Positions 1-64,000 of a DNA stretch of 64,000 nt are shown here, piece after piece. Made by a program: the position numbers and the translations under genes. This DNA comes from Calothrix brevissima NIES-22 (GTDB lineage Bacteria > Cyanobacteriota > Cyanobacteriia > Cyanobacteriales > Nostocaceae): assembly GCF_002367995.1 (NCBI RefSeq), contig NZ_AP018207.1:3905083-3969082 (forward strand), written 5' to 3'. The notes beneath the pieces were generated by a model, which was not told the origin of the DNA, searched no databases, and saw only the letters and a list, made by a program, of their open reading frames with translations. The first letter of the stretch is position 1; each line of letters begins with the position of its first letter.

Positions 1-1778
1 ACTGACCAACAGGCTTTTAAGCCTTGGGGTAAAGCCAAATCTCGATAGTTTTGCCACAGTGGATCGCTAGCAATATCAGCAACAATCACGATTTCTCGGC
101 GAAAAGCAGCTGTTCCACAACAACCAATGCCTTCATCAATGGGTAGTCCATTGATTTGTTGCATATAACTGGCTAATAATTGGGTACTAATGCCAAAATT
201 TAATTTGCCGTTACCGTCGTGCAGCATAATCGAACATACAGCATTGTCTAGTTGCATTTCGATGGCTTGCAGCAGATCGGGCAAAATGTCTGTCAGTGGT
301 TCAGCTTTGGCAATGCGCTCTAAAATGGCGTTTTGTGCTTGTAGTTGTTGGTAAGCTGTGGCTTGCTGAATAGCGATCGCTAATTGTATAGAAATCTCTT
401 GCAGTAAGGTTAATTCTCCCGCTTGCCAATGGCGATAGTCGGCACATTGATGTCCTACCAACAAACCCCACAATTTATCTGCTACTAAAATTGGGACTAC
501 TAAATTGGATTTGACTTGAAATTGCTCTAATAAACCTAAATAGCAATCAGCATAACCATAGTTATAGATGTTCTCGATAGCTAGGGTTTTACCTTGGCGA
601 TATAACTCTGCTGCTTCCTGGCGAAAACAAGGATCGTTAATGGTAGCTGCTTTTAAGGCTTGCCAATTCCCAGTTACAGACTCAGCGACAATTGTGCCAC
701 TCCAATCGGGTTGGAACTGATAAACTAACAAGCGATCGCACTGCAAAAAGTCCCTTAAAGCAGTCACCGCCGTATCTAATACTTCTTCTAAGTTGAGAGA
801 AGCGCGAATTTTGTTAGCGATTTGTGTTAATAATTGTTCCCTGGCTACCTGTTCTTGAATTTTGGCAGTACGTTCCTGAACTAATCGCTCTACCAAAGCA
901 GAAATTGCCATTGGATTAAAAACACTCAATATCAAGCTTTGGGTGACAATACCTAACAATTCACCGTCATCGCGGGTAACAATCACTTGATTGATTTGCT
1001 GCTGTTGCATTAATTGCCATACTTCTCCCAGGCAACTATCGACACCTACAGCATCCACAAATCTACTCATATAACTTTGGGCTGTAAATGCAGTTAAATC
1101 CTGGTCTACACCTAATATCTGCACAATGTCCCGTTCAGTCACAATCCCCAAGGGAATAACTTTTGCATCAGCATTATCAACAATGACTACTGAATTGACG
1201 CCGCGATCGCTCATTAACTCTGACAATTCCGCTAGAGTTGCTGTAGGCGCTGCTTGGACGACAGATTGCTCCATGACATCAGCTGTCGTCAGTAAATTCA
1301 AAAGGTCAAAGGGGCGCAACAGTTGACGTATACTATCGTGGGTGAGTAGTCCTACTACCTGACCCTGGTTATCTATTAAAGGTAAATGACGAATGGGGTA
1401 GTGCTGAAATAAACTCAGGGGTACAAAAATGTCGGTAAAGTTTGTCACTTGCAAAGTGCGCACCGGGGAAGACATCACTTCCGCGATCGCTATTTCTGCT
1501 AAATTTTGACCAGAACTGCTGAGGCGCACTAAATCAGCCTCAGTTAAAATACCTAAAAGTCTTGTATTTTCTATTACTAAAATGCAACTGTATTTTGCTT
1601 GCAATAGTAGGTAATTAAATGTAATATTATTTTCAATAGTTAAATTATTAGTTGTACTACCTGCATTCATCAGCGCGATCGCATCAACCACAGTAGCATC
1701 AGGCGCGATCGTCAAAGGATCGCTAATAATCGCCGTTGCCAATTCAGCTGGAAGCCATAAATTCGCAGGGGTAAACAT
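1..1778 (-). CDS. CBS-GAF sensory/signalling protein, C-terminus beyond window edge
   Basis: Translated directly from the minus strand. ATG is at 1778 (MFTPANLWLPAELATAIISD) and the frame stays open to base 1, so at least 592 codons are present and the C-terminus is missing. Residues about 15-280 hold four CBS-type repeats (segments such as PLTIAPDATVVDAI, FQHYPIRHLPLIDNQG, VMEQSVVQAAPTATLAEL, VVIVTRDDG-like stretches). A coiled linker (VERLVQERTAKIQEQVAREQ) leads to a phytochrome-type GAF domain. That GAF carries DPCF and, further on, ADCYLGLLEQFQV-SNLVVPI, the positions of the two cysteines of DXCF cyanobacteriochromes. A second GAF follows, ending LWQNYRDLALPQGLKACWS. Proteins of this architecture usually end in a histidine kinase or GGDEF domain, which cannot be seen here. 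It is divergent from nothing and lies downstream of the hgl operon on the same strand, after a terminator. The chromophore assignment is tentative because Tyr replaces the usual His after the second Cys. Confidence 0.85.
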   Translation of the reverse strand, partial: MFTPANLWLPAELATAIISDPLTIAPDATVVDAIALMNAGSTTNNLTIENNITFNYLLLQAKYSCILVIENTRLLGILTEADLVRLSSSGQNLAEIAIAEVMSSPVRTLQVTNFTDIFVPLSLFQHYPIRHLPLIDNQGQVVGLLTHDSIRQLLRPFDLLNLLTTADVMEQSVVQAAPTATLAELSELMSDRGVNSVVIVDNADAKVIPLGIVTERDIVQILGVDQDLTAFTAQSYMSRFVDAVGVDSCLGEVWQLMQQQQINQVIVTRDDGELLGIVTQSLILSVFNPMAISALVERLVQERTAKIQEQVAREQLLTQIANKIRASLNLEEVLDTAVTALRDFLQCDRLLVYQFQPDWSGTIVAESVTGNWQALKAATINDPCFRQEAAELYRQGKTLAIENIYNYGYADCYLGLLEQFQVKSNLVVPILVADKLWGLLVGHQCADYRHWQAGELTLLQEISIQLAIAIQQATAYQQLQAQNAILERIAKAEPLTDILPDLLQAIEMQLDNAVCSIMLHDGNGKLNFGISTQLLASYMQQINGLPIDEGIGCCGTAAFRREIVIVADIASDPLWQNYRDLALPQGLKACWS

Positions 1779-2384
1779 AGGTGAAAGCAAAAGGTGAAAC
1801 GCGCCTGAGACTGTAATCAAAAGTAAAGCAGATAAACAGTTACCGCGATGTCAACTATTGTATCTTGTGGCTCTTTACCTGTTGAGCTTGAATAGTCAAA
1901 TATCAACAACGTTTAGTGAAAAAATTTCTATTTACCAATTGCTTCATGATGGTGATTTCTCCGTAAAACTCGCAAATGCTAAGAATTGCTGACTCTCTTG
2001 AAAACAAAGCAAAACAGCATAATCAAGATGCTAATCGAGTTTAATATTACTTTTGATTAATGAACTTTCATTAAAATTTTTTACTTTTTAGAATTTTGCA
2101 CAAAAATAGTGTAGTTTATTGCATAAAAATTTTAATTTATGATGAAATCTTCAAGGAAAGATCAGCTAATTTTCTAACTAGTCACTGGCATGACAAATTC
2201 TCTGAGTAATTTGCCGTAAAAGCCAATATTAAGCGGTGAAACAAACTGCTGAAAATTAAAAAATCAATAGTGCTGAATCTACTAAACTCTGTTGAATAAG
2301 ACACGAGATAAGAGGTATAAAGCAAAAAGTTGAATTAAAAATTTGAAAAAAGAATCTGATAGATAGTAGGGGCATGACACTGCC
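1779..2384. other. AT-rich intergenic region between hglB terminator and CBS-GAF gene
   Basis: No supportable gene. The DNA is AT-rich and probably carries the promoter of the minus-strand CBS-GAF gene, but I cannot place boxes with confidence. Its hglB-proximal side is occupied by a MITE copy (2385-2570). Confidence 0.5.
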
Positions 2385-2570
2385 CATACGTGTCAACTTA
2401 AGCTAAAAGCTATATAGGGTGCAAAACCCTCTCGCCCTCATCCCCTAACCCCTTCTCCCTTGGGATAAGGGGAATTTAATAAAAGGCTCCCCTCTCCCTC
2501 TGGGAGAGGGGCTGGGGGTGAGGGCAAAACCTTTCCACCAAGCGGGTTTCACGTTAAGTTGACACCAATG
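2385..2570. mobile_element. MITE-1 copy A, with 9-bp target duplication
   Basis: The termini are CATACGTGTCAAC and GTTGACACCAATG, imperfect inverted repeats. The element is flanked by a perfect 9-bp direct repeat GACACTGCC (2376-2384 and 2571-2579). Inside are two hairpins, one of CTTCTCCC/GGGATAAGG type and one of CTCTCCC/GGGAGAGG type, pointing outward with CCCTCATCCCC and GGGGGTGAGGG. There is no coding capacity. Other copies lie at 21236, 25608, 31280 and 49355, with degenerate ends at 38787. Confidence 0.85.
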
Positions 2571-2626
2571 GACACTGCCATGCCCTATACAATATCATTG
2601 ATGTACTTATAGACATCTTCATCGCC

Positions 2627-2655
2627 ACAAAAAAACCCGCTCATGCGGGCTATTT
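2627..2655 (-). terminator. Intrinsic terminator of the hgl operon
   Basis: Read on the minus strand: AGCCCGC-atga-GCGGGT followed by seven T. The stem is GC-rich with a short loop. It lies about 40 bases past the hglB stop, so it would end transcripts of the hgl genes and insulate the CBS-GAF gene. Confidence 0.8.
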
Positions 2656-2689
2656 ATCAATTACAAAATTCTACAAATTATCTACTAGA

Positions 2690-4195
2690 TTAGGCAACAT
2701 TCAGAAAACCAGTCTGAATCAAATACGCAGTATAGGTCATAAACATTTCCCCAGTAATTGGCGGACAAGAAATAGAACTACCTTCAAGCGCTTTTAAAGT
2801 CTCTTCGCAGCTAATGAAGGGTCGCTTTGATTGCAAATACAAATCAGGAATTGTTAATTGCTCATCAGACCAACGTTCTAACAAAAATGGACGCAGTGTA
2901 TATAAAGGATTATCCACAGAAGAGACATTATTAATTAACTCTTCTTGCCATTGTTCATAAGGAATCGCCTTTACAGGATAACCAAATGATTGTACCCATT
3001 TAATTAAAGTACTTAATGGCGCTGGTTGGGGATGTTGTAAATGGAATGCTTTACCGATAGATGAAGGCTGCATTGATAAATAAACAATCGCCTTGCTGAC
3101 ATAATCTACAGGAGACATATCCATCATATATTCTACATCGGGGAAATATCCCATTTGCAGACAACCTTTGACCATCAAATTGATAAAGTCATGGGTATTA
3201 CAAATACCTGTTTGGCTATCTCCAGAAATTAATGGCGGTCTGTGAATCGTAACAGGTAAACCTCTGTCACGAGCAATTTTAACTAACTTCTCGGCTACCC
3301 ATTTTGTTTGCGAATAACCTAAGAAAATTCCTTCCCAATGATTAAAATCATCTTGCTCTTTCACTACCTTTCCAGCATAAGCAGGTGATTCAAACACCGC
3401 CACACTAGAAACATAATGTACAGGCTTGAGTTTAATTTGGCTAGCTAATCTCAAGACCTCTTGAGTACCTAACACATTAGCTGCTTTTAATGGCGCGTAT
3501 GGATAAACATAATTCAGCAAAGCACCACTATGATAAATAGTGTCAATGTTGGCTGCTAAAATTTGAAACTGTTCTGCACCCATACCCAACAAAGGTAGAG
3601 CTAAATCGCCAACAACCGGGACAATTCTCGATTTATATTTTTCATCCCAAATTGCATAACTTTGGAGATTTTTTTCTAACTTGCTCTTACCTTCTTGAGG
3701 ATTAGCAGCCCGTACTAAGCAGTAAATATCTGCATTAGTTTGTTCTAACAATTCCTTGATGATAAATGCACCTAAATAGCCAGTACCGCCAGTTAAAAAG
3801 ACATGTTTTGGTTCGGTAATCGTTACTGACGGTAAAGCATCAGGACGAATTGTGGGGTCGAGAACCGCCTCAGCATTTAAATCTAAAGCTGGGGGAGTAT
3901 TTACAGCCCCAGTATTAGTGTCTTGAATAACTGCATTTTGGGGTAAATCTTCAGCTAATCTTTGAGAAAGCGCCGCAATATTGGGATAATGCCATAACAG
4001 CAAAGGCGAAGGTTGGAAACCCAGCATTTTCTCTAATTTACTGACGAGAATCATTGCTTGGGCTGAATCCAAACCGTAATTTTCTAAATGTTCGTTAACA
4101 TCTATCTCGTCATTTTCTACCCCTATTAACTCAGCTAGATTAGAAACCAGCCAAGATTGAATATCTGCTGCACTATAAGCGTTTTTAAGATTCAT
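2690..4195 (-). CDS. hglB: HglB: acyl carrier protein-thioester reductase
   Basis: 501 aa. Residues 10-85 form an acyl carrier domain whose phosphopantetheine serine lies in GLDSAQAM (S44). From about residue 130 a Rossmann NAD(P)H domain begins ([15 protein letters not shown]), with [11 protein letters not shown] supplying the Tyr-x3-Lys pair of an extended SDR. Thioester reductase domains of this kind release a carrier-bound acyl chain reductively. In HglB (formerly HetM) of Anabaena this is thought to free the heterocyst glycolipid aglycone as an alcohol. The gene is last in the minus-strand hgl cluster, two bases after the enoyl reductase stop, so the two are translationally close. A strong terminator follows. 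In Anabaena PCC 7120 hetN lies next to hglB, but here no hetN follows. Confidence 0.93.
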
Positions 4196-4197
4196 TT

Positions 4198-5868
4198 TTA
4201 CATCTCCACTGTAGAACTAGCTGGGCGATACTGACTGTAGTAATCGGGAATTTGTAAGCCTTGTAATTTCAAACTTTGTATGCGATATAAAAATGCTGCT
4301 CCGATCATAATATGGTTAGCAACATCAACAACTTTGCGGTTTTGAGGTTCTGCTAAATATGTACCGCGTACCCAGTCATTGAAGCTACCCATCGCCGGGC
4401 CGCACCAAATTTGATAATCAACTTCCCGTCCTTTTTCACCAGAATTAGACCAGCGAGAAGATAATCCTAAATACCAGCGAAAAATTAACGCCATTTTCAA
4501 TTTAGGATTATTTACTGCCTTACCAAGTTTCTCTGGATTTCTTTGGGATAAATAAGCTGCTGTTCCTTCCCAAACTTCGGCAATTGTTTTACGGAAAACT
4601 TGCTTTTCTAATTTCTCTCTTTCCGCTTGAGGGATTTCTTCAATTGAGTCATAAGCGCGATATAACTCATACAATTTTTGTGCCCGCATGGGGAACATTG
4701 TGCCGCGTTTGAGAACTTGTAATTTAACTCCCATTTCAAACATATCAGCAGCAGGAGCCATCATCACATCAGCCATTTCTGCTTGCGCGAGTAATTTTTT
4801 TGTATGTTCGCAAGCACCAGATTCCACACAAGATTGATTAATAGAACCTGTAACTACATAAGCTGCGCCCATCATAAAAGCTGCTAAGGCTGATTGTGGT
4901 GTCGCAATTCCCCCAGCTACTCCTATACGAATTGGTTGAGAGTAATGATATTGTTCTTGAATTTCATCTCTCAACGCCATGATGGAAGGTAACAGACAAA
5001 CCAAAGGACGATTATCTGTATGTCCGCCAGAATCAGCTTCCACGGTAATATCATCAGCCATTGGAACTTGTGCCGCTAGGGTGGCTTGTAACTCGGTAAT
5101 TAAGCCTTGTTCCACAAGTTCTTTGAGGATTCTTGGTGGTGGTGGTTGGAGGAATTTGCTGGCTACTTCTCGGCGAGAAATTTTGGCGATGACTTTATTT
5201 TTGATTTCAATTTGATTGGCATCATTCAAACTTAATCCCGCAACTCGGTAATAAACAATGTTGGGTGTTAAGTCTAAAAATGCTGAAGCTTCTACTACTG
5301 TGACGCCATATTTAAGAAATAAATCCACAGCCCGACGTTCAATCATGGGTTCGTTGGGGCTGTGAATTAAGTTAAAGGCATAGGGGCCTTGGGGTAAGGC
5401 TTGTTGGATTTTGTTGATGGCGGCTTCTAATCTATCTGGACTTAAGCCACCAGCACCAAAGGAACTTAAAATTTTATCTTTTCCGAGGGCGATTACCATT
5501 TCCTCGGAAGCAATACCGCCAGCCATTGCACCAGTTGCATAGGCGTATTTGACTCCATAAAAGGAGAGAAAGGAGGGGTCGCCTAATTGGTGAATTTTAA
5601 TGGGGGGAATTGATGCTAAGAGTTCTACTGGTGCGGTGACGGTGCTATCAACTGGGCATAAGTAGCCAACGTTGGTAACGCCAATTCTGCCGGCGGCGTT
5701 GACTATATAACAGGGTTGTTCTAAGGTGAGGAATTTTTCTACTATGCCTTGTTGATCGAAAGATATACAATCTAGGGAACCTTTCCAGATGAGATTTTGT
5801 CCATAGGAATAGCAGGTAAATCCTAGTCCGTTTTCGTGTTGGCTTAGTGGGGTATCGACAGTGGTCAC
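4198..5868 (-). CDS. PfaD-like enoyl reductase (FMN, nitronate monooxygenase fold) of the hgl cluster
   Basis: 556 aa, the usual length for PfaD-type trans-acting enoyl reductases of polyunsaturated fatty acid synthases. Family features visible: [20 protein letters not shown] and [12 protein letters not shown] near residues 110-150, the FMN phosphate-binding stretch [20 protein letters not shown] with [11 protein letters not shown] around residue 315-345, and the long helical C-terminus ([20 protein letters not shown]). It should reduce the enoyl intermediates made by HglE and the KR-DH protein, giving a saturated chain. The gene sits between hglC and hglB, as the equivalent gene does in Anabaena PCC 7120 (there sometimes called hglA; I am not certain of the symbol). 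The start at [10 protein letters not shown] is supported by reading length only. Confidence 0.85.
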
Positions 5869-6109
5869 GCTAGTTATCCCTCGATTTATCAGTAATGCTT
5901 TATAAAGGGTGAAGGGTGCGTTCGTTAAGTGTTGGCTGTGTTGTGAGGGCTATTTTTAACGAACCGCGAAGACGCGAAGGACGCAGAGAGAAGAGAGAAG
6001 GGAGAAGATAGGGTTTAAGATGGATAAATTTTTTGAGAGGGAAGAGATTGGAAGCATTAATTAATATTCCTTCTGCCTTCTGCCCTCTGCCCTCTGCCTT
6101 TATACATTT
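5869..6109. repeat. Repeat-bearing gap between hglC and the enoyl reductase gene
   Basis: Contains an ACGCGAAGGACGCAGAG-type dispersed repeat (about 5960-5990) and a heptamer array of CTTCTGC/CCTCTGC (about 6070-6100). No gene is seen. It interrupts an otherwise tightly packed operon, so it may lower downstream expression. Confidence 0.6.
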
Positions 6110-9100
6110 TTACGATTCTTCATTGAGTAAGTTTTGGGCGCAAGCTAGTTGTAATTGGATAATTTCGCTCATTTGCTTGCTAAAATCTTGTCGGGATTTT
6201 AAGAAGGCTGTATGAGCTTTGGTGACGTTGGCGTTGTTAGCATTGAGCTTTTGATATTGAGTCTTATTTAAATCGGACATACGGATAGTTTGACCAAATT
6301 TGCGAGTTATATTTTGTGGGGAAAAGCTGGGCTGAGTTGTTTTTGTCGCAGTGGTAGTTATCTCAGAGGATTTTAATTCTTCTGTGGAGATTAAACCGTG
6401 TTCCTTGATATTTTTCTCTGCGCTTGTGTCTGGCTGATGGGTTGGCAGTAAAATATCTTTGCTGGGTTGATTTGTAGTAGCAATTACTACTGGCTTGTTC
6501 AGTGAATTGATGATTGGATTTGTTTTGAAATCGTTAACTGGTGCGGTGTTGGTATCTGGTTTGTTAGCTGGGTTTTGGAAAATTTGGCGATTTTCTGGAC
6601 TCAATATTGCAGCCGTAATTGATTTACCACCTACGGTAATATTTCTGTGAGTTAATTTACTTTTGTTCCCTGTTTCTGGAGGAAGTTCGTAAAGAGTAGA
6701 AATATCTACTTCAACTTGATGGCTGAGTAATTTGGCTAATGCTTTAACTATAGAAGTATGGTCATCCATTCCTCTGCGGTTGAGGGAGACGGTGATGTGT
6801 TCTTTTCCTTGGAGAGTTTTACTTATCCAGCGCGAACAGATACCGCCAGCACCAGCTTCGACAAAGATTTTGACGCCATCTGCATAAACGCGGTTAACTA
6901 GGCGGGGAAAATCTAGTTCTTGGCTGAGTCCGGTGGCGATACTGTGGGCAACTACTTCATTATTGAGTGAAATTGGTTTATATCCAGCCGCAGAATAGAA
7001 GGTAATGCCGGGTAGTTCCTGGGTTGGCAAGGTGTTTAATTTGACTAACTCTGCATACTCGGAACGCATGGTTTCACAGTGGATTACATGGTCGAAGGGT
7101 GCAGGGAAAGCGTTGCAACCAAGGGCTTTGATCACGCGCTGACAAGCTGCTGGTTCGCCGGCGATTAATACTTCTTCTGGTGTATTAATTTGCGTTAAAT
7201 AGACGCGATTTTCATTTTTCAGACATTCTCTGACTTTCTCTGGGGTAGTCATGAGTACATAGTTAGCCCAGAAGTTATTGTCTGAGGTGTCGGAGGCTGG
7301 TGGTAATCCCCAATATTCCCGCACAGCGTTTTTCGGCCCAGATAATCTGTCGCCAAATAAGGCTGAAGAGTTAAAGCTGTTACTACCGGCAAAGAAATCA
7401 CTCCAAACACCTTGGGCTACCATCATGCTGGTTTCGCCTAAGCTATAGCCAAACACATATTTGGGTTTGACTTGAAAGCGATCGCGAATCACGGTAGTAA
7501 TTAGTCTAGTAAAGAACATCTCTGCTTCAAACATTGCTAGGGAATCATCTAGCAATTTCTTCTCTAGGGTTTCTAGTTCTCTGGTAGACAATTTATGCAA
7601 GCTTCTGGGAAATACCAGTTTCTCTACATCCGAGACTCGTTTATACAGACTCTTAACGAAGGGTTCCGCTTGCAGGTCGGGGAAGAGGCGGAAGAGAGTC
7701 CGACCAATACCCACATAGGAATTTACCGCCGCCGGATAGACATAAGCTACCTCACCCTCTTTACCCAAAGGTTTAGAGGTGAAATAACTACCTATAGGTG
7801 TTTGCCAATCACTACCTTTTTCAAAGGCGGTATTTACTCCTTTTTGGGCTGAAGCGATTTCTTTGAGTAATTCTTTCTTGTTGCGTCCGGTAATCGATAA
7901 GGTGTATTTCGCTGTCTTATTTTGTTGGAATTTGACAAAGTTCTGACTTGCAGCGTTAGTTAAAGACTCAGCCTTATCAATGTCTTGTTGGAGATTATCT
8001 AGCAAATTGAGTAAAGCCGAACAATCATCAGCCGCTACAGGGAATAGATAAAAAGGCTGTTGTTGGAGATATTTATTGCTGAGATTGATTTGGTCTGGTT
8101 CATCAGACAAGATGACATGGGCGCAAGTCCCATCACAACCGATACCATTAATGGCGGCGATTCTATGGGTACTGTCTTTATGGAGGAACCAAGGTCTAGA
8201 TTCTGTGGCTACAAAGAAAGGACTACCTTGCCAAACTTGGGGCGTTTTCACACCAGACCAATTAGGAGTTGCAGGAATGTAGTTGTGATAGAGACATAAA
8301 GCCGTCTTAATTAAACTGGCGATTCCCGATGCTACATAAGTGTGTCCGATATTGGCTTTGACGCTACCAATGGCACAATGTAACCCATCACCGACAGGGG
8401 GGTAAGCTTGCAGTATCCCGGCGATTTCTGCTTCATCCTCTTGGGGAAAACCACTAGCAACTACTTCCACATAGTTAACTGCTGTGGGCTGAATATCCGC
8501 CATTTGGAAGGCGTTTTGACAGACTTGGTTGATTGTATTGGCGTCTATAGATGTAGAAGAGGCCTGACCGATACTTACAGCATCAACTACGGCATAAATG
8601 CGATCGCCATTTTTTTTCGCTGTATCATAACGCTTGAGAACAACTGCACCTGCACCCTCGCCTACTGTCCAACCGTTAGCGTTTTGGTCGTAGCTTAAGG
8701 TATTCGCGCCAGTATTTACCGTTCCCCATTGGCTACGCAGCAAGACATTTTCTATCCCGCCAGCCAAATCCACAGCACCCACCACAACCGCGTCTACTTC
8801 TTCGGTGAGGATTAGCATTTGCGCCACTTCCAAGGCTTTGAAAGCAGAGGTTTCTACCGCCGTCATCGTAAAAGATGGGCCGGTAAAATTCCACAGCGAA
8901 GAAATCCGACTCGCCATAATATTGGCGATGTAACTTAGATATTCACCAATCTCTACTTGATGGTGAACGCTATCTTTAACTATTGTTTCTAACTCAGTAA
9001 TTTTATCGGCTGGTAAAGCTATTTCTGCCGCATTTAAGCCATCTTTAATCTGCCACGATAAATTCCAGCGTTGTTGTAGTTGATGAACAGACAATTCTGT

Positions 9101-9481
9101 CTCAGCTGCAATAACAACTGCAACATTTGAACCTTCTTGAATTCCTGCATCTTTTAATGCACCATCTGCCACTGTTAGCAGTAAAAGTTGTTGGGGATTG
9201 AGTAGTTCTACTTCATTTGGGGGAATTTTGTAGGCTAAAGTATCGAGGGTAAATTCTTTAATATATGCACCTATTGGTGCTTTACCATCGGGTAAGCCGT
9301 ATTCTTTGAGTAAATCTGCTTTCTCGTCTATGCCATACCATCTTTGGGATGGGAGGGGAATAAAATGCTGTTTGCCGTCATAAATAGTACGTTCAAAAGC
9401 ATCTAAGTCTTTACATTCGCCAAAAAAGGCGTCCATGCCCACAATGGCAATTTTGGCTGATTCTTTTTCTTGTTCAAACAT
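6110..9481 (-). CDS. hglC: HglC: chain-length-factor-like ketosynthase fused to acyltransferase
   Basis: 1123 aa. Residues 10-465 have the thiolase fold of a ketosynthase (IAIVGMDAFF, GEGAGAVVLKRY, GSVKANIGHTYVASG, INGIGCDGTCAHVIL). However, the nucleophile cysteine is replaced by glutamate (TAVETSAFKAL, E210) and the first catalytic histidine is lost (VEVVASGFPQ), as in chain-length factors. Residues about 575-930 form an acyltransferase with GYSLGE (S680) in place of the usual GHSxGE. The tail (930-1123) is low in recognisable motifs and ends in a probable helical segment. The layout recalls the CLF of PfaC joined to the AT of PfaB. It probably pairs with HglD as a KS-CLF couple to set chain length. 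Confidence 0.87.
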   Translation of the reverse strand: MFEQEKESAKIAIVGMDAFFGECKDLDAFERTIYDGKQHFIPLPSQRWYGIDEKADLLKEYGLPDGKAPIGAYIKEFTLDTLAYKIPPNEVELLNPQQLLLLTVADGALKDAGIQEGSNVAVVIAAETELSVHQLQQRWNLSWQIKDGLNAAEIALPADKITELETIVKDSVHHQVEIGEYLSYIANIMASRISSLWNFTGPSFTMTAVETSAFKALEVAQMLILTEEVDAVVVGAVDLAGGIENVLLRSQWGTVNTGANTLSYDQNANGWTVGEGAGAVVLKRYDTAKKNGDRIYAVVDAVSIGQASSTSIDANTINQVCQNAFQMADIQPTAVNYVEVVASGFPQEDEAEIAGILQAYPPVGDGLHCAIGSVKANIGHTYVASGIASLIKTALCLYHNYIPATPNWSGVKTPQVWQGSPFFVATESRPWFLHKDSTHRIAAINGIGCDGTCAHVILSDEPDQINLSNKYLQQQPFYLFPVAADDCSALLNLLDNLQQDIDKAESLTNAASQNFVKFQQNKTAKYTLSITGRNKKELLKEIASAQKGVNTAFEKGSDWQTPIGSYFTSKPLGKEGEVAYVYPAAVNSYVGIGRTLFRLFPDLQAEPFVKSLYKRVSDVEKLVFPRSLHKLSTRELETLEKKLLDDSLAMFEAEMFFTRLITTVIRDRFQVKPKYVFGYSLGETSMMVAQGVWSDFFAGSNSFNSSALFGDRLSGPKNAVREYWGLPPASDTSDNNFWANYVLMTTPEKVRECLKNENRVYLTQINTPEEVLIAGEPAACQRVIKALGCNAFPAPFDHVIHCETMRSEYAELVKLNTLPTQELPGITFYSAAGYKPISLNNEVVAHSIATGLSQELDFPRLVNRVYADGVKIFVEAGAGGICSRWISKTLQGKEHITVSLNRRGMDDHTSIVKALAKLLSHQVEVDISTLYELPPETGNKSKLTHRNITVGGKSITAAILSPENRQIFQNPANKPDTNTAPVNDFKTNPIINSLNKPVVIATTNQPSKDILLPTHQPDTSAEKNIKEHGLISTEELKSSEITTTATKTTQPSFSPQNITRKFGQTIRMSDLNKTQYQKLNANNANVTKAHTAFLKSRQDFSKQMSEIIQLQLACAQNLLNEES

Positions 9482-9909
9482 TGTTTATTGAGGGTAAGTA
9501 AGGTTTTTTATGTGGATAGGGCAGAGGGCAGAAGGCAGATGGCAGATGGCAGAAGGGAGGATTAATAATTTTGGTGTGACTAAGTAGGTGGGTAATAAGG
9601 TTCAGTTAAATGGTAGGCTTTGTGATTAAGTTTCATGATTTGATTAACCACAGAGACGCAGAGGAGGGCAGTTGCGTGGGCGGGTTTCCCGACTTGAGCA
9701 AACTGCCCGTGACGCGGAGAGAAGAGAGAAATTTTTAATTCTCTTGTGTTGAATTGATGGGAGGATTGTTTACATGGTAGTTTTGTCTTTTATGTGTGAG
9801 AGTTGAATGTTTATTACTTAACTCATAGAGAAGAATAAACTCATATTTCAGAAAAAAATTCCCTATTACTTCCTTCTGCCCTCTGCCTCCTGCCTTCTGC
9901 CTTCTTATC
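9482..9909. repeat. Intergenic repeats between hglD and hglC
   Basis: 428 bases with no gene. A GGCAGA-type heptamer array lies at about 9520-9556 and an inverted CTTCTGC/CCTCTGC array at about 9870-9902, so the two face each other across the gap. Between them is a dispersed repeat (ACCACAGAGACGCAGAGG) that itself holds a short palindromic insertion, GGCAGTTGCG...CAAACTGCC, at about 9668-9711. Any RNA crossing it could form a long hairpin. Confidence 0.65.
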
Positions 9910-11259
9910 CTACTTTTCCAGAATCAAATGTGAGTTGGTTCCACCAAAACCAAAGGCGCTTAAAGCTGCACGCTTAACGGGTGAATTATTTGGCCATGTG
10001 GTCAACTTTCTCACAATATTTTGTTCAGAAATAACGCTATTTTCACTACCAATTGCTTCACTGATATTAATCGTTGGGGGAATTACGCCAGCATTCATGC
10101 TGTAAATTGTTTTAGCTAAACCAACCATTCCCGCAGCTACTAATAAGTGACCGACATTCGCCTTAGTAGAACCTACTAATGGCGATGCTTGGTGTGTGCC
10201 AAAGAAGGTTTCTATAGAATTTAACTCTGTAGTGTCTCCTAATAATGTGCCGGTGGCGTGACATTCCATGTAATCAATGTCTTTCGGGCTGATTTGTGCC
10301 TCTTTATATGCCCGTTCAAAGGCGAGGGTTTGTCCTTTAGAATTAGGACTTAATAAATGCTTACCTTTACCATCATTAGAAAGTCCATTACCAGCAATGG
10401 TGGCGAGAATTTTATCGCCATCTCTGACAGCATCACTGTAGCGTTTTAGCATTACCATCCCAATTCCATCGGCGGTAATTAAGCCGCGAGAAGATTTATC
10501 TAGAGGGCGGCTGATACCATTTTCGGGATAACCTTGAATACCCGAAAACAACATGCGTAAGAATAGCGGATCGACACAACTAATGGCACCTGCTAACATG
10601 ACATCAGCTTTACGCGATCGCAAATAGTAAGATGCCAGCTTAATCGCATAAAATGCAGAAGAACAAGCCGCATCTATACAAAAATGATTGCCAGATAAAG
10701 AAAATGCTTGCGATACCAAGGCGGCTTGAAAGCCAGTTATCATGGCATTATAGGGCGAAGGCTTCGCTGTAGTCGGTAACGCAGCCAACCGGAAATTTTT
10801 ATCTTGTAACAATTCTGCGATCGCGGGTGAAATCGTTTGCTGATATATTGGAGCAAACAATTGATTAGACATCTTCGTGGGTAAGGATAACGTTCCGAGA
10901 ATTACCCCACATTTAGAGAGAACTTGGTGATTACCCCAATAACCGCTATTTTGAATCGCCTGTTTTGCTGCATATAGCGACCATTTAAAGGAATCATCCA
11001 AACTTTCGACTAATTCCCCTGGTAAATTGCATTCGCTGGGATTAAATTGAAAATTCCGAACAAATCCACCTTGAAGAAAATATATTTTTTCCGGTTTTCC
11101 CTTAATTGGATCGTAAAATATTGTGGGATCTACACCCAAATCCTCAACAGTAATAGTAGAAGTTGCATCTTTCTCTTCTGTCAGGTTATTCCAAAACTGC
11201 TCAGGATTATTGGCATCGGGAAAGAGGCATGATAATCCGATAATTGCTATTTTCTCCAC
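9910..11259 (-). CDS. hglD: HglD: ketoacyl synthase
   Basis: 449 aa, a stand-alone ketosynthase. The catalytic triad is intact: Cys199 in CIDAACSSAFYA, His in ECHATGTLLGD and His in TKANVGHLLVAAG. The C-terminal glycine-rich FGFGGTNSHLILEK is also typical. It is placed between the KR-DH gene and hglC, which suggests it is the active partner of the CLF-like HglC domain in elongation of the glycolipid aglycone. Length and position match HglD of heterocystous cyanobacteria; the symbol rests on that order. Start at MEKIAIIGLS is the only sensible one, since the KS fold begins there. Confidence 0.88.
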   Translation of the reverse strand: MEKIAIIGLSCLFPDANNPEQFWNNLTEEKDATSTITVEDLGVDPTIFYDPIKGKPEKIYFLQGGFVRNFQFNPSECNLPGELVESLDDSFKWSLYAAKQAIQNSGYWGNHQVLSKCGVILGTLSLPTKMSNQLFAPIYQQTISPAIAELLQDKNFRLAALPTTAKPSPYNAMITGFQAALVSQAFSLSGNHFCIDAACSSAFYAIKLASYYLRSRKADVMLAGAISCVDPLFLRMLFSGIQGYPENGISRPLDKSSRGLITADGIGMVMLKRYSDAVRDGDKILATIAGNGLSNDGKGKHLLSPNSKGQTLAFERAYKEAQISPKDIDYMECHATGTLLGDTTELNSIETFFGTHQASPLVGSTKANVGHLLVAAGMVGLAKTIYSMNAGVIPPTINISEAIGSENSVISEQNIVRKLTTWPNNSPVKRAALSAFGFGGTNSHLILEK

Positions 11260-11756
11260 TGCTGATATCCTCGTAAATCAATTTTAGATTTTGGATTTTA
11301 GATTTTGGATTAACTGTATCTATGAATCATCTTGCTGCAATGAAAAATCTCGTGATTTCATCAATCGGAAATATATATCTAAATCTCTTATACTCTTATT
11401 GCTCTGTGTTCTCTGCGGTTCAATCTTCTAAAATTTCTCTTCTTGGCGTCTTCTCTTCGAGACGCTTCGCGAAGGCGTTCTTGGCGGTTTATAAAAATAA
11501 CTCTTATACTTGTTAATAAGATACTAGACCAAGCCTTTGGTGCGTTACGCTACGCGATAACACACCCTACTAAACTTTCACTAATTAAATAGGAAAGCTA
11601 GATAAGCAACCGCAGCAATTAGATTCCCAAACCTTGCAGAAATTACGCTATTAACTAAACTAAACTAAATGCAATCTATAGCATTTCCAAATAGAGTATA
11701 ATACATCTTAATTTGTATTTCATCAATAAAGAAATGCTATAAATATCACGAATTCA
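11260..11756. repeat. Intergenic repeats between the KR-DH gene and hglD
   Basis: About 500 bases without a gene. It holds a GATTTTAGATTTTGG tandem (about 11282-11311), a small dispersed repeat with CGAGACGCTTCGCGAAGGCG (about 11457-11477), and a 32-bp hairpin repeat (11539-11570, listed separately). The rest is AT-rich. The gap is long for an operon, so hglD may have its own promoter. Confidence 0.55.
11539..11570. repeat. 32-bp hairpin repeat (SDR-like), copy 1
   Basis: Frame GGTGCGTTA...ATAACACACCCTAC around a central CGC-tac-GCG. The arms GTTACGC and GCG(A)TAAC pair with one bulged A. Five other copies occur at 21171, 21612, 26223, 26321 and 40186. Confidence 0.8.
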
Positions 11757-13490
11757 TTACTTAGCTTGTAGCAAACTCATAGGCGCAACAACAGCCTTAG
11801 CTCCTAAAATTCTAGAGTATAATTGCCCAGCGCGATCGTGAAGAATAAAATCAGCCGTTAAACCAGTTGCTTTTTTCTCCTTCACTTCACAAGAAACATA
11901 AAATGTTTCATTAACTGGTATTGCTCTATACTGTTCAGAAGTTGTTAACTGTCCAGGTAAACAAACTTCATTATGATAATGACTCAACCATACCCATAAA
12001 GGCTGTGTACTCAAGTCAGTGGCATAGGGATTATGCCAATGAATAGGGAATTGTCCTTGCTGTTGTGGAGTAATTTGTCGCCAAAAACATTCCGTAGTAA
12101 TTTTTTCCGAGTTAATATTTAAAACCCGTTGGATTTCTTGAAAACAAGGGCCATGAAATAATGTGGCCGGGCCATTTTGATAGAAGCCTTTACCTGTAGT
12201 TGTAATGATGCCATCTTCTGTGAGATTCACTGGCTCATATATCGGTGCAACAGGTAATTCTCGCACCAGCTTAATAGTAGAAGTAAAATGATAATGGATT
12301 TTACCTTCAGGAGTTTTACTGAAGATAGTTGTTTGAAATTCGATAAAATCGCCGTCAACCTTGTTAATTTCTTTGAGTTGCAAAATATGTTCTTTGGCTA
12401 CAGATTCATTAAAGGTAATTCCCTTAAGAACTTTGAAATCTTTGCAACTGAAATATCGATAACCTGGATAAGCTTCTTCACAACCATTAATCATCCAAGA
12501 CATTGCACAGGTAGCAGGAACTACTGCATAACCAGCAATTACATGATCCATTAAAAATGGATTGGCTTCGACAGTGATGCGACGACGGACGTAATGAGTT
12601 TTTAGTTCAGAATCTAAAGGTGCGGGTGGGGGAATTAAAGGACTACCAATTACTAATTGGGTAGTGTCGTGATGTTTGGGATGTAGTTCTTTAACTAACA
12701 TTTTGGTTCCCACCTCTACAGGAATAATATCTATTCCTCGTTCTGCAAAGGCTTTTTTCAGTTCTGGGGTTACCATTCCGCTATCCCAACCGCCCCAGTT
12801 AATGGCGACTACGTGACAGTTGGGGTAGTACTGTTTCATTAAGTGGGCGGATTTGTTGAGGATTTCGTTAGCGATCGCGTAATCGGACTGACCGATATTG
12901 CCGTAAAATCCTGTAACGGAGGAGAATAACACTAAATGCTGGAGTTGTTCGGGGGGAACGCAATCTAACAGGTTTTCTAATCCCTGAACTTTGGCGGTGT
13001 AAACTTTTTCAAAATCCTGTTCGGTTTTCTTTTCAATTAATTTATCGGCTAAGTTTCCTGCACCATGTATAATGCCGGTAATTGGCCCCATACGGTTGAC
13101 AACAGCCGCAAGTTGTGATTTTAATGCTTGGGTATCGGTGACATCGACGCTTAAATATTCGGCTGTCGCGCCTGTTTGTTGAATGGCGGTGAGGGTTTTT
13201 TTAATTTCGCGGCTGGAGTGGATTTTGTTATAGATTTTTTGGACGTTCATGGGTGTGGGTTTCTCACCTTGGGCGAGAAGATTTTCCATGATGCGTTTTT
13301 TTAATGCGGGTTCTTCAAAGCAGTTTTGGGCGTATTCTGGTTCTGTTTCTAATAGTTGGGAACGTCCCAGGAGGATGAATTTACAGGGTTGTTTTTTGGC
13401 GAGTTCAATGGTGCATTCGGCGGTGATTCCTTTTGCGCCACCGCTTACGAGAAATACTGATGAGGGACGAATAGGTGCTTGTGTTGTCAT
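11757..13490 (-). CDS. Ketoreductase-dehydratase protein of the heterocyst glycolipid synthase
   Basis: 577 aa. Residues 10-260 are an SDR-type ketoreductase: SVFLVSGGAKGITAECTIEL is the NADPH Rossmann start, LVLFSSVTGFYGN and the following DYAIANEILN supply the Ser and Tyr/Asn residues of PKS KR domains. Residues about 310-570 resemble a PKS hot-dog dehydratase half (EANPFLMDHVIAGYAVVPAT, with His in DHVI). In PfaA-type synthases this KR and DH follow the carrier repeats in one chain. Here they are a separate protein whose missing N-terminal KR half appears to sit at the end of HglE. It should reduce 3-ketoacyl intermediates and dehydrate them. The Anabaena equivalent may be called hglG; I leave the symbol open. 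Confidence 0.85.
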   Translation of the reverse strand: MTTQAPIRPSSVFLVSGGAKGITAECTIELAKKQPCKFILLGRSQLLETEPEYAQNCFEEPALKKRIMENLLAQGEKPTPMNVQKIYNKIHSSREIKKTLTAIQQTGATAEYLSVDVTDTQALKSQLAAVVNRMGPITGIIHGAGNLADKLIEKKTEQDFEKVYTAKVQGLENLLDCVPPEQLQHLVLFSSVTGFYGNIGQSDYAIANEILNKSAHLMKQYYPNCHVVAINWGGWDSGMVTPELKKAFAERGIDIIPVEVGTKMLVKELHPKHHDTTQLVIGSPLIPPPAPLDSELKTHYVRRRITVEANPFLMDHVIAGYAVVPATCAMSWMINGCEEAYPGYRYFSCKDFKVLKGITFNESVAKEHILQLKEINKVDGDFIEFQTTIFSKTPEGKIHYHFTSTIKLVRELPVAPIYEPVNLTEDGIITTTGKGFYQNGPATLFHGPCFQEIQRVLNINSEKITTECFWRQITPQQQGQFPIHWHNPYATDLSTQPLWVWLSHYHNEVCLPGQLTTSEQYRAIPVNETFYVSCEVKEKKATGLTADFILHDRAGQLYSRILGAKAVVAPMSLLQAK

Positions 13491-13796
13491 TTGATTTTTA
13501 AATGCCGATAATTAGATTTGTTTTCTCTGCGCCTCTGCGTCTCTGCGTGAGATAAAAAATTTTTAAATGAACCGCCAAGACGCCAAGGACGCGGAGGAAG
13601 AGTTTTAGAGAGCCTTTCGCGGAGAAATCTCTTTGCGTCTTTGCGCCTTTGCGTGAGATAAAAGATTTTTAAATGAACCGCAGAGGACACAGAGAACACA
13701 GAGGAAGAGGAGTTTTAGAGAGTTTTTTGCGCAAGGGAGATGAAGAAGTTAGTAATTTTTTCCTCCTTGTCTCCCTTGTCTCCCTTGTCTTTTTAC
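13491..13796. repeat. Dispersed repeats between hglE and the KR-DH gene
   Basis: Filled by two or three related units of the CGCAGAG/CTCTGCG type: AAATGAACCGCCAAGACGCC and AAATGAACCGCAGAGGACAC, each followed by GGAAGAG and GTTTTAGAGAG, with GTGAGATAAAA between. A CTCCCTTGTCTCCCTTGTC tandem lies near 13767-13790. No gene is seen. The unit arrangement suggests local duplication of a repeat inside the operon. Confidence 0.65.
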
Positions 13797-16700
13797 TTAT
13801 TCAGATGCGGTGACTAGGGTAACTCTTCCTTGAGTACTGTAGCCAACTTCACTGAGATAAAGGTTTGAGTCGTGCAGTTCTGCAATGATGTGTTGTGCTG
13901 CTTGTTGGGCATCGAGGGCGGGACTAATATCGACTGCTCTGGTGTATACTTTGGGCCATTCCCATCTCATTGTCTTGGTTAAACCAGCTAAACCGGCTCC
14001 GATGACGCCAAAGTTGGTGTTATGCTCAAACCCGAAGGCTCCGTCTAAGCGAGCTATTGTGATAAAACTACTGCGTCCGTAACGTGCGGCTTCATTGAGG
14101 GATTTTTTCAGGTGTTTGGCGATGAAGAAGATGTGTTTGACGATCGCCTTTTCTTGTTCAATGTAAGGAAGTGTCTTTGTGTGACTGACTTGGAATACTG
14201 GGTTTATATGGATGAAGGCTCCAATGCTGCCGATGTTGGTGGCTATAGCAGATAATTTATCTTGCAGTAGTTGTTCGCTTAAGTCGGCCAGGGGGATGCG
14301 GGTAACGCTGGGAGGTAAGAGTGCTTGTTGGGGAATTACTGATTGGGGGAAGCTGAGAACTACAACTTTCCAGCCTTTATCTACTAAGGATTGCGCTACC
14401 ACTGAGGTGGTGAGGGAACCATCATCGGTAATTAAGGCGATGTGTCCCTCTGGTAAGTTGAAGTCTAAGTAATCGGGTTGGGGAAGGTATTTGAGTTTGA
14501 TGGGTAAACGTTGAACGTTATGTTCTACATCTATTATCGGCTCGTCGTCAAACTCAAATTCATGCTTTTTTTTTTCACCTCCAGCCAGCTTCTGGAGATA
14601 ATCGACTATTTGTCCGATGGTGCGTAAGTCGCCGAGTTCTTCGATGTTTGGCTTGGGTAAGTCGGGGTACATTTCTTGCATCGCCCCCAGGATTTCTACT
14701 CGTTTGATGGAGTCGATTCCTAAGTCGGCTTCCATGTCCATTTCTAGTTCGAGCATTTCTACTGGGTAACCAGTTTTTTCACTAGTAATGTTGAGTAGGG
14801 TTTGACCGATATCTGCGTAGTCGGCGCTAGATGTTTCTACTTCGGGTTCGGGGGTGAAGGCGACTACTGGCTCAGGTGCAGCTACTACTGTTTCTATTGG
14901 CGCGGGTGCTGTAACTACGGTGGCTACTGGGGCGACTATTTGAGGAATTTCCGCAACTTCTTGTACTAGGGTTTGTACTGGGGTTGTGACGGGAGCTACG
15001 GCGTTATTACCAGCAGCATGGGTTTGCAGATACTCGACTACTTGACCAATTGTGCGTTTTTCAGCTAATTCTTCTAGGTTGGGTTTGGGTAAGTCAGGGT
15101 ATAATTCTTGCAATCCGCCTAAGATTTCTACTCGTTTAATGGAGTCGATTCCTAAGTCGGCTTCCATGTCCATGTCCATCTCTAACATTTCAATGGGGTA
15201 GCCTGTTTTTTCACTGGTGATGGCTAACAGGTTTGTACCCAGTTGAGATAAATCGATGGTGCTGGATGTAGCTACAGGTTCGGGTTCGGGTTCGGGGATG
15301 AAGGCGACTGTTTCGACTACAGGCGCAGGTGCGGCTACAGGTACAGGAATCTCAACGACAGGTTGAGGGGGAATTTCCACAACTGGAGGCGCGGGAATTT
15401 CGGCTACGGGTTCGGGTGCAACAATTTTGGGAGCGGAGCCATTTTTGCTGACAGGCTCAATTGTCGGTTCAATTTTTGGTTCAACTACTGGTGCGGTGAG
15501 AGTTTCGACAATTTTGGCGGTAGGGGGAACCGGTGCTTCGGTAACGGCTTCGCTGACAAAGGGTAATGTTACCTGGGGTAGGGTAATTTCTTCACCAGAA
15601 ACTACATGAGAGTATTCTTGCTGAATTAGTTGGAAAAAGTTTTTGGTATATTCGATTTGCTCTTGCAGATACTGTTCATGAATGCGCAGGGTTTCACCTT
15701 GTTGGGAATGAAACTGCATCATGCTGCGCTCTAAGCTTTCGGTGACAACTTGCTTAATTTTGGCGGTTTCCGCAGAGGTTTTAGCTTGAGCGAGTAAGGC
15801 GTTTTGTTGTTGCATCAGTTGGAAAAATGTTTTGGCATATTCCATCTGATGATTAAGATATTGTTCGTGAACTTGTAAATTTTCGCTTTGATTGTGCTGA
15901 AATTGAGCCAGGAGATATTCTAAACTTTCTAGAACTCTTTGATGATGTACAGGTTTTTCTGGTGTTTGCATCTTTGATTCCTGGGCGGGTATTTGTAAAA
16001 GAGTCGCAGGATTCATTTGAGGCTTGGGTTCTGGAGCATAAGTGACGCCGTTCATGACTGGGGTTGGCGCAGTGACGGTTTTCTTATGTCCGTTAGATTT
16101 AATGGGTGTGGGATTTACAGGTTCTATGTTCACAGGTGCAGAGAATTCAGGAGTACTGGTAACTGTAGGTGCGGGTACAGAGAATTCGGGGGTGCTGGTA
16201 ATTGTGGGTTCTGGGGTGCTAGCTAACTTGACTTTATGTCCGTTTTGCAAAGCTTGGGGGAAGGCGTTTTTGGTTTTTTCGGAAACGTAATTAATGCCGT
16301 TTAATTTGACAGTGAGCGCCTTTTTCTTGTCGTTTTCGGCTGCGGGGATAACAGGAGGTAGTTGATAGGGGTCGAGATTTTGCAAGTTCATCCCGACTAC
16401 GCGCAACTGTACAGCAGCTTCTCGCAAAGAGCGATCGCTATTCTTTTGGGTGCTGGGGTTCAAGGAAATGGTAAGATGTGGGCGATCGCCTAAAGTATCT
16501 TTGACTAAGTTGCTCAGTATTCTGCGGGGGCCAAATTCGACAAAGCAGTAACCACCAGCCGCGTAAATATTTTCAATCTCCTGCTTAAACAACACCGAGT
16601 TAGATAGGTGAGTTTCCAGGGTTTTTTGAATTATTGGCGATTCTGGGGGATATTTTTGCCCAGTAACATTACTGAAAACTGGAACTTGAGGCGCTTGGAA

Positions 16701-19250
16701 TTTGACAGACTTAGTTGCAATGGCAAAGGATTTCTGAGCAAATGCAATCAAGGGAGTGTGGAAAGCTGCGGATACGGGGAGTAATACCGCCGCACAGCCT
16801 TTATCATGCAATACTTGGCGAACTTTGGTGATTTCGGCAGTGGGGCCAGCTAATACCACTTGGGTAGGAGAATTAATATTAGCGATCGCAACTTGAGGAT
16901 AATGTCTGACAATCGCTTCTACTTTGGCAATTTCTTCTTTCACTGCCAACATACTACCGCGATCGTGGTCTGGATCTTGCGGAGCAGCCATCGCTTGTCC
17001 TCTAGCTTTCACCAAGAACAAGTAATCTTCTTCGCTCAACACGCCCCCAGCCCATAATGCTGTGAGTTCGCCAAAGCTATGTCCCGCCACGAAATCCGAT
17101 TTAAACCCAGCTTGTTGCATAATCTTATACAACCCAGCACTCAACACCCCGATGGCGGGTTGAGCATATTCTGTGCGTTGTAAAGCGGCTACTTGGGCAT
17201 TCTTTTCCGATTCTTCAAAGGCTGGATTGGGGAAGACAATTTCCGACAATGGGCGCAAATTATCTTTCAGCAGCAAACTATCCATTTTGCTGTAAAGACG
17301 GCGCAATTGGGGGAAATTCATCACCAATTCCCGACCCATTTCTAAATATTGCGAACCTTGTCCAGAGAATAAGGCGACAACTTTACCAGCTAAATTCATT
17401 CCCGCCGAACGGAAGTAAATTCCCTGGGGATGTTCCCAAGAGATAGCCGCGCCTTTATGCTTGAGCCAGTCCAAACTAATTTGCATTAACTTGCAAGCTT
17501 CTTGCAAATTCTCTGCCACAAAACCAACTCTCGCTGCTGCTTGGGGAATTTCTTGGGCTGTACATTCTTGCACTAATTGGGCATAATGTCTTTCGCCATC
17601 TTTAGATTGCAACTTCGCCAAAGTTTCTTCGCACTTGGTTACCAGTTGTCCAGAAGTCCCCGCAAACAAGATAATTTCTGCTGGCGCATTATGTAAGCGG
17701 TAAGGCTTATCTTGTTCCGCTTCATATTCTTCCAAAACTACGTGGTAATTAGTTCCGCCAAAACCAAAGGAACTTACACCCGCTCGTCTGGGTGCGTCAC
17801 CTTCCGCCCGAATCCAAGGTCTAGTTTCGGTATTTAAATAGAAGGAAGAATTTTTAATGTTGAGTTTGGGGTTCGGCTCAGTAATGTTAATCGTTGGCGG
17901 TAATATCTTGTGATGTAGCGCCAAAGCCGTTTTAATTAAACTTGCAGCCCCCGCAGCCGCTTTGGTATGTCCAATTTGGGACTTGACACTTCCCAGGGCA
18001 ATGTGCTGTTTCTTCGAGTCATGTTCAGCGAAGAAATCGCGCAAGGAACCGAACTCTGTCGGGTCACCAGCCATTGTCCCTGTACCGTGGGCTTCCATCA
18101 AGCCTACAGTCGCGGGAGAAAAACCTGCATCTTCATAAGCCCGTTCTAAGGCTTTGATTTGACCTTCTTTGCGGGGAGCATAAATACTCTTATAGCGTCC
18201 ATCGCTAGAAGTACCGATACCTTTGATGACTGCATAGATTTTATCATTGTCCCGTTGCGCATCTTCCAAGCGCTTGAGGACAATCATGCCGATACCTTCA
18301 CCCAGCATCATCCCGTCAGACTTAGCATCGAAAGGTTTGACGTTTTCGCTAGGAGACACAGCTGGGGTTTTGCTAAAGGAGATATAAGCCATAATGGTGT
18401 TGTCTGTATCCACACCACCAGTCAGCATCATATCGCTGCGATACTCAATTAGTTCGCTAATCGCCAATTTCAAAGCGCCAAAGGAACTAGCACAAGCTGC
18501 GTCAACAACACAGTTCATCCCGCCAAAATTCAAACGGTTGGCGATTCTTCCAGCGACAACGTTAGCTAACATCCCAGGGAAAGCATTTTCATCCCATTTA
18601 ACGTAAGCGCTTTTAATTTTTTCAATAATTTGGGCGGTATCTTCATCAGATAAACCACTGCTTTTCAGCGCTTTTTCCCACACTGGATATTCTAACCGCG
18701 CAGAAAGTGGCATACCTAATTGTTTCGCCATCGCTACGCCGAGAATTACCCCGACCATTTCCCGGTTAAAATCGCGAGATTCGCCATAACCAGCATCTTC
18801 CATTGCTTGTTTTGCAACCACTAAACTTAATAGTTGCGAGACATCGGTAACTTCTAAAATGCTGGGAGGAATGCCAAATTCCATCGGGTTAAAATCAACC
18901 TCAGGAATAAACCCGCCTCGTTTACAATAGGTTTTATCTTCGGGTGTTCTGGGGTTTGGATCGTAGTAATCTTTCACGCTCCAATGGCTTTCGGGAACGT
19001 CAGTAATACAGTCGGCTTTGCTGACAATATTCCGCCAATATTCCCGCAAATCACGCGATTGGGGGAATAAAGATGCCATCCCAATAATCGCTATAGGATT
19101 TTGTTGTAATTGTCTGTTAATTTTGTTAATTGAAATTGGTTTATTTGCCGTCACTTTTTTCTCCTCTATAAACTTAACCAAAGTTTTTTCACAGCTGTTG
19201 ATCTCGGCTGCTAAATCAGCCAAGGCATTATCAATGGAATAAGCAGACAT
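13797..19250 (-). CDS. hglE: HglE: heterocyst glycolipid synthase (KS-AT-ACP-ACP-KR N-terminal half)
   Basis: About 1817 aa counted from ATG 19250 (a GTG three codons upstream is possible). Order: ketosynthase 50-507 with Cys253 (VVDAACASSFGA), His388 (EAHGTGT) and His428; acyltransferase about 620-920 with GHSFGE (S725); a Pro/Ala linker; two similar helical repeats around 1110-1240 sharing the IHEQYL/VHEQYL core; two tandem carrier domains of PfaA type, each with LGIDSIKRVEI (DNA about 15000-15240 and 14600-14830); and a C-terminal domain resembling the structural half of a ketoreductase. This matches PfaA-like HglE, the core PKS for the heterocyst glycolipid aglycone. It is the first gene of the minus-strand cluster. 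HetI, encoded at 44.3 kb, is the expected phosphopantetheinyl transferase. Confidence 0.93.
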   Translation of the reverse strand: MSAYSIDNALADLAAEINSCEKTLVKFIEEKKVTANKPISINKINRQLQQNPIAIIGMASLFPQSRDLREYWRNIVSKADCITDVPESHWSVKDYYDPNPRTPEDKTYCKRGGFIPEVDFNPMEFGIPPSILEVTDVSQLLSLVVAKQAMEDAGYGESRDFNREMVGVILGVAMAKQLGMPLSARLEYPVWEKALKSSGLSDEDTAQIIEKIKSAYVKWDENAFPGMLANVVAGRIANRLNFGGMNCVVDAACASSFGALKLAISELIEYRSDMMLTGGVDTDNTIMAYISFSKTPAVSPSENVKPFDAKSDGMMLGEGIGMIVLKRLEDAQRDNDKIYAVIKGIGTSSDGRYKSIYAPRKEGQIKALERAYEDAGFSPATVGLMEAHGTGTMAGDPTEFGSLRDFFAEHDSKKQHIALGSVKSQIGHTKAAAGAASLIKTALALHHKILPPTINITEPNPKLNIKNSSFYLNTETRPWIRAEGDAPRRAGVSSFGFGGTNYHVVLEEYEAEQDKPYRLHNAPAEIILFAGTSGQLVTKCEETLAKLQSKDGERHYAQLVQECTAQEIPQAAARVGFVAENLQEACKLMQISLDWLKHKGAAISWEHPQGIYFRSAGMNLAGKVVALFSGQGSQYLEMGRELVMNFPQLRRLYSKMDSLLLKDNLRPLSEIVFPNPAFEESEKNAQVAALQRTEYAQPAIGVLSAGLYKIMQQAGFKSDFVAGHSFGELTALWAGGVLSEEDYLFLVKARGQAMAAPQDPDHDRGSMLAVKEEIAKVEAIVRHYPQVAIANINSPTQVVLAGPTAEITKVRQVLHDKGCAAVLLPVSAAFHTPLIAFAQKSFAIATKSVKFQAPQVPVFSNVTGQKYPPESPIIQKTLETHLSNSVLFKQEIENIYAAGGYCFVEFGPRRILSNLVKDTLGDRPHLTISLNPSTQKNSDRSLREAAVQLRVVGMNLQNLDPYQLPPVIPAAENDKKKALTVKLNGINYVSEKTKNAFPQALQNGHKVKLASTPEPTITSTPEFSVPAPTVTSTPEFSAPVNIEPVNPTPIKSNGHKKTVTAPTPVMNGVTYAPEPKPQMNPATLLQIPAQESKMQTPEKPVHHQRVLESLEYLLAQFQHNQSENLQVHEQYLNHQMEYAKTFFQLMQQQNALLAQAKTSAETAKIKQVVTESLERSMMQFHSQQGETLRIHEQYLQEQIEYTKNFFQLIQQEYSHVVSGEEITLPQVTLPFVSEAVTEAPVPPTAKIVETLTAPVVEPKIEPTIEPVSKNGSAPKIVAPEPVAEIPAPPVVEIPPQPVVEIPVPVAAPAPVVETVAFIPEPEPEPVATSSTIDLSQLGTNLLAITSEKTGYPIEMLEMDMDMEADLGIDSIKRVEILGGLQELYPDLPKPNLEELAEKRTIGQVVEYLQTHAAGNNAVAPVTTPVQTLVQEVAEIPQIVAPVATVVTAPAPIETVVAAPEPVVAFTPEPEVETSSADYADIGQTLLNITSEKTGYPVEMLELEMDMEADLGIDSIKRVEILGAMQEMYPDLPKPNIEELGDLRTIGQIVDYLQKLAGGEKKKHEFEFDDEPIIDVEHNVQRLPIKLKYLPQPDYLDFNLPEGHIALITDDGSLTTSVVAQSLVDKGWKVVVLSFPQSVIPQQALLPPSVTRIPLADLSEQLLQDKLSAIATNIGSIGAFIHINPVFQVSHTKTLPYIEQEKAIVKHIFFIAKHLKKSLNEAARYGRSSFITIARLDGAFGFEHNTNFGVIGAGLAGLTKTMRWEWPKVYTRAVDISPALDAQQAAQHIIAELHDSNLYLSEVGYSTQGRVTLVTASE

Positions 19251-19485
19251 AGGAATCACAAATCTGAAGTACTGGGAATTGCGAAGCTACAGAAATTTCT
19301 GCGGCTGTGCAATAATGAAAGCTATCTGTTGTAGTCAGCAGCTAGCTATCCTATCTGCAAAAGCTAAATGCTTTTCTGCGAATTAACACCACACCATATG
19401 TAAAGAATGAAGGCTTAAGGCTAAAAGGTGATTTATATTCATTCTTTGACCTTCAAACTTTAGGGAACGTAATTTTGCAAAAATT

Positions 19486-19764
19486 CTAGACAACGCCAGA
19501 CTCTTGATATTGTGGCAACAGGTCAATAACGTTGTTGAAATTCGTAAAATAATCTTGAAGCGCCGTAGCCGCTTGACCTGTAAATTCCATCCATTCGTAA
19601 TGGTAGAGATTTTGAGCAACTGTATCCCACTGAAGCAAGGGAAACTTAGGAGTAGCTATTAGGACAGAAACGCTTTTTTCTCCCAAACTAGTTTGACTAT
19701 CTAAGTTGATTGCAGCCACGTAGCTGGTGTTAATGACAACGTTCTGTATTTTGATAAATGTCAT
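19486..19764 (-). CDS. Small conserved-looking hypothetical protein upstream of hglE
   Basis: 92 aa (MTFIKIQNVVINTSYVAAIN...). It is not membrane-spanning and has no signal peptide. The pattern is a short beta-rich N-terminal half (VVINTSYVAAINLD, SVSVLIATPKF) and a helical C-terminus (FTGQAATALQDYFTNF). I do not recognise the family. It is co-directional with hglE, 236 bases upstream, so it could be the first gene of the operon or separate. An overlapping frame is rejected because this frame has amino-acid composition like a folded protein. Confidence 0.6.
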   Translation of the reverse strand: MTFIKIQNVVINTSYVAAINLDSQTSLGEKSVSVLIATPKFPLLQWDTVAQNLYHYEWMEFTGQAATALQDYFTNFNNVIDLLPQYQESGVV

Positions 19765-20540
19765 AGCCAGTTTCAGCTTCCAGGATAATGTATTTTATGC
19801 AATTCGCCCGATAGATGTTGACAAGTTCGTTACAGAAAAAACCTCACCTTTACTCCGAATTTATGCAGTAATTGAAACAACAATCGAGTCTTTGTAAGGT
19901 GATAACAAGGCGATTGGGTTTAGTTTCTTTCTTTTATGCTCCCAAGAAAATTACTAATTAACCTACCGCAGCTAAAGACTTGAATTAATACAAAGACTAG
20001 CACAAATTAAATAAACAGAATTGTTCATTTAAAGGAATTTAAGGAAGAAAATTGAGTGTTGCTGACAAAAAGCTTTGATGAAGGATAAAGTCCAAGTATC
20101 AACTTGTGCTTTAATTACTCAACACTAAATTTCTTGGGTTAATGGCTAGATATCGCTTAAATAATAATTACAATAATCGCCGTAATAAATAAGTTATATA
20201 GATTACGTTCTTATTAGTACAAAGATAAGATGAAGTACTGACCGTATTTTTTTCAACATAACATCATAATTCCACAATAAAAATTGAAGTTTTTTCAAGA
20301 TAATTCAATTTAAACAATAAATAAGTGATATATAAAGCAAAGCTTAATTTTGCTAAAGTGCATGGTAAACATCAGGGGCTAGCGGCTAGGGTAAATTGAC
20401 TATTTGATATAGGAAATACAATTTTAGAATTAATTTTATGGGTGCAAAGTAGGGGACAGAATGCAGAATTTTATAGAGTTTTTAATTGATTTAGATTATG
20501 ATCTTTAACTACTCTCTCAATGTTGTTCCAAACATTCTCT
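19765..20540. other. AT-rich intergenic region upstream of the hypothetical gene
   Basis: No gene is supported. The sequence is strongly AT-rich, with runs such as AATAATTACAATAATCGCCG, and probably holds promoters for the minus-strand 92-aa gene. No convincing NtcA box (GTA-N8-TAC) was found by eye. Confidence 0.4.
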
Positions 20541-20636
20541 CGCTTACCCAACAGACCGCCCACAGGCTGTAAGCCTGGGGCTAACGCTACAAAGCCCACC
20601 TACCCTTCTAGGGTGACGGCGGTTTATTGGGTAAGT
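20541..20636. mobile_element. MITE-2 copy (CTTACCCAA-ended palindromic element)
   Basis: Ends CGCTTACCCAACAGACCGCC and GGCGGTTTATTGGGTAAGTG are imperfect inverted repeats of about 20 bp. The inside includes the hairpin CAGGCTGTAAGCCTG and AAGCCCACC/GGGTGACGG segments. A longer relative in opposite orientation lies at 38846-38994. No coding capacity and no clear target duplication. Confidence 0.7.
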
Positions 20637-20696
20637 GAAGGGTGATACTATACTACTCTATGATTATTTTTAACAGAGTTCTCTTGAAAATCAGTA

Positions 20697-21134
20697 ATGA
20701 ATAGCATCTTTACCCCTGAGGAAATTACTGCCCTCTCTGCGGAAATTGACCGCCAGTTAATAGAATTGCGCTCTGCTCCAGATGCAGAGCAAAAACAAGG
20801 AGAGGATAAAATATCAGATGAAAAATTGCTGGTAAAACAAACCGCAGCAATTACAAATATTACACAAGAAAATTCTCGGAGTTTTTTGCAGAAATTTGGA
20901 CGCGCTGCTAAAAGTGATTTATGCGAAGAAGGGGGAATGCTGAATAAGCAGTGGCAGAAATGGGGTGATTTGGATAATAAGGATGCTGTGGAACGCTTGG
21001 GTGGGGTGTTGGTAGGAATGGGTTTTTCGGGGGATGTGTTATCTCCTTTAGTTGTGGCACTAACGGTGATTATTATTCATATTGGGTTGAAAGCTTTTTG
21101 TGAAGATTATTCTGCGGAAGTGGATAATAAATGA
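20697..21134 (+). CDS. Small hypothetical protein with C-terminal membrane segment
   Basis: 145 aa. The N-terminal third is acidic and helical (FTPEEITALSAEIDRQLIEL). A middle block DLCEEGGMLNKQWQKWGDLD looks conserved-like, and residues about 113-135 (VLSPLVVALTVIIIHIGLKA) form one membrane helix before a short acidic tail. I do not recognise a named family. It faces the CHAT protein gene convergently (587 bases apart). Small membrane proteins are sometimes partners of CHAT or STAND systems, but here that is only a neighbourhood argument. Confidence 0.65.
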   Translation: MNSIFTPEEITALSAEIDRQLIELRSAPDAEQKQGEDKISDEKLLVKQTAAITNITQENSRSFLQKFGRAAKSDLCEEGGMLNKQWQKWGDLDNKDAVERLGGVLVGMGFSGDVLSPLVVALTVIIIHIGLKAFCEDYSAEVDNK

Positions 21135-21170
21135 ATTTGGCATCACGCACAGGCGCGGAGGCGCAGTCCA

Positions 21171-21202
21171 GTAGGGTGTGTTATGCCGTAGGCTAACGCA
21201 CC
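21171..21202. repeat. 32-bp hairpin repeat, copy 2
   Basis: Minus-strand orientation. The hairpin arms are GTTAGCC and GGC(A)TAAC around TAC. Both the A-T pair and the GCC/GGC pairs differ from copies 3, 4 and 6 in a way that keeps pairing. Confidence 0.8.
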
Positions 21203-21235
21203 TTATACTATTTTTAAAAAAGAATGCGAGAGATT

Positions 21236-21435
21236 CATTGGTGTCAACTTAACGTGAAACTCGCTTGGTTGCAAGGTTTCGCCCTCACCCCCAGCCCCTC
21301 TCCCTCAGGGAGAGGGGAGCAAGAAGAGATTCAATTCCCCTTCTCCCTCAGGGAGAAGGGGTTAGGGGATGAGGGCGCGAGGGTTTTTGTACAACACGCG
21401 CTGTATATAGCTTTTAGCTTAAGTTGACAGGTATG
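21236..21435. mobile_element. MITE-1 copy B
   Basis: Starts CATTGGTGTCAACTTAACG and ends GCTTAAGTTGACAGGTATG, with the same two internal hairpins as copy A in inverted orientation. The right flank GGCATTGCC resembles the usual target, while the left flank (CGAGAGATT) does not match it. So the duplication is lost or the copy has recombined. Confidence 0.8.
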
Positions 21436-21721
21436 GGCATTGCCTTGCCCTGTAGAATAATTGATGTGTGGCAAAGATTATAGGGGTTATCGGTTGAGTC
21501 CACACAGTCTTAAGGGCACGGCAGTGCCGATGCCCCTACAGGCGACGATATAATTTTGTTTTGCATCTAACACCAGAAGCGCTATTTTTGACTTGGTATT
21601 AGATTTTTGGCGGTGCGTTGCGCTGCGCGACAACACAACGCCAGTCGCCTCAACGGGGGGAACCCCCGCACAGCGCTGGCTCCCCTACATTTACGGCGAA
21701 TTACGAATTACGAATTACGAA
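21436..21721. repeat. Palindrome, 32-bp hairpin repeat and GAATTAC heptamers at the 3' end of the CHAT gene
   Basis: At 21511-21541 is an uninterrupted GGCACGGCAGTGCCGATGCC repeat, the type that MITE-1 uses as target. At 21612-21642 is a 32-bp hairpin repeat (GTTGCGC-tgc-GCG(A)CAAC). From about 21697 a GAATTAC heptamer tandem of about five units runs into the end of the CHAT gene and supplies its stop codon. Confidence 0.7.
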
Positions 21722-24700
21722 TTACGAATTATTTAATAACGCCGCAAGGAATTGAGGGTCAGCGATACCCCGCAGGATAGCGGAGATAATCATAGAATCT
21801 TCCAAATCTAACGGCTCGCACAGTATATTCTCATCTCGCTCGCCGGCTAAGATAAGACGGATGGCAGCAACGAAATTTGGCAAATTTTCTGCAAAATTTT
21901 CCATCTCAGCTTCTAACTGTTCCCTGATTTCTGCATTATCCACAGCAGCTACTACCCATGCAATAAACTGCCCATATTGCCGCAACTCATACTGTGTCCC
22001 CGCAAACGCCGCTTTTGCTTGCCTTGCTTGGCGACGATATTCTTTAGCTTGGGTGCTGTCGCCCTGCTTGTCGGCAATATCTGCCAAGATGTTATAGGTT
22101 TTCCAAATCTCAGCCGCAGCTGAATCTAAGGTTTTGTGGATGGCTAATGCTTCTTCTGCCAATTGTCGGGCTTCGCTAAGGCGGTGGGGTTGATTTTGTA
22201 GTATGAAAGCGAGGCTGCCAAGTACTAGAGATGCACTTGCTTGATCTTTTAATTGTTGAAATTGCTCTAAAGCCTTGCGAAACCAAGCCTCTGCCCCTCC
22301 CAGGTTGCCTGCACTTGCATTGAGGCTGCCTAATTGAAACCAAGTACTTGCTGCATTTGCCAGATGTCCTAGAAATTCTTTAATCCGTGCAGCTTCTCGG
22401 TAGGCATCTTCCGCAGCGTCCCACTGCTTGCCTTTTTCATACACCCTACCCAGTTGATGCCAAGCCGTAGCTTGTGATGCTGGTTCGTTGAGTTGCCGAA
22501 AAGTAGTCAGTGCTTCACGGTGACGCTGTTCTGCTTCTGAAAGGTTGCCTTGCAGCATAGCTAGTGCGCCGAGTTGCCCATTTGATGCCGCAGCGTTACG
22601 AGGGTCTCCAAGTTCTTTGGCAATAGCTAATCCTGCTTCATAAGCAATGCGTGCATCATCATAATCTCCCATATCTGTCAACGCATCTGCCAATTCAGTC
22701 TGCAACGTTCCCATCAGGTTTTTTACACCATTAGACTGTTCCAACTGCTGCGCCACTGCCAATCCCTGACAGTAGATTTGTGCTGCTTGTTTTGTTTGTT
22801 TTTGAAACCTCAAGCACCGCCCTAGCCTAACCAAAGTAAAACAACGGTTATAACTTGGTTTTTCACCCAACTCTGCCAGTATCTCACTAAAAACCTGCGC
22901 TGCTTCTTGATAGCGACCAGTATTGAATAATTGCTCACCTGAACTCTTACGGCTGAGATACCATGTATCGGAAGCGACTTCTCTACTTAACTCAGCAATT
23001 CGTTGATTTAGTCTAGTGCGATCGCGGTTGAGTCCAAAGATACCAAGAAAAAAGTTTACCTTGTCAACAAAGTCTACTGCCCATTCTGCACCAGCATCCA
23101 ACGCGCCATCAACTGCATAAAGTAAATTCGGTAATTCCCGTTGAGCGATGGCACGAACAAAATGAGGGTCTTTCTCATCTTCAAAATATAAATCGTGAGA
23201 AAGTTGATAATACTCCTGTTGATAACGGGCAAGCAGTTCTGTCTGTGCTTCTGGAGATAAGCGCGGCCACAAGGCAGGGGCTAAGGTGGGGTGAAATTTG
23301 AGAAAAGGCGAACCAAACCCAGGTGGATATTCAGGCTGAATTAAACCAGTGGCTTCTAATGCTGGGCGCAAAGTTTGCCACTGTGACTCAGAAATTTCTG
23401 TAATTTTCAGTAAGTTAAGTTCAAAAGCCCCGCCCTGAAACACGCCTAAACGAGGCAACAACTCCATTGCTTCAGCATCCAACCGTTCTAAAGATAAATT
23501 CAAAGATGCCAATAGGGGATTATCTGGTGTTTGGGCAATTAATGCTTCTAAGCGTTGTCCCAACTCTGCCGGACGGCGGGTTTTCAACTGTCTTGCTAAC
23601 AAACCAATGGACAGGGGATGAAAATCCACCAGTTCAAATAATCTCAACAACACGTTGTGTTCAGGTGGGTCAAATTTGGGTGCTGGTGGAAGTTTAATCA
23701 AACTCTGGAAATACGCTAGGGCATCTTCTTGTCCCAATCCTCCCAAAAATAAGGAGATATGTTTGCGGCTGCCTTGTGTGGGATAATCGGGATGGTGAAA
23801 ATCTGGTGTGCGCGTGGTGAGTAATACCCGACATTCCCCAACCTCAGACCACTGTTTTGCCACGGTTAACAGTTCTTGTAGAGGTTCGGCTGGCAAGGTT
23901 TCTAAGTTATCTAAAATCAGCAATGTGGCTTGCTTACGCAACGCCTGAGTTGCCGCCGCCCCATCAATTAAACTCTCTTCTAACACTGTCGCCAGGGTGC
24001 TAACTGCCCAGCCTACAGCATCCACACCACCAAAGGCAGCATAATCCACAAAACAAACTTTCTCAAACATCCCCGTGCGGTGTAACCAGCGTCCTGCTTC
24101 CTGGACAAGATAGGTTTTTCCCTGTCCACCAAAACCCGATACTGTGAGGCGGCGCGTTCCCTGCACAAACCAGCGTTCTATCTGCCATAATTCCTGGCTA
24201 CGACCGAAGAATCCAGCTTCTTGTAAATCCGGCAAGTTTCCCCATTTTGGTGACTCACCGCTTTCTTGGTTGTTCAAGTCTTGCTGCAATAACGGCGTAT
24301 CACCAGCCGCTTGATACAAGGCAGGTAAAAACCAATCTTCCAATTTTAACTGTACCCGGTTCTCACCCCGTTGCCGTTCTCCCCGTTTTTGGTTGAAATA
24401 CAAGTCTCGCCGCGCATTATCTAATGCTTCACCCATACCAGCACCAGATACTAAACCCTGATAAAATTTGGCAAACAGTTGTTGGGCTGTTGTCACTAAT
24501 ACCGAATAAGTCATTGCCAAGACTGTGGGAATACCTGCATGGGTTAACCTAGCGGCTACACTACCCATTGCATCCTCTCCATCTTCGCCACCCATTGCCG
24601 CCGACTGACAGGCAGACAAAACAATTAACCCCACTTTTTGCCGATTCAGCATATCACCCAAGGTTTCGGCAGTAATCAGGGCTTTTTTCCCTTCTTTATC

Positions 24701-25492
24701 CTCAAATAACAAGTAACCTATATTACCGCCGTTCTCGTTCCCGCCTTTAGTTAATCCCACCGGGTCGCTATGTTTAGCCTGTTCTTGGAAACGCCCATCT
24801 AAATCAAATACCCCATGACCGTCAAAATGCACAATATCAACAGGGGGTTGGCGCGAGTCTTCTAGCCGCGCTACTAAATTATCCAAGGTGGCTGGACGCA
24901 AAAATTCTACCTCAACTCTTCCGGCTGCTGCTTGTTGAATGGCGTTCAAAACTGCCATTGCTTCACCACGGGGGTCAATAAATTTTTTTTCATCACTGGG
25001 ACGACTGATGACAAACAATAACCGCAATCGGTCTTTGAGTTGCACTTTAAACGGTCTGCGTCCACCCCCTGCACCAGCCAAGCGGCGACGAATCGAAATG
25101 CGGGGATTTTCGTGAAACAAATAGGTGTTTTTTGGATGGTGCAATAATTCCCAAGGCAGTGATAAAATTGCTGGATGACTGGCGCTAATTGTTAATAAGC
25201 GTCCTCGTTGATTTTCCCTTTGAAAATCAGAAAATATCTCCAGGGCAGCAGAATCATAAAAAACAGCGTTAAATAAATCTTTGCCCCATTGCCGGAATTT
25301 TTTTGCTATCCCTTCCGCCTGTTTATCGTCTACATCCATTGTGTAACGTGCCGCATAAGTTTCTAAGTACCAGCGAATCTCTTCTCTGTCTGCTGCACTC
25401 AACGGTGAGGCAAAATCCAGCCTCTCAGTTTCTTGCCCATCAAATGTTACAATGACTTGATTATTCTCTGGGAAGCGGAGATTTAATTCCAT
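21722..25492 (-). CDS. CHAT protease-STAND NTPase-TPR protein
   Basis: 1256 aa. Residues about 80-400 are a CHAT (caspase-like) peptidase domain with the His/Cys dyad visible as HFDGHG (H226) and LSACQSA (C295). Residues about 425-700 are a STAND/NB-ARC-type NTPase: GFFGRSQEL, Walker A GFGGQGKT (453-460), Walker B LLILDN, and sensor LLTTRTP. From about 860 to 1160 run tetratricopeptide repeats (for example YDDARIAYEAGLAIAKELGD, AASNGQLGALAMLQGNLSEA). Such proteins are thought to sense a ligand through the repeats, oligomerise through the NTPase and unleash the protease, acting in stress or antiviral conflict. It is monocistronic on the minus strand and lies in an accessory stretch rich in MITEs. 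Substrate and trigger cannot be told. Confidence 0.9.
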   Translation of the reverse strand: MELNLRFPENNQVIVTFDGQETERLDFASPLSAADREEIRWYLETYAARYTMDVDDKQAEGIAKKFRQWGKDLFNAVFYDSAALEIFSDFQRENQRGRLLTISASHPAILSLPWELLHHPKNTYLFHENPRISIRRRLAGAGGGRRPFKVQLKDRLRLLFVISRPSDEKKFIDPRGEAMAVLNAIQQAAAGRVEVEFLRPATLDNLVARLEDSRQPPVDIVHFDGHGVFDLDGRFQEQAKHSDPVGLTKGGNENGGNIGYLLFEDKEGKKALITAETLGDMLNRQKVGLIVLSACQSAAMGGEDGEDAMGSVAARLTHAGIPTVLAMTYSVLVTTAQQLFAKFYQGLVSGAGMGEALDNARRDLYFNQKRGERQRGENRVQLKLEDWFLPALYQAAGDTPLLQQDLNNQESGESPKWGNLPDLQEAGFFGRSQELWQIERWFVQGTRRLTVSGFGGQGKTYLVQEAGRWLHRTGMFEKVCFVDYAAFGGVDAVGWAVSTLATVLEESLIDGAAATQALRKQATLLILDNLETLPAEPLQELLTVAKQWSEVGECRVLLTTRTPDFHHPDYPTQGSRKHISLFLGGLGQEDALAYFQSLIKLPPAPKFDPPEHNVLLRLFELVDFHPLSIGLLARQLKTRRPAELGQRLEALIAQTPDNPLLASLNLSLERLDAEAMELLPRLGVFQGGAFELNLLKITEISESQWQTLRPALEATGLIQPEYPPGFGSPFLKFHPTLAPALWPRLSPEAQTELLARYQQEYYQLSHDLYFEDEKDPHFVRAIAQRELPNLLYAVDGALDAGAEWAVDFVDKVNFFLGIFGLNRDRTRLNQRIAELSREVASDTWYLSRKSSGEQLFNTGRYQEAAQVFSEILAELGEKPSYNRCFTLVRLGRCLRFQKQTKQAAQIYCQGLAVAQQLEQSNGVKNLMGTLQTELADALTDMGDYDDARIAYEAGLAIAKELGDPRNAAASNGQLGALAMLQGNLSEAEQRHREALTTFRQLNEPASQATAWHQLGRVYEKGKQWDAAEDAYREAARIKEFLGHLANAASTWFQLGSLNASAGNLGGAEAWFRKALEQFQQLKDQASASLVLGSLAFILQNQPHRLSEARQLAEEALAIHKTLDSAAAEIWKTYNILADIADKQGDSTQAKEYRRQARQAKAAFAGTQYELRQYGQFIAWVVAAVDNAEIREQLEAEMENFAENLPNFVAAIRLILAGERDENILCEPLDLEDSMIISAILRGIADPQFLAALLNNS

Positions 25493-25607
25493 AGCCGGCG
25501 GTTTGGGTGTGGCAGGTTATTTGAGATAATACAAACTTTTTAGCCTAAATTCCGTAAAAGTGCCAGGCGATCGCGTTTCCTGATATTCTAGAGGGCATGG
25601 CAGTTCC

Positions 25608-25801
25608 CAGTGGTGTCAACTTAACGTGAAACCCGCTTGGTTGCAAGGTTTTGCCCTCACCCCCAGCCCCTCTCCCTCCGGGCGAGGGGAGCAAGAGATT
25701 CAATTCCTCTTCTCCCTGGGGGAGAAGGGGTTAGGGGATGAGGGCGAGGGATTTGTACAACACCCGCCGTATATAGCTTTTAGCTTAAGTTGACACGTAT
25801 G
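25608..25801. mobile_element. MITE-1 copy C, with near-perfect 9-bp target duplication
   Basis: Ends CAGTGGTGTCAAC and GTTGACACGTATG. Flanks GGCAGTTCC (25599-25607) and GGCAGTGCC (25802-25810) agree at 8 of 9 bases. Internal hairpins are as in the other copies. It lies 115 bases upstream of the CHAT gene start and may sit in its promoter region. Confidence 0.85.
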
Positions 25802-25853
25802 GGCAGTGCCATGCCCCTAGGGACATCCAATTTTTTAAATACCCAATCAATTT

Positions 25854-25909
25854 GTAGTGCGAGCGTCTCGCTCGCTTTAGAACAACAGCGAGCAAGATGC
25901 TCGCACTAC
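25854..25909. repeat. 56-bp palindromic repeat
   Basis: Arms GTAGTGCGAGC...GCGAGC and GCGAGC...GCTCGCACTAC form a long imperfect hairpin with the loop TTTAGAACAACA. GTAGTGCGAGC repeats are familiar dispersed elements in Nostoc-type genomes. It is not followed by a T run in either direction that would make it a convincing terminator. Confidence 0.7.
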
Positions 25910-25938
25910 GGAATATGGGTAATTTATTTTTTGTTAAG

Positions 25939-26211
25939 TCAATAGTGGCTATCCTCAACTCAGTAGCGGCTATTCTCAACTCAATAGTGGCTTTCCTTAA
26001 CTCAATAGTGGCTTTGCTCAACTCAATAGTGGCTTTGCTCAACTCAATAGTGGCTATTCTCAACTCAATAGTGGCTTTGCTCAACTCAATAGTGGCTATT
26101 CTCAACTCAATAGTGGCTTTCCTTAACTCAATAGTGGCTTTCCTTAACTCAATAGTGGCTTTCCTTAACTCAATAGTGGCTTTCCTTAACTCAGTAGTGG
26201 CTTTGCTCAAC
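25939..26211. repeat. 21-nt tandem array, about 13 units
   Basis: The unit is close to TCAATAGTGGCTTTGCTCAAC, repeated about 13 times. Variation is concentrated in the TTTGCTC/ATTCTC/TTTCCTT segment. Because the unit is a multiple of three, both strands stay open: the plus strand would read LNSIVAL-type heptads and the minus strand ATIELRK-type heptads. Neither frame has an identifiable start, and both run through unrelated dispersed repeats at their ends, so I call it non-coding. It has no spacers and is not CRISPR. Confidence 0.85.
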
Positions 26212-26222
26212 TCAATATACAA

Positions 26223-26352
26223 GGGTGTGTTGTCGCGCAGCGCAACGCACCCTTCGGGTTCAGCAGTCGCCTGGGTCGGGCTAACCCTCCCGCAGCGCTG
26301 CTTCACCGTCAAAAATCTAAGGTGCGTTAGCCTACGGCATAACACACCCTAC
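26223..26352. repeat. Two facing 32-bp hairpin repeats (copies 4 and 5) with an intervening SDR
   Basis: Copy 4 (26223-26251, minus orientation, GTTGCGC arms) and copy 5 (26321-26352, plus orientation, GTTAGCC arms) face each other. Between them, about 26256-26310 holds a CGGGTTCAGCAGTCGCC...GCAGCGCTGCTTCACCG element, related to the one at about 32708-32763. Confidence 0.75.
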
Positions 26353-26532
26353 TGTGAATTTATATTTTTTCATATACATTGAATTTTTCTCACCGACTTA
26401 CTTAATTAGACACCGAAATATTACCGAATATTAGCTGAAAATTGTCCGTTCAAAAACTGCTATTTATACTGAACCAGATTTCGATTTAATTAAGGCAAGC
26501 TATGTTTATAAGTATTTTATCAGGGCACATTT

Positions 26533-26940
26533 ATGAGTCGCAAAAAACGTAAATCCAGCGTTTTAGAAAAAGTTGAGTCAAGAGCCGCCGGAATAAAATT
26601 GATTGATCCAAGTTTTAAACTGGATGATGATTATAGTCTGAAAAAATTGCTGGAGTCAATAGAAGAGTTACGTAATAAACTTGAGATTCATAATAATGCT
26701 CTGTCTTTAGCTGATTCTTCTTTAACTGAAGTTGAAGAGATGGAAAAAAATCTGGCTAAACTTTCTCAAAAGATGCTAATGCTGATTGCTATTAAGTATG
26801 GCACAGATAGCGCTCAATATGAAACAGCAGGTGGTGTCAGAGAAAGCGATCGCGTCCGCAAAATGAGGTCGAGCCGCCGGAAAAATGTTGCACAACAAGC
26901 ATCAGATAATAATAGTAAAGTTGAGACTATTAGCGAATAA
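26533..26940 (+). CDS. Hypothetical basic/coiled-coil protein
   Basis: 135 aa, rich in Lys and Arg at both ends (MSRKKRKSSVLEKVESR and RVRKMRSSRRKN), with a central helix likely to form a coiled coil (KKLLESIEELRNKLEIHNNA through VEEMEKNLAKLSQKMLMLI). No signal peptide or membrane segment is present. The family is not recognised. The charged ends suggest nucleic-acid contact, but this is inference. It stands alone on the plus strand between the tandem array and the DUF559 gene. Confidence 0.65.
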   Translation: MSRKKRKSSVLEKVESRAAGIKLIDPSFKLDDDYSLKKLLESIEELRNKLEIHNNALSLADSSLTEVEEMEKNLAKLSQKMLMLIAIKYGTDSAQYETAGGVRESDRVRKMRSSRRKNVAQQASDNNSKVETISE

Positions 26941-27034
26941 AATGAGACTGTTGGTTAGTTAATGAAGGGTTAAACCCCTATCCCTAAAAGCTTGGCAATA
27001 AGGTTAGTCAAGGATAAGATGAGTTGATTTTCAT

Positions 27035-27547
27035 ATGGAATATGAACCCTCACCCCTACCCTCTCCCAGAGGGAGAGGGAGTAAAGAAAAAGAACAAGAA
27101 CAAGAGAATCAACAAAAATATAAAAATCACTCTTATCCCCCTCTACCTGAGGGAGAGGGGCTAGGGGTGAGGGCAGAAATTGCGAAATTAGCAGGTAGCA
27201 ACCGACAAATTCCCGATATATTATTAGAACGCGCTCGCGAATTAAGAAAACAACAAACACCAGCAGAAAAAATATTGTGGGAATGTTTAAGAAATCGACG
27301 TTTATTAAATAAAAAATTTCGCAGACAACATAATATTGATAGATATATTGTTGATTTTTATTGTCATGAAAAATCACTAATTATCGAGGTAGATGGTAAT
27401 ATTCATGCAAGTCAGCAAACTGAAGATTATATTAGAGAAAACTGGTTGCTATCTCATCAATTTACTGTTATTCGCTTTAGTAATGAGCAAATATTTAATG
27501 ATATCGAGTCAGTTTTACAGACAATTGCTCAAGCCCTCATCCCCTAA
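27035..27547 (+). CDS. DUF559 (Vsr/PD-(D/E)XK-like) nuclease-fold protein bounded by palindromic repeats
   Basis: The conserved part begins around residue 55: LLERARELRKQQTPAEKILW and FRRQHNIDRYIVDFYCHEK, then LIIEVDGNIHASQQTEDY (EVDG is the E-x-D of the nuclease-like core) and TVIRFSNEQIF. This is the DUF559 family, related to very-short-patch repair endonucleases. The first roughly 45 residues (PSPLPSPRGRGS, PPLPEGEGLGVRA) are only translated repeat DNA. A GTG at 27167, in frame and preceded by a purine-rich stretch, is therefore a likelier start. The stop codon also lies in a repeat. So the gene body is precisely framed by hairpin repeats identical in type to the MITE-1 interior. Confidence 0.75.
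   Translation: MEYEPSPLPSPRGRGSKEKEQEQENQQKYKNHSYPPLPEGEGLGVRAEIAKLAGSNRQIPDILLERARELRKQQTPAEKILWECLRNRRLLNKKFRRQHNIDRYIVDFYCHEKSLIIEVDGNIHASQQTEDYIRENWLLSHQFTVIRFSNEQIFNDIESVLQTIAQALIP
27048..27086. repeat. DUF559-flanking palindrome P1
   Basis: CCCTCACCCCTACC leads into the hairpin CCCTCTCCC-aga-GGGAGAGGG. The same unit type makes up the interior of MITE-1. Confidence 0.85.
27135..27174. repeat. DUF559-flanking palindrome P2
   Basis: Hairpin CCCCCTCTACC-tga-GGGAGAGGGG followed by CTAGGGGTGAGGGC, inverted relative to P1. P1 and P2 together look like a MITE-1 core without the GTGTCAAC ends. An in-frame GTG for the DUF559 protein lies in its last bases. Confidence 0.8.
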
Positions 27548-27576
27548 CCCCTTCTCCCTAAGGGAGAAGGGGAACT
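27537..27576. repeat. DUF559-flanking palindrome P3
   Basis: CCCTCATCCCCTAACC leads into CCTTCTCCCT-AAGGGAGAAGG. It carries the DUF559 stop codon (the TAA inside CCCCTAACC) and may also act as the transcript end. Confidence 0.85.
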
Positions 27577-27647
27577 GAGCAATGCTAGGCTCTTATGACA
27601 GATGCTGTTGAAATAGCTGAAAACTGCTGCTGTCTCTGCGTCTTTTA

Positions 27648-28973
27648 TCATTCTATCTTCTGAGATTGCTTTCCTGTCCACTTCTCCCAACGCCCAATTC
27701 CCCGGCTAATTAACTCCTCATTTTCATCGCCAGTAAAACAGATTCGCCCCATACGTTCGCAAGCAATGAGAACTTCCCCATTCCCCATAAACGGCGCAAT
27801 CACAAAATTATTGGGACTGGTATATAAATTAATTAAGTAATTAACAATTCCTTCTACACCTTCAATATTAATTGCTGTTTGTGGCTGGGATAAAGACTGA
27901 TGTGAAAAAATCCCTACGTAGATATTTCCTAATATTAATTCATACTGAAAAGGCATTTGATTACGCTTGTAAAATTCGTAAATTTGCCCTTGCGATCGCA
28001 ATACTGCCACAACTCGCGCTTCTCCCACCAAGTAATTATGATTCCAATTAGGGGAAACAGTAGCGATCGCTAATGCTGCATCTGAGGGTAATACATTCAG
28101 AAAGTCTTGCTCTGCCGTATCCCCACAATATACTAAATGCCGTCCTAACATCCATTCGTCGCCCACTGTCACCTTGAGGACTGGGTTCAATTCCCTCACT
28201 TTCTCTGGTTGACTCTGGCTTTTCTTTTGCAGTAACTTAGCTTCTTTCTCTGCTAAAGCACTTTTATAGGCTAAAATTTGTAATTCTTTTTGCTTATTCT
28301 GAGCCTCAGCCAGCAATTTAGCTTGATGCTCAACTTCTTTCAGATTTCCTTGTGCTTGAGCTAATTCTCCAGCTTGTTGTGCTGCTTCGGCTACAGCGCG
28401 TTCTTGACTTCCAGCTCTAGCTATTTTTAATAATGCTGTGGGACTTTCTGCGATCGCAGTTCCCTTAATCATTTGTTTGACATCAGGGTGAATTCCCTTG
28501 GCAATCTGCTTTCCATGCTGAAAAGTGCGCTCAGAATAACCTGCTTCCTTAGCTAACTCCACAGTTCGTTTGAGAGGTGGTGAAATCATTTCACCAGCTT
28601 TGAGGGTATGTTGATTATCTCCTACCTTTGCTCGCAGTCCCATGCGTTCTAAAATGCGATCGCGTTCTAACCATAACTCCGAACGTTCTAGCGGTTCTAG
28701 CTCATTGCGGATTAAATTCTCGTCAATTTCCGCCAAACGCGCCTGTTCTGCATATTGGTAAGTCACAATATTACACGCGATCGCATCCAACCCCAACAGC
28801 TTACAAGCCGTCAACCGATGCAATCCCGCAATCAAATTGAGCTTTTGATCCACCGTAATCGGGTTTAACAGACCATTAGCCCTAATTGATTCCTTCAACT
28901 CATCAACCTTCTCACCCTTAATCGGACGGCGGTTACGACCAACGAGAATTTGATTTATGGGCACAATAGGCAT
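27648..28973 (-). CDS. ParB-domain protein fused to a degenerate DNA methyltransferase
   Basis: 441 aa. Residues 1-100 are a ParB/Srx-type domain (VPINQILVGRNRRP, IRANGLLNPITVD, IAGLHRLTACKLLG). Next come a helix-turn-helix-like region (about 130-190) and an Ala/Gln/Lys-rich coiled coil (about 195-265). Residues about 270-440 keep the frame of the N6-adenine/N4-cytosine methyltransferase often fused to ParB in phages (VGDEWMLGRHLVYCGD at its start, FVIAPFMGNGEVLIACERMG near its end, RWEKWTGKQ at the close). The catalytic DPPY motif, however, is replaced by VSPNW, and the SAM-binding FGGSG-type loop reads FMGNGE. So methylation is unlikely and the domain may only bind DNA or SAM. It is monocistronic, possibly phage-derived. 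Confidence 0.8.
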   Translation of the reverse strand: MPIVPINQILVGRNRRPIKGEKVDELKESIRANGLLNPITVDQKLNLIAGLHRLTACKLLGLDAIACNIVTYQYAEQARLAEIDENLIRNELEPLERSELWLERDRILERMGLRAKVGDNQHTLKAGEMISPPLKRTVELAKEAGYSERTFQHGKQIAKGIHPDVKQMIKGTAIAESPTALLKIARAGSQERAVAEAAQQAGELAQAQGNLKEVEHQAKLLAEAQNKQKELQILAYKSALAEKEAKLLQKKSQSQPEKVRELNPVLKVTVGDEWMLGRHLVYCGDTAEQDFLNVLPSDAALAIATVSPNWNHNYLVGEARVVAVLRSQGQIYEFYKRNQMPFQYELILGNIYVGIFSHQSLSQPQTAINIEGVEGIVNYLINLYTSPNNFVIAPFMGNGEVLIACERMGRICFTGDENEELISRGIGRWEKWTGKQSQKIE

Positions 28974-29290
28974 AATTACTGTAGTTCAGTGCAGCCAGTT
29001 AAAACACCAACCATAGCATTAACATATCAACAGTCAAGGGGTATTTAGTCATTGGTCATTTGTCATTGGTCATTTGTCATTGGTCATTTGTCATTTGTTA
29101 GAGACGCGATTAATCGCGTCTTTACAATTGTCCTCCTTGTCCTCCTTGTCCTCCTTGTCCTCCTTGTCCTCCTTGTCCTCCTTGTCCTCCTTGTCCTCCT
29201 TGTCCTCCTTGTCCTCCTTGTCCTCCTTGTCCTCCTTGTCCTCCTTGTCCTCCTTATCCTCCTTGTCCCCCTTGTCTCCTACGCCCCATG
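28974..29290. repeat. Composite: heptamer tandem, GACGCGATTAATCGCGTC palindrome and nine-base tandem
   Basis: CATTGGTCATTTGT heptamer array (about 29050-29098), then AGACGCGATTAATCGCGTCT palindrome (about 29101-29121), TTACAATTG, then about 15 copies of the 9-mer TCCTCCTTG (29131 to about 29268) decaying into CCCCCTTGTCTCC. The same order of parts recurs at 44165 and 62518. Open frames across it (LLVLLVLL and SSLSSLSS repeats) are artefacts of the tandem. Confidence 0.85.
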
Positions 29291-30037
29291 CCCATTTTCT
29301 AATAATGTTTTATGGTACACAAATGACTTCATGATTATCCGTTGATAATAGTAGAGTCGGTTGATTGATGATCATCTTTGAGAATTAACTGAGGAGAATT
29401 ACTTAGTATATATTCGCTATTTTCTCAGCATTTTCTTGCAGAAATTGTGGGCATTGAAACATTAATTATAACGGCGAAAACTGGTTGACAAGCTAAAGCG
29501 TTTTTGCAATACTTTAACAAAGCTTTATCCTAGTTTTCTAAGTTATTTAGATAGTCGCTGCATGATTGGGGAGATTTTTGTATTAATAATGCTACTAAAT
29601 TCTTAGAGTATTTACTGTACTAAATGCAAACAATAAAACTAAGGATAATTATTGGTAGCGCTAGGTTAATTTAACCCTAGAAAAAAGTAATTTTTCTGTT
29701 CTTGCAAAGTGTAATCAATCGCATACAGCTAATCAGACTTATCCTATTCATTTCCGTCTGAAGATTGAGGAGTAAAATCACCTCATACGGGTGACTTATT
29801 TACTGGGTATTATTGCACAATTCATTCTTGCCATTGATTTAACAAAAAAACTTGGCTAAGTCTCCTCTCAATAATTCATAGGATTTCTACTTGATTTCTT
29901 AACTACAAATAGCGTGTCAGTAATCTAATTTCAGTCATTCTGTCAATCTTTGGTAATTCTCATAACAAATTACCAATGACAAATGACAAATGACAAATTT
30001 TTAACTTATCCCTACTCAGCACAATCGGAATAAAAAT
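29291..30037. other. Upstream region of hgdB
   Basis: About 750 AT-rich bases with no gene. A CAAATGA heptamer array lies at about 29975-29998, just ahead of hgdB. The region should hold the promoter of the hgdBC-hgdA-hglT group. A GTATTTACTGTAC motif at 29608-29620 resembles an NtcA box but has N7 rather than N8 spacing. Confidence 0.5.
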
Positions 30038-31243
30038 ATGGCAGTAAACAAGGAAAGCCCATTATTCAAACAGCCCGTACAAAAGTGGCAAATAGTTTTA
30101 GGAGTTTCTGTAGTCGTTGCTGCTGGGCTGGCGTCTTTTTTCGCTTTATCAAGATTATTCTATCGCTCTAATTTTTACACTCGCCCACCAGAAGCGCCAC
30201 AAAAGGTTGCGCCTGCAAAAGTTGCTATCACTGCTTTGGGACGTTTACAACCAGAAGGCGAAATTACTTATTTATCTGCACCTAATTCTATTAATGGTGT
30301 GCGCGTTGAAAAACTGTTAATTAAAGAAGGTGAAAAGGTACAAGCCGGACAAATTTTAGCTTACCTAGAAGATTACAACCGGGCTACGGCTGCTTTGCAA
30401 CAAGCTTTAGATAAATTGCAAGTTGCTAAAGCCCAATTAGCCCAGGTAAAAGCTGGTGCGAAAACCGGAGATATTGACGCGCAAAAAGCAGGGATTGTGC
30501 GATTAGAATCTCAGTTAAAAGGCGATGTAGCAGCGCAAGAAGCGACAATTGCCAGAATTAAGGCGCAAGTAGAAAATGCCAAAACTGAGAACGATCGCTA
30601 TCAGAAATTGTATCAGCAAGGTGCGATCGCGGCTTCTGTAGCCGATAGCAAAGCCCTGCAACTCAAAACCACACAACAGCAACTCGAAGAAGCCGAAGCC
30701 GCCTTAAAACGGACTCGAGATACAGCCCAAAGCCAAATTCAGCAAGCAAAATCTCAACTCAACAGCGTAAAAGAAGTACGTTCTGTAGATGTGGAATTAG
30801 CGCAAACAGAAGTCAGAAGCGCACAAACTGCTGTTAAACAAGCAAAAGCCGACCAAGATTTAACTTACATTAAATCGCCCATTGACGGCACAGTTTTAAA
30901 AATTCACGCCAGAACAGGCGAAGTAATTGCAACTTCCGGCTTTGCGGAGATAGGTAATATTTCGCAGATGTATGTAGTTGCAGAAGTTTACCAAACCGAT
31001 ATTCAAAAAGTGCGTAAAGGTCAAAAAGTGACCATTACCAGCCCTGCAATTGTGGGTAAATTAAAGGGAACCGTAGACGATGTAGGTTGGCAAGTTGATA
31101 AGCAAAGCATCTTCAGCCTCAACCCCAGTGCAGATACGGATCGCAAAATTGTCGAAGTTAAAATCTGCATAGATGATCCCGCAGATAGTGCCAAAGTATC
31201 AAGACTCACTAACCTGCAAGTTGATGTGGCGATTCATATTTAA
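30038..31243 (+). CDS. hgdB: HgdB: DevB-like membrane fusion protein
   Basis: 401 aa. One N-terminal membrane helix (about residues 18-40, IVLGVSVVVAAGLASFFALS) anchors it in the cytoplasmic membrane. A lipoyl-like half (RLQPEGEITYLSAPNSINGV, VEKLLIKEGEKVQAGQILAY) is followed by a long alpha-hairpin coiled coil (about 110-275). The second lipoyl half (DLTYIKSPIDGTVLKIHART) and a beta-barrel close the protein. This is the adaptor of DevBCA-type exporters. With HgdC next and HgdA after, and no ATPase gene in between, it matches Anabaena HgdB, needed for correct glycolipid layer composition. A MITE separates it from hgdC. Confidence 0.88.
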   Translation: MAVNKESPLFKQPVQKWQIVLGVSVVVAAGLASFFALSRLFYRSNFYTRPPEAPQKVAPAKVAITALGRLQPEGEITYLSAPNSINGVRVEKLLIKEGEKVQAGQILAYLEDYNRATAALQQALDKLQVAKAQLAQVKAGAKTGDIDAQKAGIVRLESQLKGDVAAQEATIARIKAQVENAKTENDRYQKLYQQGAIAASVADSKALQLKTTQQQLEEAEAALKRTRDTAQSQIQQAKSQLNSVKEVRSVDVELAQTEVRSAQTAVKQAKADQDLTYIKSPIDGTVLKIHARTGEVIATSGFAEIGNISQMYVVAEVYQTDIQKVRKGQKVTITSPAIVGKLKGTVDDVGWQVDKQSIFSLNPSADTDRKIVEVKICIDDPADSAKVSRLTNLQVDVAIHI

Positions 31244-31279
31244 TGGGCATGGGGCATTGGGCATAGGGCAAATTACAAC

Positions 31280-31474
31280 CATTGGTGTCAACTTAACGCA
31301 AAACCCGCTTTGTAGCAAGGTTTTTCCCCTCACCCCCAACCCCTCTCCCACCGGGAGAGGGGAGCAAGAGATTTAATTCCCCTTCTCCTGGGGGAGAAGG
31401 GGTGAGGGGATGAGGGCGAAAGTTTTTGTACAACGCCCGCGCTATATAGCTTTTAGCTTAAGTTGACACCAATG
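31280..31474. mobile_element. MITE-1 copy D between hgdB and hgdC, with perfect 9-bp target duplication
   Basis: Ends CATTGGTGTCAACTT and AAGTTGACACCAATG are perfect 15-bp inverted repeats. Flanks AATTACAAC (31271-31279 and 31475-31483) are a perfect direct repeat. This is the cleanest copy and defines the element boundaries. It interrupts the hgdB-hgdC operon, so readthrough of its two hairpins would be needed for co-transcription. Confidence 0.92.
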
Positions 31475-31503
31475 AATTACAACTGACAACTGACAACTAA
31501 CTA

Positions 31504-32682
31504 ATGAATTTTAAAATTCCTTTAGCATGGCTACAGCTAGTTCAGCAAAAAATACGTTTTCTGGTAGCTGTAGCGGGGATTGCTTTTATTGTGCTGCTGA
31601 TGTTTATTCAGCTAGGCTTTCAAGATGCACTTTATTCTAGTGCGACGGCAGTACATCAAAGTTTGCGTGGAGATTTGTTTTTAGTTAGTTCTCAATACAA
31701 ATCTATCACATCAAATCAAAGCTTTTCGCGGACTCGTTTATACCAAGCTTTGGGCTTTGATGGTGTTGAATCTGTTAGCCCGATTTATTTGCAATTTGCT
31801 AAGTTAAAAAACCCAGTCAATAATGAAAAGTATTCGATTTATGTGATTGGGTTTGATCCGGGTAGGTCTGTTTTAAATATTCCCGAAGTTGAGGAAAATT
31901 TAGATAAACTAAAAATCCCGGATATGATGCTATTTGACCGAGATTCGCGTCCAGAGTTCGGGCCGATTGCTGAAAGATACGACCAAGGACAAACAGAACA
32001 AACAGTTGAAATATTCCCCTTTAATTCCCTAGTTGGTTATCGTGTTAGAGTTGCGGGATTATTTAGCTTAGGGCCTTCTTTTGGTGTTGATGGTAATTTA
32101 CTTGTCAGCGATTCAACTTTTCTGCGCATCAATCCCAACACTCGCCCTGCAGAAATGATTGATATTGGTGTCATTAGCTTAAAGCCAGGTACTGACCCCG
32201 ATAAAGTGCTGAAAAATTTAGAAGAATCATTGCCTAATGATGTTCAAGTTTTTACATATCAGGGTTTTATTGATTTTGAAAAACAATATTGGGCTGTGAG
32301 AACACCAATCGGGTTTATTCTCAACTTAATGTTGACAATGGCTTCGGTAGTTGGGGTAGTAATTGTTTACCAAATTCTCTACAGCAACATTGCTACTCAA
32401 TTTGTCGCTTACGCCACATTAAAAGCGATGGGTTATCCCAACAGCTATTTATTAAATGTGGTCTTTCAACAGGCTTTTATTTTGGCGATTTTTAGCTTTA
32501 TTCCCGGATTTATTTTATCCGTGTTTATCTATGATTTTGCCATGAAAGCCACAAAGCTGCCGATTATGATGAGCTTTAATAATATAGTGCTGGTGCTAAT
32601 TTCGGCAGTTTTAATGTGTATGACTTCTGGGTCTTTGGCTATTAATAAACTGCGTTCGGCTGACCCGGCTGATATTTTTTAA
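31504..32682 (+). CDS. hgdC: HgdC: DevC-like ABC exporter permease
   Basis: 392 aa with FtsX/MacB-like topology. An N-terminal membrane helix (about 20-40, AVAGIAFIVLLMFIQLGFQD) is followed by a large periplasmic domain (about 45-260). Three C-terminal helices follow (around 268-292, 310-345 and 358-380: FILNLMLTMASVVGVVIVYQ, FILAIFSFIPGFILSVFIYD, IVLVLISAVLMCMTSGS). DevC-type permeases export heterocyst glycolipids with DevB and the ATPase DevA. No ATPase gene is present here, as in the Anabaena hgdBC locus, so an ATPase encoded elsewhere must serve it. Confidence 0.88.
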   Translation: MNFKIPLAWLQLVQQKIRFLVAVAGIAFIVLLMFIQLGFQDALYSSATAVHQSLRGDLFLVSSQYKSITSNQSFSRTRLYQALGFDGVESVSPIYLQFAKLKNPVNNEKYSIYVIGFDPGRSVLNIPEVEENLDKLKIPDMMLFDRDSRPEFGPIAERYDQGQTEQTVEIFPFNSLVGYRVRVAGLFSLGPSFGVDGNLLVSDSTFLRINPNTRPAEMIDIGVISLKPGTDPDKVLKNLEESLPNDVQVFTYQGFIDFEKQYWAVRTPIGFILNLMLTMASVVGVVIVYQILYSNIATQFVAYATLKAMGYPNSYLLNVVFQQAFILAIFSFIPGFILSVFIYDFAMKATKLPIMMSFNNIVLVLISAVLMCMTSGSLAINKLRSADPADIF

Positions 32683-32692
32683 ATCATGAATA

Positions 32693-32895
32693 AGGCAGAT
32701 GGCAGGAGGTGAAGCAGTCGCAGTCTTGGCGCTTTGCGTCGATTGCGAACTGCTGAACCCGAAGGGCAGAAGGTAATAATTCCGCTACAAGCCTATTAAT
32801 TTGAAGGAAGAGTTAAGGGATTTAAACACATCTGAAGCATTAAAACTTAACTCTTCCCCTTCTGCCCTCTGCCCTCTGCCTTCTGCCTTCTTCTA
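32693..32895. repeat. Facing heptamer arrays and inserted SDR between hgdC and hgdA
   Basis: A left array GGCAGATGGCAGGA...GGGCAGAAGG is split by a palindromic insertion of about 55 bases (GTGAAGCAGTCGC...GCGAACTGCTGAACC, about 32708-32763). A right array CCTTCTGCCCTCTGCC follows at 32857-32890. The insertion is related to the one at 26256-26310. No gene. Confidence 0.7.
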
Positions 32896-32921
32896 CACAA
32901 CTCACCAATCATCTCTGCTTT

Positions 32922-33926
32922 ATGAACTTGGAAAACAAAACGCTTCTGATTACTGGAATTGATGAATTTATCGGCTGGCGCGCGGCTGAATTAGCTATTG
33001 CTAAGGGAATGAAGGTTAAAGGTTTGCAAAGTTCTGCTGTTAAAGATAAGCAAGCACAAAATTTAGGCGTTGAGGTAATTGTTGGTAATCTGAACGATGC
33101 TAAAACTGTGCAAAAGGCTTGTCAAGGTGTAGACATCGTTTTACATACAGCCCAAATTGCTCAAGAATCTGGTGCAATTAAGGAATTTCGCGAGATTAAT
33201 GTTGATGGAACGATTAATTTAGCGAAAGCAGCTAAAAGTGCTGGTGTCAAAAGTTTTGTGCATCTTTCGAGTATTTTGGTTTATGGGTTTAATTATAGCG
33301 ATCGCGTCAGCGAATCTGAACCTCTAGCTGACGAAACCAACCCTTACTGCAAAACCAAAATCGAAGCTGAACAAGCATTACTACCATTAAATAATCCCGC
33401 AGATTTTGGTGTAATTATTATTCGCGCTGGTGATGTTTACGGGCCGGGATGTATTCCTTGGGTAGTGCGTCCAGTTCATTTTATGCGCCAGAAGTTATTT
33501 GCTTATGCTAGCGATGAACATGGAATTATCAATCATGTATATGTTGATAATTTGATTGATGCTATCTTTTTAGCTGTAGAAAAGGAAAGTTACGGGGAAA
33601 TATTTAATATTACCGATGGCGCACAAACTTCTTGGAAAGAGTATTTTACTCGGTTAGCGGAAATTTCCGGTTCTCCTGCGCCGATGTCTTTAGGTAAAGA
33701 GGAAATTAAACTATTTTTGAAATTGCGCGTTCAAGGACAAAAGTTATTTCGCAAAAAAGCTGATATTCTGCCAGAGTCGATAGATTTTATGACTCGTCCC
33801 TATGCTTGTTCGATTGCTAAAGCTCAAGATTTATTGAGTTACAGTCCTAAAATTGGGCTAGAAGCAGGTTTAGGAATTACTAAAGAATGGCTGGAGAAAA
33901 CAGACATTCAGAATTTGATGAAGTAG
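32922..33926 (+). CDS. hgdA: HgdA: NAD-dependent epimerase/dehydratase
   Basis: 334 aa, extended SDR. Rossmann start LLITGIDEFIGWRAAELA (GxxxFIG variant of the nucleotide loop), VDIVLHTAQIAQ, catalytic HLSSILVYG and Tyr-x3-Lys in YCKTKIEAE, and substrate-side IIRAGDVYGPG. In Anabaena HgdA is a UDP-galactose 4-epimerase needed for normal heterocyst glycolipid composition. The position after hgdB-hgdC and before DUF2141, GT and hglT genes fits that locus. Epimerase activity is taken from the homologue, not visible in the sequence. Confidence 0.87.
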   Translation: MNLENKTLLITGIDEFIGWRAAELAIAKGMKVKGLQSSAVKDKQAQNLGVEVIVGNLNDAKTVQKACQGVDIVLHTAQIAQESGAIKEFREINVDGTINLAKAAKSAGVKSFVHLSSILVYGFNYSDRVSESEPLADETNPYCKTKIEAEQALLPLNNPADFGVIIIRAGDVYGPGCIPWVVRPVHFMRQKLFAYASDEHGIINHVYVDNLIDAIFLAVEKESYGEIFNITDGAQTSWKEYFTRLAEISGSPAPMSLGKEEIKLFLKLRVQGQKLFRKKADILPESIDFMTRPYACSIAKAQDLLSYSPKIGLEAGLGITKEWLEKTDIQNLMK

Positions 33927-34138
33927 CAATCATAATATGGTGGGCAATGCTCACCATACTCTTTCTCTCTGCGTCCTCTGCGTCTCTGCGGTTGAAAAAT
34001 AATTTTTTAACCACAGAGGCACAGAGAACACAGAGGTAAGAAAGGAAAACTGAATTATATATTAATACCACATAAAAATAAAGCTTTACTAAGCTAAAAG
34101 TTTTCATACTCGATTATGAATTAGGAGACTAGCAAACT

Positions 34139-34612
34139 ATGTTAAAGATGTCTCAAATCTCAGCTTTAATTGTTGCTACTTTAGCCAGTATCGCCACAAT
34201 TCCCACTGTTAAAGCTGCACCAGCAGAAACCCTCACTGTCGTAGTCAATAATATCCGCAGCCAAAAGGGTGAAATTTGTATCGGCGTTTACTCTCAAGAC
34301 AAAGCCAAAGCATTTCCTTTAAGCACTACAGATGTGTTAAAAAGTACTTGCCAGAAAATCACAGGTAGCACTTTAAAACACCAATTTACAGGCTTGAAAC
34401 CTGGGAATTATGCTGTTGCTATTGTGGACGATCAAAATGGCGATCGCAAACTCAATCGCGACTTTTTCGGCATACCTACAGAAGGTTTTGGTATCTCTAA
34501 AAATCCTACTGTATCTGTGCAAACTGGTACACCTAAATTCCGCGATGCTAGTTTTGCATTGAATAAAAACACCACAATTAACATCACTGTGAAATATTCC
34601 CTCGATCCATAA
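34139..34612 (+). CDS. Exported DUF2141 protein of the hgd-hglT group
   Basis: 157 aa with a signal peptide (ISALIVATLASIATIPTVKA, cleavage probably after AxA near residue 27). The mature part carries the DUF2141 pattern: LTVVVNNIRSQKGEICIGVY, FTGLKPGNYAVAIVDDQNGD (with DxNxD) and FGIPTEGFGISKNP. It is predicted to act in the periplasm or outer envelope, role unknown. It is conserved in this position between hgdA and the GT2 genes in Anabaena, so a link to the glycolipid layer is plausible. RBS AGGAG lies about 12 bases upstream of ATG 34139. Confidence 0.82.
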   Translation: MLKMSQISALIVATLASIATIPTVKAAPAETLTVVVNNIRSQKGEICIGVYSQDKAKAFPLSTTDVLKSTCQKITGSTLKHQFTGLKPGNYAVAIVDDQNGDRKLNRDFFGIPTEGFGISKNPTVSVQTGTPKFRDASFALNKNTTINITVKYSLDP

Positions 34613-34683
34613 TATCCAGTCAAGGGCGGGGAAACCCTGCCCCTACTGGGAACACCCCAGCCATACGGGAGGCTCTAAAATTA

Positions 34684-35913
34684 ATGCCAGATTTGGATAA
34701 GTTTCTGTGTAACTCGTTGCTAGGTTGGCTAGTTATTCAAGTAATTCTCACACTAGTATATTTACTGTCTTTATACTCCAATCAGAAAAAGTTGTTACCA
34801 GATGACCAGTTACCCAAAACTGCAATAATTCTCTGTTTGCGTGGAGCCGACCGCTATCTGCAGCAATGTTTACGGGCATTGTTGCAACAAAATTATCCCC
34901 AATATGAACTAAAGATTGTTGTCGATCATCAAGATGACCCTGCATGGAATGTTGCTGTTGATACAGTGCAAGCGCTAGGAGTAACTAACGTTGAAATTAG
35001 TCCTTTGCGCAATGTCCGCAATAATTGTAGTCTCAAGTGCAGTTCTTTAGTTCAAGCTGTCTCAGAATTGGATGATTCCTACAAAGTTGTCGCTTTGGTA
35101 GATAGTCACAGTGTAGTTCATCCTAACTGGCTGCGGGAATTAGTTAATCCCCTAGCCCATCCTAAAGTCGGCGCAACTAGTGGTAACTGTTGGTACTTAC
35201 CCAGAGGTAAATATTGGTGGTCTTTAGTACCTTATATATCTAATGTATCTCTAGTTATTCAAAAGTACCTATTTGGGATGCCTTGGGGCGGAAGTTTAGC
35301 GATAAAAACCGAAGTAATTCAGCAAACAGGACTATTAAATAAGTGGAGTCTCGCCTTGTGCGAAGACATTTTGATTGGTAGCGTCTTACGCAAACATAAG
35401 CTGCGGGTAAAGTTTGTCCCTAGCTTATTCATGGTAAATCGGGAAGAAAACGATTTACCGAGTTTAAGAAACCAAATTCAGCGTCAATTAATTTCCTCTC
35501 GACTGTATCACCCCCAACCCTCAGCGATTATTGGCGATACCATTTCCAGCATTATCATACCTACTTTAGTGTTGATGTCTTTAATCTGGACATCATTCAC
35601 TGGGCAATGGGAAAATTTTAAATTTTTGTTGGGGTGTTATGTCAGCTATACCGTAGGACTACTGTGGCTGATGTTAATTTTAGAGCATGGCGTACAGCAA
35701 ATGACGCGCGATCGCTTGCAACCCATCGTCCCCATTACCTTTCCCACAATCTTTAAACTGTTAATCGGTATCCCCCTAACTCAATGGATCTACGGGTTAG
35801 GGCTATTATCTACCTTAGGCATGACCACAATCACCTGGCGCGGTATCAATTATCGCATCTTCAGCGCCTGGAATGTGCGGCTAGAGGAGTATAAGCCCTT
35901 TCGCCGGAGTTGA
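34684..35913 (+). CDS. GT2-family glycosyltransferase, first of a tandem pair, DXD altered
   Basis: 409 aa. An N-terminal membrane helix (about 10-30), a GT-A catalytic domain (35-265) and three C-terminal helices (about 285-385). It is closely similar to the next gene over its whole length. The sugar-nucleotide metal site that reads LVDADTVVH in the neighbour reads LVDSHSVVH here, so the second Asp of DXD is replaced by His. The later CEDILIG acceptor-site ED and the QRQLISSRLYHP helix are kept. Activity may be reduced or changed. It probably modifies a lipid, given its place in the heterocyst glycolipid group. Confidence 0.85.
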   Translation: MPDLDKFLCNSLLGWLVIQVILTLVYLLSLYSNQKKLLPDDQLPKTAIILCLRGADRYLQQCLRALLQQNYPQYELKIVVDHQDDPAWNVAVDTVQALGVTNVEISPLRNVRNNCSLKCSSLVQAVSELDDSYKVVALVDSHSVVHPNWLRELVNPLAHPKVGATSGNCWYLPRGKYWWSLVPYISNVSLVIQKYLFGMPWGGSLAIKTEVIQQTGLLNKWSLALCEDILIGSVLRKHKLRVKFVPSLFMVNREENDLPSLRNQIQRQLISSRLYHPQPSAIIGDTISSIIIPTLVLMSLIWTSFTGQWENFKFLLGCYVSYTVGLLWLMLILEHGVQQMTRDRLQPIVPITFPTIFKLLIGIPLTQWIYGLGLLSTLGMTTITWRGINYRIFSAWNVRLEEYKPFRRS

Positions 35914-35922
35914 GGAAGCAAA

Positions 35923-36012
35923 TTGTAGAGACGCGATTCATCGCGTCTACCCAATACCCAATGCCCAATGCCCAATGCCCAATGCCCAATGCCCAATGCC
36001 CAATACCCAATG
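35923..36012. repeat. AGACGCGATTCATCGCGTCT palindrome and CCCAATG heptamer array
   Basis: The palindrome (about 35928-35948) directly follows the first GT2 gene and could act as a weak terminator, though without a T run. It is followed by about eight CCCAATG/CAATGCC heptamers (35950-36010) that end just before the second GT2 gene. Confidence 0.8.
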
Positions 36013-36030
36013 ACTAAAAGGTGACCCAGC

Positions 36031-37290
36031 ATGAATGATTTGGCGGTGTTGCTGTCTCAGGTTTTACTGGGTTGGCTGGCCACTCAAGTCTTATTAAGTT
36101 TGATTTTTTTGTGGAATCTGCGGTTTAACCAGAGCAAAATATTACCAGATGAGAAGTTACCTAAAACGGCGATTGTTCTTTGCTTGAGGGGTGCAGATCC
36201 ATTTTTACCGCATTGTTTGCGTGCTTTACTCAATCAAGATTATCCTGAGTATAATCTGAAGCTGATTGTTGACCGCAAAGAAGACCCAGCATGGAAAGTT
36301 GCGACTGATACTATCCAAGAATTGGGTGCTACTAATGTTGATATCAGTCCTTTGAGATTCATTCGCAAAAATTGTAGTCTCAAATGCAGTTCTTTGGTGC
36401 AAGCAGTGTCAGAATTAGACCCTTCTTATGAAGTGATTGCTTTAGTCGATGCTGATACTGTGGTTCACTCCCATTGGCTGAGGGAATTAGTTAGTCCTTT
36501 AGCTAATCCGCAAGTTGGGGCGACAACAGGTAACCGTTGGTACTTACCCACAGGTAAATATTGGGGTTCCTTGGTGCGCTATGTGTGGAATGTCTCCGCA
36601 GTTGTGCAGATGTATCTCTACGGGATTCCTTGGGGGGGAACTTTGGCGATAAAAACCCAAGTGCTGCACCAAACCGGACTTATAGAGAAATGGAGTAAGG
36701 CTTTTGGCGAAGATACTATGATGCGTAGTGTCTTGGGTAAGCATAAGTTTCAGGTAAAATTTGTACCTTCGCTGATTATGCTCAATCGGGAAGAGACTGA
36801 TTTACCAAGCTTAAGATACTGGTTGCAACGGCAATTACTCGCATCGCGTTTGTATCATCCTTGGTGGTTGGCTGTAGTTGGTGACACGATTTTAACTATA
36901 TTACTGCCAAATGCGATCGCACTTTTAGGGTTATTTGCCTTATTCACCCAACAATGGCAAACTGCGATTTTCTGCTTAACTTGCTATGGCGGCTATATTT
37001 TCGGACTTCTCTTGCTGGTACTGACTTTTGAAAAACAAATCAGGACAGTAATCCGCCATCAAGGCGAAACCCCCACCAAACTATCACCAGCCACAATCAT
37101 CAAAATTTACTTTGGTATTCCATTCACTCAATGGGTTTATGCCGTAGCCATGCTGTCATCCTTTTGGATGCCAACCGTTAAATGGCGTGGTATCACCTAT
37201 GAAATCAAAGGGCCTTGGAATCTACAACTCCTAGATTATCGCCCTTACAAAATTTTAGACCAACCGAGCGATCGCAAAATCTCCCTTTAA
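36031..37290 (+). CDS. GT2-family glycosyltransferase, second of a tandem pair
   Basis: 419 aa with the same architecture as its neighbour: N-terminal helix, GT-A domain and three C-terminal membrane helices (around 290-390). The canonical DXD is intact (LVDADTVVHSHW), as are the acceptor-site GEDTMMRSVLGKH and the QRQLLASRLYHPWW helix. It is membrane-bound with the active site on the cytoplasmic side, and a likely glycosyltransferase for a lipid acceptor. It lies between the diverged paralogue and hglT in the order seen in Anabaena PCC 7120. The specific sugar and acceptor are unknown. Confidence 0.87.
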   Translation: MNDLAVLLSQVLLGWLATQVLLSLIFLWNLRFNQSKILPDEKLPKTAIVLCLRGADPFLPHCLRALLNQDYPEYNLKLIVDRKEDPAWKVATDTIQELGATNVDISPLRFIRKNCSLKCSSLVQAVSELDPSYEVIALVDADTVVHSHWLRELVSPLANPQVGATTGNRWYLPTGKYWGSLVRYVWNVSAVVQMYLYGIPWGGTLAIKTQVLHQTGLIEKWSKAFGEDTMMRSVLGKHKFQVKFVPSLIMLNREETDLPSLRYWLQRQLLASRLYHPWWLAVVGDTILTILLPNAIALLGLFALFTQQWQTAIFCLTCYGGYIFGLLLLVLTFEKQIRTVIRHQGETPTKLSPATIIKIYFGIPFTQWVYAVAMLSSFWMPTVKWRGITYEIKGPWNLQLLDYRPYKILDQPSDRKISL

Positions 37291-37374
37291 CTGTTCTCCG
37301 CGTCTGTGCTGGAAAAAATCCTGCGTAAATCCACAAATCAAAACCAGCAATTTTCTTAAAAAGATCCTTATATC

Positions 37375-38640
37375 ATGAAAAAACAACCCCTCCGGATTGC
37401 CTTATTCACCGGATTATACGCCCCTTTTCTCACAGGCGTTTCCGTCGCCGTTCATCAGCGCGTTCGCTGGTTACTCCAGCAAGGACATGAAGTTTTTCTC
37501 ATCCACCCAGAAATTAACGATAAATATCCCAAACAAGTAGGGAATCGTCCCATGCCAGGATTAGAAGAGTTAAAAACATATCCTAACTTTTCTTCTTACG
37601 CTTTCCCTACCGAACCGCTAATTTTCTACAAATCTCTCCCCCAACCCTTAAATTACAAACATTGGAGCGATACTAAATTACTCCTCAACTTCCAACCTGA
37701 TATTATTGTTGTGGAAGAATCAGCCCAAATGCGAGGAGCTTACTCAGCCTTTTTGCAAGGTTACGGTCGTGCGGTGGGAGTAAAATACGCCAAGCAAACA
37801 GGTACTCCTATTATCTCAGTATTCCATACAGATATCGTTGCTTATATCAAATATTACTTAGGAAGTTTCTTCTTTAACTTACTGCGTCCTATCATTCCCC
37901 TAATAGTGAAGCAAGTTAGCGATGCTTATACTGTTAACTTATTTTCATCTAGGGAACAGTTAATTAAGTACGTAAAATTGCAATGTCAGCGTAGTGAATA
38001 CGTTCCCTATCAAGGTATTGATTGCGAAAAATTCCATCCTCGGAATATTTCTTACAACCCCATTCCCAACGATAATAGACCAACTTTATTATTTGTTGGA
38101 CGCATCACCGCCGAAAAGAATGTTACTCAATTAATTGATGCATTCCCTTTAATTGCTGCCAAAATTCCTGACGTACATTTAGTAATTGTTGGTAGCGGCC
38201 CTTCAGACGAACAAATTCGCCAACTTGCCCAAAAGTATAAATCGGGAATTACAATTTGGGGAGAATCTCACGGTACAGAATTGTTAGGCTGGTTTGCTAG
38301 AGCCGATGTATTTATTAACCCTTCTGTTACCGAAAACTTCTGTACTACAAATAATGAAGCATTAGCTTCTGGTACTCCTGTAGTTGCAGCCTTTGCACCC
38401 TCAACAGCAGAACAAGTTACTCCCGGACACAACGGCTTTTTAGCTCAACCAAATAACCCCGCAGATTTTGCGAATAAAGTCATTGAAATTCTGCAAAATC
38501 CCGAACTGAAAGCCACAATGAGTCAGAACGCTCGCCCATCAATTTTAGAATTTGATTGGTCAGCTTGTATGGAAAAATTTGAAGAAAAACTTTATCAACT
38601 TGTTGCTACATCAAGCAAACCAACAGTAAACATTAAGTAG
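37375..38640 (+). CDS. hglT: HglT: heterocyst glycolipid glycosyltransferase (GT4)
   Basis: 421 aa, GT-B fold. The N-terminal donor-side loop reads LFTGLYAPFLTGVSVAVHQR and the C-terminal half carries LLFVGRITAEKNVTQLIDA, VIVGSGPSDEQIRQ, and the GT4 E-x7-E region FINPSVTENFCTTNNEALAS. In Anabaena HglT adds glucose to the heterocyst glycolipid aglycone. It is the last gene of the plus-strand hgd group and follows two GT2 genes. The protein lacks a signal peptide and should act at the inner face of the membrane. Confidence 0.85.
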   Translation: MKKQPLRIALFTGLYAPFLTGVSVAVHQRVRWLLQQGHEVFLIHPEINDKYPKQVGNRPMPGLEELKTYPNFSSYAFPTEPLIFYKSLPQPLNYKHWSDTKLLLNFQPDIIVVEESAQMRGAYSAFLQGYGRAVGVKYAKQTGTPIISVFHTDIVAYIKYYLGSFFFNLLRPIIPLIVKQVSDAYTVNLFSSREQLIKYVKLQCQRSEYVPYQGIDCEKFHPRNISYNPIPNDNRPTLLFVGRITAEKNVTQLIDAFPLIAAKIPDVHLVIVGSGPSDEQIRQLAQKYKSGITIWGESHGTELLGWFARADVFINPSVTENFCTTNNEALASGTPVVAAFAPSTAEQVTPGHNGFLAQPNNPADFANKVIEILQNPELKATMSQNARPSILEFDWSACMEKFEEKLYQLVATSSKPTVNIK

Positions 38641-38786
38641 AGCGATTGTTTTTCTGATTTTATCTAGCTCTCATGCTCTGCGTGGGAGCAAAAATCGTGA
38701 GACTCCGCCTCAATTTATCAGCAGACGAGGCGGAGAATCACGAATATGTATTTTTCAGCATGAGGTACGCAGGTACGGGCATGGAA

Positions 38787-39050
38787 CATTGGTGTCAATG
38801 TGAAACCCTTTTGGTTGAAAAGTTTTGTCTTTATCCCCAACCCCTCGTTTACCCAATAAACCGCCGTCACCCTAGAAGGGTGCGGCTAATCACACGAAGC
38901 CCACCTTTGTGGGCTAAAGAATTCAGCCCACAAAGGTGGGCTTTGTAACGATAGCCCCAGGCTTTCAGCCTGCGGGCGGTACATCGGGTAAGCGAAAGAA
39001 ATTTTTTTATCCCAATTCAGGGGGTATAGGTATCAACTTAAGCTAAAAAT
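38787..39050. mobile_element. Degenerate MITE-1 ends interrupted by MITE-2
   Basis: A MITE-1-like left end (CATTGGTGTCAATGTGAAAC at 38787) is cut by MITE-2 at 38846-38994. After it, at about 39028-39052, comes GGTATCAACTTAAGCTAAAA, a MITE-1 end in direct rather than inverted orientation. So the locus is either a nested insertion followed by rearrangement or two MITE-1 remnants. No gene. Confidence 0.65.
38846..38994. mobile_element. MITE-2 longer copy
   Basis: Ends CGTTTACCCAATAAACCGCC and GGCGGTACATCGGGTAAGCG are inverted repeats. The centre has a perfect AAGCCCACCTTTGTGGGCT / AGCCCACAAAGGTGGGCTT palindrome of about 19 bp arms. Oriented opposite to the copy at 20541. Confidence 0.75.
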
Positions 39051-39076
39051 AGCCTCTGTCTTAGCTTTATCAAGAA

Positions 39077-39262
39077 AGGCAGAGGGCAGGAGGCAGAAGG
39101 CAGAAGGGAATTCTGATTCCTGCCCTCTGCCACGACCGAAGGGAGTAAGGGTTTAAGACCCCCACCAAATTGAAAATTTGGTGGCTCTTGTTTAGGAGGG
39201 GTCAGAATCCCCTTCTAAACAAAACCTTCTGCCCTCTGCCCTCTGCCTTCTGCCTTCTTCAA
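39077..39262. repeat. Facing heptamer arrays with two inserted hairpins
   Basis: A GGCAGAGGGCAGGAGG array (39077-39110) faces a CTTCTGCCCTCTGCC array (39225-39262). Between are CCACCAAATT-gaa-AATTTGGTGG (39162-39184, a perfect 10-bp stem) and GTTTAGGAGGGG/CCCCTTCTAAAC (39190-39220, 12-bp stem with one G-T pair). Confidence 0.85.
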
Positions 39263-39394
39263 CACCCGCCTGGGAATAAATTTCAAGGGAGATAGATCAA
39301 GTCTAGTGAAGTAGACTCAACAAAAAAGCGATCGCACATTGCACTCTGCTCAAGAACTATAAGCTAAAGATATATTGAGTTAGCCATCCATCTC

Positions 39395-40177
39395 ATGCAA
39401 CAGTCAACTCAAGGCGATAACCGTGATTTTGTCCGTCAGCTTGCAACCTTAGCGGCTATTATCGGCGCTTTTGTGGTCAATGTCATATCTAACATTTTTC
39501 CGTTAAATGGTCTGAGTATTGGGCAAATTTCCAATACTTTGTTTAAAAATGTCTTGATTATTCCTGCTAACTATGCTTTTGCTATTTGGGGATTGATTTA
39601 CCTTGGTTTATTTGCTTTGGGAATTTATCAATTTCTCCCCAGTCAGAAGGAAGATGCAGATTTACGCAATACAGGATATTTACTGGTAATTGCCTCAATT
39701 GCTCAAAGTATTTGGGTATACTTGTTTCTCTCTCGGCTGTTTGTTTTATCTGTTATCGCCATGTTGTTAATTTTGCTACCGCTAATTGGTATTTACTTGC
39801 GGTTAAATATTGGCAATCAGCATGTCTCGCGGCAGAAAAAATGGTATCTTTATGCACCTATTAGCATTTATCTGGGTTGGATCAGCGTTGCCACTATTGT
39901 CAATGTAGCTTGTGCTTTATATTTCCAAAATTGGAACGGATGGGGTATTTCTGCGGAATCCTGGACTATAATTCTGTTAGCGATCGCATCTGCAATTGCG
40001 GCTACAATTGTGATTCAGCGTCGAGATATTGCTTATGTGAGTGTAACAGTGTGGGCAATTTTAGCGATCGCTGTTAAGCACTGGAATAACCCTATACTGA
40101 GAAATGTAGCAATAGCTTTGGTAATTGCTCTTGTGGTAATTACTATAGTGAAATATGTAAAACAATCCATTAATTAA
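39395..40177 (+). CDS. TspO/MBR-related integral membrane protein
   Basis: 260 aa with about seven hydrophobic helices. The second begins NYAFAIWGLIYLGLFALGIYQ, the FxxWxxIYxxL pattern of TspO/MBR (tryptophan-rich sensory) relatives. Later are NVACALYFQNWNGWG and a run of C-terminal helices. It is longer than classical TspO (about 160 aa), like the plant and bacterial relatives annotated as tryptophan-rich sensory proteins. Ligand (tetrapyrrole or other) is not visible. It stands alone after a repeat-filled gap and before a convergent hybrid kinase pair. Confidence 0.75.
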   Translation: MQQSTQGDNRDFVRQLATLAAIIGAFVVNVISNIFPLNGLSIGQISNTLFKNVLIIPANYAFAIWGLIYLGLFALGIYQFLPSQKEDADLRNTGYLLVIASIAQSIWVYLFLSRLFVLSVIAMLLILLPLIGIYLRLNIGNQHVSRQKKWYLYAPISIYLGWISVATIVNVACALYFQNWNGWGISAESWTIILLAIASAIAATIVIQRRDIAYVSVTVWAILAIAVKHWNNPILRNVAIALVIALVVITIVKYVKQSIN

Positions 40178-40185
40178 TTTTTTGC

Positions 40186-40217
40186 GGTGCGTTGCGCTAC
40201 GCGACAACACACCCTAC
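40186..40217. repeat. 32-bp hairpin repeat, copy 6
   Basis: Plus orientation, arms GTTGCGC and GCG(A)CAAC around TAC. It lies just past the TspO-like gene. A GACTATT heptamer tandem follows at about 40256-40285. Confidence 0.8.
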
Positions 40218-40289
40218 ATAATTTATTTTATTTAAATCAATCAAAATTCACAAATGACTATTGACTATTGACTATTGACCATTGACAAA

Positions 40290-41597
40290 TTAACTTTGTT
40301 GTACAGGAATTTTAATCATAAATTCACTTCCTTGTCCAGGAATTGAATTACACTCTAATGTACCGCCATGCTTTTGAGTGATGATTTGATAGCTAATCGC
40401 CAAGCCTAAACCTGTACCTTGACCTACTGCTTTGGTAGTAAAGAAGGGGTCAAATATGCGGTTTTTTACATCTTCGGGAATTCCTAAGCCATTATCTGCG
40501 ATCGCAATTGTTATCTGTTGTGAATTATCGAGAAAAGTACGAATTTTAATTTGCTGAGAATTTGCTTTTCTCTGCTGCGATTCTGGCTGGTTATTATTTG
40601 CTTCTAAAGCCTCAATTGCATTTATCAGGATATTCATAAAAACTTGATTCAGTTGTCCTGCATAGCATTCAACAAGGGGTAATTTACTATAATCACGAAT
40701 TACTTCAATGGCTGGGTGTTCTGGTTTATCATTTAGACGATATTGCAAAATCATTAATGTACTTTCAATTCCTTGATGAATATCCACAGCTTTAAATTCT
40801 GCTTCATCTATGCGAGAAAAGTTGCGTAGTGAAAGCACAATATTACGAATCCTTTCCGCACCCATTTTCATTGAAGGTAGAAGTCTTTGTAAATCATCAA
40901 CAATAAATTCTAAGTCGATTTCTTCCGCTATTGCTGCTAATTCTGGATGATAGTCAGGATAAATTTGCTGATAAATATTGATAATCGTCAATAAATTATT
41001 TGTATATTCATTAACATAGTTAATATTACCGTAAATAAAATTAATTGGGTTATTAATTTCGTGAGCTATACCTGCCACCATCTGACCCAAACTAGACATT
41101 TTTTCACTTTGAATCAGTTGAGTCTGGGTTTGTTTTAATTCATTGAGAGTTTGCTGAAGTTTGGCTTCAGCTTCTCGGCGCTCGGAAATTTCTTCTAATA
41201 AGTTATTTTGGGTATTTATTAATGATAAGTGAACGTTAACACGAGCGAGAACTTCTTCTACATGAATTGGTTTTGTAATGTAGTCTACTGCACCTAATTG
41301 CAATCCTTTAATTTTATTTTCTAATTCAGTCAAAGCAGTCATAAAAATAATCGGAATGTCTTTAGTATTTTCATTAGCTTTCAGACGAGAACAAGTTTCA
41401 AAACCATCAATTCCCGGCATCATCACATCCAATAAAATTAAGTCTGGTTGAATAGATGGTACTTTCTCTAGTGCCATTTCTCCACTTTTAACTACAGATA
41501 CTTGAAATCCTGAATTATGTAATATCTCAAATAAAACGCGGATATTGTTGTTATTATCATCAACAATTAAAATGGAATTGGTTTTACTATTTGACAT
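40290..41597 (-). CDS. Response regulator-histidine kinase hybrid (REC-HisKA-HATPase)
   Basis: 435 aa. The receiver is at residues 8-125 (ILIVDDNNNNIRVLFEIL, phospho-Asp in LILLDVMMPGIDGFE, IDYITKPIH-type Lys motif). A coiled linker (LEEISERREAEAKLQQTLNE) follows. The HisKA dimerisation domain has the phosphate-accepting His in MVAGIAHEINNPINF, and the ATPase domain has NILINAIEAL (N box), IADNGLGIPED and [11 protein letters not shown]. It is soluble. The REC-first order suggests it takes phosphate from the MASE1 kinase whose stop lies 11 bases upstream; the pair is one operon. Output is unknown. Confidence 0.9.
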   Translation of the reverse strand: MSNSKTNSILIVDDNNNNIRVLFEILHNSGFQVSVVKSGEMALEKVPSIQPDLILLDVMMPGIDGFETCSRLKANENTKDIPIIFMTALTELENKIKGLQLGAVDYITKPIHVEEVLARVNVHLSLINTQNNLLEEISERREAEAKLQQTLNELKQTQTQLIQSEKMSSLGQMVAGIAHEINNPINFIYGNINYVNEYTNNLLTIINIYQQIYPDYHPELAAIAEEIDLEFIVDDLQRLLPSMKMGAERIRNIVLSLRNFSRIDEAEFKAVDIHQGIESTLMILQYRLNDKPEHPAIEVIRDYSKLPLVECYAGQLNQVFMNILINAIEALEANNNQPESQQRKANSQQIKIRTFLDNSQQITIAIADNGLGIPEDVKNRIFDPFFTTKAVGQGTGLGLAISYQIITQKHGGTLECNSIPGQGSEFMIKIPVQQS

Positions 41598-41608
41598 GAT
41601 ATATATGA

Positions 41609-44008
41609 CTATTTTTCTAGATATGGTTTAATTAAAGCTGCAATTGCTTCAACTTCAAATTCATCAGCTAGAGCTAATATTTTTTTTGTAAAAGCTACAT
41701 AATTGGGATCTAAATTCTGAATTCGGTTAGTTTCTGCTTGAATATGCGCAATATCACAAATTTGTACGGCTTGATGTAATTCTCTCAGTTCTGATGCTGG
41801 AGGAATAATCATTTGCATTGGTACATTTGTTGTCTCTGGTTGGTGAGGTTTAAATTCTGTATCTTGCTCATAAATCCAAGTTAATCGCAAGTGATTTTGT
41901 AATTGCCAAAATAAATCTTCCATTTGTATAGGTTTAGGTAAAAAATCATTGCAACCAGCATTTAGAGCATCTTGGCGATGAAAATTAAATACACTTGCAG
42001 ATGAAACTATGATAATTGTATTTTTAATTTCTGGGTTATTGCGGATTTCTTGAGTCATAGTTAAACCATCCATCACTGGCATTTTTAAGTCTGTAATAAT
42101 TAGGTCTGGTCTGCATTTTATGGCTTGTTTTAATCCTTCCTGACCGTTATAAGCATGAATAATTTCAAAACTAAGGGGTTCTAATAAACTTGCTAACACA
42201 GAAAAGTTTTCCCAACGGTCTTCAACAATTAAAATTTTTCGGGTACGACCTGCAAAGCCAATAATAGTTTTTGGAGAATGAAATGTCTGATTAACTGTAG
42301 ATTCTTCAGATTCGCGTAAATTTAATTCAAACCAAAAAATGCTACCTTTATGAGGTTGGCTTTTGACTTTAATGCTGCTACCCATGAGATTGATAATTGT
42401 TTGACTAATGGCTAACCCTAATCCCGTACCTTCCGCCTGTTGTTCTCTGCTACCAACTTGTTCAAAGGGGAGGAAAATTTTTGTGATTTGTTCTTCTGTC
42501 ATACCTACACCTGTGTCGCGAATTTGAAAGCGCACGCGAGTAGTGCGAGAATTTAGTTGCCAATTTCCTACCTTGAGAACTTGTACTTGTAAACTTACTC
42601 CACCATGACTAGTGAATTTAATTGCATTACCTAAAAGATTAATCAAAACTTGTCGCAAGCGTTTATCATCGGCATAAATAATACTAGGTAATTTGTCTGT
42701 TGGTTGATAAGAAAAGCCAATTCCTTTCTGTTGGGCGCGGATTTGACAAATTTCTACTACTTCTTGCAGAAACTTCGGGAAATGAAAATCTTGGGGTTGA
42801 AGTTCCATTTTCCGCGCTTCGATTTTAGCTAGATCGAGTATGTCATTAATTAAGGTGAGTAAATGTGAACCACACTGATAAATAATGCTAATTCCTTTAC
42901 GTTCTTTATCTGTGAAACTTTGAGAATTTTGCAGAATTTGTGCATAACCTAAAATCCCGTTAAGCGGACTACGAAGTTCGTGACTCATATTAGCCAAGAA
43001 TTCGCTTTTAGCTTGATTAGCACTATCAGCCGCCAGTTTAGCTTCTTGAAGTTCCGCAGTGCGTTGTTCTACCCTTTGTGCTAATTCTTCTTTAGCTTGT
43101 CTGAGGTGTTTTTCTGCTATTCTATTTTCGTGAATGACAGCGCAAAGGAAGAAAGTTGTTAAGGCAACAACGCAAATAAAAGATTGTAGTAACAGCAAAG
43201 ATTCATTAATTGATTGGCTAAAAAATGAGCCATAACCATGAGTAGTACCGTAAACTGCGATCGCAGTTACAATAGTCATCAGCAGGGTAGTTTCTCGTTG
43301 TCCAAATCTTAATGCTGCGCAAATTAACGGCGGAATCAGCATATATTCCAAGGGATACCTACCGGAAAAAGCTACGTAACTGATTCCCATTAAGGATAGT
43401 AACAGCAAAATAAACTCGCTAATCTGCTGCCAATTTAGTGGTGTCTGTTGTTCCTGTTTCTCAAACCAAGTTAAAATTGCTGGGGCGATAATCAGCACGC
43501 TAGTAATAGAACCAAAATACCAAATTCGCCAAGCATCTTCATAAGCCTCCCAAGATGTCATTCCATCTAAACATTGAAGACTAATCCCCAAGGTAGCGCT
43601 GACTAAAGGTGCAAAGGAAATTAGTACCAGAAATTTAAATACATCCGCAGTCCGATGAAGTAATTGATAATGTTTAATGCAGCGTTTAATTAAAAAAGCG
43701 TTGATTAATGGCTCTATTACACCAACGATAGCAGCCAGAATACCCAACCAAGGATTTTTATAAAACAATAAAATATTGATAATTATTTCACCAAGCAATA
43801 TTCCCGGTAAGACACGATACCCCCACAGCAAAATAATCGCCACATAAACCCCAGATGAAGGCCAAATAGCTGCAACATTATTCTCATAAGATATAAATAC
43901 TGCAAATTTAGCCAGACAAAAATGCAGAATAGGAATTGCGATCGCTGCGATCGCGACTGTACGATCTAAAACTAGTCGATATTTTTTCTTCGTAGAACTT
44001 GGTTGCAT
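41609..44008 (-). CDS. MASE1 membrane sensor hybrid histidine kinase
   Basis: About 799 aa from ATG 44008, which is preceded by AAAGAAG; a TTG 13 codons upstream is possible. The N-terminal 300 residues are a MASE1-type sensor with about eight helices (for example [20 protein letters not shown], the MASE1 signature-like FWPxxG segment). A coiled coil ([20 protein letters not shown]) leads to HisKA (His in [18 protein letters not shown]) and HATPase ([25 protein letters not shown]). A C-terminal receiver has its Asp in [13 protein letters not shown], and the last about 80 residues are helical. First gene of the two-kinase operon. The stimulus is unknown. Confidence 0.9.
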
Positions 44009-44164
44009 CACTTCTTTGTGCTTTTTGTTACCACTAACAAGCAGCAACAGATACCATACTGAACTCAGTAATGACCTGATGTGGAGGCGATCGCTTGTAG
44101 CATATACTACTTCAGCTATGCCTCAACTTCATATTTCCCAAAAGTTCTACAGTAATAACTTTAA

Positions 44165-44285
44165 TATTGGGCATGGGGCATTGGGCATTTGTTAGAGACG
44201 CGATTAATCGCGTCTTTACAATTGTCCCCCTTGTCCCCCTTGTCCTCCTTGTCCCCTCCCCCTGCTCCCTGCTCCCTACTCCTCT
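44165..44285. repeat. Composite repeat: GGGCATT heptamers, palindrome, CCCCTTGT tandem
   Basis: GGGCATGGGGCATTGGGCAT, then AGACGCGATTAATCGCGTCT, TTACAATTG, then CCCCCTTGTCC-type nonamers and CTGCTCCCTGCTCCC. The order is the same as at 29050 and 62518. It lies at the 3' end of hetI. Confidence 0.8.
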
Positions 44286-44291
44286 GCCTCT

Positions 44292-45017
44292 TCATCCCTC
44301 ATATTCCCAGCAATGCAAGTCCCAGCTAAAGCCGAGTACGGCTAAAGCAGCGACGTAATTGTTGGCTGGTACTAGTTCTAATAAACTCCAGTCTGGCTGC
44401 GTTAGTAATTTAGCTGGTTGTGTGGGAGTCAGGGAAATTTCTACTTGTTCTAATTGGGCTATACCTTCACCTGTGGCTTTGAGGTAAGCTTCTTTACAAG
44501 TCCAATAGCGAAAAAATACTGAAGATTTTTCCTCGTCAGGAAGCGATCGCACTAGTTCATATTCTCGTGGTAAAAAGAATCTTTGAGCCAGAGATTCTAA
44601 GTCTGACAAAGGGCGAATCCATTCCAAATCTATCCCCAATTGACGATTTTTACTCACAGCACACAAAGCTAAATTTTGGGAGTGCGATAAATTAAACCCT
44701 AAACCACTGTCAGCAAATTTACTTGCTAAAAATGGTTTACCACGTGGTTCATAATCAAACTCTACTTCTTTAGCTGTTACACCTAAGTAACCACCTAATA
44801 TTGTCCGCAGGCTACCACGCCCAGCAATGAAGCGTTGACGATGTTCGGGAAAATAAAATCTGTTAGCACGAACCAATTCATCCTCAGAAAGAGATAATGC
44901 GAGTTTTTCTAAGATTGATTCTGGTCTTTCTAGATTAATTCGCCAAATATGGACATCATTCGGCAATAAAGTAAAATCTGCCGGTGTAGGTAGCCATAGA
45001 TGGTTAGCAAAAGTCAT
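44292..45017 (-). CDS. hetI: HetI: 4'-phosphopantetheinyl transferase
   Basis: 241 aa, Sfp type. Motifs: LGIDLEWIRP (Mg-binding Asp and Glu) and RYWTCKEAYLKATGEG (the W-x-x-KEA-x-x-K signature), plus the N-terminal RQRFIAGRGSLRTILGGYLG. It transfers phosphopantetheine from CoA to carrier domains, here presumably those of HglE and HglB. In Anabaena PCC 7120 hetI is close to hglB and hetN. In this genome it is about 40 kb away from hglB, and the hgd-hglT group intervenes. It is flanked by the composite repeat at its 3' end. Confidence 0.88.
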   Translation of the reverse strand: MTFANHLWLPTPADFTLLPNDVHIWRINLERPESILEKLALSLSEDELVRANRFYFPEHRQRFIAGRGSLRTILGGYLGVTAKEVEFDYEPRGKPFLASKFADSGLGFNLSHSQNLALCAVSKNRQLGIDLEWIRPLSDLESLAQRFFLPREYELVRSLPDEEKSSVFFRYWTCKEAYLKATGEGIAQLEQVEISLTPTQPAKLLTQPDWSLLELVPANNYVAALAVLGFSWDLHCWEYEG

Positions 45018-45563
45018 CGAGTTAACGCATTAAGGAATTGGTGAGTTTAGCTATTTTACTGGAGTTTAGACTAGAGAAGCGCGATCGCGGGCACGCCAAT
45101 CAAATAACGCTACACAACTAATTGCGCGTATACCCAACAACTGAAATATTTCTCACAAAAAAACTCTATTTAATTCTTCCTAATTGTCGAAAATTGCAAT
45201 AATAGTACGGGAAGCCTTGTCTGGTATAGCCCCTCAACAAAAAATTGGCACACCTTGCGCACCAGTTAATACTGTTTTATGATAGGGCGGTTTTGAATCT
45301 GGAATGAATTTTGGCGATCGCAACTTCTTAACTAAAACAGTGTTAAACAGTCATAGCTCGATGATTTTGTAGTCATCTGAGCCAGATTGTAGGGCGTGTA
45401 ACATATCAGCTAAAAAAATTCGTGTACTTTAGGGTAGATTTATTTATCCTGGTATCTTAAGCTTTATGTTAGATTTAAAATCTTTTTTATAATTGATCAA
45501 GAATTCTTTGTATCTATCAAAGGTTCTTATTTATCCTTAATAAGTAGTAATAATTTTTTAAGA
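45018..45563. other. Divergent promoter region hetI/rpaA
   Basis: About 550 AT-rich bases between the divergently transcribed hetI and rpaA-like genes. There is no gene. The long 5' region of rpaA could hold several promoters; no element was confidently recognised. A single GCGATCGC-type octamer lies near 45080. Confidence 0.5.
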
Positions 45564-46307
45564 ATGCCGAGGATTCTTGTCATAGACGATGACCCAGCAA
45601 TTTCAGAACTCGTTGCCGTCAACTTGGAAATGGCTGGCTACGATGTTAGTCAAGCAGAAGACGGGATAAAAGGTCAGGCTTTAGCTCTCCAGCTACAACC
45701 AGACTTAATTATGCTTGATTTAATGTTGCCCCGGGTAGATGGATTCACCGTTTGCCAAAGGCTGCGGCGCGATGAGCGCACAGCTGAGATTCCTGTGTTA
45801 ATGCTGACTGCTTTAAGCCAAACACAAGATAAGGTGGAAGGCTTCAACGCCGGGGCTGACGATTATTTGACCAAGCCCTTTGAAGTTGAAGAAATGCTGG
45901 CTAGAGTCAGGGCGCTATTGCGGCGTACTGACCGTATTCCCCAAGCAGCAAAGCATAGCGAAATTCTCAACTATGGCCCCTTAACTCTTGTTCCCGAAAG
46001 ATTTGAGGCCATTTGGTTTCATGAGACAGTCAAGCTGACTCACTTGGAATTTGAGTTACTTCATTGCTTGCTCCAGCGCCACGGACAGACAGTTTCTCCC
46101 AGCGAAATCCTGCGGGAAGTTTGGGGTTACGATCCAGATGATGACATTGAAACAATTCGAGTCCATATTCGCCACCTCAGAACCAAACTTGAACCAGACC
46201 CCCGTCATCCCCGCTATATCAAGACAGTGTATGGTGCTGGATATTGTCTGGAGTTACCAAGCCTCCCTCCCTCTGCTGAAGGAGCTTCAACATCAGTTGT
46301 GGAATAA
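45564..46307 (+). CDS. rpaA: RpaA-like OmpR-family response regulator
   Basis: 247 aa. The receiver is at residues 3-120 with acidic pocket IDDD, phospho-Asp in [13 protein letters not shown] and Lys in [11 protein letters not shown]. The winged helix is at about 140-235 ([54 protein letters not shown]). The DNA-binding half and the linker [20 protein letters not shown] agree with what I remember of RpaA, the output regulator of the circadian clock; I have not aligned it. Monocistronic. A hairpin-like TTGGCACTC...GAGTGCCAA lies 40-75 bases after the stop without a T run. Confidence 0.78.
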
Positions 46308-46999
46308 AATCAGGATAAGTTTCCTTCTTGACCTGAGCCATAAATTGGCACTCTGTTCTGTCAAAGTTAGCGAGTGCCAATAGGATGCTGCGTCTGTAAT
46401 TGGTGTAACATAAGCAAATACTGCTTGTAGTTCAGCTCTTCATTTGCTCGCACTAACCGTAACTGCTTGTCAGTATTTCAACATTTCCAGGCGCTGATAT
46501 CCTTTGATACAGCATATTTCAGGTAAATGAGGTACGCGCTTCGGGGCATGGCAGTGCCAGTGCCCCTACAATCAACTATCGTTTCTACCTCACCAACTGG
46601 CAATCTGCTGTAACTTGTGTTTATCTAACTAACCCTCTACATCACTCTTTCTAGAAAAATCTCCAATCCTGACTTACTCAGATTTTCATCGAGCCATCAA
46701 AGTTTGAGCTTTTTATGGGGGATATGCTGCTTAAACCTAGAATAAATCTGAGTTTTACATGAATGCGATAATTTTTCTCTAAGAAGAGTGAAATAAGAGG
46801 GTTATTTTTCAGAACTTCTCTCACTGACAAATTCAAATAATTTTGTAGTGAGGAATTTAGTCCTGACTACAAGTCCTAATGATATGATTTAGGGACTTCC
46901 AAATAAGAAAAACATTCCAATCATTAACTTAGCAAGCCCGCAACTAGTAGGGGCAGGGTAACCCAACACTACTCGGTTAAGCATAAAAAATAGAAATGT
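46308..46999. other. Intergenic region after rpaA
   Basis: No supportable gene. It includes the TTGGCACTC/GAGTGCCAA inverted repeat (about 46347-46381), which may end the rpaA transcript. At about 46541-46570 is an empty GGGGCATGGCAGTGCC-type palindrome repeat, the uninterrupted form of the MITE-1 target. The rest is AT-rich. Confidence 0.55.
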
Positions 47000-47074
47000 G
47001 TAGGTTGGGTTGAGGCTTTGCGAAACCCAACATTTTCCTGGGTTTGTTGGGTTTCGTTCCTCAACCCAACCTAC
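47000..47074. repeat. MITE-3-like double-arm hairpin
   Basis: Outer arms GTAGGTTGGGTTGAGG and CCTCAACCCAACCTAC are perfect 16-bp inverted repeats. Inner arms CGAAACCCAACA and TGTTGGGTTTCG (47021-47032 and 47045-47056) are perfect too. Outside, TACTCGGTTAAG and CTTAATTGAGCAGTA may extend it. It lies between rpaA and the desaturase-SDR gene (3' side). Confidence 0.85.
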
Positions 47075-47156
47075 GAATATTCTTAATTGAGCAGTATTCA
47101 GGGGTGATCCGCCACTACAATTTGGCACAATTTATTTTGTGAAGTTCACTTGATGC

Positions 47157-48449
47157 TCAATTCACAAATTCATCGTGCTGCGCTTTTTTGCTAAACATCC
47201 GATAGTAAAGCCACGTGCTAGTTTCTTTGATAGGAAAAAGTAGATATGTCAAAGGATTTATCGTCACAATAATATTGCGGAAGTCGCGCTTGGCAAAAAA
47301 CAAAATTGCCCTAGCAACTTGTTGTGCTGACATCACCCCATAGGGATTAAGTTGGCTTTTGAAAGGCCCCAAAATTAACTTGCGAATTATACATTCCCCA
47401 TCTAACCGCTTGAGGGTGACAACTTCACCTAAAGCGCGTTTGCTTAGTTCATAAAGGGGGCTAAAGGCTGGATTTACCTCAGCTTCAGAGGTATTCACCC
47501 AAATTTCTTTAGTTGCTTTTGATTGAGGCCCTGTGACAGTGGAGATAAATATATCCATCAACCGCAATGTGGAAAAAGTGTTGACTTCATAGGAGGAATT
47601 AATCGCCTCTGGTGTGCGGTTACCATAGACATTGATTCCATGATTAAGAATCAAAATATCTACTTTTTCTAAACTCTTCTTTAACTCTGCTTCGTTACCC
47701 AATTCCCAAGGAATGATTGCGAGTTTATCTTGCGCCTGTAATTTTTCTGGGTGAGTAGTTAATGCTAAAACTTTCGCATTATGTTTGAGTAATTCAGTTG
47801 CTAATGCTTGTCCTAAGGCACCAGAAGCACCAGTCAAAGCGATGGTTTTACCCTTGAGAGATAGCCCCGTTCCTAATATGGTATCGACTAGGGGAAATAC
47901 ACCACTGTAATAGGCGTTAACATCATCAAAATGATGACGCCAGTGGTAAGAACGATTTACCCACCAAGTAGATGGAATTGTTTCTAAAGGGCCGGGGAGA
48001 TGGGTATAATCTGTGTCAATTTTACCGAGAAAATATCGGCGAGATGCACCATATAAGAAAGTAAAAGCATAAGCTACACCTAGCCAAAAGCCCATTTGGT
48101 TAACCAGTAAAGCAATTAATGTCACAACGACAACTAATATACTGGACTCAACAATATCGTTATATAGCTGGGACTCTTGATATATTTTTGGGGAAACTAC
48201 CGATAAATCCCGGCGATATGCCATGTGATGCTTGTTATGCCATTTACTCATCCAAGTAAACTGGTGACATAAGGCGTGATAGCTATCTCTGACAACCTCA
48301 GCCAACAACAGCGAGAATAATCCCCAAAGAGCAAACTGTAAGCAGGTGTTGAGCAAATCCCAATTAATCTGTAATTGGCTTTCTATGTCAGCCCAGCCTT
48401 TAGTAAAAAAATTCATCGTAATTTTTTTGTACTCGTTGTCTGTAATCAT
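47157..48449 (-). CDS. Fatty acid hydroxylase/sterol desaturase-SDR fusion
   Basis: 430 aa. Residues about 30-215 form a membrane di-iron hydroxylase of the sterol desaturase superfamily, with three histidine boxes: HALCHQF, HNKHH and HWRHHF. Residues about 220-400 form a short-chain dehydrogenase: GKTIALTGASGALGQALATE is the nucleotide loop, ILILNHGINVYG the NxG-type motif and YELSK the catalytic Tyr-x3-Lys. Proteins with this fusion are known in cyanobacteria, with untested function. It might oxidise and then reduce lipid hydroxyl groups. ATG 48416 is an alternative start. It is not HetN, which lacks the hydroxylase half. Confidence 0.85.
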   Translation of the reverse strand: MITDNEYKKITMNFFTKGWADIESQLQINWDLLNTCLQFALWGLFSLLLAEVVRDSYHALCHQFTWMSKWHNKHHMAYRRDLSVVSPKIYQESQLYNDIVESSILVVVVTLIALLVNQMGFWLGVAYAFTFLYGASRRYFLGKIDTDYTHLPGPLETIPSTWWVNRSYHWRHHFDDVNAYYSGVFPLVDTILGTGLSLKGKTIALTGASGALGQALATELLKHNAKVLALTTHPEKLQAQDKLAIIPWELGNEAELKKSLEKVDILILNHGINVYGNRTPEAINSSYEVNTFSTLRLMDIFISTVTGPQSKATKEIWVNTSEAEVNPAFSPLYELSKRALGEVVTLKRLDGECIIRKLILGPFKSQLNPYGVMSAQQVARAILFFAKRDFRNIIVTINPLTYLLFPIKETSTWLYYRMFSKKAQHDEFVN

Positions 48450-48600
48450 TCTTCATAATCTAATAAGAACGGTTTCAGGTCGAGTTGTCCAGTAAATAAA
48501 AATTAAAATGTAGAGACTTGACTATAAATAGAATATATGCATTCTCTCTGAAAAGAATCAGTTAGTGATGATTTGCGCTTAAGTACTGAAAATATATTTT

Positions 48601-49197
48601 TTAACTCACAAAACTGACCAAAATACCCAAGATTTTATCTACTGGAGGGATAGTATATTCCAATAATCCAATGGTAACGGTTTGATTTTCTAGTTTGAGA
48701 AATTTCCAGCGATCGCCTGTTGTCACCGTACCATAAATTACCGGGATAGTGCGATCGCTCTGTTCGTTAAATCTCTGTACAGCAATCATTTCGGCTACAC
48801 ATTGACCTAATCCACTGTTGAGGTCTTCTCGTTTGGCTTCAACTACCACTACCGCAGGTGCTTCGATAAATAACTGTTCGGGAGAACGACTGATTAAAAA
48901 GTCGCATACGCCACTAAGTCCGATAGAACTATCGATAGTAAAGTCATTACCCGAAAATAAGCTAATTTGCTGCTGGAGAATTTCTTTTACTTCTAACAAA
49001 ATCGGACAGATTAGCATTTCTGAGCGGGCTTTTTCGGTATTTAGCGCTAAAGCTAGAGGTAAATATTTTTCGAGAAATGAAGCCAAAAAATTACTAGGTG
49101 CAATTGATGGAAGATTATCTATAAATGTTGGTTGCTCTATGATGGTGAGGTGAAAATCTTGTTTGACACGACGGAGTGTAAAGTCAGCATAAGGCAT
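48601..49197 (-). CDS. Hypothetical protein with PD-(D/E)XK-like nuclease signature
   Basis: 198 aa. The central part reads GLSGVCDFLIS and, 15 residues later, AVVVVEAKREDLNSGLGQ: an Asp followed by a strand and E-x-K, the core of PD-(D/E)XK nuclease folds. Then come CVAEMIAVQRF and VIYGTVTTGDRWKFLKL, typical of the cyanobacterial family related to restriction-like proteins. Many copies of this family occur per genome and no function is established. Monocistronic on the minus strand. Confidence 0.7.
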   Translation of the reverse strand: MPYADFTLRRVKQDFHLTIIEQPTFIDNLPSIAPSNFLASFLEKYLPLALALNTEKARSEMLICPILLEVKEILQQQISLFSGNDFTIDSSIGLSGVCDFLISRSPEQLFIEAPAVVVVEAKREDLNSGLGQCVAEMIAVQRFNEQSDRTIPVIYGTVTTGDRWKFLKLENQTVTIGLLEYTIPPVDKILGILVSFVS

Positions 49198-49204
49198 AAG
49201 TAGG

Positions 49205-49354
49205 TCGTTACAATTAAAATGTCATTGGTCATTTGTCATTTGTCATTGGTCATTGGTCATTGGTAAGATTTTGAGGTTTATTTATACTGACTTACTTACC
49301 AATTTAAATAATATTGGCGGTACATCAATATATTTTAGAGGGCATGGCAGTGCC
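49205..49354. repeat. Heptamer array and left MITE-1 target half
   Basis: TCATTTGTCATTGGTCATTGG heptamers at 49215-49262. At 49341-49354 is GGCATGGCAGTGCC, the left half of the palindrome that MITE-1 entered. Confidence 0.75.
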
Positions 49355-49548
49355 CATTGGTGTCAACTTAAACTAAAAGCTATATACGGCGCGTGTTATA
49401 CAAAAACCCTTGCCCTCATCCCCTCACCCCTTCTCCCTCAGGAGAAGGGGAATTAAATCTCTTGCTCCCCTCTCCCTGAGGGAGAGGGGCTGGGGGTGAG
49501 GGTATAACCTATTCACCAAGAGGGTTTCACATTAAGTTGACACCAATG
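49355..49548. mobile_element. MITE-1 copy E, with near-perfect 9-bp target duplication
   Basis: Ends CATTGGTGTCAACTTAA and TTAAGTTGACACCAATG. Flanks GGCAGTGCC (49346-49354) and GGCAGTGCT (49549-49557) agree at 8 of 9 bases. Deleting the element and one flank rebuilds GGCATGGCAGTGCCATGCCC, the dispersed palindrome seen empty elsewhere. Confidence 0.9.
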
Positions 49549-49589
49549 GGCAGTGCTATGCCCCTACAATCCTTCGCATTATTTGACAA

Positions 49590-49630
49590 ACAAAAGAAGC
49601 GCTGAACGGGAAATAACCACATCAGCGCGT
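49590..49630 (-). terminator. Probable intrinsic terminator of the LLM operon
   Basis: Read on the minus strand: GCGCTGA...TCAGCGC with a 16-base loop, followed by TTCTTTTGTTTG. It lies 26 bases past the 123-aa gene. The loop is long, so confidence is moderate. Confidence 0.5.
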
Positions 49631-49654
49631 CTAGTTGTTTATTTGCCCTAATTA

Positions 49655-50026
49655 CTAAATCCAATCGCGATAAGCAGAGATTTCATTAATGCTAATCTCA
49701 AACGGCCCGCCTTTACCAAATGGGGGATAGACGCGGATTCTAGCGTTAGTGGTAAAGCGTTCTAATCTGTTGCCGAGTTGAGGTATATTGCTGACTATAT
49801 GCCAATAAGAAACGATATCGGGACAGTCAATAATTAGCATTAAGGTATTGCCGTTAGTGGTGAGATACCACTGACAATTAGCTAATAATGTTTGGGTAAT
49901 GCGATCGCAAGCTTGATAAAAGCATCTACCAATTGATTGTTCTAGCTCCAGATGTAGCATCCCATCCATTTTTGTGACTTCGTTGGGTGGTAAATCATCT
50001 GGAGGCAGTAAGGGTAACTTAGACAT
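49655..50026 (-). CDS. Hypothetical protein, third gene of the LLM operon
   Basis: 123 aa, no membrane segment. N-terminal LLPPDDLPPNEVTKMDGM, then a beta-rich part (WYLTTNGNTLMLIIDCPD) and RFTTNARIRVYPPFGKGGPF near the C-terminus. Family not recognised. Its start overlaps the end of the luciferase-like gene by 8 bases (coupled translation), so the two products probably act together. Confidence 0.72.
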   Translation of the reverse strand: MSKLPLLPPDDLPPNEVTKMDGMLHLELEQSIGRCFYQACDRITQTLLANCQWYLTTNGNTLMLIIDCPDIVSYWHIVSNIPQLGNRLERFTTNARIRVYPPFGKGGPFEISINEISAYRDWI

Positions 50027-51020
50027 AATTCCGCACCTCTTGATTGTAGCGCGTCAAACTTTCCAGGTTTTTTTGCACGTTGCAAGATGAGGGTTTAATT
50101 GCCAGCGTTCCTAAATTTAATTCATCCTGAAATAATTTGATTCTGTCTCGACAGGTTTGGACATCACCAATAATTGAGTTTTCTAGCAAATAGTCTTCAT
50201 CAAAACAAATATTGGTGCGATTGAATGTTTTATGTCCAGTAGAACTTTTCTGCATGACAACAGCCGCATTTGCTGTCATTTTTTGGCTAAATTGGCGGAT
50301 GAAAGGTAACGCTTCTGTGACTGCTTCGTCGTATGTCCTGGCAACATAAAAGAAACGAGCTAGTACTAGGTTTTCGCAACCACGAGAATTTAAGGCTCGG
50401 TATTTAGCAACAGTATTCCGCAATCTAGGCAGAGAAAATGGCGGCCCCCCCATTAAACCAAAGGAATGTTTGGCGGCAAACCCTATACCGTCATCATCGC
50501 CAGTGGCTACATATACGGGAATTTGGCGTTGCAATGGTTTGGGGTAAACTGTGAGGCGATCGCATTGATAATATTGCCCATTAAATGATACATCTGTTTC
50601 ATATAAAAGCTTTTCAATCAATGCCATTGCCTCTAGCATCTGCGGGCGAGATTCACCCATTGGTGTGGCAAAATGTTTATTTTGTTCGGGAAATGGCCCG
50701 CCTTTGGCTATCCCAAATAACAATCTGCCATTGCACAGGTTATCTAAGGTGGCTATGTCTTCCGCTACCCGAATGGGGTTATGAAACGGGAGCAACACCG
50801 CAGCTGTGCCGAGTTTAATTTTGGTGGTTAAGGCGGCTAAATGCCCCATTAACACCAACATTGAGGGGCTAAGATTGGATTCACTAAAATGATGCTCGCT
50901 TACCCAAGCTTCTTCAAAGCCTAAGCTTTCCGCCTGTTTTACCAGTGCAACTTGTTCTAAGATGGCACGGCGGGCATCCTGATGATAATTATCGTAATTG
51001 CAGAAAAGTCCTGTTTTCAT
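50019..51020 (-). CDS. Luciferase-like (LLM class) flavin-dependent monooxygenase
   Basis: 333 aa TIM-barrel protein of the bacterial luciferase superfamily. Motifs: AESLGFEEAWVSEHHFSES (conserved EHH), LTTKIKLGTAAVLLPFHNPI and EDIATLDNLCNGRLLFGIAKGG. Later IPVYVATGDDDGIGFAAKHS and a C-terminal VQTCRDRIKLFQDELNLGTL. It should use reduced FMN and oxygen on an unknown substrate. In an operon with a 122-aa gene 20 bases upstream and a 123-aa gene that overlaps its stop. Confidence 0.87.
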   Translation of the reverse strand: MKTGLFCNYDNYHQDARRAILEQVALVKQAESLGFEEAWVSEHHFSESNLSPSMLVLMGHLAALTTKIKLGTAAVLLPFHNPIRVAEDIATLDNLCNGRLLFGIAKGGPFPEQNKHFATPMGESRPQMLEAMALIEKLLYETDVSFNGQYYQCDRLTVYPKPLQRQIPVYVATGDDDGIGFAAKHSFGLMGGPPFSLPRLRNTVAKYRALNSRGCENLVLARFFYVARTYDEAVTEALPFIRQFSQKMTANAAVVMQKSSTGHKTFNRTNICFDEDYLLENSIIGDVQTCRDRIKLFQDELNLGTLAIKPSSCNVQKNLESLTRYNQEVRNYV

Positions 51021-51040
51021 TTTTGTGGGCGATCGCTATT

Positions 51041-51406
51041 TTAAGATGCAGCAACCCAATGTAACTCTAACCATAAGCGCGGATTGTTCTGCTTTAACGG
51101 CGATAACGGATCGCGTAGCAATCGCCCTGCATTCATACACACTACTTGAACTAATCCCATATTATCGGCAATTTCTCTGAGGATTTCTTTTTTAGCTTGT
51201 ACAAGGGGAAGCATTTCTTCAGAACAATAAATTCCTATGTACTGTAATCGTCTAGCTGGCCTTCCCCAAAAACAGGTAATTACCTTCACATGACAATTAA
51301 GAAGTAATTCTCCTACGCTGGGGTAATAGTGATTGACGACTCTGGTAAATTCTTTGGCTAGGATGTCTTCGGCAATCATAGCAATTGATATTTCTGTAGC
51401 GTTCAT
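51041..51406 (-). CDS. Hypothetical protein, first gene of the LLM operon
   Basis: About 121 aa from ATG 51406 (a GTG one codon upstream is also possible). Sequence includes AEDILAKEFTRVVNHYYPSV, CHVKVITCFWGRPARRLQYI and LVQAKKEILREIADNMGLVQ. No membrane segment, no recognised family. Two Cys near the middle are not arranged as a metal motif. It is 20 bases before the LLM monooxygenase start. Confidence 0.68.
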   Translation of the reverse strand: MNATEISIAMIAEDILAKEFTRVVNHYYPSVGELLLNCHVKVITCFWGRPARRLQYIGIYCSEEMLPLVQAKKEILREIADNMGLVQVVCMNAGRLLRDPLSPLKQNNPRLWLELHWVAAS

Positions 51407-51735
51407 CACGATATTAATATAACATATATTTGTCAGTTAAATGTGACATTTGGTTGTAATTCTTTAGTAAGAATTGTTAATCATTAAATCTTGATTATAG
51501 ACATACGAAAAGAGTGATATGTAAGTAAATATCACTCTTTATAAAAACTATTTACAAATCCAAAGTCAACAATATTTAATGGTCAAAAACTATAACTCTC
51601 CAGCCATGAAATAGAAATTTTAAAGATATTTATATTTATCTGGGAATATCCCAAAAAAATTGTATCTTATTTCTCATTTTTGACCATTGACCATTGACCA
51701 TTGACCATTGACCATTGACCATTGACTATTGACTA
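51407..51735. repeat. Gap with terminator and GACCATT heptamer array
   Basis: Between the LLM operon and the three-gene hypothetical operon. AT-rich DNA at 51407-51500 probably holds the LLM operon promoter. A hairpin lies at 51508-51540 (listed separately). About seven TTGACCA/GACCATT heptamers lie at 51683-51735, ending at the stop of the 103-aa gene. Confidence 0.7.
51507..51541 (-). terminator. Intrinsic terminator after the three-gene operon
   Basis: Minus-strand reading: AAAGAGTGATAT-ttacttac-ATATCACTCTTT then TTCG. The 12-bp stem is perfect. It lies about 195 bases past the 103-aa gene stop and before the LLM operon. Confidence 0.65.
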
Positions 51736-52047
51736 TTACCGAGCATTTCTTTCCGATACTAAAACTTCTGCAACCAAATGCGGTAAATCTATTAGGTCAA
51801 CATAACCCTCAGAACCGCGAATAGGCGAAATAAATGTGTAATTTGGGTCGCAAGCTCCGGTATCATAAACTTGAATAAACCAGCGATCGGGAAACCCAGG
51901 TACACTCAGTTCTACAATGTACCAACTCTCCCCCATCGGGCGAGAATTGATAACTGTAAACCAGTCTCTATCCTGTTCAGAAATATTCCATTCTGCCAAG
52001 ATAAATTCTAACGCTATTTGTCCGGCATCAGTTGCAGTTAATAGCAT
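51736..52047 (-). CDS. Hypothetical protein, third gene of a small operon
   Basis: 103 aa, acidic, no membrane helix. Residues DAGQIALEFILAEWNISEQD and SWYIVELSVPGFPDRWFIQV, ending YVDLIDLPHLVAEVLVSERN. Family not recognised, though the shape (helix then beta strands) resembles small Nostoc proteins found with CHAT or TPR genes. Two bases after the 96-aa gene, so co-translated. The 3' end is followed at once by a heptamer array. Confidence 0.68.
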   Translation of the reverse strand: MLLTATDAGQIALEFILAEWNISEQDRDWFTVINSRPMGESWYIVELSVPGFPDRWFIQVYDTGACDPNYTFISPIRGSEGYVDLIDLPHLVAEVLVSERNAR

Positions 52048-52049
52048 GG

Positions 52050-52340
52050 CTACTCCTTCGTGGAAACTTCCGCTTCAGCATCAGGTTGAGAATTTTCCGA
52101 GCCAGTTTCCGGATATAATCCTAATTGCTTGGCTAATTCTCGCCCAATAAAAAACAAGAATTTTGCACTGTCTTGATTACCTTCATGGGCAAATACTGTA
52201 GCAACTTTCAGTACTGCATAAACAAAATCAGCATCAATTAATTCGGGATTTGCTTCTAAAACTTCTGGTTCTTGACCGTTAGGACATTTAAGTAGTTGAT
52301 CGATTAAATCAAAGTACAAAACTTGACGTTCTTCTGTCAT
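52050..52340 (-). CDS. Hypothetical protein similar to the N-terminal domain of cyanobacterial CHAT/TPR proteins
   Basis: 96 aa. The order LIDQLLKCPNGQEPEVLEA, ELIDADFVYAVLKVATVFAH, SAKFLFFIGRELAKQLGL matches a helical domain I know from the N-termini of cyanobacterial TPR and CHAT proteins (LidqLLxCpxGeExeiLxanpelid), recalled not aligned. Here it stands alone with an acidic C-terminus. It is the middle gene of an operon with a membrane protein upstream and the 103-aa gene 2 bases downstream. Confidence 0.7.
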   Translation of the reverse strand: MTEERQVLYFDLIDQLLKCPNGQEPEVLEANPELIDADFVYAVLKVATVFAHEGNQDSAKFLFFIGRELAKQLGLYPETGSENSQPDAEAEVSTKE

Positions 52341-52380
52341 GATTTCCTGATGAATTTAATTGGTGTGAATTTGTCAATGC

Positions 52381-52809
52381 TTACTGCTCAATACCTTGCT
52401 GCCATAATCTTTCTAGCATTTCAACTTGTTCTTTAAATACGGCATTACGATAAACAATATATCTATCGTAAGCAATAATTCCTAGCCCCAGACATATAGG
52501 GATGAGAAAGAAAAACCACTCTAGGAATGTTGCCAATTGATATTGTTCGATAGCAGTCAATTGTTGTGTTCTGAGATTAATTCCAGAGATTTGATTACTG
52601 TCTTGAATTTGCGAGGAATCTATACCCCCTGATTTGGGAGCCAAGATTTCATTAGCTTTAAGATTATTGTTGAATTCACAAGTTAAATTCTGTGCTTTTG
52701 CTAACTCTATATGCTTGCCCCATACCATGCTAACTACTAATAAGGCTGGAGATAGGACAGCTAAAGTAATGACACAGACTGTGAGAACATTTAAAAGCTT
52801 AACTTTCAT
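52381..52809 (-). CDS. Two-helix membrane hypothetical protein, first gene of operon
   Basis: 142 aa. A hydrophobic N-terminal helix (about 5-30, VLTVCVITLAVLSPALLVVS), a periplasmic loop, and a second helix (about 93-115, FLEWFFFLIPICLGLGIIAY) before a basic cytoplasmic tail. Family not recognised. 40 bases before the 96-aa gene. No signal of exported enzyme activity. Confidence 0.66.
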   Translation of the reverse strand: MKVKLLNVLTVCVITLAVLSPALLVVSMVWGKHIELAKAQNLTCEFNNNLKANEILAPKSGGIDSSQIQDSNQISGINLRTQQLTAIEQYQLATFLEWFFFLIPICLGLGIIAYDRYIVYRNAVFKEQVEMLERLWQQGIEQ

Positions 52810-53839
52810 CTTGGTTCTCCCTTTCTAGGTATTATGCACCCAGTAAGACAATAACTTTTGTTATTTAGTGACAAAAATAGAACTGATTCGCCAAAAGTTA
52901 TCAGTTAACATTTTTGATTTTGTCGTAAGTTTATCTTGAACTAATTACTAAGCGAGGTTAGTTTAAGGCAAACATTAAGTTATAATCATAAATATAGGGA
53001 ATAGTAAATAATTGATAGAAAATTAGTATTGTAAAATACTGAAATAGTTAAATTTATGTGATTTTTAATATTGCACTCAAAGCATAAAATTTAGTCTCTT
53101 ATTTAGATAAATAGGGGGTTAAGAAGTCCCCCCTTCATCTCCAGGTTTTGCCTGTTAACGTTGGGGGGTAGAGGGGAATCTCTGCGTAAATCCTATACGA
53201 TTTATATCAGGCATATCCCTCAATAGCAGTTTAGTTGAGTGCGATCATATTTATTAAAAATATTAAACTTGTACTCAAAGCCTAGAGCTTGGATTTAGCC
53301 AATAATGCAAATTTTTTTTAGGGTATAGGTACTAGTATTTTGCAAGGAATGTCCTAGCATTTATGATTTAGGGTGCGGGAAGGTTTGTACTCAAGCTCAA
53401 ACCCAGACTGAGGGCTAATTTAAAGATATTTGTTGTGAATGAATGCCCAAAAAATTTTGTACTCAAAAAAAATATATCTTTGCACGAAAATATCTAATAA
53501 AGATAGAAAAATCAATAAAATTTTATAAAATCATCAATGTGTTATCAACAAACATAAAAAATATCCCCATTAAATCTAAAATCAAACAAATATATTAAAT
53601 TTGGCATTACCAAATTTAAAAAAGATTCCATGTGTTCACCGTTAACAGTCAACAGTTAACAGTCAAAGACTGATATTTTTACAATAACTATCTCAATGGA
53701 TACAGTTTTGTGGTTTAGTAAGAGTACATACCTCATACACTCACTAACAATCAAATATCAAGAAAATAGATACAAATTTACTGTTATAAGGAACAAATAC
53801 CTAAGTTACTACCGGATTTAGAATTTTAGGAGTTATTGA
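52810..53839. other. Long AT-rich intergenic region before cysK
   Basis: About 1 kb with no supportable gene in any frame. It has a GTTAACAGTCAAC heptamer patch at about 53638-53668. The cysK promoter should lie in the last 200 bases, before AGGAGTTATTG (RBS AGGAG, 7 bases from ATG 53840). No riboswitch or RNA gene was recognised. Confidence 0.5.
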
Positions 53840-54799
53840 ATGCGCATTGCTAAAGATGTAACAGAACTTATTGGTAGAACACCTTTAGTTGAACTTAACA
53901 AAATTCCTCAAGCTGAGGGTGCAGTAGCCAGAATCGTGGCTAAACTCGAAGGAATGAACCCAGCCGCTTCAGTTAAAGACCGTATTGGCTTAAATATGGT
54001 ACTAGCGGCGGAAGCTGATGGTTTGATTGAGCCAGGAAAAACTATTTTAGTTGAGCCAACTTCTGGGAATACAGGCATTGCTTTAGCAATGGTATCAGCT
54101 GCACGAGGCTACAGCCTGATTTTAACCATGCCGGAAACCATGAGCAACGAAAGACGGGCGATGTTACGCGCTTATGGTGCAACTTTGGAATTAACACCAG
54201 GCCCGGAAGGGATGCGCGGCGCAATTCGCAAAGCCGAAGAAATTGTGGCTAACACCCCTAATGCATATATGTTGCAACAGTTCCGTAACTCAGCTAACCC
54301 CAAAATTCACCGGGAAACTACGGCTGAGGAAATTTGGGCGGATACGGATGGAGAAGTTGATATTGTCATTGCTGGGGTAGGTACTGGCGGGACAATTACC
54401 GGAATTGCGGAAGTACTGAAACAACGTAAGCCGAGTTTTCAGGCGATCGCAGTTGAACCCAGCAACAGTCCTGTATTATCAGGAGGAGAAGCTGGCCCCC
54501 ATAAAATTCAGGGGATTGGCGCTGGCTTTGTTCCTGATGTTCTCAAGCTGGAATTAGTAGACGAAGTAATTCGCGTCAGTGATGAACAGGCGATGGTATT
54601 TGGGCGCAGATTAGCTAAGGAAGAAGGTTTATTATCGGGTATATCTTCTGGTGCGGCTTTATGTGCGGCGATTCAGGTAGCTAAACGTCCAGAGAATGCA
54701 GGTAAGCTGATTGTGATGATTCAGCCTTCCTTTGGCGAACGTTATCTCAGCACCTTGATGTTCCAAGATTTAACTTTGGAATCGGCTGTAGCGCGTTAG
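53840..54799 (+). CDS. cysK: CysK: cysteine synthase A (O-acetylserine sulfhydrylase)
   Basis: 319 aa, PLP fold type II. The lysine that carries PLP is in [13 protein letters not shown]. The substrate loop is [13 protein letters not shown] and the phosphate-binding loop is [16 protein letters not shown]. The C-terminal [10 protein letters not shown]-type segment reads [14 protein letters not shown]. It forms L-cysteine from O-acetylserine and sulfide. ATG 53840 is preceded by AGGAG. The gene stands alone; a terminator hairpin follows. Confidence 0.93.
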
Positions 54800-54822
54800 T
54801 GACAGGTAAAATTGCGTGAACA

Positions 54823-54845
54823 CAGGCGGGGTTCCCCCGCCTTTA
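54823..54845 (+). terminator. Probable intrinsic terminator after cysK
   Basis: AGGCGGGG-ttc-CCCCGCCT followed by TTACGATT. The stem is 8 bp and perfect. The T run is weak. It lies 24 bases past the cysK stop. Confidence 0.6.
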
Positions 54846-55591
54846 CGATTGGGATGCTGTGCCAACTATATTCTTATACTGGTTTAACAACTTCATTTTT
54901 TTCCCGAATAACTAATTATGTCATTGTCTTGAATGTCAAAGGCGATCGCGAAAAACAAAAAAGCGTAGTTCCATAGCAGCTTGTTGTCAGACTTAGTACT
55001 TTTTGAGCCAGTGATTAGCTAAAATTTTTGCGGAAAACACTAAAATGATTGCGCGATTTACCGAAATTAGTAAGTAATAAGGCTTTTTACCTGCGGAAAA
55101 CACCAAAATGATTGCGTGATTTACTAAAATTAGTAAGCGATAAGGCTTTTTGAGTAGGTGAAATGGCTTTTCCCTTGCGGAAAACACTAAAACCAGAAAG
55201 CAATAAGGCTTTTTGAGTAAGCGATAAGGCTTTTTAAGTAAGTGAAATGGCTTTTTGCTTACTTAAAACATTTAAATGAGAAAGTAATCAGCTTTTTTGT
55301 TTACTCAAAATATAAAAATGAGTACTTAATTTAAATAAAGCATAAAGCGATCGCCTTTTCCACCACCATGACAAGCAAAGAAAAACCAGAGATTATTCCC
55401 TGGTTCCAGTAGTAGCGTTTCAAAGTTTGCTTGTCAGAACCGCCGCAAGTTACCGTATGTTGGCTGAGTGGGAATCGGTGGATTGGTGGGAATTGGGGGA
55501 GAATCATCGGTAAACAGGAAAAAATTAGGTAGCAACTTCTGCTATGGGATAAATAGCCTACTTACACCTCAGTATTCCGAACTCAGATTTA
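54846..55591. repeat. Degenerate direct-repeat region after cysK
   Basis: At about 55010-55300, units such as GCGGAAAACACTAAAATGAT, TTAGTAAGCGATAAGGC and TTTTTGAGTAAG repeat four or more times, each imperfect. A short open frame there merely translates the repeats (LILVNHAIILVFSA-type). The rest holds a GCGATCGC octamer and no gene. Confidence 0.65.
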
Positions 55592-55993
55592 CTAGCTGGG
55601 TTGAAAGCGAAAATGTTGGAGCGATCGCACTTGAGCAATGGTTTCAAAATCGCGATCGTTGTGAATCAAAAGTAAATTATTCTCCAATGCAGCTTGAGCG
55701 ATACAGCAATCAATCGGGCTGCGCACGGTTAGTCCTTGGCGGCGCAGGTCGTAGTAAATGCGAGCAGCCAACTGCCAAGAATGAGGCGTGGGTTCGATGT
55801 AATCTTGTGTTTCAAGGTAGGTAGAAAGGATAGTCCATTCTTGCTCGTTCAGGCTACCTTGAAGCAGTTCAAGCTGAGTAAATCGGGTAAGGAAAATTTG
55901 ACGATCAGCAATTAGGGTTTCAAGCTGTGGGCGTACTTGACCAATGCGATCGCGAAAGACGCTGATCCAAACAGATGTATCAATCAGCAGCAT
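55592..55993 (-). CDS. vapC: VapC-family PIN-domain toxin
   Basis: 133 aa from ATG 55993 (MLLIDTSVWISVFRD). An upstream in-frame extension is not needed and would overlap the antitoxin fully. PIN acidic residues: Asp in LIDTSVW, Glu in TQLELLQGS, Asp in RSPIDCCIAQAA and Asp in LLIHNDRDFETIA. VapC toxins are RNases that cut tRNA or rRNA. The start overlaps the antitoxin gene by 14 bases, the usual coupled layout. Confidence 0.88.
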   Translation of the reverse strand: MLLIDTSVWISVFRDRIGQVRPQLETLIADRQIFLTRFTQLELLQGSLNEQEWTILSTYLETQDYIEPTPHSWQLAARIYYDLRRQGLTVRSPIDCCIAQAALENNLLLIHNDRDFETIAQVRSLQHFRFQPS

Positions 55994-56192
55994 GACGAGT
56001 TTCGCGCAGGGCTTTGTGGTCAAAGTCCGGGGTGAACTGGATTTTTCCGGCGAGGTCAAGAAGGTTTTTCTTTCTACGCAAGCGGACAAATTCTTGCAGA
56101 GCGAGGTTCAGCAGTTCTTCTTGAGTGGTGAGGTTGGTAAGTTCGAGAGCTTCGTTAAGAAGAGCTTCATCGAGATTGAGAGTGATTTGCAC
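55980..56192 (-). CDS. vapB: VapB-family antitoxin
   Basis: 70 aa. Ribbon-helix-helix type N-terminus (MQITLNLDEALLNEALELTN, TTQEELLNLALQEFVRLRR) and a C-terminal toxin-binding segment LLDLAGKIQFTPDFDHKALR. It should neutralise VapC and repress the operon. Directly upstream of and overlapping vapC. Confidence 0.87.
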   Translation of the reverse strand: MQITLNLDEALLNEALELTNLTTQEELLNLALQEFVRLRRKKNLLDLAGKIQFTPDFDHKALRETRHAAD

Positions 56193-56242
56193 GGGCTGAC
56201 TCTTGGAGAACTAGTTTTAAGGATAATGTGTTCTTTTGTATA

Positions 56243-56365
56243 TTATATGTGTGCAGCACGTTTAGTTTTGCCTGCTTGTAATTTTTCCCAAGCGGCTTTG
56301 TACTCTGATTTTGTAAGCGCGATCGCTTCTGTTTCATTGAATTTGGCTAGTCGTTTAGTCCAACC
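56243..56365 (-). pseudogene. Possible coding remnant with no start
   Basis: A minus-strand frame ending at TAA 56243-56245 reads GFGWTKRLAKFNETEAIAL and TKSEYKAAWEKLQAGKTKRA with protein-like composition, but has no ATG, GTG or TTG. Only about 55 codons separate its stop from the upstream stop. It may be the tail of a decayed gene between the NifO-like gene and vapB. Family unknown. Confidence 0.25.
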
Positions 56366-56399
56366 AAAACCGTCCCTTACCGAGTTGGAAAGGGACGGA
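56364..56399 (-). terminator. Intrinsic terminator of the NifO-like gene
   Basis: Minus-strand reading: CCGTCCCTT...AAGGGACGG with an 11-base loop, followed by TTTTGG. The 9-bp stem is perfect. About 20 bases past the NifO-like stop. Confidence 0.65.
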
Positions 56400-56419
56400 A
56401 CAATTAACAGTTATCGAAT

Positions 56420-56914
56420 TTAATGACTACAGCTAGTTTCCTTTTTCTCGTGTCCCTTGCAACCGCCTTCGTGATGGTGGTGTTCGTGATTTCCACCAGC
56501 ACAACCTTGTAAATCTTTGCTCATCAGGTTTTCCGCCATTTCCCGGAAGGATTCATCAACTGGTTGTAAGCCAATCCAAGCGTCGATGGTTTCCACTTCA
56601 AATCCTACCTCACGGCGATCGCCTACTTGGAGTAATGGACGGCGAATTAATAGCGGATCTTGCAGCATGAGTAATAAAGCTGTATCTGCATCGAGTTTTT
56701 CTGGGACTATCTCACCAGATTTGATTCTGGGCGAACTACGGTTAAACCATTCGGACACGGGGCGATCGCCAAAAAATGACCGCAATCTTTCCGTAGTCCA
56801 AGGTTCTGTGAGTAAGCTATAAGCTACAACTTCATGTCCTGCGGCGGTTAATAATACTTTTTGCCGAGTACCGCCTTTACAGCCTGGTTTTTCATAAAAA
56901 ATTACTCTAGCCAT
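56420..56914 (-). CDS. Nitrogenase-associated NifO-like (ArsC/Spx fold) protein with metal-binding tail
   Basis: 164 aa. Thioredoxin-fold ArsC/Spx start MARVIFYEKPGCKGGTRQKV (single active-type Cys in PGCKGG), then SLLTEPWTTERLRSFFGDRP and DPLLIRRPLLQVGDRREVGF, the layout of nitrogenase-associated proteins. The last 25 residues (CAGGNHEHHHHEGGCKGHEK and four more with Cys and His) hold seven His and three Cys, a likely metal-binding tail. It is separate from, but beside, a cupin and Cox genes and likely works in nitrogen fixation. Exact role unknown. Confidence 0.8.
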   Translation of the reverse strand: MARVIFYEKPGCKGGTRQKVLLTAAGHEVVAYSLLTEPWTTERLRSFFGDRPVSEWFNRSSPRIKSGEIVPEKLDADTALLLMLQDPLLIRRPLLQVGDRREVGFEVETIDAWIGLQPVDESFREMAENLMSKDLQGCAGGNHEHHHHEGGCKGHEKKETSCSH

Positions 56915-56969
56915 TGATTCATCTCCGGGTTATATCTGTTATCTGGTTGGTGATTTTAAACGCAGAGTT

Positions 56970-57050
56970 ACGCAGATGTTGACGGTTGACGGTTGACGGT
57001 TGACTGTTGACTGTTGACTGTTGACTGTTGACTGTTGACTGTTGACTGCC
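56970..57050. repeat. GTTGACT/GTTGACG heptamer array
   Basis: About ten heptamers GTTGACG and GTTGACT between the NifO-like and cupin genes. Related arrays at about 57950-57977. Confidence 0.85.
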
Positions 57051-57095
57051 TTGATGATGGATTGTGCAATTTAAAAGCACAATAGCTGATTAAAC

Positions 57096-57707
57096 CTAAA
57101 ATTTTTTGGCGATGTGAGTTACTGGATTAAACTCAAATCTTTCTTTAGGATCAGTTTCTCCGTAGAGGTTAAAAGTTACAGTTGGTTCATCACCTACTGC
57201 TTCTACAGAATGAATTGCGTCAGGAGTAAAACTAATAATATCTCCTGGTAATAGATGAATTTCTCCCGTTGCTTCTACTCTATTTTCGGCATCGGGGCTA
57301 GGATTACGCCGCCAAATTGTGTTCTTTTCTTGACCTTTTAAAACGGCAACAATTCCCCAGGTTCCATGATTATGAATTGTCGATGATGTTCCTGGTGCAA
57401 AGGTGACTGTTTGCACTGTCAACGGGAAACCTAATTCATCATACATGAGTAACACAGAAGTGCCAGTTTTTGGACAAGGTTCTAAATGTTGACTGCGTAC
57501 CCAATAAGAATTGACAATTAAACGCCTTACCAGCATTCTTAATTCTGGTAAGCGGCTAGATTCATCCTCAACATCATTGAGAACGTCTTCCACTTCAGTT
57601 AAAAACCGATAAAGACGATAATTCTCTCGCAGTAAATCCCATGCTCTCGCAGATTTACACGCTTGTAACTTGCCATCGCCAGCTACAAGAAAATCCCTAC
57701 CTTGCAT
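57096..57707 (-). CDS. Cupin, cysteine dioxygenase-like protein
   Basis: 203 aa. The cupin barrel has the iron-binding HNHGTWG (H112, H114) and a third His in DAIHSVEA (about H167). VTFAPGTSSTIHNHG and GEIHLLPGDIISF are the two cupin motifs. The family includes cysteine dioxygenase type I, which makes cysteine sulfinate, but substrate residues cannot be checked by eye. In Anabaena a gene of this type lies with heterocyst Cox2 genes. An iron, oxygen-using enzyme in this cluster fits oxygen removal or sulfur supply. Confidence 0.8.
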   Translation of the reverse strand: MQGRDFLVAGDGKLQACKSARAWDLLRENYRLYRFLTEVEDVLNDVEDESSRLPELRMLVRRLIVNSYWVRSQHLEPCPKTGTSVLLMYDELGFPLTVQTVTFAPGTSSTIHNHGTWGIVAVLKGQEKNTIWRRNPSPDAENRVEATGEIHLLPGDIISFTPDAIHSVEAVGDEPTVTFNLYGETDPKERFEFNPVTHIAKKF

Positions 57708-57722
57708 ATGTTTTAAACTAAA

Positions 57723-57881
57723 CTAAACTAATCGAAAAGAATTTTGTGGGAGAACAGGGCCGGGCGGAAGCGACGGCGAATTAATTGGTGGAAGTTCAAT
57801 CCGAACAACAGGAGGAGGAATTAATGTAGCAGAATGTATGGGAGATAAGCTAAGAAAGTTATTGGACAATGAATGATTCAT
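57723..57881 (-). CDS. Possible small proline-rich protein
   Basis: 52 aa from ATG 57881, preceded by AAGGATTGAG at a suitable distance. Composition is Pro, Ser and Leu rich (LIPPPVVRIELPPINSPSLP). Stop is 16 bases before the cupin start. No family. Could be a leader peptide of the cupin gene or random. Confidence 0.35.
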   Translation of the reverse strand: MNHSLSNNFLSLSPIHSATLIPPPVVRIELPPINSPSLPPGPVLPQNSFRLV

Positions 57882-58131
57882 GACTTTTGTCTCAATCCTT
57901 AATAATTACTCATTTGTAATTGATAATTCGTAATCAAATAGGGCTGTTGACGGTTGACGGTTGACGGTTGACTGTTAACAAACCTACATGTAAATTTCAC
58001 CAATCATTGATGATTAGTATAGAGAAAACACAGATGATATTTAGAGCAATATATAGCCAGTCTTGTTTCCAGCTATTGCCCATAACTGTGTAAATCTTAA
58101 TTACGAATTACGAACTACGAATTACGAATTA

Positions 58132-58617
58132 TTAATCCTCTTCTTCAGGGGGACGGGTAAGAATATCCAGCAGGATTCCGGCTCCAAAATCGTTATTTGG
58201 ATCTATGGCTTTGACTCGACTACTAATTATTTTAGCTTCTTCGATATTGCCTAGCTTTGCTAATACTAATCCCGAAGCAGCGTAAGCATTCAAATATAGC
58301 CTGATTTGCGGGTCTTCCTTCCGACTCACTAAAATCGGTTGCAGTTGTTCCCACTCTTCAGGAAATTTTTCTGCTTCCTTAATTTTATCTAATAATTGGT
58401 TTGTTGTTTGCAATGCTAATGAATAATTATTTTTGTAATAAAAGTACCTATATGCTGCTACTAAAACATCTGTATAATCGCCTGTTTTAGCAATAGCCTG
58501 TTGCATATATTTCTCAGATTCTGCGGTATTTTCCCAAGTCTCGGCAGCTAAAATTAACAGCTTTTTGATATCTTCGGGAACTTGGAACCATGAGAATTTA
58601 TTCGCATCTACTTGCAT
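58132..58617 (-). CDS. TPR-type hypothetical protein near coxC
   Basis: 161 aa from ATG 58617 (MQVDANKFSWFQVPEDIKKL). The longer frame upstream translates repeat DNA and is dropped. Helical pairs WENTAESEKYMQQAIAKTGD, VLVAAYRYFYYKNNYSLALQ and GLVLAKLGNIEEAKIISSRV are TPR-like. Acidic C-terminus. It sits between the cupin and cox genes; the homologous Anabaena gene follows coxC2. Function unknown, perhaps assembly. Confidence 0.78.
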   Translation of the reverse strand: MQVDANKFSWFQVPEDIKKLLILAAETWENTAESEKYMQQAIAKTGDYTDVLVAAYRYFYYKNNYSLALQTTNQLLDKIKEAEKFPEEWEQLQPILVSRKEDPQIRLYLNAYAASGLVLAKLGNIEEAKIISSRVKAIDPNNDFGAGILLDILTRPPEEED

Positions 58618-58624
58618 AGTAATC

Positions 58625-58770
58625 TCCAAGATTGGGCATGGGGCATTGGGCATTGGGCATTGGCATTGAAAACAATTTTGGATACCTTGACAAGCTCGGT
58701 ACAAGTTTTGAATTTTAAAATCTAAAATTCCTTGTCTTCCTTGTCCTCCTTGTCCTCCTTGTCTCCCTTG
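58625..58770. repeat. GGGCATT heptamers and CCTTGTCCT tandem before coxC 3' side
   Basis: GGGCATGGGGCATTGGGCAT (about 58634-58663) and TTGTCCTCCTTGTCCTCC (about 58735-58765): parts of the composite repeat seen at 29050, 44165 and 62518, but without the GACGCGATT palindrome. Confidence 0.75.
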
Positions 58771-58817
58771 CCCTATTTCCCTTATCCCCTCTTCACTCCA
58801 TGCCCCATGCCCCTAAT

Positions 58818-59408
58818 TTAAAACAATGTGAGAATGTACACTAGGGTGAAGAGAATAATCCAAATGATGTCTACAAAGTGCCAGTAAATTTCTGCCATTT
58901 CAATGCCAGTGTGTTTGGTAGCAGAATAATGGCCTGGGCGGAGCGATCGCCAAAACACACCTAAAATTAATAACAGTCCCACAAATACGTGCAAACCGTG
59001 GAATCCTGTCATCAAGTAAAAGCAGTTGGCGAAAATGTTGGTAGTCAAGCCATAGCCTAGTGTGGCATATTCATACACCTGACCGCCTAAGAATACCGCA
59101 CCCATAATTGCGGTGAGGATATACCAAAACCGCATAGCTTTGACGTTATTCTTTTTAATCGCCTTATCGCCAAAGTGAATCACGAAACTGCTGGACACCA
59201 GAATAATGGTGTTAATTGTCGGCAGAAATAACTCAACCTCTGTTCCTTCAGGAGGCCAAACTTCTGTACCACCTCTCAAGTATAAGTAAGTGGCAAAAAA
59301 TCCCCCAAACATCAGGGATTCAGAAACGAGAAAGGTTAACAATCCCCAGACTCGCAAATCTGGGTGATGTTCTTGGTGCTGTTCGCTGGTTGTTGTCGCT
59401 ATGGTCAT
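58818..59408 (-). CDS. coxC: CoxC: cytochrome c oxidase subunit III
   Basis: 196 aa, five membrane helices, the short form of subunit III. LRVWGLLTFLVSESLMFGGF and FYLMTGFHGLHVFVGLLLIL hold the family Glu and His residues. MAEIYWHFVDIIWIILFTL closes it. Part of the terminal oxidase that reduces oxygen to water in the membrane. Last of the coxB-coxA-coxC order. I infer the heterocyst Cox2 set from the fdxB, cupin and TPR neighbours. Confidence 0.92.
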   Translation of the reverse strand: MTIATTTSEQHQEHHPDLRVWGLLTFLVSESLMFGGFFATYLYLRGGTEVWPPEGTEVELFLPTINTIILVSSSFVIHFGDKAIKKNNVKAMRFWYILTAIMGAVFLGGQVYEYATLGYGLTTNIFANCFYLMTGFHGLHVFVGLLLILGVFWRSLRPGHYSATKHTGIEMAEIYWHFVDIIWIILFTLVYILTLF

Positions 59409-59424
59409 ATTGTAGTTGTGAGGA

Positions 59425-59660
59425 GAAGGCAGAGGGCAGAGGGCAGATGGCAGAAGGGAAGAGTGTTTACAAAACTTTTCGCGTTCTTCTTTGCGCCTTT
59501 GCGCCTTTGCGTGAGATAAAAAAGATTTGCTTGAGTAATAAGTATCGAAGAAATCAGAAAGCAGAAGACCTTTAAACCCTTCCTTTGGATACCAAAAGGT
59601 TTAAGTATTCAGCGACAGAATAAATACCTTCTGCCATCTGCCTCCTGCCTTCTGCCTTTC
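59425..59660. repeat. Facing heptamer arrays between coxA and coxC
   Basis: GGCAGAGGGCAGAGGGCAGA (about 59430-59455) faces TTCTGCCATCTGCCTCCTGC (about 59630-59660), with CCTTTGCGCCTTTGCGTGAG dispersed repeat in between. Same facing layout as at 9520, 32693 and 39077. Confidence 0.8.
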
Positions 59661-59663
59661 TTT

Positions 59664-61343
59664 CTAAGCGCTAACTTCTGGCGTACCTACCGGCACATTA
59701 TCATGACCGTAGTCGTAAGGGCCGTGAGTAACAACAGGTAATTCTTCCCAGTTTTCAATCGCTGGTGGGGAAGCGGTTGTCCATTCTAAGGTTAAGCCTT
59801 GCCAAGGATTATCACCGGCTAAAGGCCCTTTGAGCCAGCTTTGAATTACGTTGTAAGCAAAGGGAATAACTGAAAGTCCCAGGATGATTGAACCAAAGGT
59901 ACAAATCTGGTTAAGATTAATAAACTGGGGATCGTACATTGCCACGCGACGGGGCATACCTTGCAAACCTAGTTCGTGCATGGGTAAGAAGGTAAGGTTT
60001 GTACCGATGAAAGTCAGGGCAAAGTGAATTCTTCCCCAAGTTTCATTTAACATCCGACCAGTCATTTTGGGGAACCAGTGGTAAATACCGGCGTAAATCC
60101 CAAATACAGAACCGCCAAATAGTACATAGTGGAAATGTGCCACTACATAATATGTATCGTGGACATGTACGTCAAAGGGAGCAGTACCCATTGTCACGCC
60201 GCTTAAGCCGCCCATGACAAACATGGATAACAAGCCGATCGCAAATAGCATGGCACTGGTAAAGCGAATCTTACCACCCCATAATGTAGCTACCCAGCCG
60301 AAAATCTTCACGCCTGTGGGCACGGCAACAAGTAAGGTGGAGATGGTGAAGAACATCCGCATCCAGCCGGGTGTACCACTGGTAAACATGTGGTGAACCC
60401 AAACAAATAACCCGACAACGCAAATAGCCAAGCTGGAATAAGCGATCGCTTTATAGCCAAAAATTGGTTTACGTGCGTGAACGGGAATTACTTCGGACAT
60501 AATGCCGAAAATGGGCAGAATCATTAAATATACTGCCGGGTGAGAATAGAACCAGAACAAATGTTGATAAAGGATAACATTACCGCCTGCATCTGGTTTA
60601 AAGAAGGAAGTACCAAAGTTAAGGTCAAACAATAACAGCACCAAACCGGCTGCTAACACGGGTGTAGAGACAAGTGCTAGCACGGAAGTTGCTAAAATTG
60701 CCCAGCAAAACAAAGGTAATTGATCCCATTTCATGCTCGGAACTTTCATCATCAAAATGGTGATGACAAAGTTCAGGGAACCCAAAATTGAGGAAGTCCC
60801 TACCAACACGATCGCCAAAACCCACATACTTTGAGCGATGGGTGCTGTGACTAAACTTAAAGGTGGGTAAGCTGTCCAACCAGATTGAGAACCGCCAAAG
60901 ATAAAACTAGCAAGTAATAACAAACCTGCTGGTGGGTTTAACCAAAAGGCGATCGCATTCAGTTTGGGGAAAGCCATATCCCTAGCACCAACCATGAGCG
61001 GTACTAAGAAGTTCCCAAATCCCCCGATGGCACTGGGAACAATCCACAGGAAAATCATAATTGTCCCGTGGTTTGTCATGAAAGCGTTGTAAAGATTGGG
61101 GTCGATGAAATCAGCTTCCGGTGTTGACAATTCAACCCGAATCGCCATCGCCATCAAACCGCCAATAATATAGAACACAAAGGCTGTCACCAGGTATTGA
61201 ATCCCAATGACCTTGTGATCCACATTAAAGGTAAAGTAATCCTGCCATCTCCAAGCTGTGGGATGTGCAGCGTGACCAACCACCGGATTTTGTCCTTTAT
61301 TTTTATCTGGTGGCGTATTTCGCGGAAATTCTACTTTTGTCAT
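59664..61343 (-). CDS. coxA: CoxA: cytochrome c oxidase subunit I
   Basis: 559 aa with twelve membrane helices. Heme and copper ligands: NHGTIMIFLW (heme a His), WFYSHPAVYLMILP (copper B His with the cross-linking Tyr), WVHHMFTSGTPGW (two copper B His) and VHDTYYVVAHFHYVLFGG (heme a3/a His). The KPIFGYKAIAYSS segment follows SHPAVYLM as usual. Catalytic core of the oxidase. Here inferred to be heterocyst Cox2, which keeps oxygen low for nitrogenase. Starts 158 bases after coxB in a repeat-filled gap. Confidence 0.94.
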   Translation of the reverse strand: MTKVEFPRNTPPDKNKGQNPVVGHAAHPTAWRWQDYFTFNVDHKVIGIQYLVTAFVFYIIGGLMAMAIRVELSTPEADFIDPNLYNAFMTNHGTIMIFLWIVPSAIGGFGNFLVPLMVGARDMAFPKLNAIAFWLNPPAGLLLLASFIFGGSQSGWTAYPPLSLVTAPIAQSMWVLAIVLVGTSSILGSLNFVITILMMKVPSMKWDQLPLFCWAILATSVLALVSTPVLAAGLVLLLFDLNFGTSFFKPDAGGNVILYQHLFWFYSHPAVYLMILPIFGIMSEVIPVHARKPIFGYKAIAYSSLAICVVGLFVWVHHMFTSGTPGWMRMFFTISTLLVAVPTGVKIFGWVATLWGGKIRFTSAMLFAIGLLSMFVMGGLSGVTMGTAPFDVHVHDTYYVVAHFHYVLFGGSVFGIYAGIYHWFPKMTGRMLNETWGRIHFALTFIGTNLTFLPMHELGLQGMPRRVAMYDPQFINLNQICTFGSIILGLSVIPFAYNVIQSWLKGPLAGDNPWQGLTLEWTTASPPAIENWEELPVVTHGPYDYGHDNVPVGTPEVSA

Positions 61344-61344
61344 T

Positions 61345-61500
61345 TGCTTAGTTGTCAGTTGTTAGTTGTCAGTTGTCAGTTGTCAGTTGTCAGTTGTCAG
61401 TTGTCAGTTGTCAGTTGTCAGTCGTCAGTTGTCTAAAACTTATAAACAATGACTATTGACTTTTGACTATTGACTTTTGACCATTGACTCTTGACCATTG
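61345..61500. repeat. CAGTTGT and TTGACTA heptamer arrays between coxB and coxA
   Basis: About 11 CAGTTGT heptamers (61352-61433) then TTGACTATTGACTTTTGAC and TTGACCATTGACT (61449-61501). The second array runs into the coxB stop codon region. Confidence 0.85.
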
Positions 61501-61501
61501 A

Positions 61502-62482
61502 CTAATGACCCTTGACCATTGACTCTAGAGTTGCTGCATTCACGCCCAAATCTTTTACATGGGGTGCAAGAAACTCGGATGTTGATAAGTCAGCTGGGTT
61601 AATTGCTGCGATCGCTTGACGCAAATCTTGCTTTTGGGCAATTTGGTTTTCTGCTAACCAGCTTTGATACTCTTCTGGAGTATGCACAACTACCTCAGAT
61701 CGCATCGAACCGTGGTAACCACCGCACAGTTCAGCGCAAACTACAGGATATGTACCAGGCTTTGTGGCGACAAACCGCAATTGCGTAGCGATACCGGGAA
61801 TAGCATCTTGCTTGATGCGGAAATTTGGTACCCAGAACGAGTGAATGACATCCTGTGCTGACAAATTGAGTTGCACATCAGCACCAACAGGAACGTGTAA
61901 TTCCCCAGCAGTAATGCCACTTTCGGGATAGTTAAAAATCCAAGCGTACTGCATCCCTTGGACATCAACAACTAAATCCGGTGCTTTGTCTTGGGTTTTA
62001 GATGTTGCACCAATGCCAATTTTGGGTGCAGCTTTAGCTGTTCCTGGTTCATCCAAAGTAGCTGCCATAGCACTACCGCTCATGTGCGCTACGTGAGTTC
62101 CGCCATGAGGATGACCGGCTGGTTCTAACCCGCCCATGCGATTAAAAACATCTACGCTGTAGATGCCTAAACATACGACAATCACTGTGGGGATAGCAGT
62201 CCAGAAGATTTCTAGAGGAACATTGCCTTCAACCGGAACACCATCGGTATTATCTCCCCGACGGCGACGGTACTTAAACAAGAAAATCACAATCGTTCCT
62301 TCCACTACCAAGAAAAGAGCGATCGCGATCGTAAACATCACATTAAAAAACCCGTCTACCATCGGCGCTTGTAACGACGCCTGTACAGGTAATAGACTGT
62401 GATGCTGACCAATCCAAATGCTGATTGCGGAAACTAATATCCCAGCAACCAAAGTCCATAGTGAAACGGGAATTTGTTCCAT
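61502..62482 (-). CDS. coxB: CoxB: cytochrome c oxidase subunit II
   Basis: 326 aa from ATG 62482 (MEQIPVSLWTLVAG); a GTG three codons upstream is possible. Two membrane helices (about 10-28 and 45-75), with a periplasmic cupredoxin domain. Copper A ligands: VVCAELCGGYHGSMRSEV (two Cys, His, Met) and the earlier His in DVIHSFWVPNF. A poorly conserved insert (HPHGGTHVAHMSGS) lies around 123-137. It accepts electrons from cytochrome c6 or plastocyanin. First gene of the cox group, with fdxB upstream on the same strand 790 bases away. Confidence 0.92.
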   Translation of the reverse strand: MEQIPVSLWTLVAGILVSAISIWIGQHHSLLPVQASLQAPMVDGFFNVMFTIAIALFLVVEGTIVIFLFKYRRRRGDNTDGVPVEGNVPLEIFWTAIPTVIVVCLGIYSVDVFNRMGGLEPAGHPHGGTHVAHMSGSAMAATLDEPGTAKAAPKIGIGATSKTQDKAPDLVVDVQGMQYAWIFNYPESGITAGELHVPVGADVQLNLSAQDVIHSFWVPNFRIKQDAIPGIATQLRFVATKPGTYPVVCAELCGGYHGSMRSEVVVHTPEEYQSWLAENQIAQKQDLRQAIAAINPADLSTSEFLAPHVKDLGVNAATLESMVKGH

Positions 62483-63269
62483 ACATACCACCTGCTCTGT
62501 AAAACGCCGTCAAAGGGAATTGGGCATTGGGCATTGGGCATTGGGCATTGGGCATTGGGCATTGAGCATCGGGCATCGGGCAAAGACGCGATTCATCGCG
62601 TCTCTACAATTGTCCTCCTTGTCCTCCTTGTCCCCCTGCTCCCTGCCCCCCTACCTTCCCCATCCCTCTTCCCTTCATCTACAGGGCAGCGTTTTGTTTT
62701 CTTTCTCTTTTTCTAACTTACACTTATAAAAATTGGGAGGAATTTTCCAGATCTTTTCACATCTTTCCCCCCAAAATATTTAATTTAATATCTTTATTTT
62801 GATGACAAAATATCCCGCAACTTTGACGAAAACCTAGTTCAGGAGAGTACTTTTAGCTTTAATATTAATTTAGCTAGTTGACGAGCAAGTATGGATTTGT
62901 TAATAGATAACACTTTAAGATTTACGCATTTGTTTACTACGAACTTTTTACCAACATCGAGTAAACACTAAAGCAACATAGCCAGCATAAATAACTACAC
63001 AGTTGCACAAGGTTATAAAGCTTACTTTCCACACTTTCTTACCTTCTGCCTGTTTGGTGAGCGTAGCCGAACCACTGCCATCTGCCTTTTTACAATCCCC
63101 TCAAATTACCTTGCCTTTTATACCAATTCTCTAAAACTCAGAAACACATTCAAAGCTAGAAACTCACATACAGTCTGAATTTCTTAATTTTGAATTTTGA
63201 ATTTTGAATTTTGAATTGGTAATAGTACCTCCTTGAACTGGTGAAAATATTGACTAATGCCAAACCATT
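62483..63269. repeat. coxB upstream region with composite repeat
   Basis: 62518-62650 has GGGCATTGGGCATT heptamers, AGACGCGATTCATCGCGTCT, TACAATTG and TCCTCCTTG nonamers, the fourth composite. At 63043-63090 a CTTCTGCC array is split by GGTGAGCGTAGCCGAACC. At 63186-63220 is TTGAATTTTGAATTTTGAA. The rest should hold the coxB promoter, and possibly a CnfR or NtcA site, but I could not place one. No gene. Confidence 0.65.
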
Positions 63270-63563
63270 TTAGCTGTTTAATGGAGCGTGTGAGTAGCAA
63301 TTCTTAGGACAAATTCGCGAACAAGCTTCGCAACCAATACAGTTATCGGGATTAGCAACAACCATTACTTTGCGTTCAATTTCTTCATCATCTTCATCCT
63401 CAACAAATTCGCCTTCTTCGTTGAGGGCTTTTAAATCTAGCACATTGTACCCACATGCTTTCATACATCTGCCACAGCCGATACATTTATCTTTGTCAAT
63501 TGCTTGAGCAAATTTTGGAGTCCAAGTTTTACCTCCAAAGGTTAATCCTGTTAGTTGTGCCAT
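63270..63563 (-). CDS. fdxB: FdxB: nif-specific ferredoxin III (2[4Fe-4S])
   Basis: 97 aa with two cysteine clusters [12 protein letters not shown] and [15 protein letters not shown], each enough for a [4Fe-4S] centre. An acidic loop of about 15 residues ([17 protein letters not shown]) lies between, and the N-terminus is [10 protein letters not shown], all typical of ferredoxin III, nif-specific. It should donate electrons for nitrogen fixation or NifB-type cofactor assembly. In Anabaena the equivalent gene lies near cnfR (patB) and the cox2 operon; cnfR is not in this window and may lie just beyond the right edge. Confidence 0.92.
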
Positions 63564-64000
63564 GATAAATCCTCGGCAATTTGCCTAAAAATATGTTGGT
63601 GCCTTAATCATTATCCTAACCTAATCTTAATAGTTTGGTTGTGCCATTAAAGCTGGATTTCGCTATCATCAAAATTTTCTGACTTTTACCAAAAGGTAAT
63701 TGATTTCTGTATTGACTATGTTAATTGAAAGCTTTTAGCAATAATCAAAAATAATCTTTGTCTAAGTCACGCTTACTTAACATCTGTTGTCGCTTTTTCT
63801 GCGATAATTAGACATTGTTAATTTTGAAAATATCAACAGCAACTTTTAGCATTAAACATCAATTATATGAATAGCTATGAGTATAAAAATCTAGTTTGAT
63901 ACAACTGATGCCCTTGCTAAATCCATAGTTTTTTGCTTGCTCTATATAAAACTTTGCAAAGTATGGAGATATACAGATGAAGTTTTATGGATAGCGATCG
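63564..64000. other. Upstream region of fdxB to window edge
   Basis: AT-rich, no supportable gene. It should hold the fdxB promoter. A CGATCG sequence closes the window. I saw no convincing regulator box. Confidence 0.5.

Follow-up and report, generated by a model that had tools for sequence, protein, structure and literature searches.

The window, namely the whole stretch of 64,000 nucleotides analysed here (Calothrix brevissima NIES-22, contig NZ_AP018207.1, positions 3,905,083 to 3,969,082 of the forward strand), contains a DUF559 gene bracketed by short hairpin units. The locus is probably a minimal mobile element, in which the DUF559 nuclease would cut its own triplex-type units and move gene-bearing and gene-less copies. 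The comparisons with relatives of the gene point to the bracketed DUF559 gene as a very small mobile element of a type not recognised before.

The DUF559 gene of the window and its hairpins

The ORF at 27035-27547 on the forward strand (170 aa) matched PF04480 (DUF559) with an E-value of 2e-36 and 124.6 bits, the curated cut-off being 20.6. The features of the locus were as follows.

27033..27576, + strand: whole element (P1 and P2 units, DUF559 gene, and P3); left end uncertain by about 20 nt
27035..27547, + strand: DUF559 (PF04480) protein, 170 aa; DUF559 domain at residues 65-168, N-terminal part repeat-encoded
27047..27079, - strand: P1, tag 27047-27058 and hairpin 27059-27079, read from the sequence
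27139..27173, + strand: P2, hairpin 27139-27159 and third strand GGGGTGAGGG; one arm mismatch
27534..27572, - strand: P3, tag CCCTCATCCCCTAA and hairpin 27548-27572, read from the sequence

The sequence-only reading of this DNA had described the gene as framed by hairpins, and this observation was confirmed, with P1 and P2 before the domain and P3 at the 3' end. The hairpin arms are CCCTCTCCC/GGGAGAGGG in P1 and CCCCTTCTCCCT/AGGGAGAAGGGG in P3. The third strand of P1 points away from the gene and P1 and P2 form a divergent, REPIN-like pair (both orientations read from the sequence); the third strands of P2 and P3 point toward the gene. The placement of the N-terminal frame and the stop codon within the repeats also held: the ATG lies 12 nt upstream of the P1 tag, the P1-P2 stretch encodes approximately the first 50 residues, and the stop codon TAA (27545-27547) is inside the P3 tag. 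An in-frame GTG at 27167 inside P2 could serve as an alternative start. The frame through P1/P2 was open in the four relatives examined (three sister species and one genome of another genus), among which it differed in length with all changes in-frame. The sequence-only reading had mentioned repeat-encoded N-termini for DUF559 genes elsewhere, and repeat-like N-terminal frames, putatively coding, were seen at other DUF559 loci. The dN/dS of the window family was 0.25 against G314, a genome of another genus, and on this estimate the family is under purifying selection relative to that genome; a value of 1.1 was obtained for one close pair, in which synonymous changes were few.

Hairpins of this kind also occurred without a gene in the window, as follows (no strand assigned).

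2452..2522: hairpin at 2492-2508, gene-less; CTTCTCCC half-site at a distance of 40 nt and a GGGGTGAG tag; P2-like score 29/44
21284..21358: gene-less hairpin pair; halves scoring 38/42 against P3 and 34/44 against P2
25656..25727: gene-less hairpin pair; halves scoring 34/42 against P3 and 30/44 against P2
31329..31406: gene-less hairpin and second half-site, with tags on both sides
49423..49500: gene-less hairpin and second half-site; P2-like half 33/44

P2 and P3 each resemble one half of the hairpin pairs found at other places in the window and the genome, the best P3 copy scoring 38/42. The pattern CTYYCCCN{0,8}GGGRRAG was present in 61 copies in the 9.26-Mb genome, compared with 0 for the mirror control. 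Several of the genomic palindromes are oppositely oriented pairs, and those at L006, L007, and L041 sit within longer repeats. Three full-length DUF559 genes are present in the genome, each with an arm type of its own. The window also contains a repeat of approximately 218 bp (26000-26218) with many copies at 83-94% identity within the same genus, and repetitive open frames at 25785-26382 and 29052-29345 (ELRKATI-type on the - strand, leucine- or serine-rich on the + strand), which are probably simple-sequence DNA.

Generality of the hairpin bracket

A hairpin scanner (all-pyrimidine left arm, perfect pairing, loop of 2-8) was run around DUF559 genes in sets of loci. A 40-locus set was hand-picked and scanned with an arm of at least 8; 33 of its loci belong to class Cyanobacteriia, most frames are short, and the borders are approximate. 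An 80-locus set from named genomes consisted of the 80 loci, out of 559, that were most similar to a single query, with an arm of at least 7, and a gammaproteobacterial set consisted of the best 60 DUF559 matches by E-value in an even draw of 229 genomes. The latter two overlap in one locus (L101 = L242), and G349, the centre of the gammaproteobacterial draw, was taken from the 80-locus set.

In the 80-locus set, a hairpin was found upstream (within 300 nt) at 65 of 77 loci and downstream (within 200 nt) at 60 of 77; hairpins were present on both sides at 49 of 74 and on neither at 4 of 74 (L088, L103, L113, and L145). Their density was 7.3/kb at -100..0 and 11.9/kb at 0..+50, falling to 0-0.13/kb beyond 500 nt, and the purine-arm mirror control gave 8 matches in total. 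Among the 57 gammaproteobacterial loci off contig ends, 51 had an upstream hairpin, 45 a downstream hairpin, and 42 both, with a background density of 0.099/kb.

The earlier reading had proposed comparing hairpins at both borders of DUF559 genes with those near other genes. When one rule was applied to the 80-locus set, both-sided brackets were observed at 47 of 71 DUF559 genes versus 7 of 863 control ORFs (at least 100 aa), and the proposal was thus borne out in named genomes. It was likewise borne out in the gammaproteobacterial draw by the 42 of 57 loci above and by the control families: any hairpin was found at 0 of 26 Vsr genes, and Y1_Tnp genes showed both-sided hairpins at 0 of 24 and a one-sided hairpin at 1. 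These controls started from 30 loci each, of which 4 and 6, respectively, were too short and were dropped; base 1501 was taken as the start of the match throughout, an assumption that fails where a contig end truncates the locus. The enrichment was weaker in cyanobacteria, where the strict scan of the 40-locus set found hairpins on at least one side at 17 of 40 loci and on both sides at 11 of 40.

Of the 179 DUF559 genes placed in a tree, 108 had hairpins on both sides, 39 on one side, and 26 on none, and 6 were at an edge. With the scan loosened to arms of at least 6 and loops up to 25, DNA away from the gene gave 0-0.45/kb, and those 26 genes had hairpins on both sides in 17 cases, on one side in 4, and on none in 5. 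A typical case carried CCCCCTCCTCGCTTGCGGGGAGGGGG upstream and the reverse complement of CCCCCTCCTCGCTTGCGGGGAGGGGG downstream, and L113, hairpin-less in the looser scan, had inverted ends with an imperfect hairpin. According to titles and lineages, the DUF559 loci came from Pseudomonadota, Chloroflexota, Omnitrophota, Doudnabacteria, Chlamydiota, Elusimicrobiota, Thermodesulfobacteriota, Myxococcota, Clostridia, Ignavibacteriales, Gastranaerophilales/Cyanobacteriota, and Deinococcota, some of these groups being represented by one locus each. Hairpin bracketing of DUF559 is general, holding for many related genes spread over roughly twelve bacterial phyla. Chance occurrence was ruled out by the mirror control, the spatial controls, the control ORFs, and the control families; the hairpins are not due to chance because the mirror pattern was absent from the genome with the 61 copies and because hairpin density was confined to the gene edges.

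Several loci departed from the common arrangement. A cyanobacterial DUF559 clade (L043-L047, L058, L070, and L259; several with N-terminal RGTTxEIE) was mostly devoid of pyrimidine-arm hairpins, and some of its members adjoin CCCCCAAAATTGGGGG-type palindromes, perhaps another unit type. Tandem arrays were found upstream of the gene at L128 (five hairpin copies, approximately 33 nt spacing) and downstream of it at L348 (four copies of CCTCTCCATTGGAGAGG, approximately 132 nt spacing). In family f31 of the host's phylum, small genomes had up to 8 DUF559 matches each, and several of these matches lay in reading frames from 400 to more than 900 codons long, which are possibly fusions.

The unit as a hairpin with a third strand

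We defined the third strand as a run beside the hairpin that mirrors the purine arm; a T facing an A was accepted. With the match threshold set at 0.88, a third strand was detected on the gene-facing side of 82 of 127 units and on the outer side of 2, and in 68 of the 82 the spacer before it was exactly three bases (for example TTA, CTA, or CCG). When the loci were pooled, the closest unit upstream of the gene faced it in 97 cases versus 11 (28 unscored), and the closest one downstream did so in 79 versus 8 (36 unscored or double).

The third strand varied along with the arm (GGGAGAGGG, GGGGGAAGG, GGGAGGGG, GGGGAGGA, and others). For all 127 units, the arm scored 0.850 with its own flank, compared with a shuffled mean of 0.766 and a maximum of 0.788 in 2000 shuffles; in a selected subset of 86 units already at 0.7 or higher, the values were 0.986 with the own tag and 0.841 with tags of other-armed units. 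This covariation supports the view that the unit actually folds into a triplex.

The available text of Holder et al. 2015 (PMC4666352) describes an intrastrand triplex motif that is abundant in enterobacteria and cyanobacteria, has loops of the TTA and CCG types, and forms inverted A+B pairs. A C-rich hairpin with a third strand across a 3-nt loop, by which that paper recognises the motif, was also what we found here, P2 and P3 having been read directly; judged by its sequence, the DUF559-flanking unit is this motif. That text reports no association of the motifs with mobile elements, and the words nuclease and endonuclease are absent from it (PMC4666352). In Klebsiella, a unit next to a DUF559 match that carries no annotation showed, among the matches listed, 90-98% identity over 41-54 bp to copies in E. 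coli records. In dispersed gene-less pairs, the third strand was outside in 17, inside in 10, and other or unscored in 30.

Dispersed copies and mobility

The element of the window was present in the sister species G302, G305, and G299 and absent at the locus in G300, G304, and G301; in G303, the right-end hairpin alone remained. G314 carries the stretch 27033-27576 with 88% identity, but at a site not orthologous to the window locus; identity stopped there on the right at window position 27576. The three sister species without the element gave no clean empty site for this locus, since the intergenic DNA is too diverged for the exact junction to be read.

In the L055 family, no two of the eight copies had both flanks in common. 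Most of their ends were an 83-97-bp unit pair ending GACCT..AGGTC, shortened or missing at L052 (right), L063 (left), and L066, and gene-less 83-97-bp pairs with similar ends were dispersed. In eight orthologous right flanks without an L055-type element, homology began at 4-5 bp (two flanks) or 18 bp (six flanks) from the end of the element. In Deinococcus psychrotolerans, a 495-bp element with 56-bp inverted ends lay between paaD and paaZ, and it was absent in Deinococcus QL22.

Genome G415 had three element copies of 532, 532, and 494 bp, in each of which the DUF559 domain took up approximately 315 bp. Their inverted ends contain the unit and measured 79 bp in L212, with 77 identical. The flanking 9-mers were GTGCAGATT/GTGCAGATT, GTTTGTAAC/GTTTGTAAC, and GTTTTTAAC/GTTTGTAAC, namely 9-bp target duplications that are exact in two copies and 8/9 in the third; further copies of the outer ends were not found in that draft genome. 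An automatic scan of 65 loci with strong inverted ends, among which the window copy is not included, detected border direct repeats of at least 7 bp at one locus (L212), the duplications of the two other G415 copies being read by hand, and found no target duplications outside G415. Because duplications were seen at 1 of the 65 loci, the insertion chemistry may vary by family, or G415 may represent a captured MITE. For 129 loci, terminal inverted repeats had a median score of 22 between the own ends and 11 between ends of different loci.

Other comparisons were less direct. K. aerogenes had a degenerate unit at the site where K. pneumoniae carries a DUF559 gene. Sinorhizobium K101 versus S. meliloti was considered as an empty site and rejected, the difference being instead an internal deletion of the DUF559 gene. 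In S. meliloti Ak57 (L263 2560-2800), the DUF559 gene is shortened by an internal deletion ending at the unit, possibly a snapshot of how a gene-less copy originates. An empty allele was not found in Azospirillum, where the stretch was present in 7 of 7 records, and for Sphingomonas yqeY-dnaG no informative ortholog was found among the matches listed (20 of 55 records). The suggestion of a mobility link between hairpins and nuclease gene gained support: the window, Deinococcus, and G415 comparisons show that the gene and its hairpins are mobile.

Coupling of gene, unit, and genome

Between genomes, the same arm was found in 57% of pairs with protein identity of at least 60%, 21% at 45-60%, and 9% below 45%, and arm type correlated with protein similarity (Mantel r 0.25, p 0.0005, n = 173, with L101/L242, one locus, counted twice). 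Among 32 pairs of same-genome paralogues below 60% identity, 28% had the arm in common. Arm (unit) type follows the DUF559 gene lineage in part.

Presence of the gene was also compared with hairpin number, and none of the following tests is phylogeny-corrected. In Gammaproteobacteria, at least 10 excess hairpins were found in 39 of 52 genomes with a full DUF559 gene versus 18 of 177 without (odds ratio 26.5, p 3e-19). In 139 Cyanobacteriia, the median was 3.1/Mb with and 0/Mb without a full DUF559 gene (p 1.5e-8), and the co-occurrence was weaker in Cyanobacteriia of at least 4 Mb (p 0.0096). Hairpin-rich genomes (at least 20 excess) without a full DUF559 gene numbered 14 in Gammaproteobacteria and 6 in Cyanobacteriia. 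Full DUF559 genes with few hairpins of the searched pattern occurred in 9 of 52 Gammaproteobacteria (fewer than 5) and 19 of 69 Cyanobacteriia (at most 3); part of these genomes carry arms that the pattern cannot match (G415: 0 matches, arm CCCCCTCCT). Some Herbaspirillum genomes with a bracketed DUF559 gene had just 3-6 such hairpins. Across 46 named genomes, matching hairpins ranged from 2 to 650 per genome, and those of the mirror control from 0 to 73. The E. coli control genome had no DUF559 match, despite the 23 motif copies given for E. coli K-12 in the available text of Holder et al. (PMC4666352).

The enzyme

The predicted model of the window protein had a mean pLDDT of 81, lower in the repeat-encoded part. 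In Foldseek searches, the model resembled the DUF559 structure 3hrl and also 3r3p, the catalytic domain of the homing endonuclease I-Bth0305I (E 1.5e-4), and gave a weak match to 1vsr (E 0.53); the predicted fold thus appears close to a homing endonuclease domain. Pfam matches of the protein were DUF559, weakly PF18741, and nothing else, Vsr (PF03852) giving no match at E 0.001. In the ExDGxxH stretch, E, D, G, and H were invariant in 179 of 179 DUF559 proteins, and we infer that these residues are catalytic, an assignment made by analogy with Vsr and EDxHD enzymes. As far as the available parts of these papers go, a DUF559 gene has already been placed under EDxHD (PMC9403480), and a mismatch-repair role has been proposed for the Caulobacter DUF559 protein VsrA (PMC12907096).

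Proposed mechanism and alternative explanations

Association, orientation, covariation, and mobility were observed in the sequences, and DUF559 is the candidate catalyst of the movement. A DUF559 gene between intrastrand triplex units would be one element copy. The nuclease would most likely recognise the unit extruded in single-stranded or supercoiled DNA, presumably as a triplex rather than a bare hairpin; it would bind the unit and cut at or beside it, and the cut would drive movement of the gene-bearing copy and of short gene-less unit pairs alike, the latter being non-autonomous (REPIN- or MITE-like) derivatives. The best and most economical account likens the element to REPIN/RAYT or IS/MITE systems, with an unrelated enzyme that resembles homing endonucleases.

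The units might instead be transposon ends moved in trans by an ordinary transposase, with DUF559 carried along as cargo, such as a nuclease for repair or defence. The 9-bp duplications and long outer inverted ends of G415 resemble those of DDE-type IS elements or MITEs, the G415 family may have arisen when a MITE captured a DUF559 gene, and unit pairs in the window's genome sit within a longer repeat. We nevertheless consider this explanation unlikely: the bracket is rare at other ORFs, it is kept across distant DUF559 lineages with different arms, the G415 draft assembly yielded no further outer-end copy, and G433 and G425 have DUF559 genes and hairpins with no Y1 transposase match in a search for the Y1 family. 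A random drop of the gene into host repeats was also considered and is unlikely because the orientation is polarised and same-genome paralogues can differ in arm. Homing or gene conversion, in which DUF559 cuts gene-less unit sites and repair inserts the gene between pre-existing repeats, would make the repeats targets and portable homology spread by other means. The closeness of the fold to I-Bth0305I, the position of the L055-family gene between two unit pairs, and the degenerate unit of K. aerogenes are in its favour, but the element occurs at a site that is unit-free in the compared allele (Deinococcus QL22), G415 copies have target duplications, and the spread of gene-less pairs is left unexplained, which makes it a doubtful explanation, still less probable than a cargo role.

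Hairpins near both gene ends could also act as insulators or terminators that silence or end transcription around a toxic nuclease gene, and palindromes of the same kind in Enterobacter sp. 638 are presumed terminators in the available part of one paper (PMC2869309). This is very improbable. The terminator reading was ruled out by the downstream hairpins, 0 of 100 of which are followed by TTTT within 9 nt; it needs neither a third strand nor a two-sided gene-facing orientation, and it does not fit the number of hairpins per genome or the hairpin-less Vsr genes.

With movement by the nuclease itself as the preferred reading, DUF559 is likely the driver of a repeat family that has had no known agent of spread, and, being found in many phyla, it is a concrete enzyme candidate for the spread of triplex-motif repeats. 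We lean slightly toward the broader proposal that DUF559 proteins are founders of a new mobile-element nuclease superfamily acting on triplex ends and the source of triplex-motif repeats in hundreds of genomes, gene-less E. coli included. If true, this would give a function to the Pfam 'unknown function' family DUF559, define a mobile-element class whose sole protein is a PD-(D/E)XK-type nuclease on triplex-forming ends, and account for one source of intergenic and in-frame repeat insertions. A literature search, with subscription papers mostly and bioRxiv preprints wholly outside its coverage, found no link between DUF559 and such repeats.

Comparison with known systems

The likeness to REP sequences and their RAYT transposases, which the sequence-only reading had raised, stands as an analogy and not as homology. 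As in REP/REPIN-RAYT systems, short palindromic units with an asymmetric tag form inverted doublets, are dispersed, and flank a nuclease gene in inverted orientation, with a unit type that partly matches the gene lineage. However, the enzyme here is a DUF559 (PD-(D/E)XK/Vsr-like) protein, unlike the Y1 HUH transposase of RAYTs, and the tag, as read by eye, is a third strand mirroring the arm rather than GTAG/CGTC. Furthermore, G415 has three gene-bearing copies, whereas RAYTs are described as single copy in the available text of PMC3116915.

Inverted ends, a single internal gene, gene-less derivatives, and the 9-bp duplications of G415 are shared with IS elements and MITEs, but the window protein has no known transposase domain, and the duplications were seen in the G415 family only. 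The predicted catalytic-domain fold resembles that of I-Bth0305I (EDxHD); DUF559 differs from EDxHD and Vsr enzymes in being a stand-alone gene between unit repeats, Vsr genes being without hairpins. With the triplex motifs or PIT elements (Hoyne; Holder 2015, PMC4666352, as far as its available text goes), the units share the hairpin, the third strand, the 3-nt second loop, and the inverted pairs, and they differ from them in that they bracket DUF559 genes.
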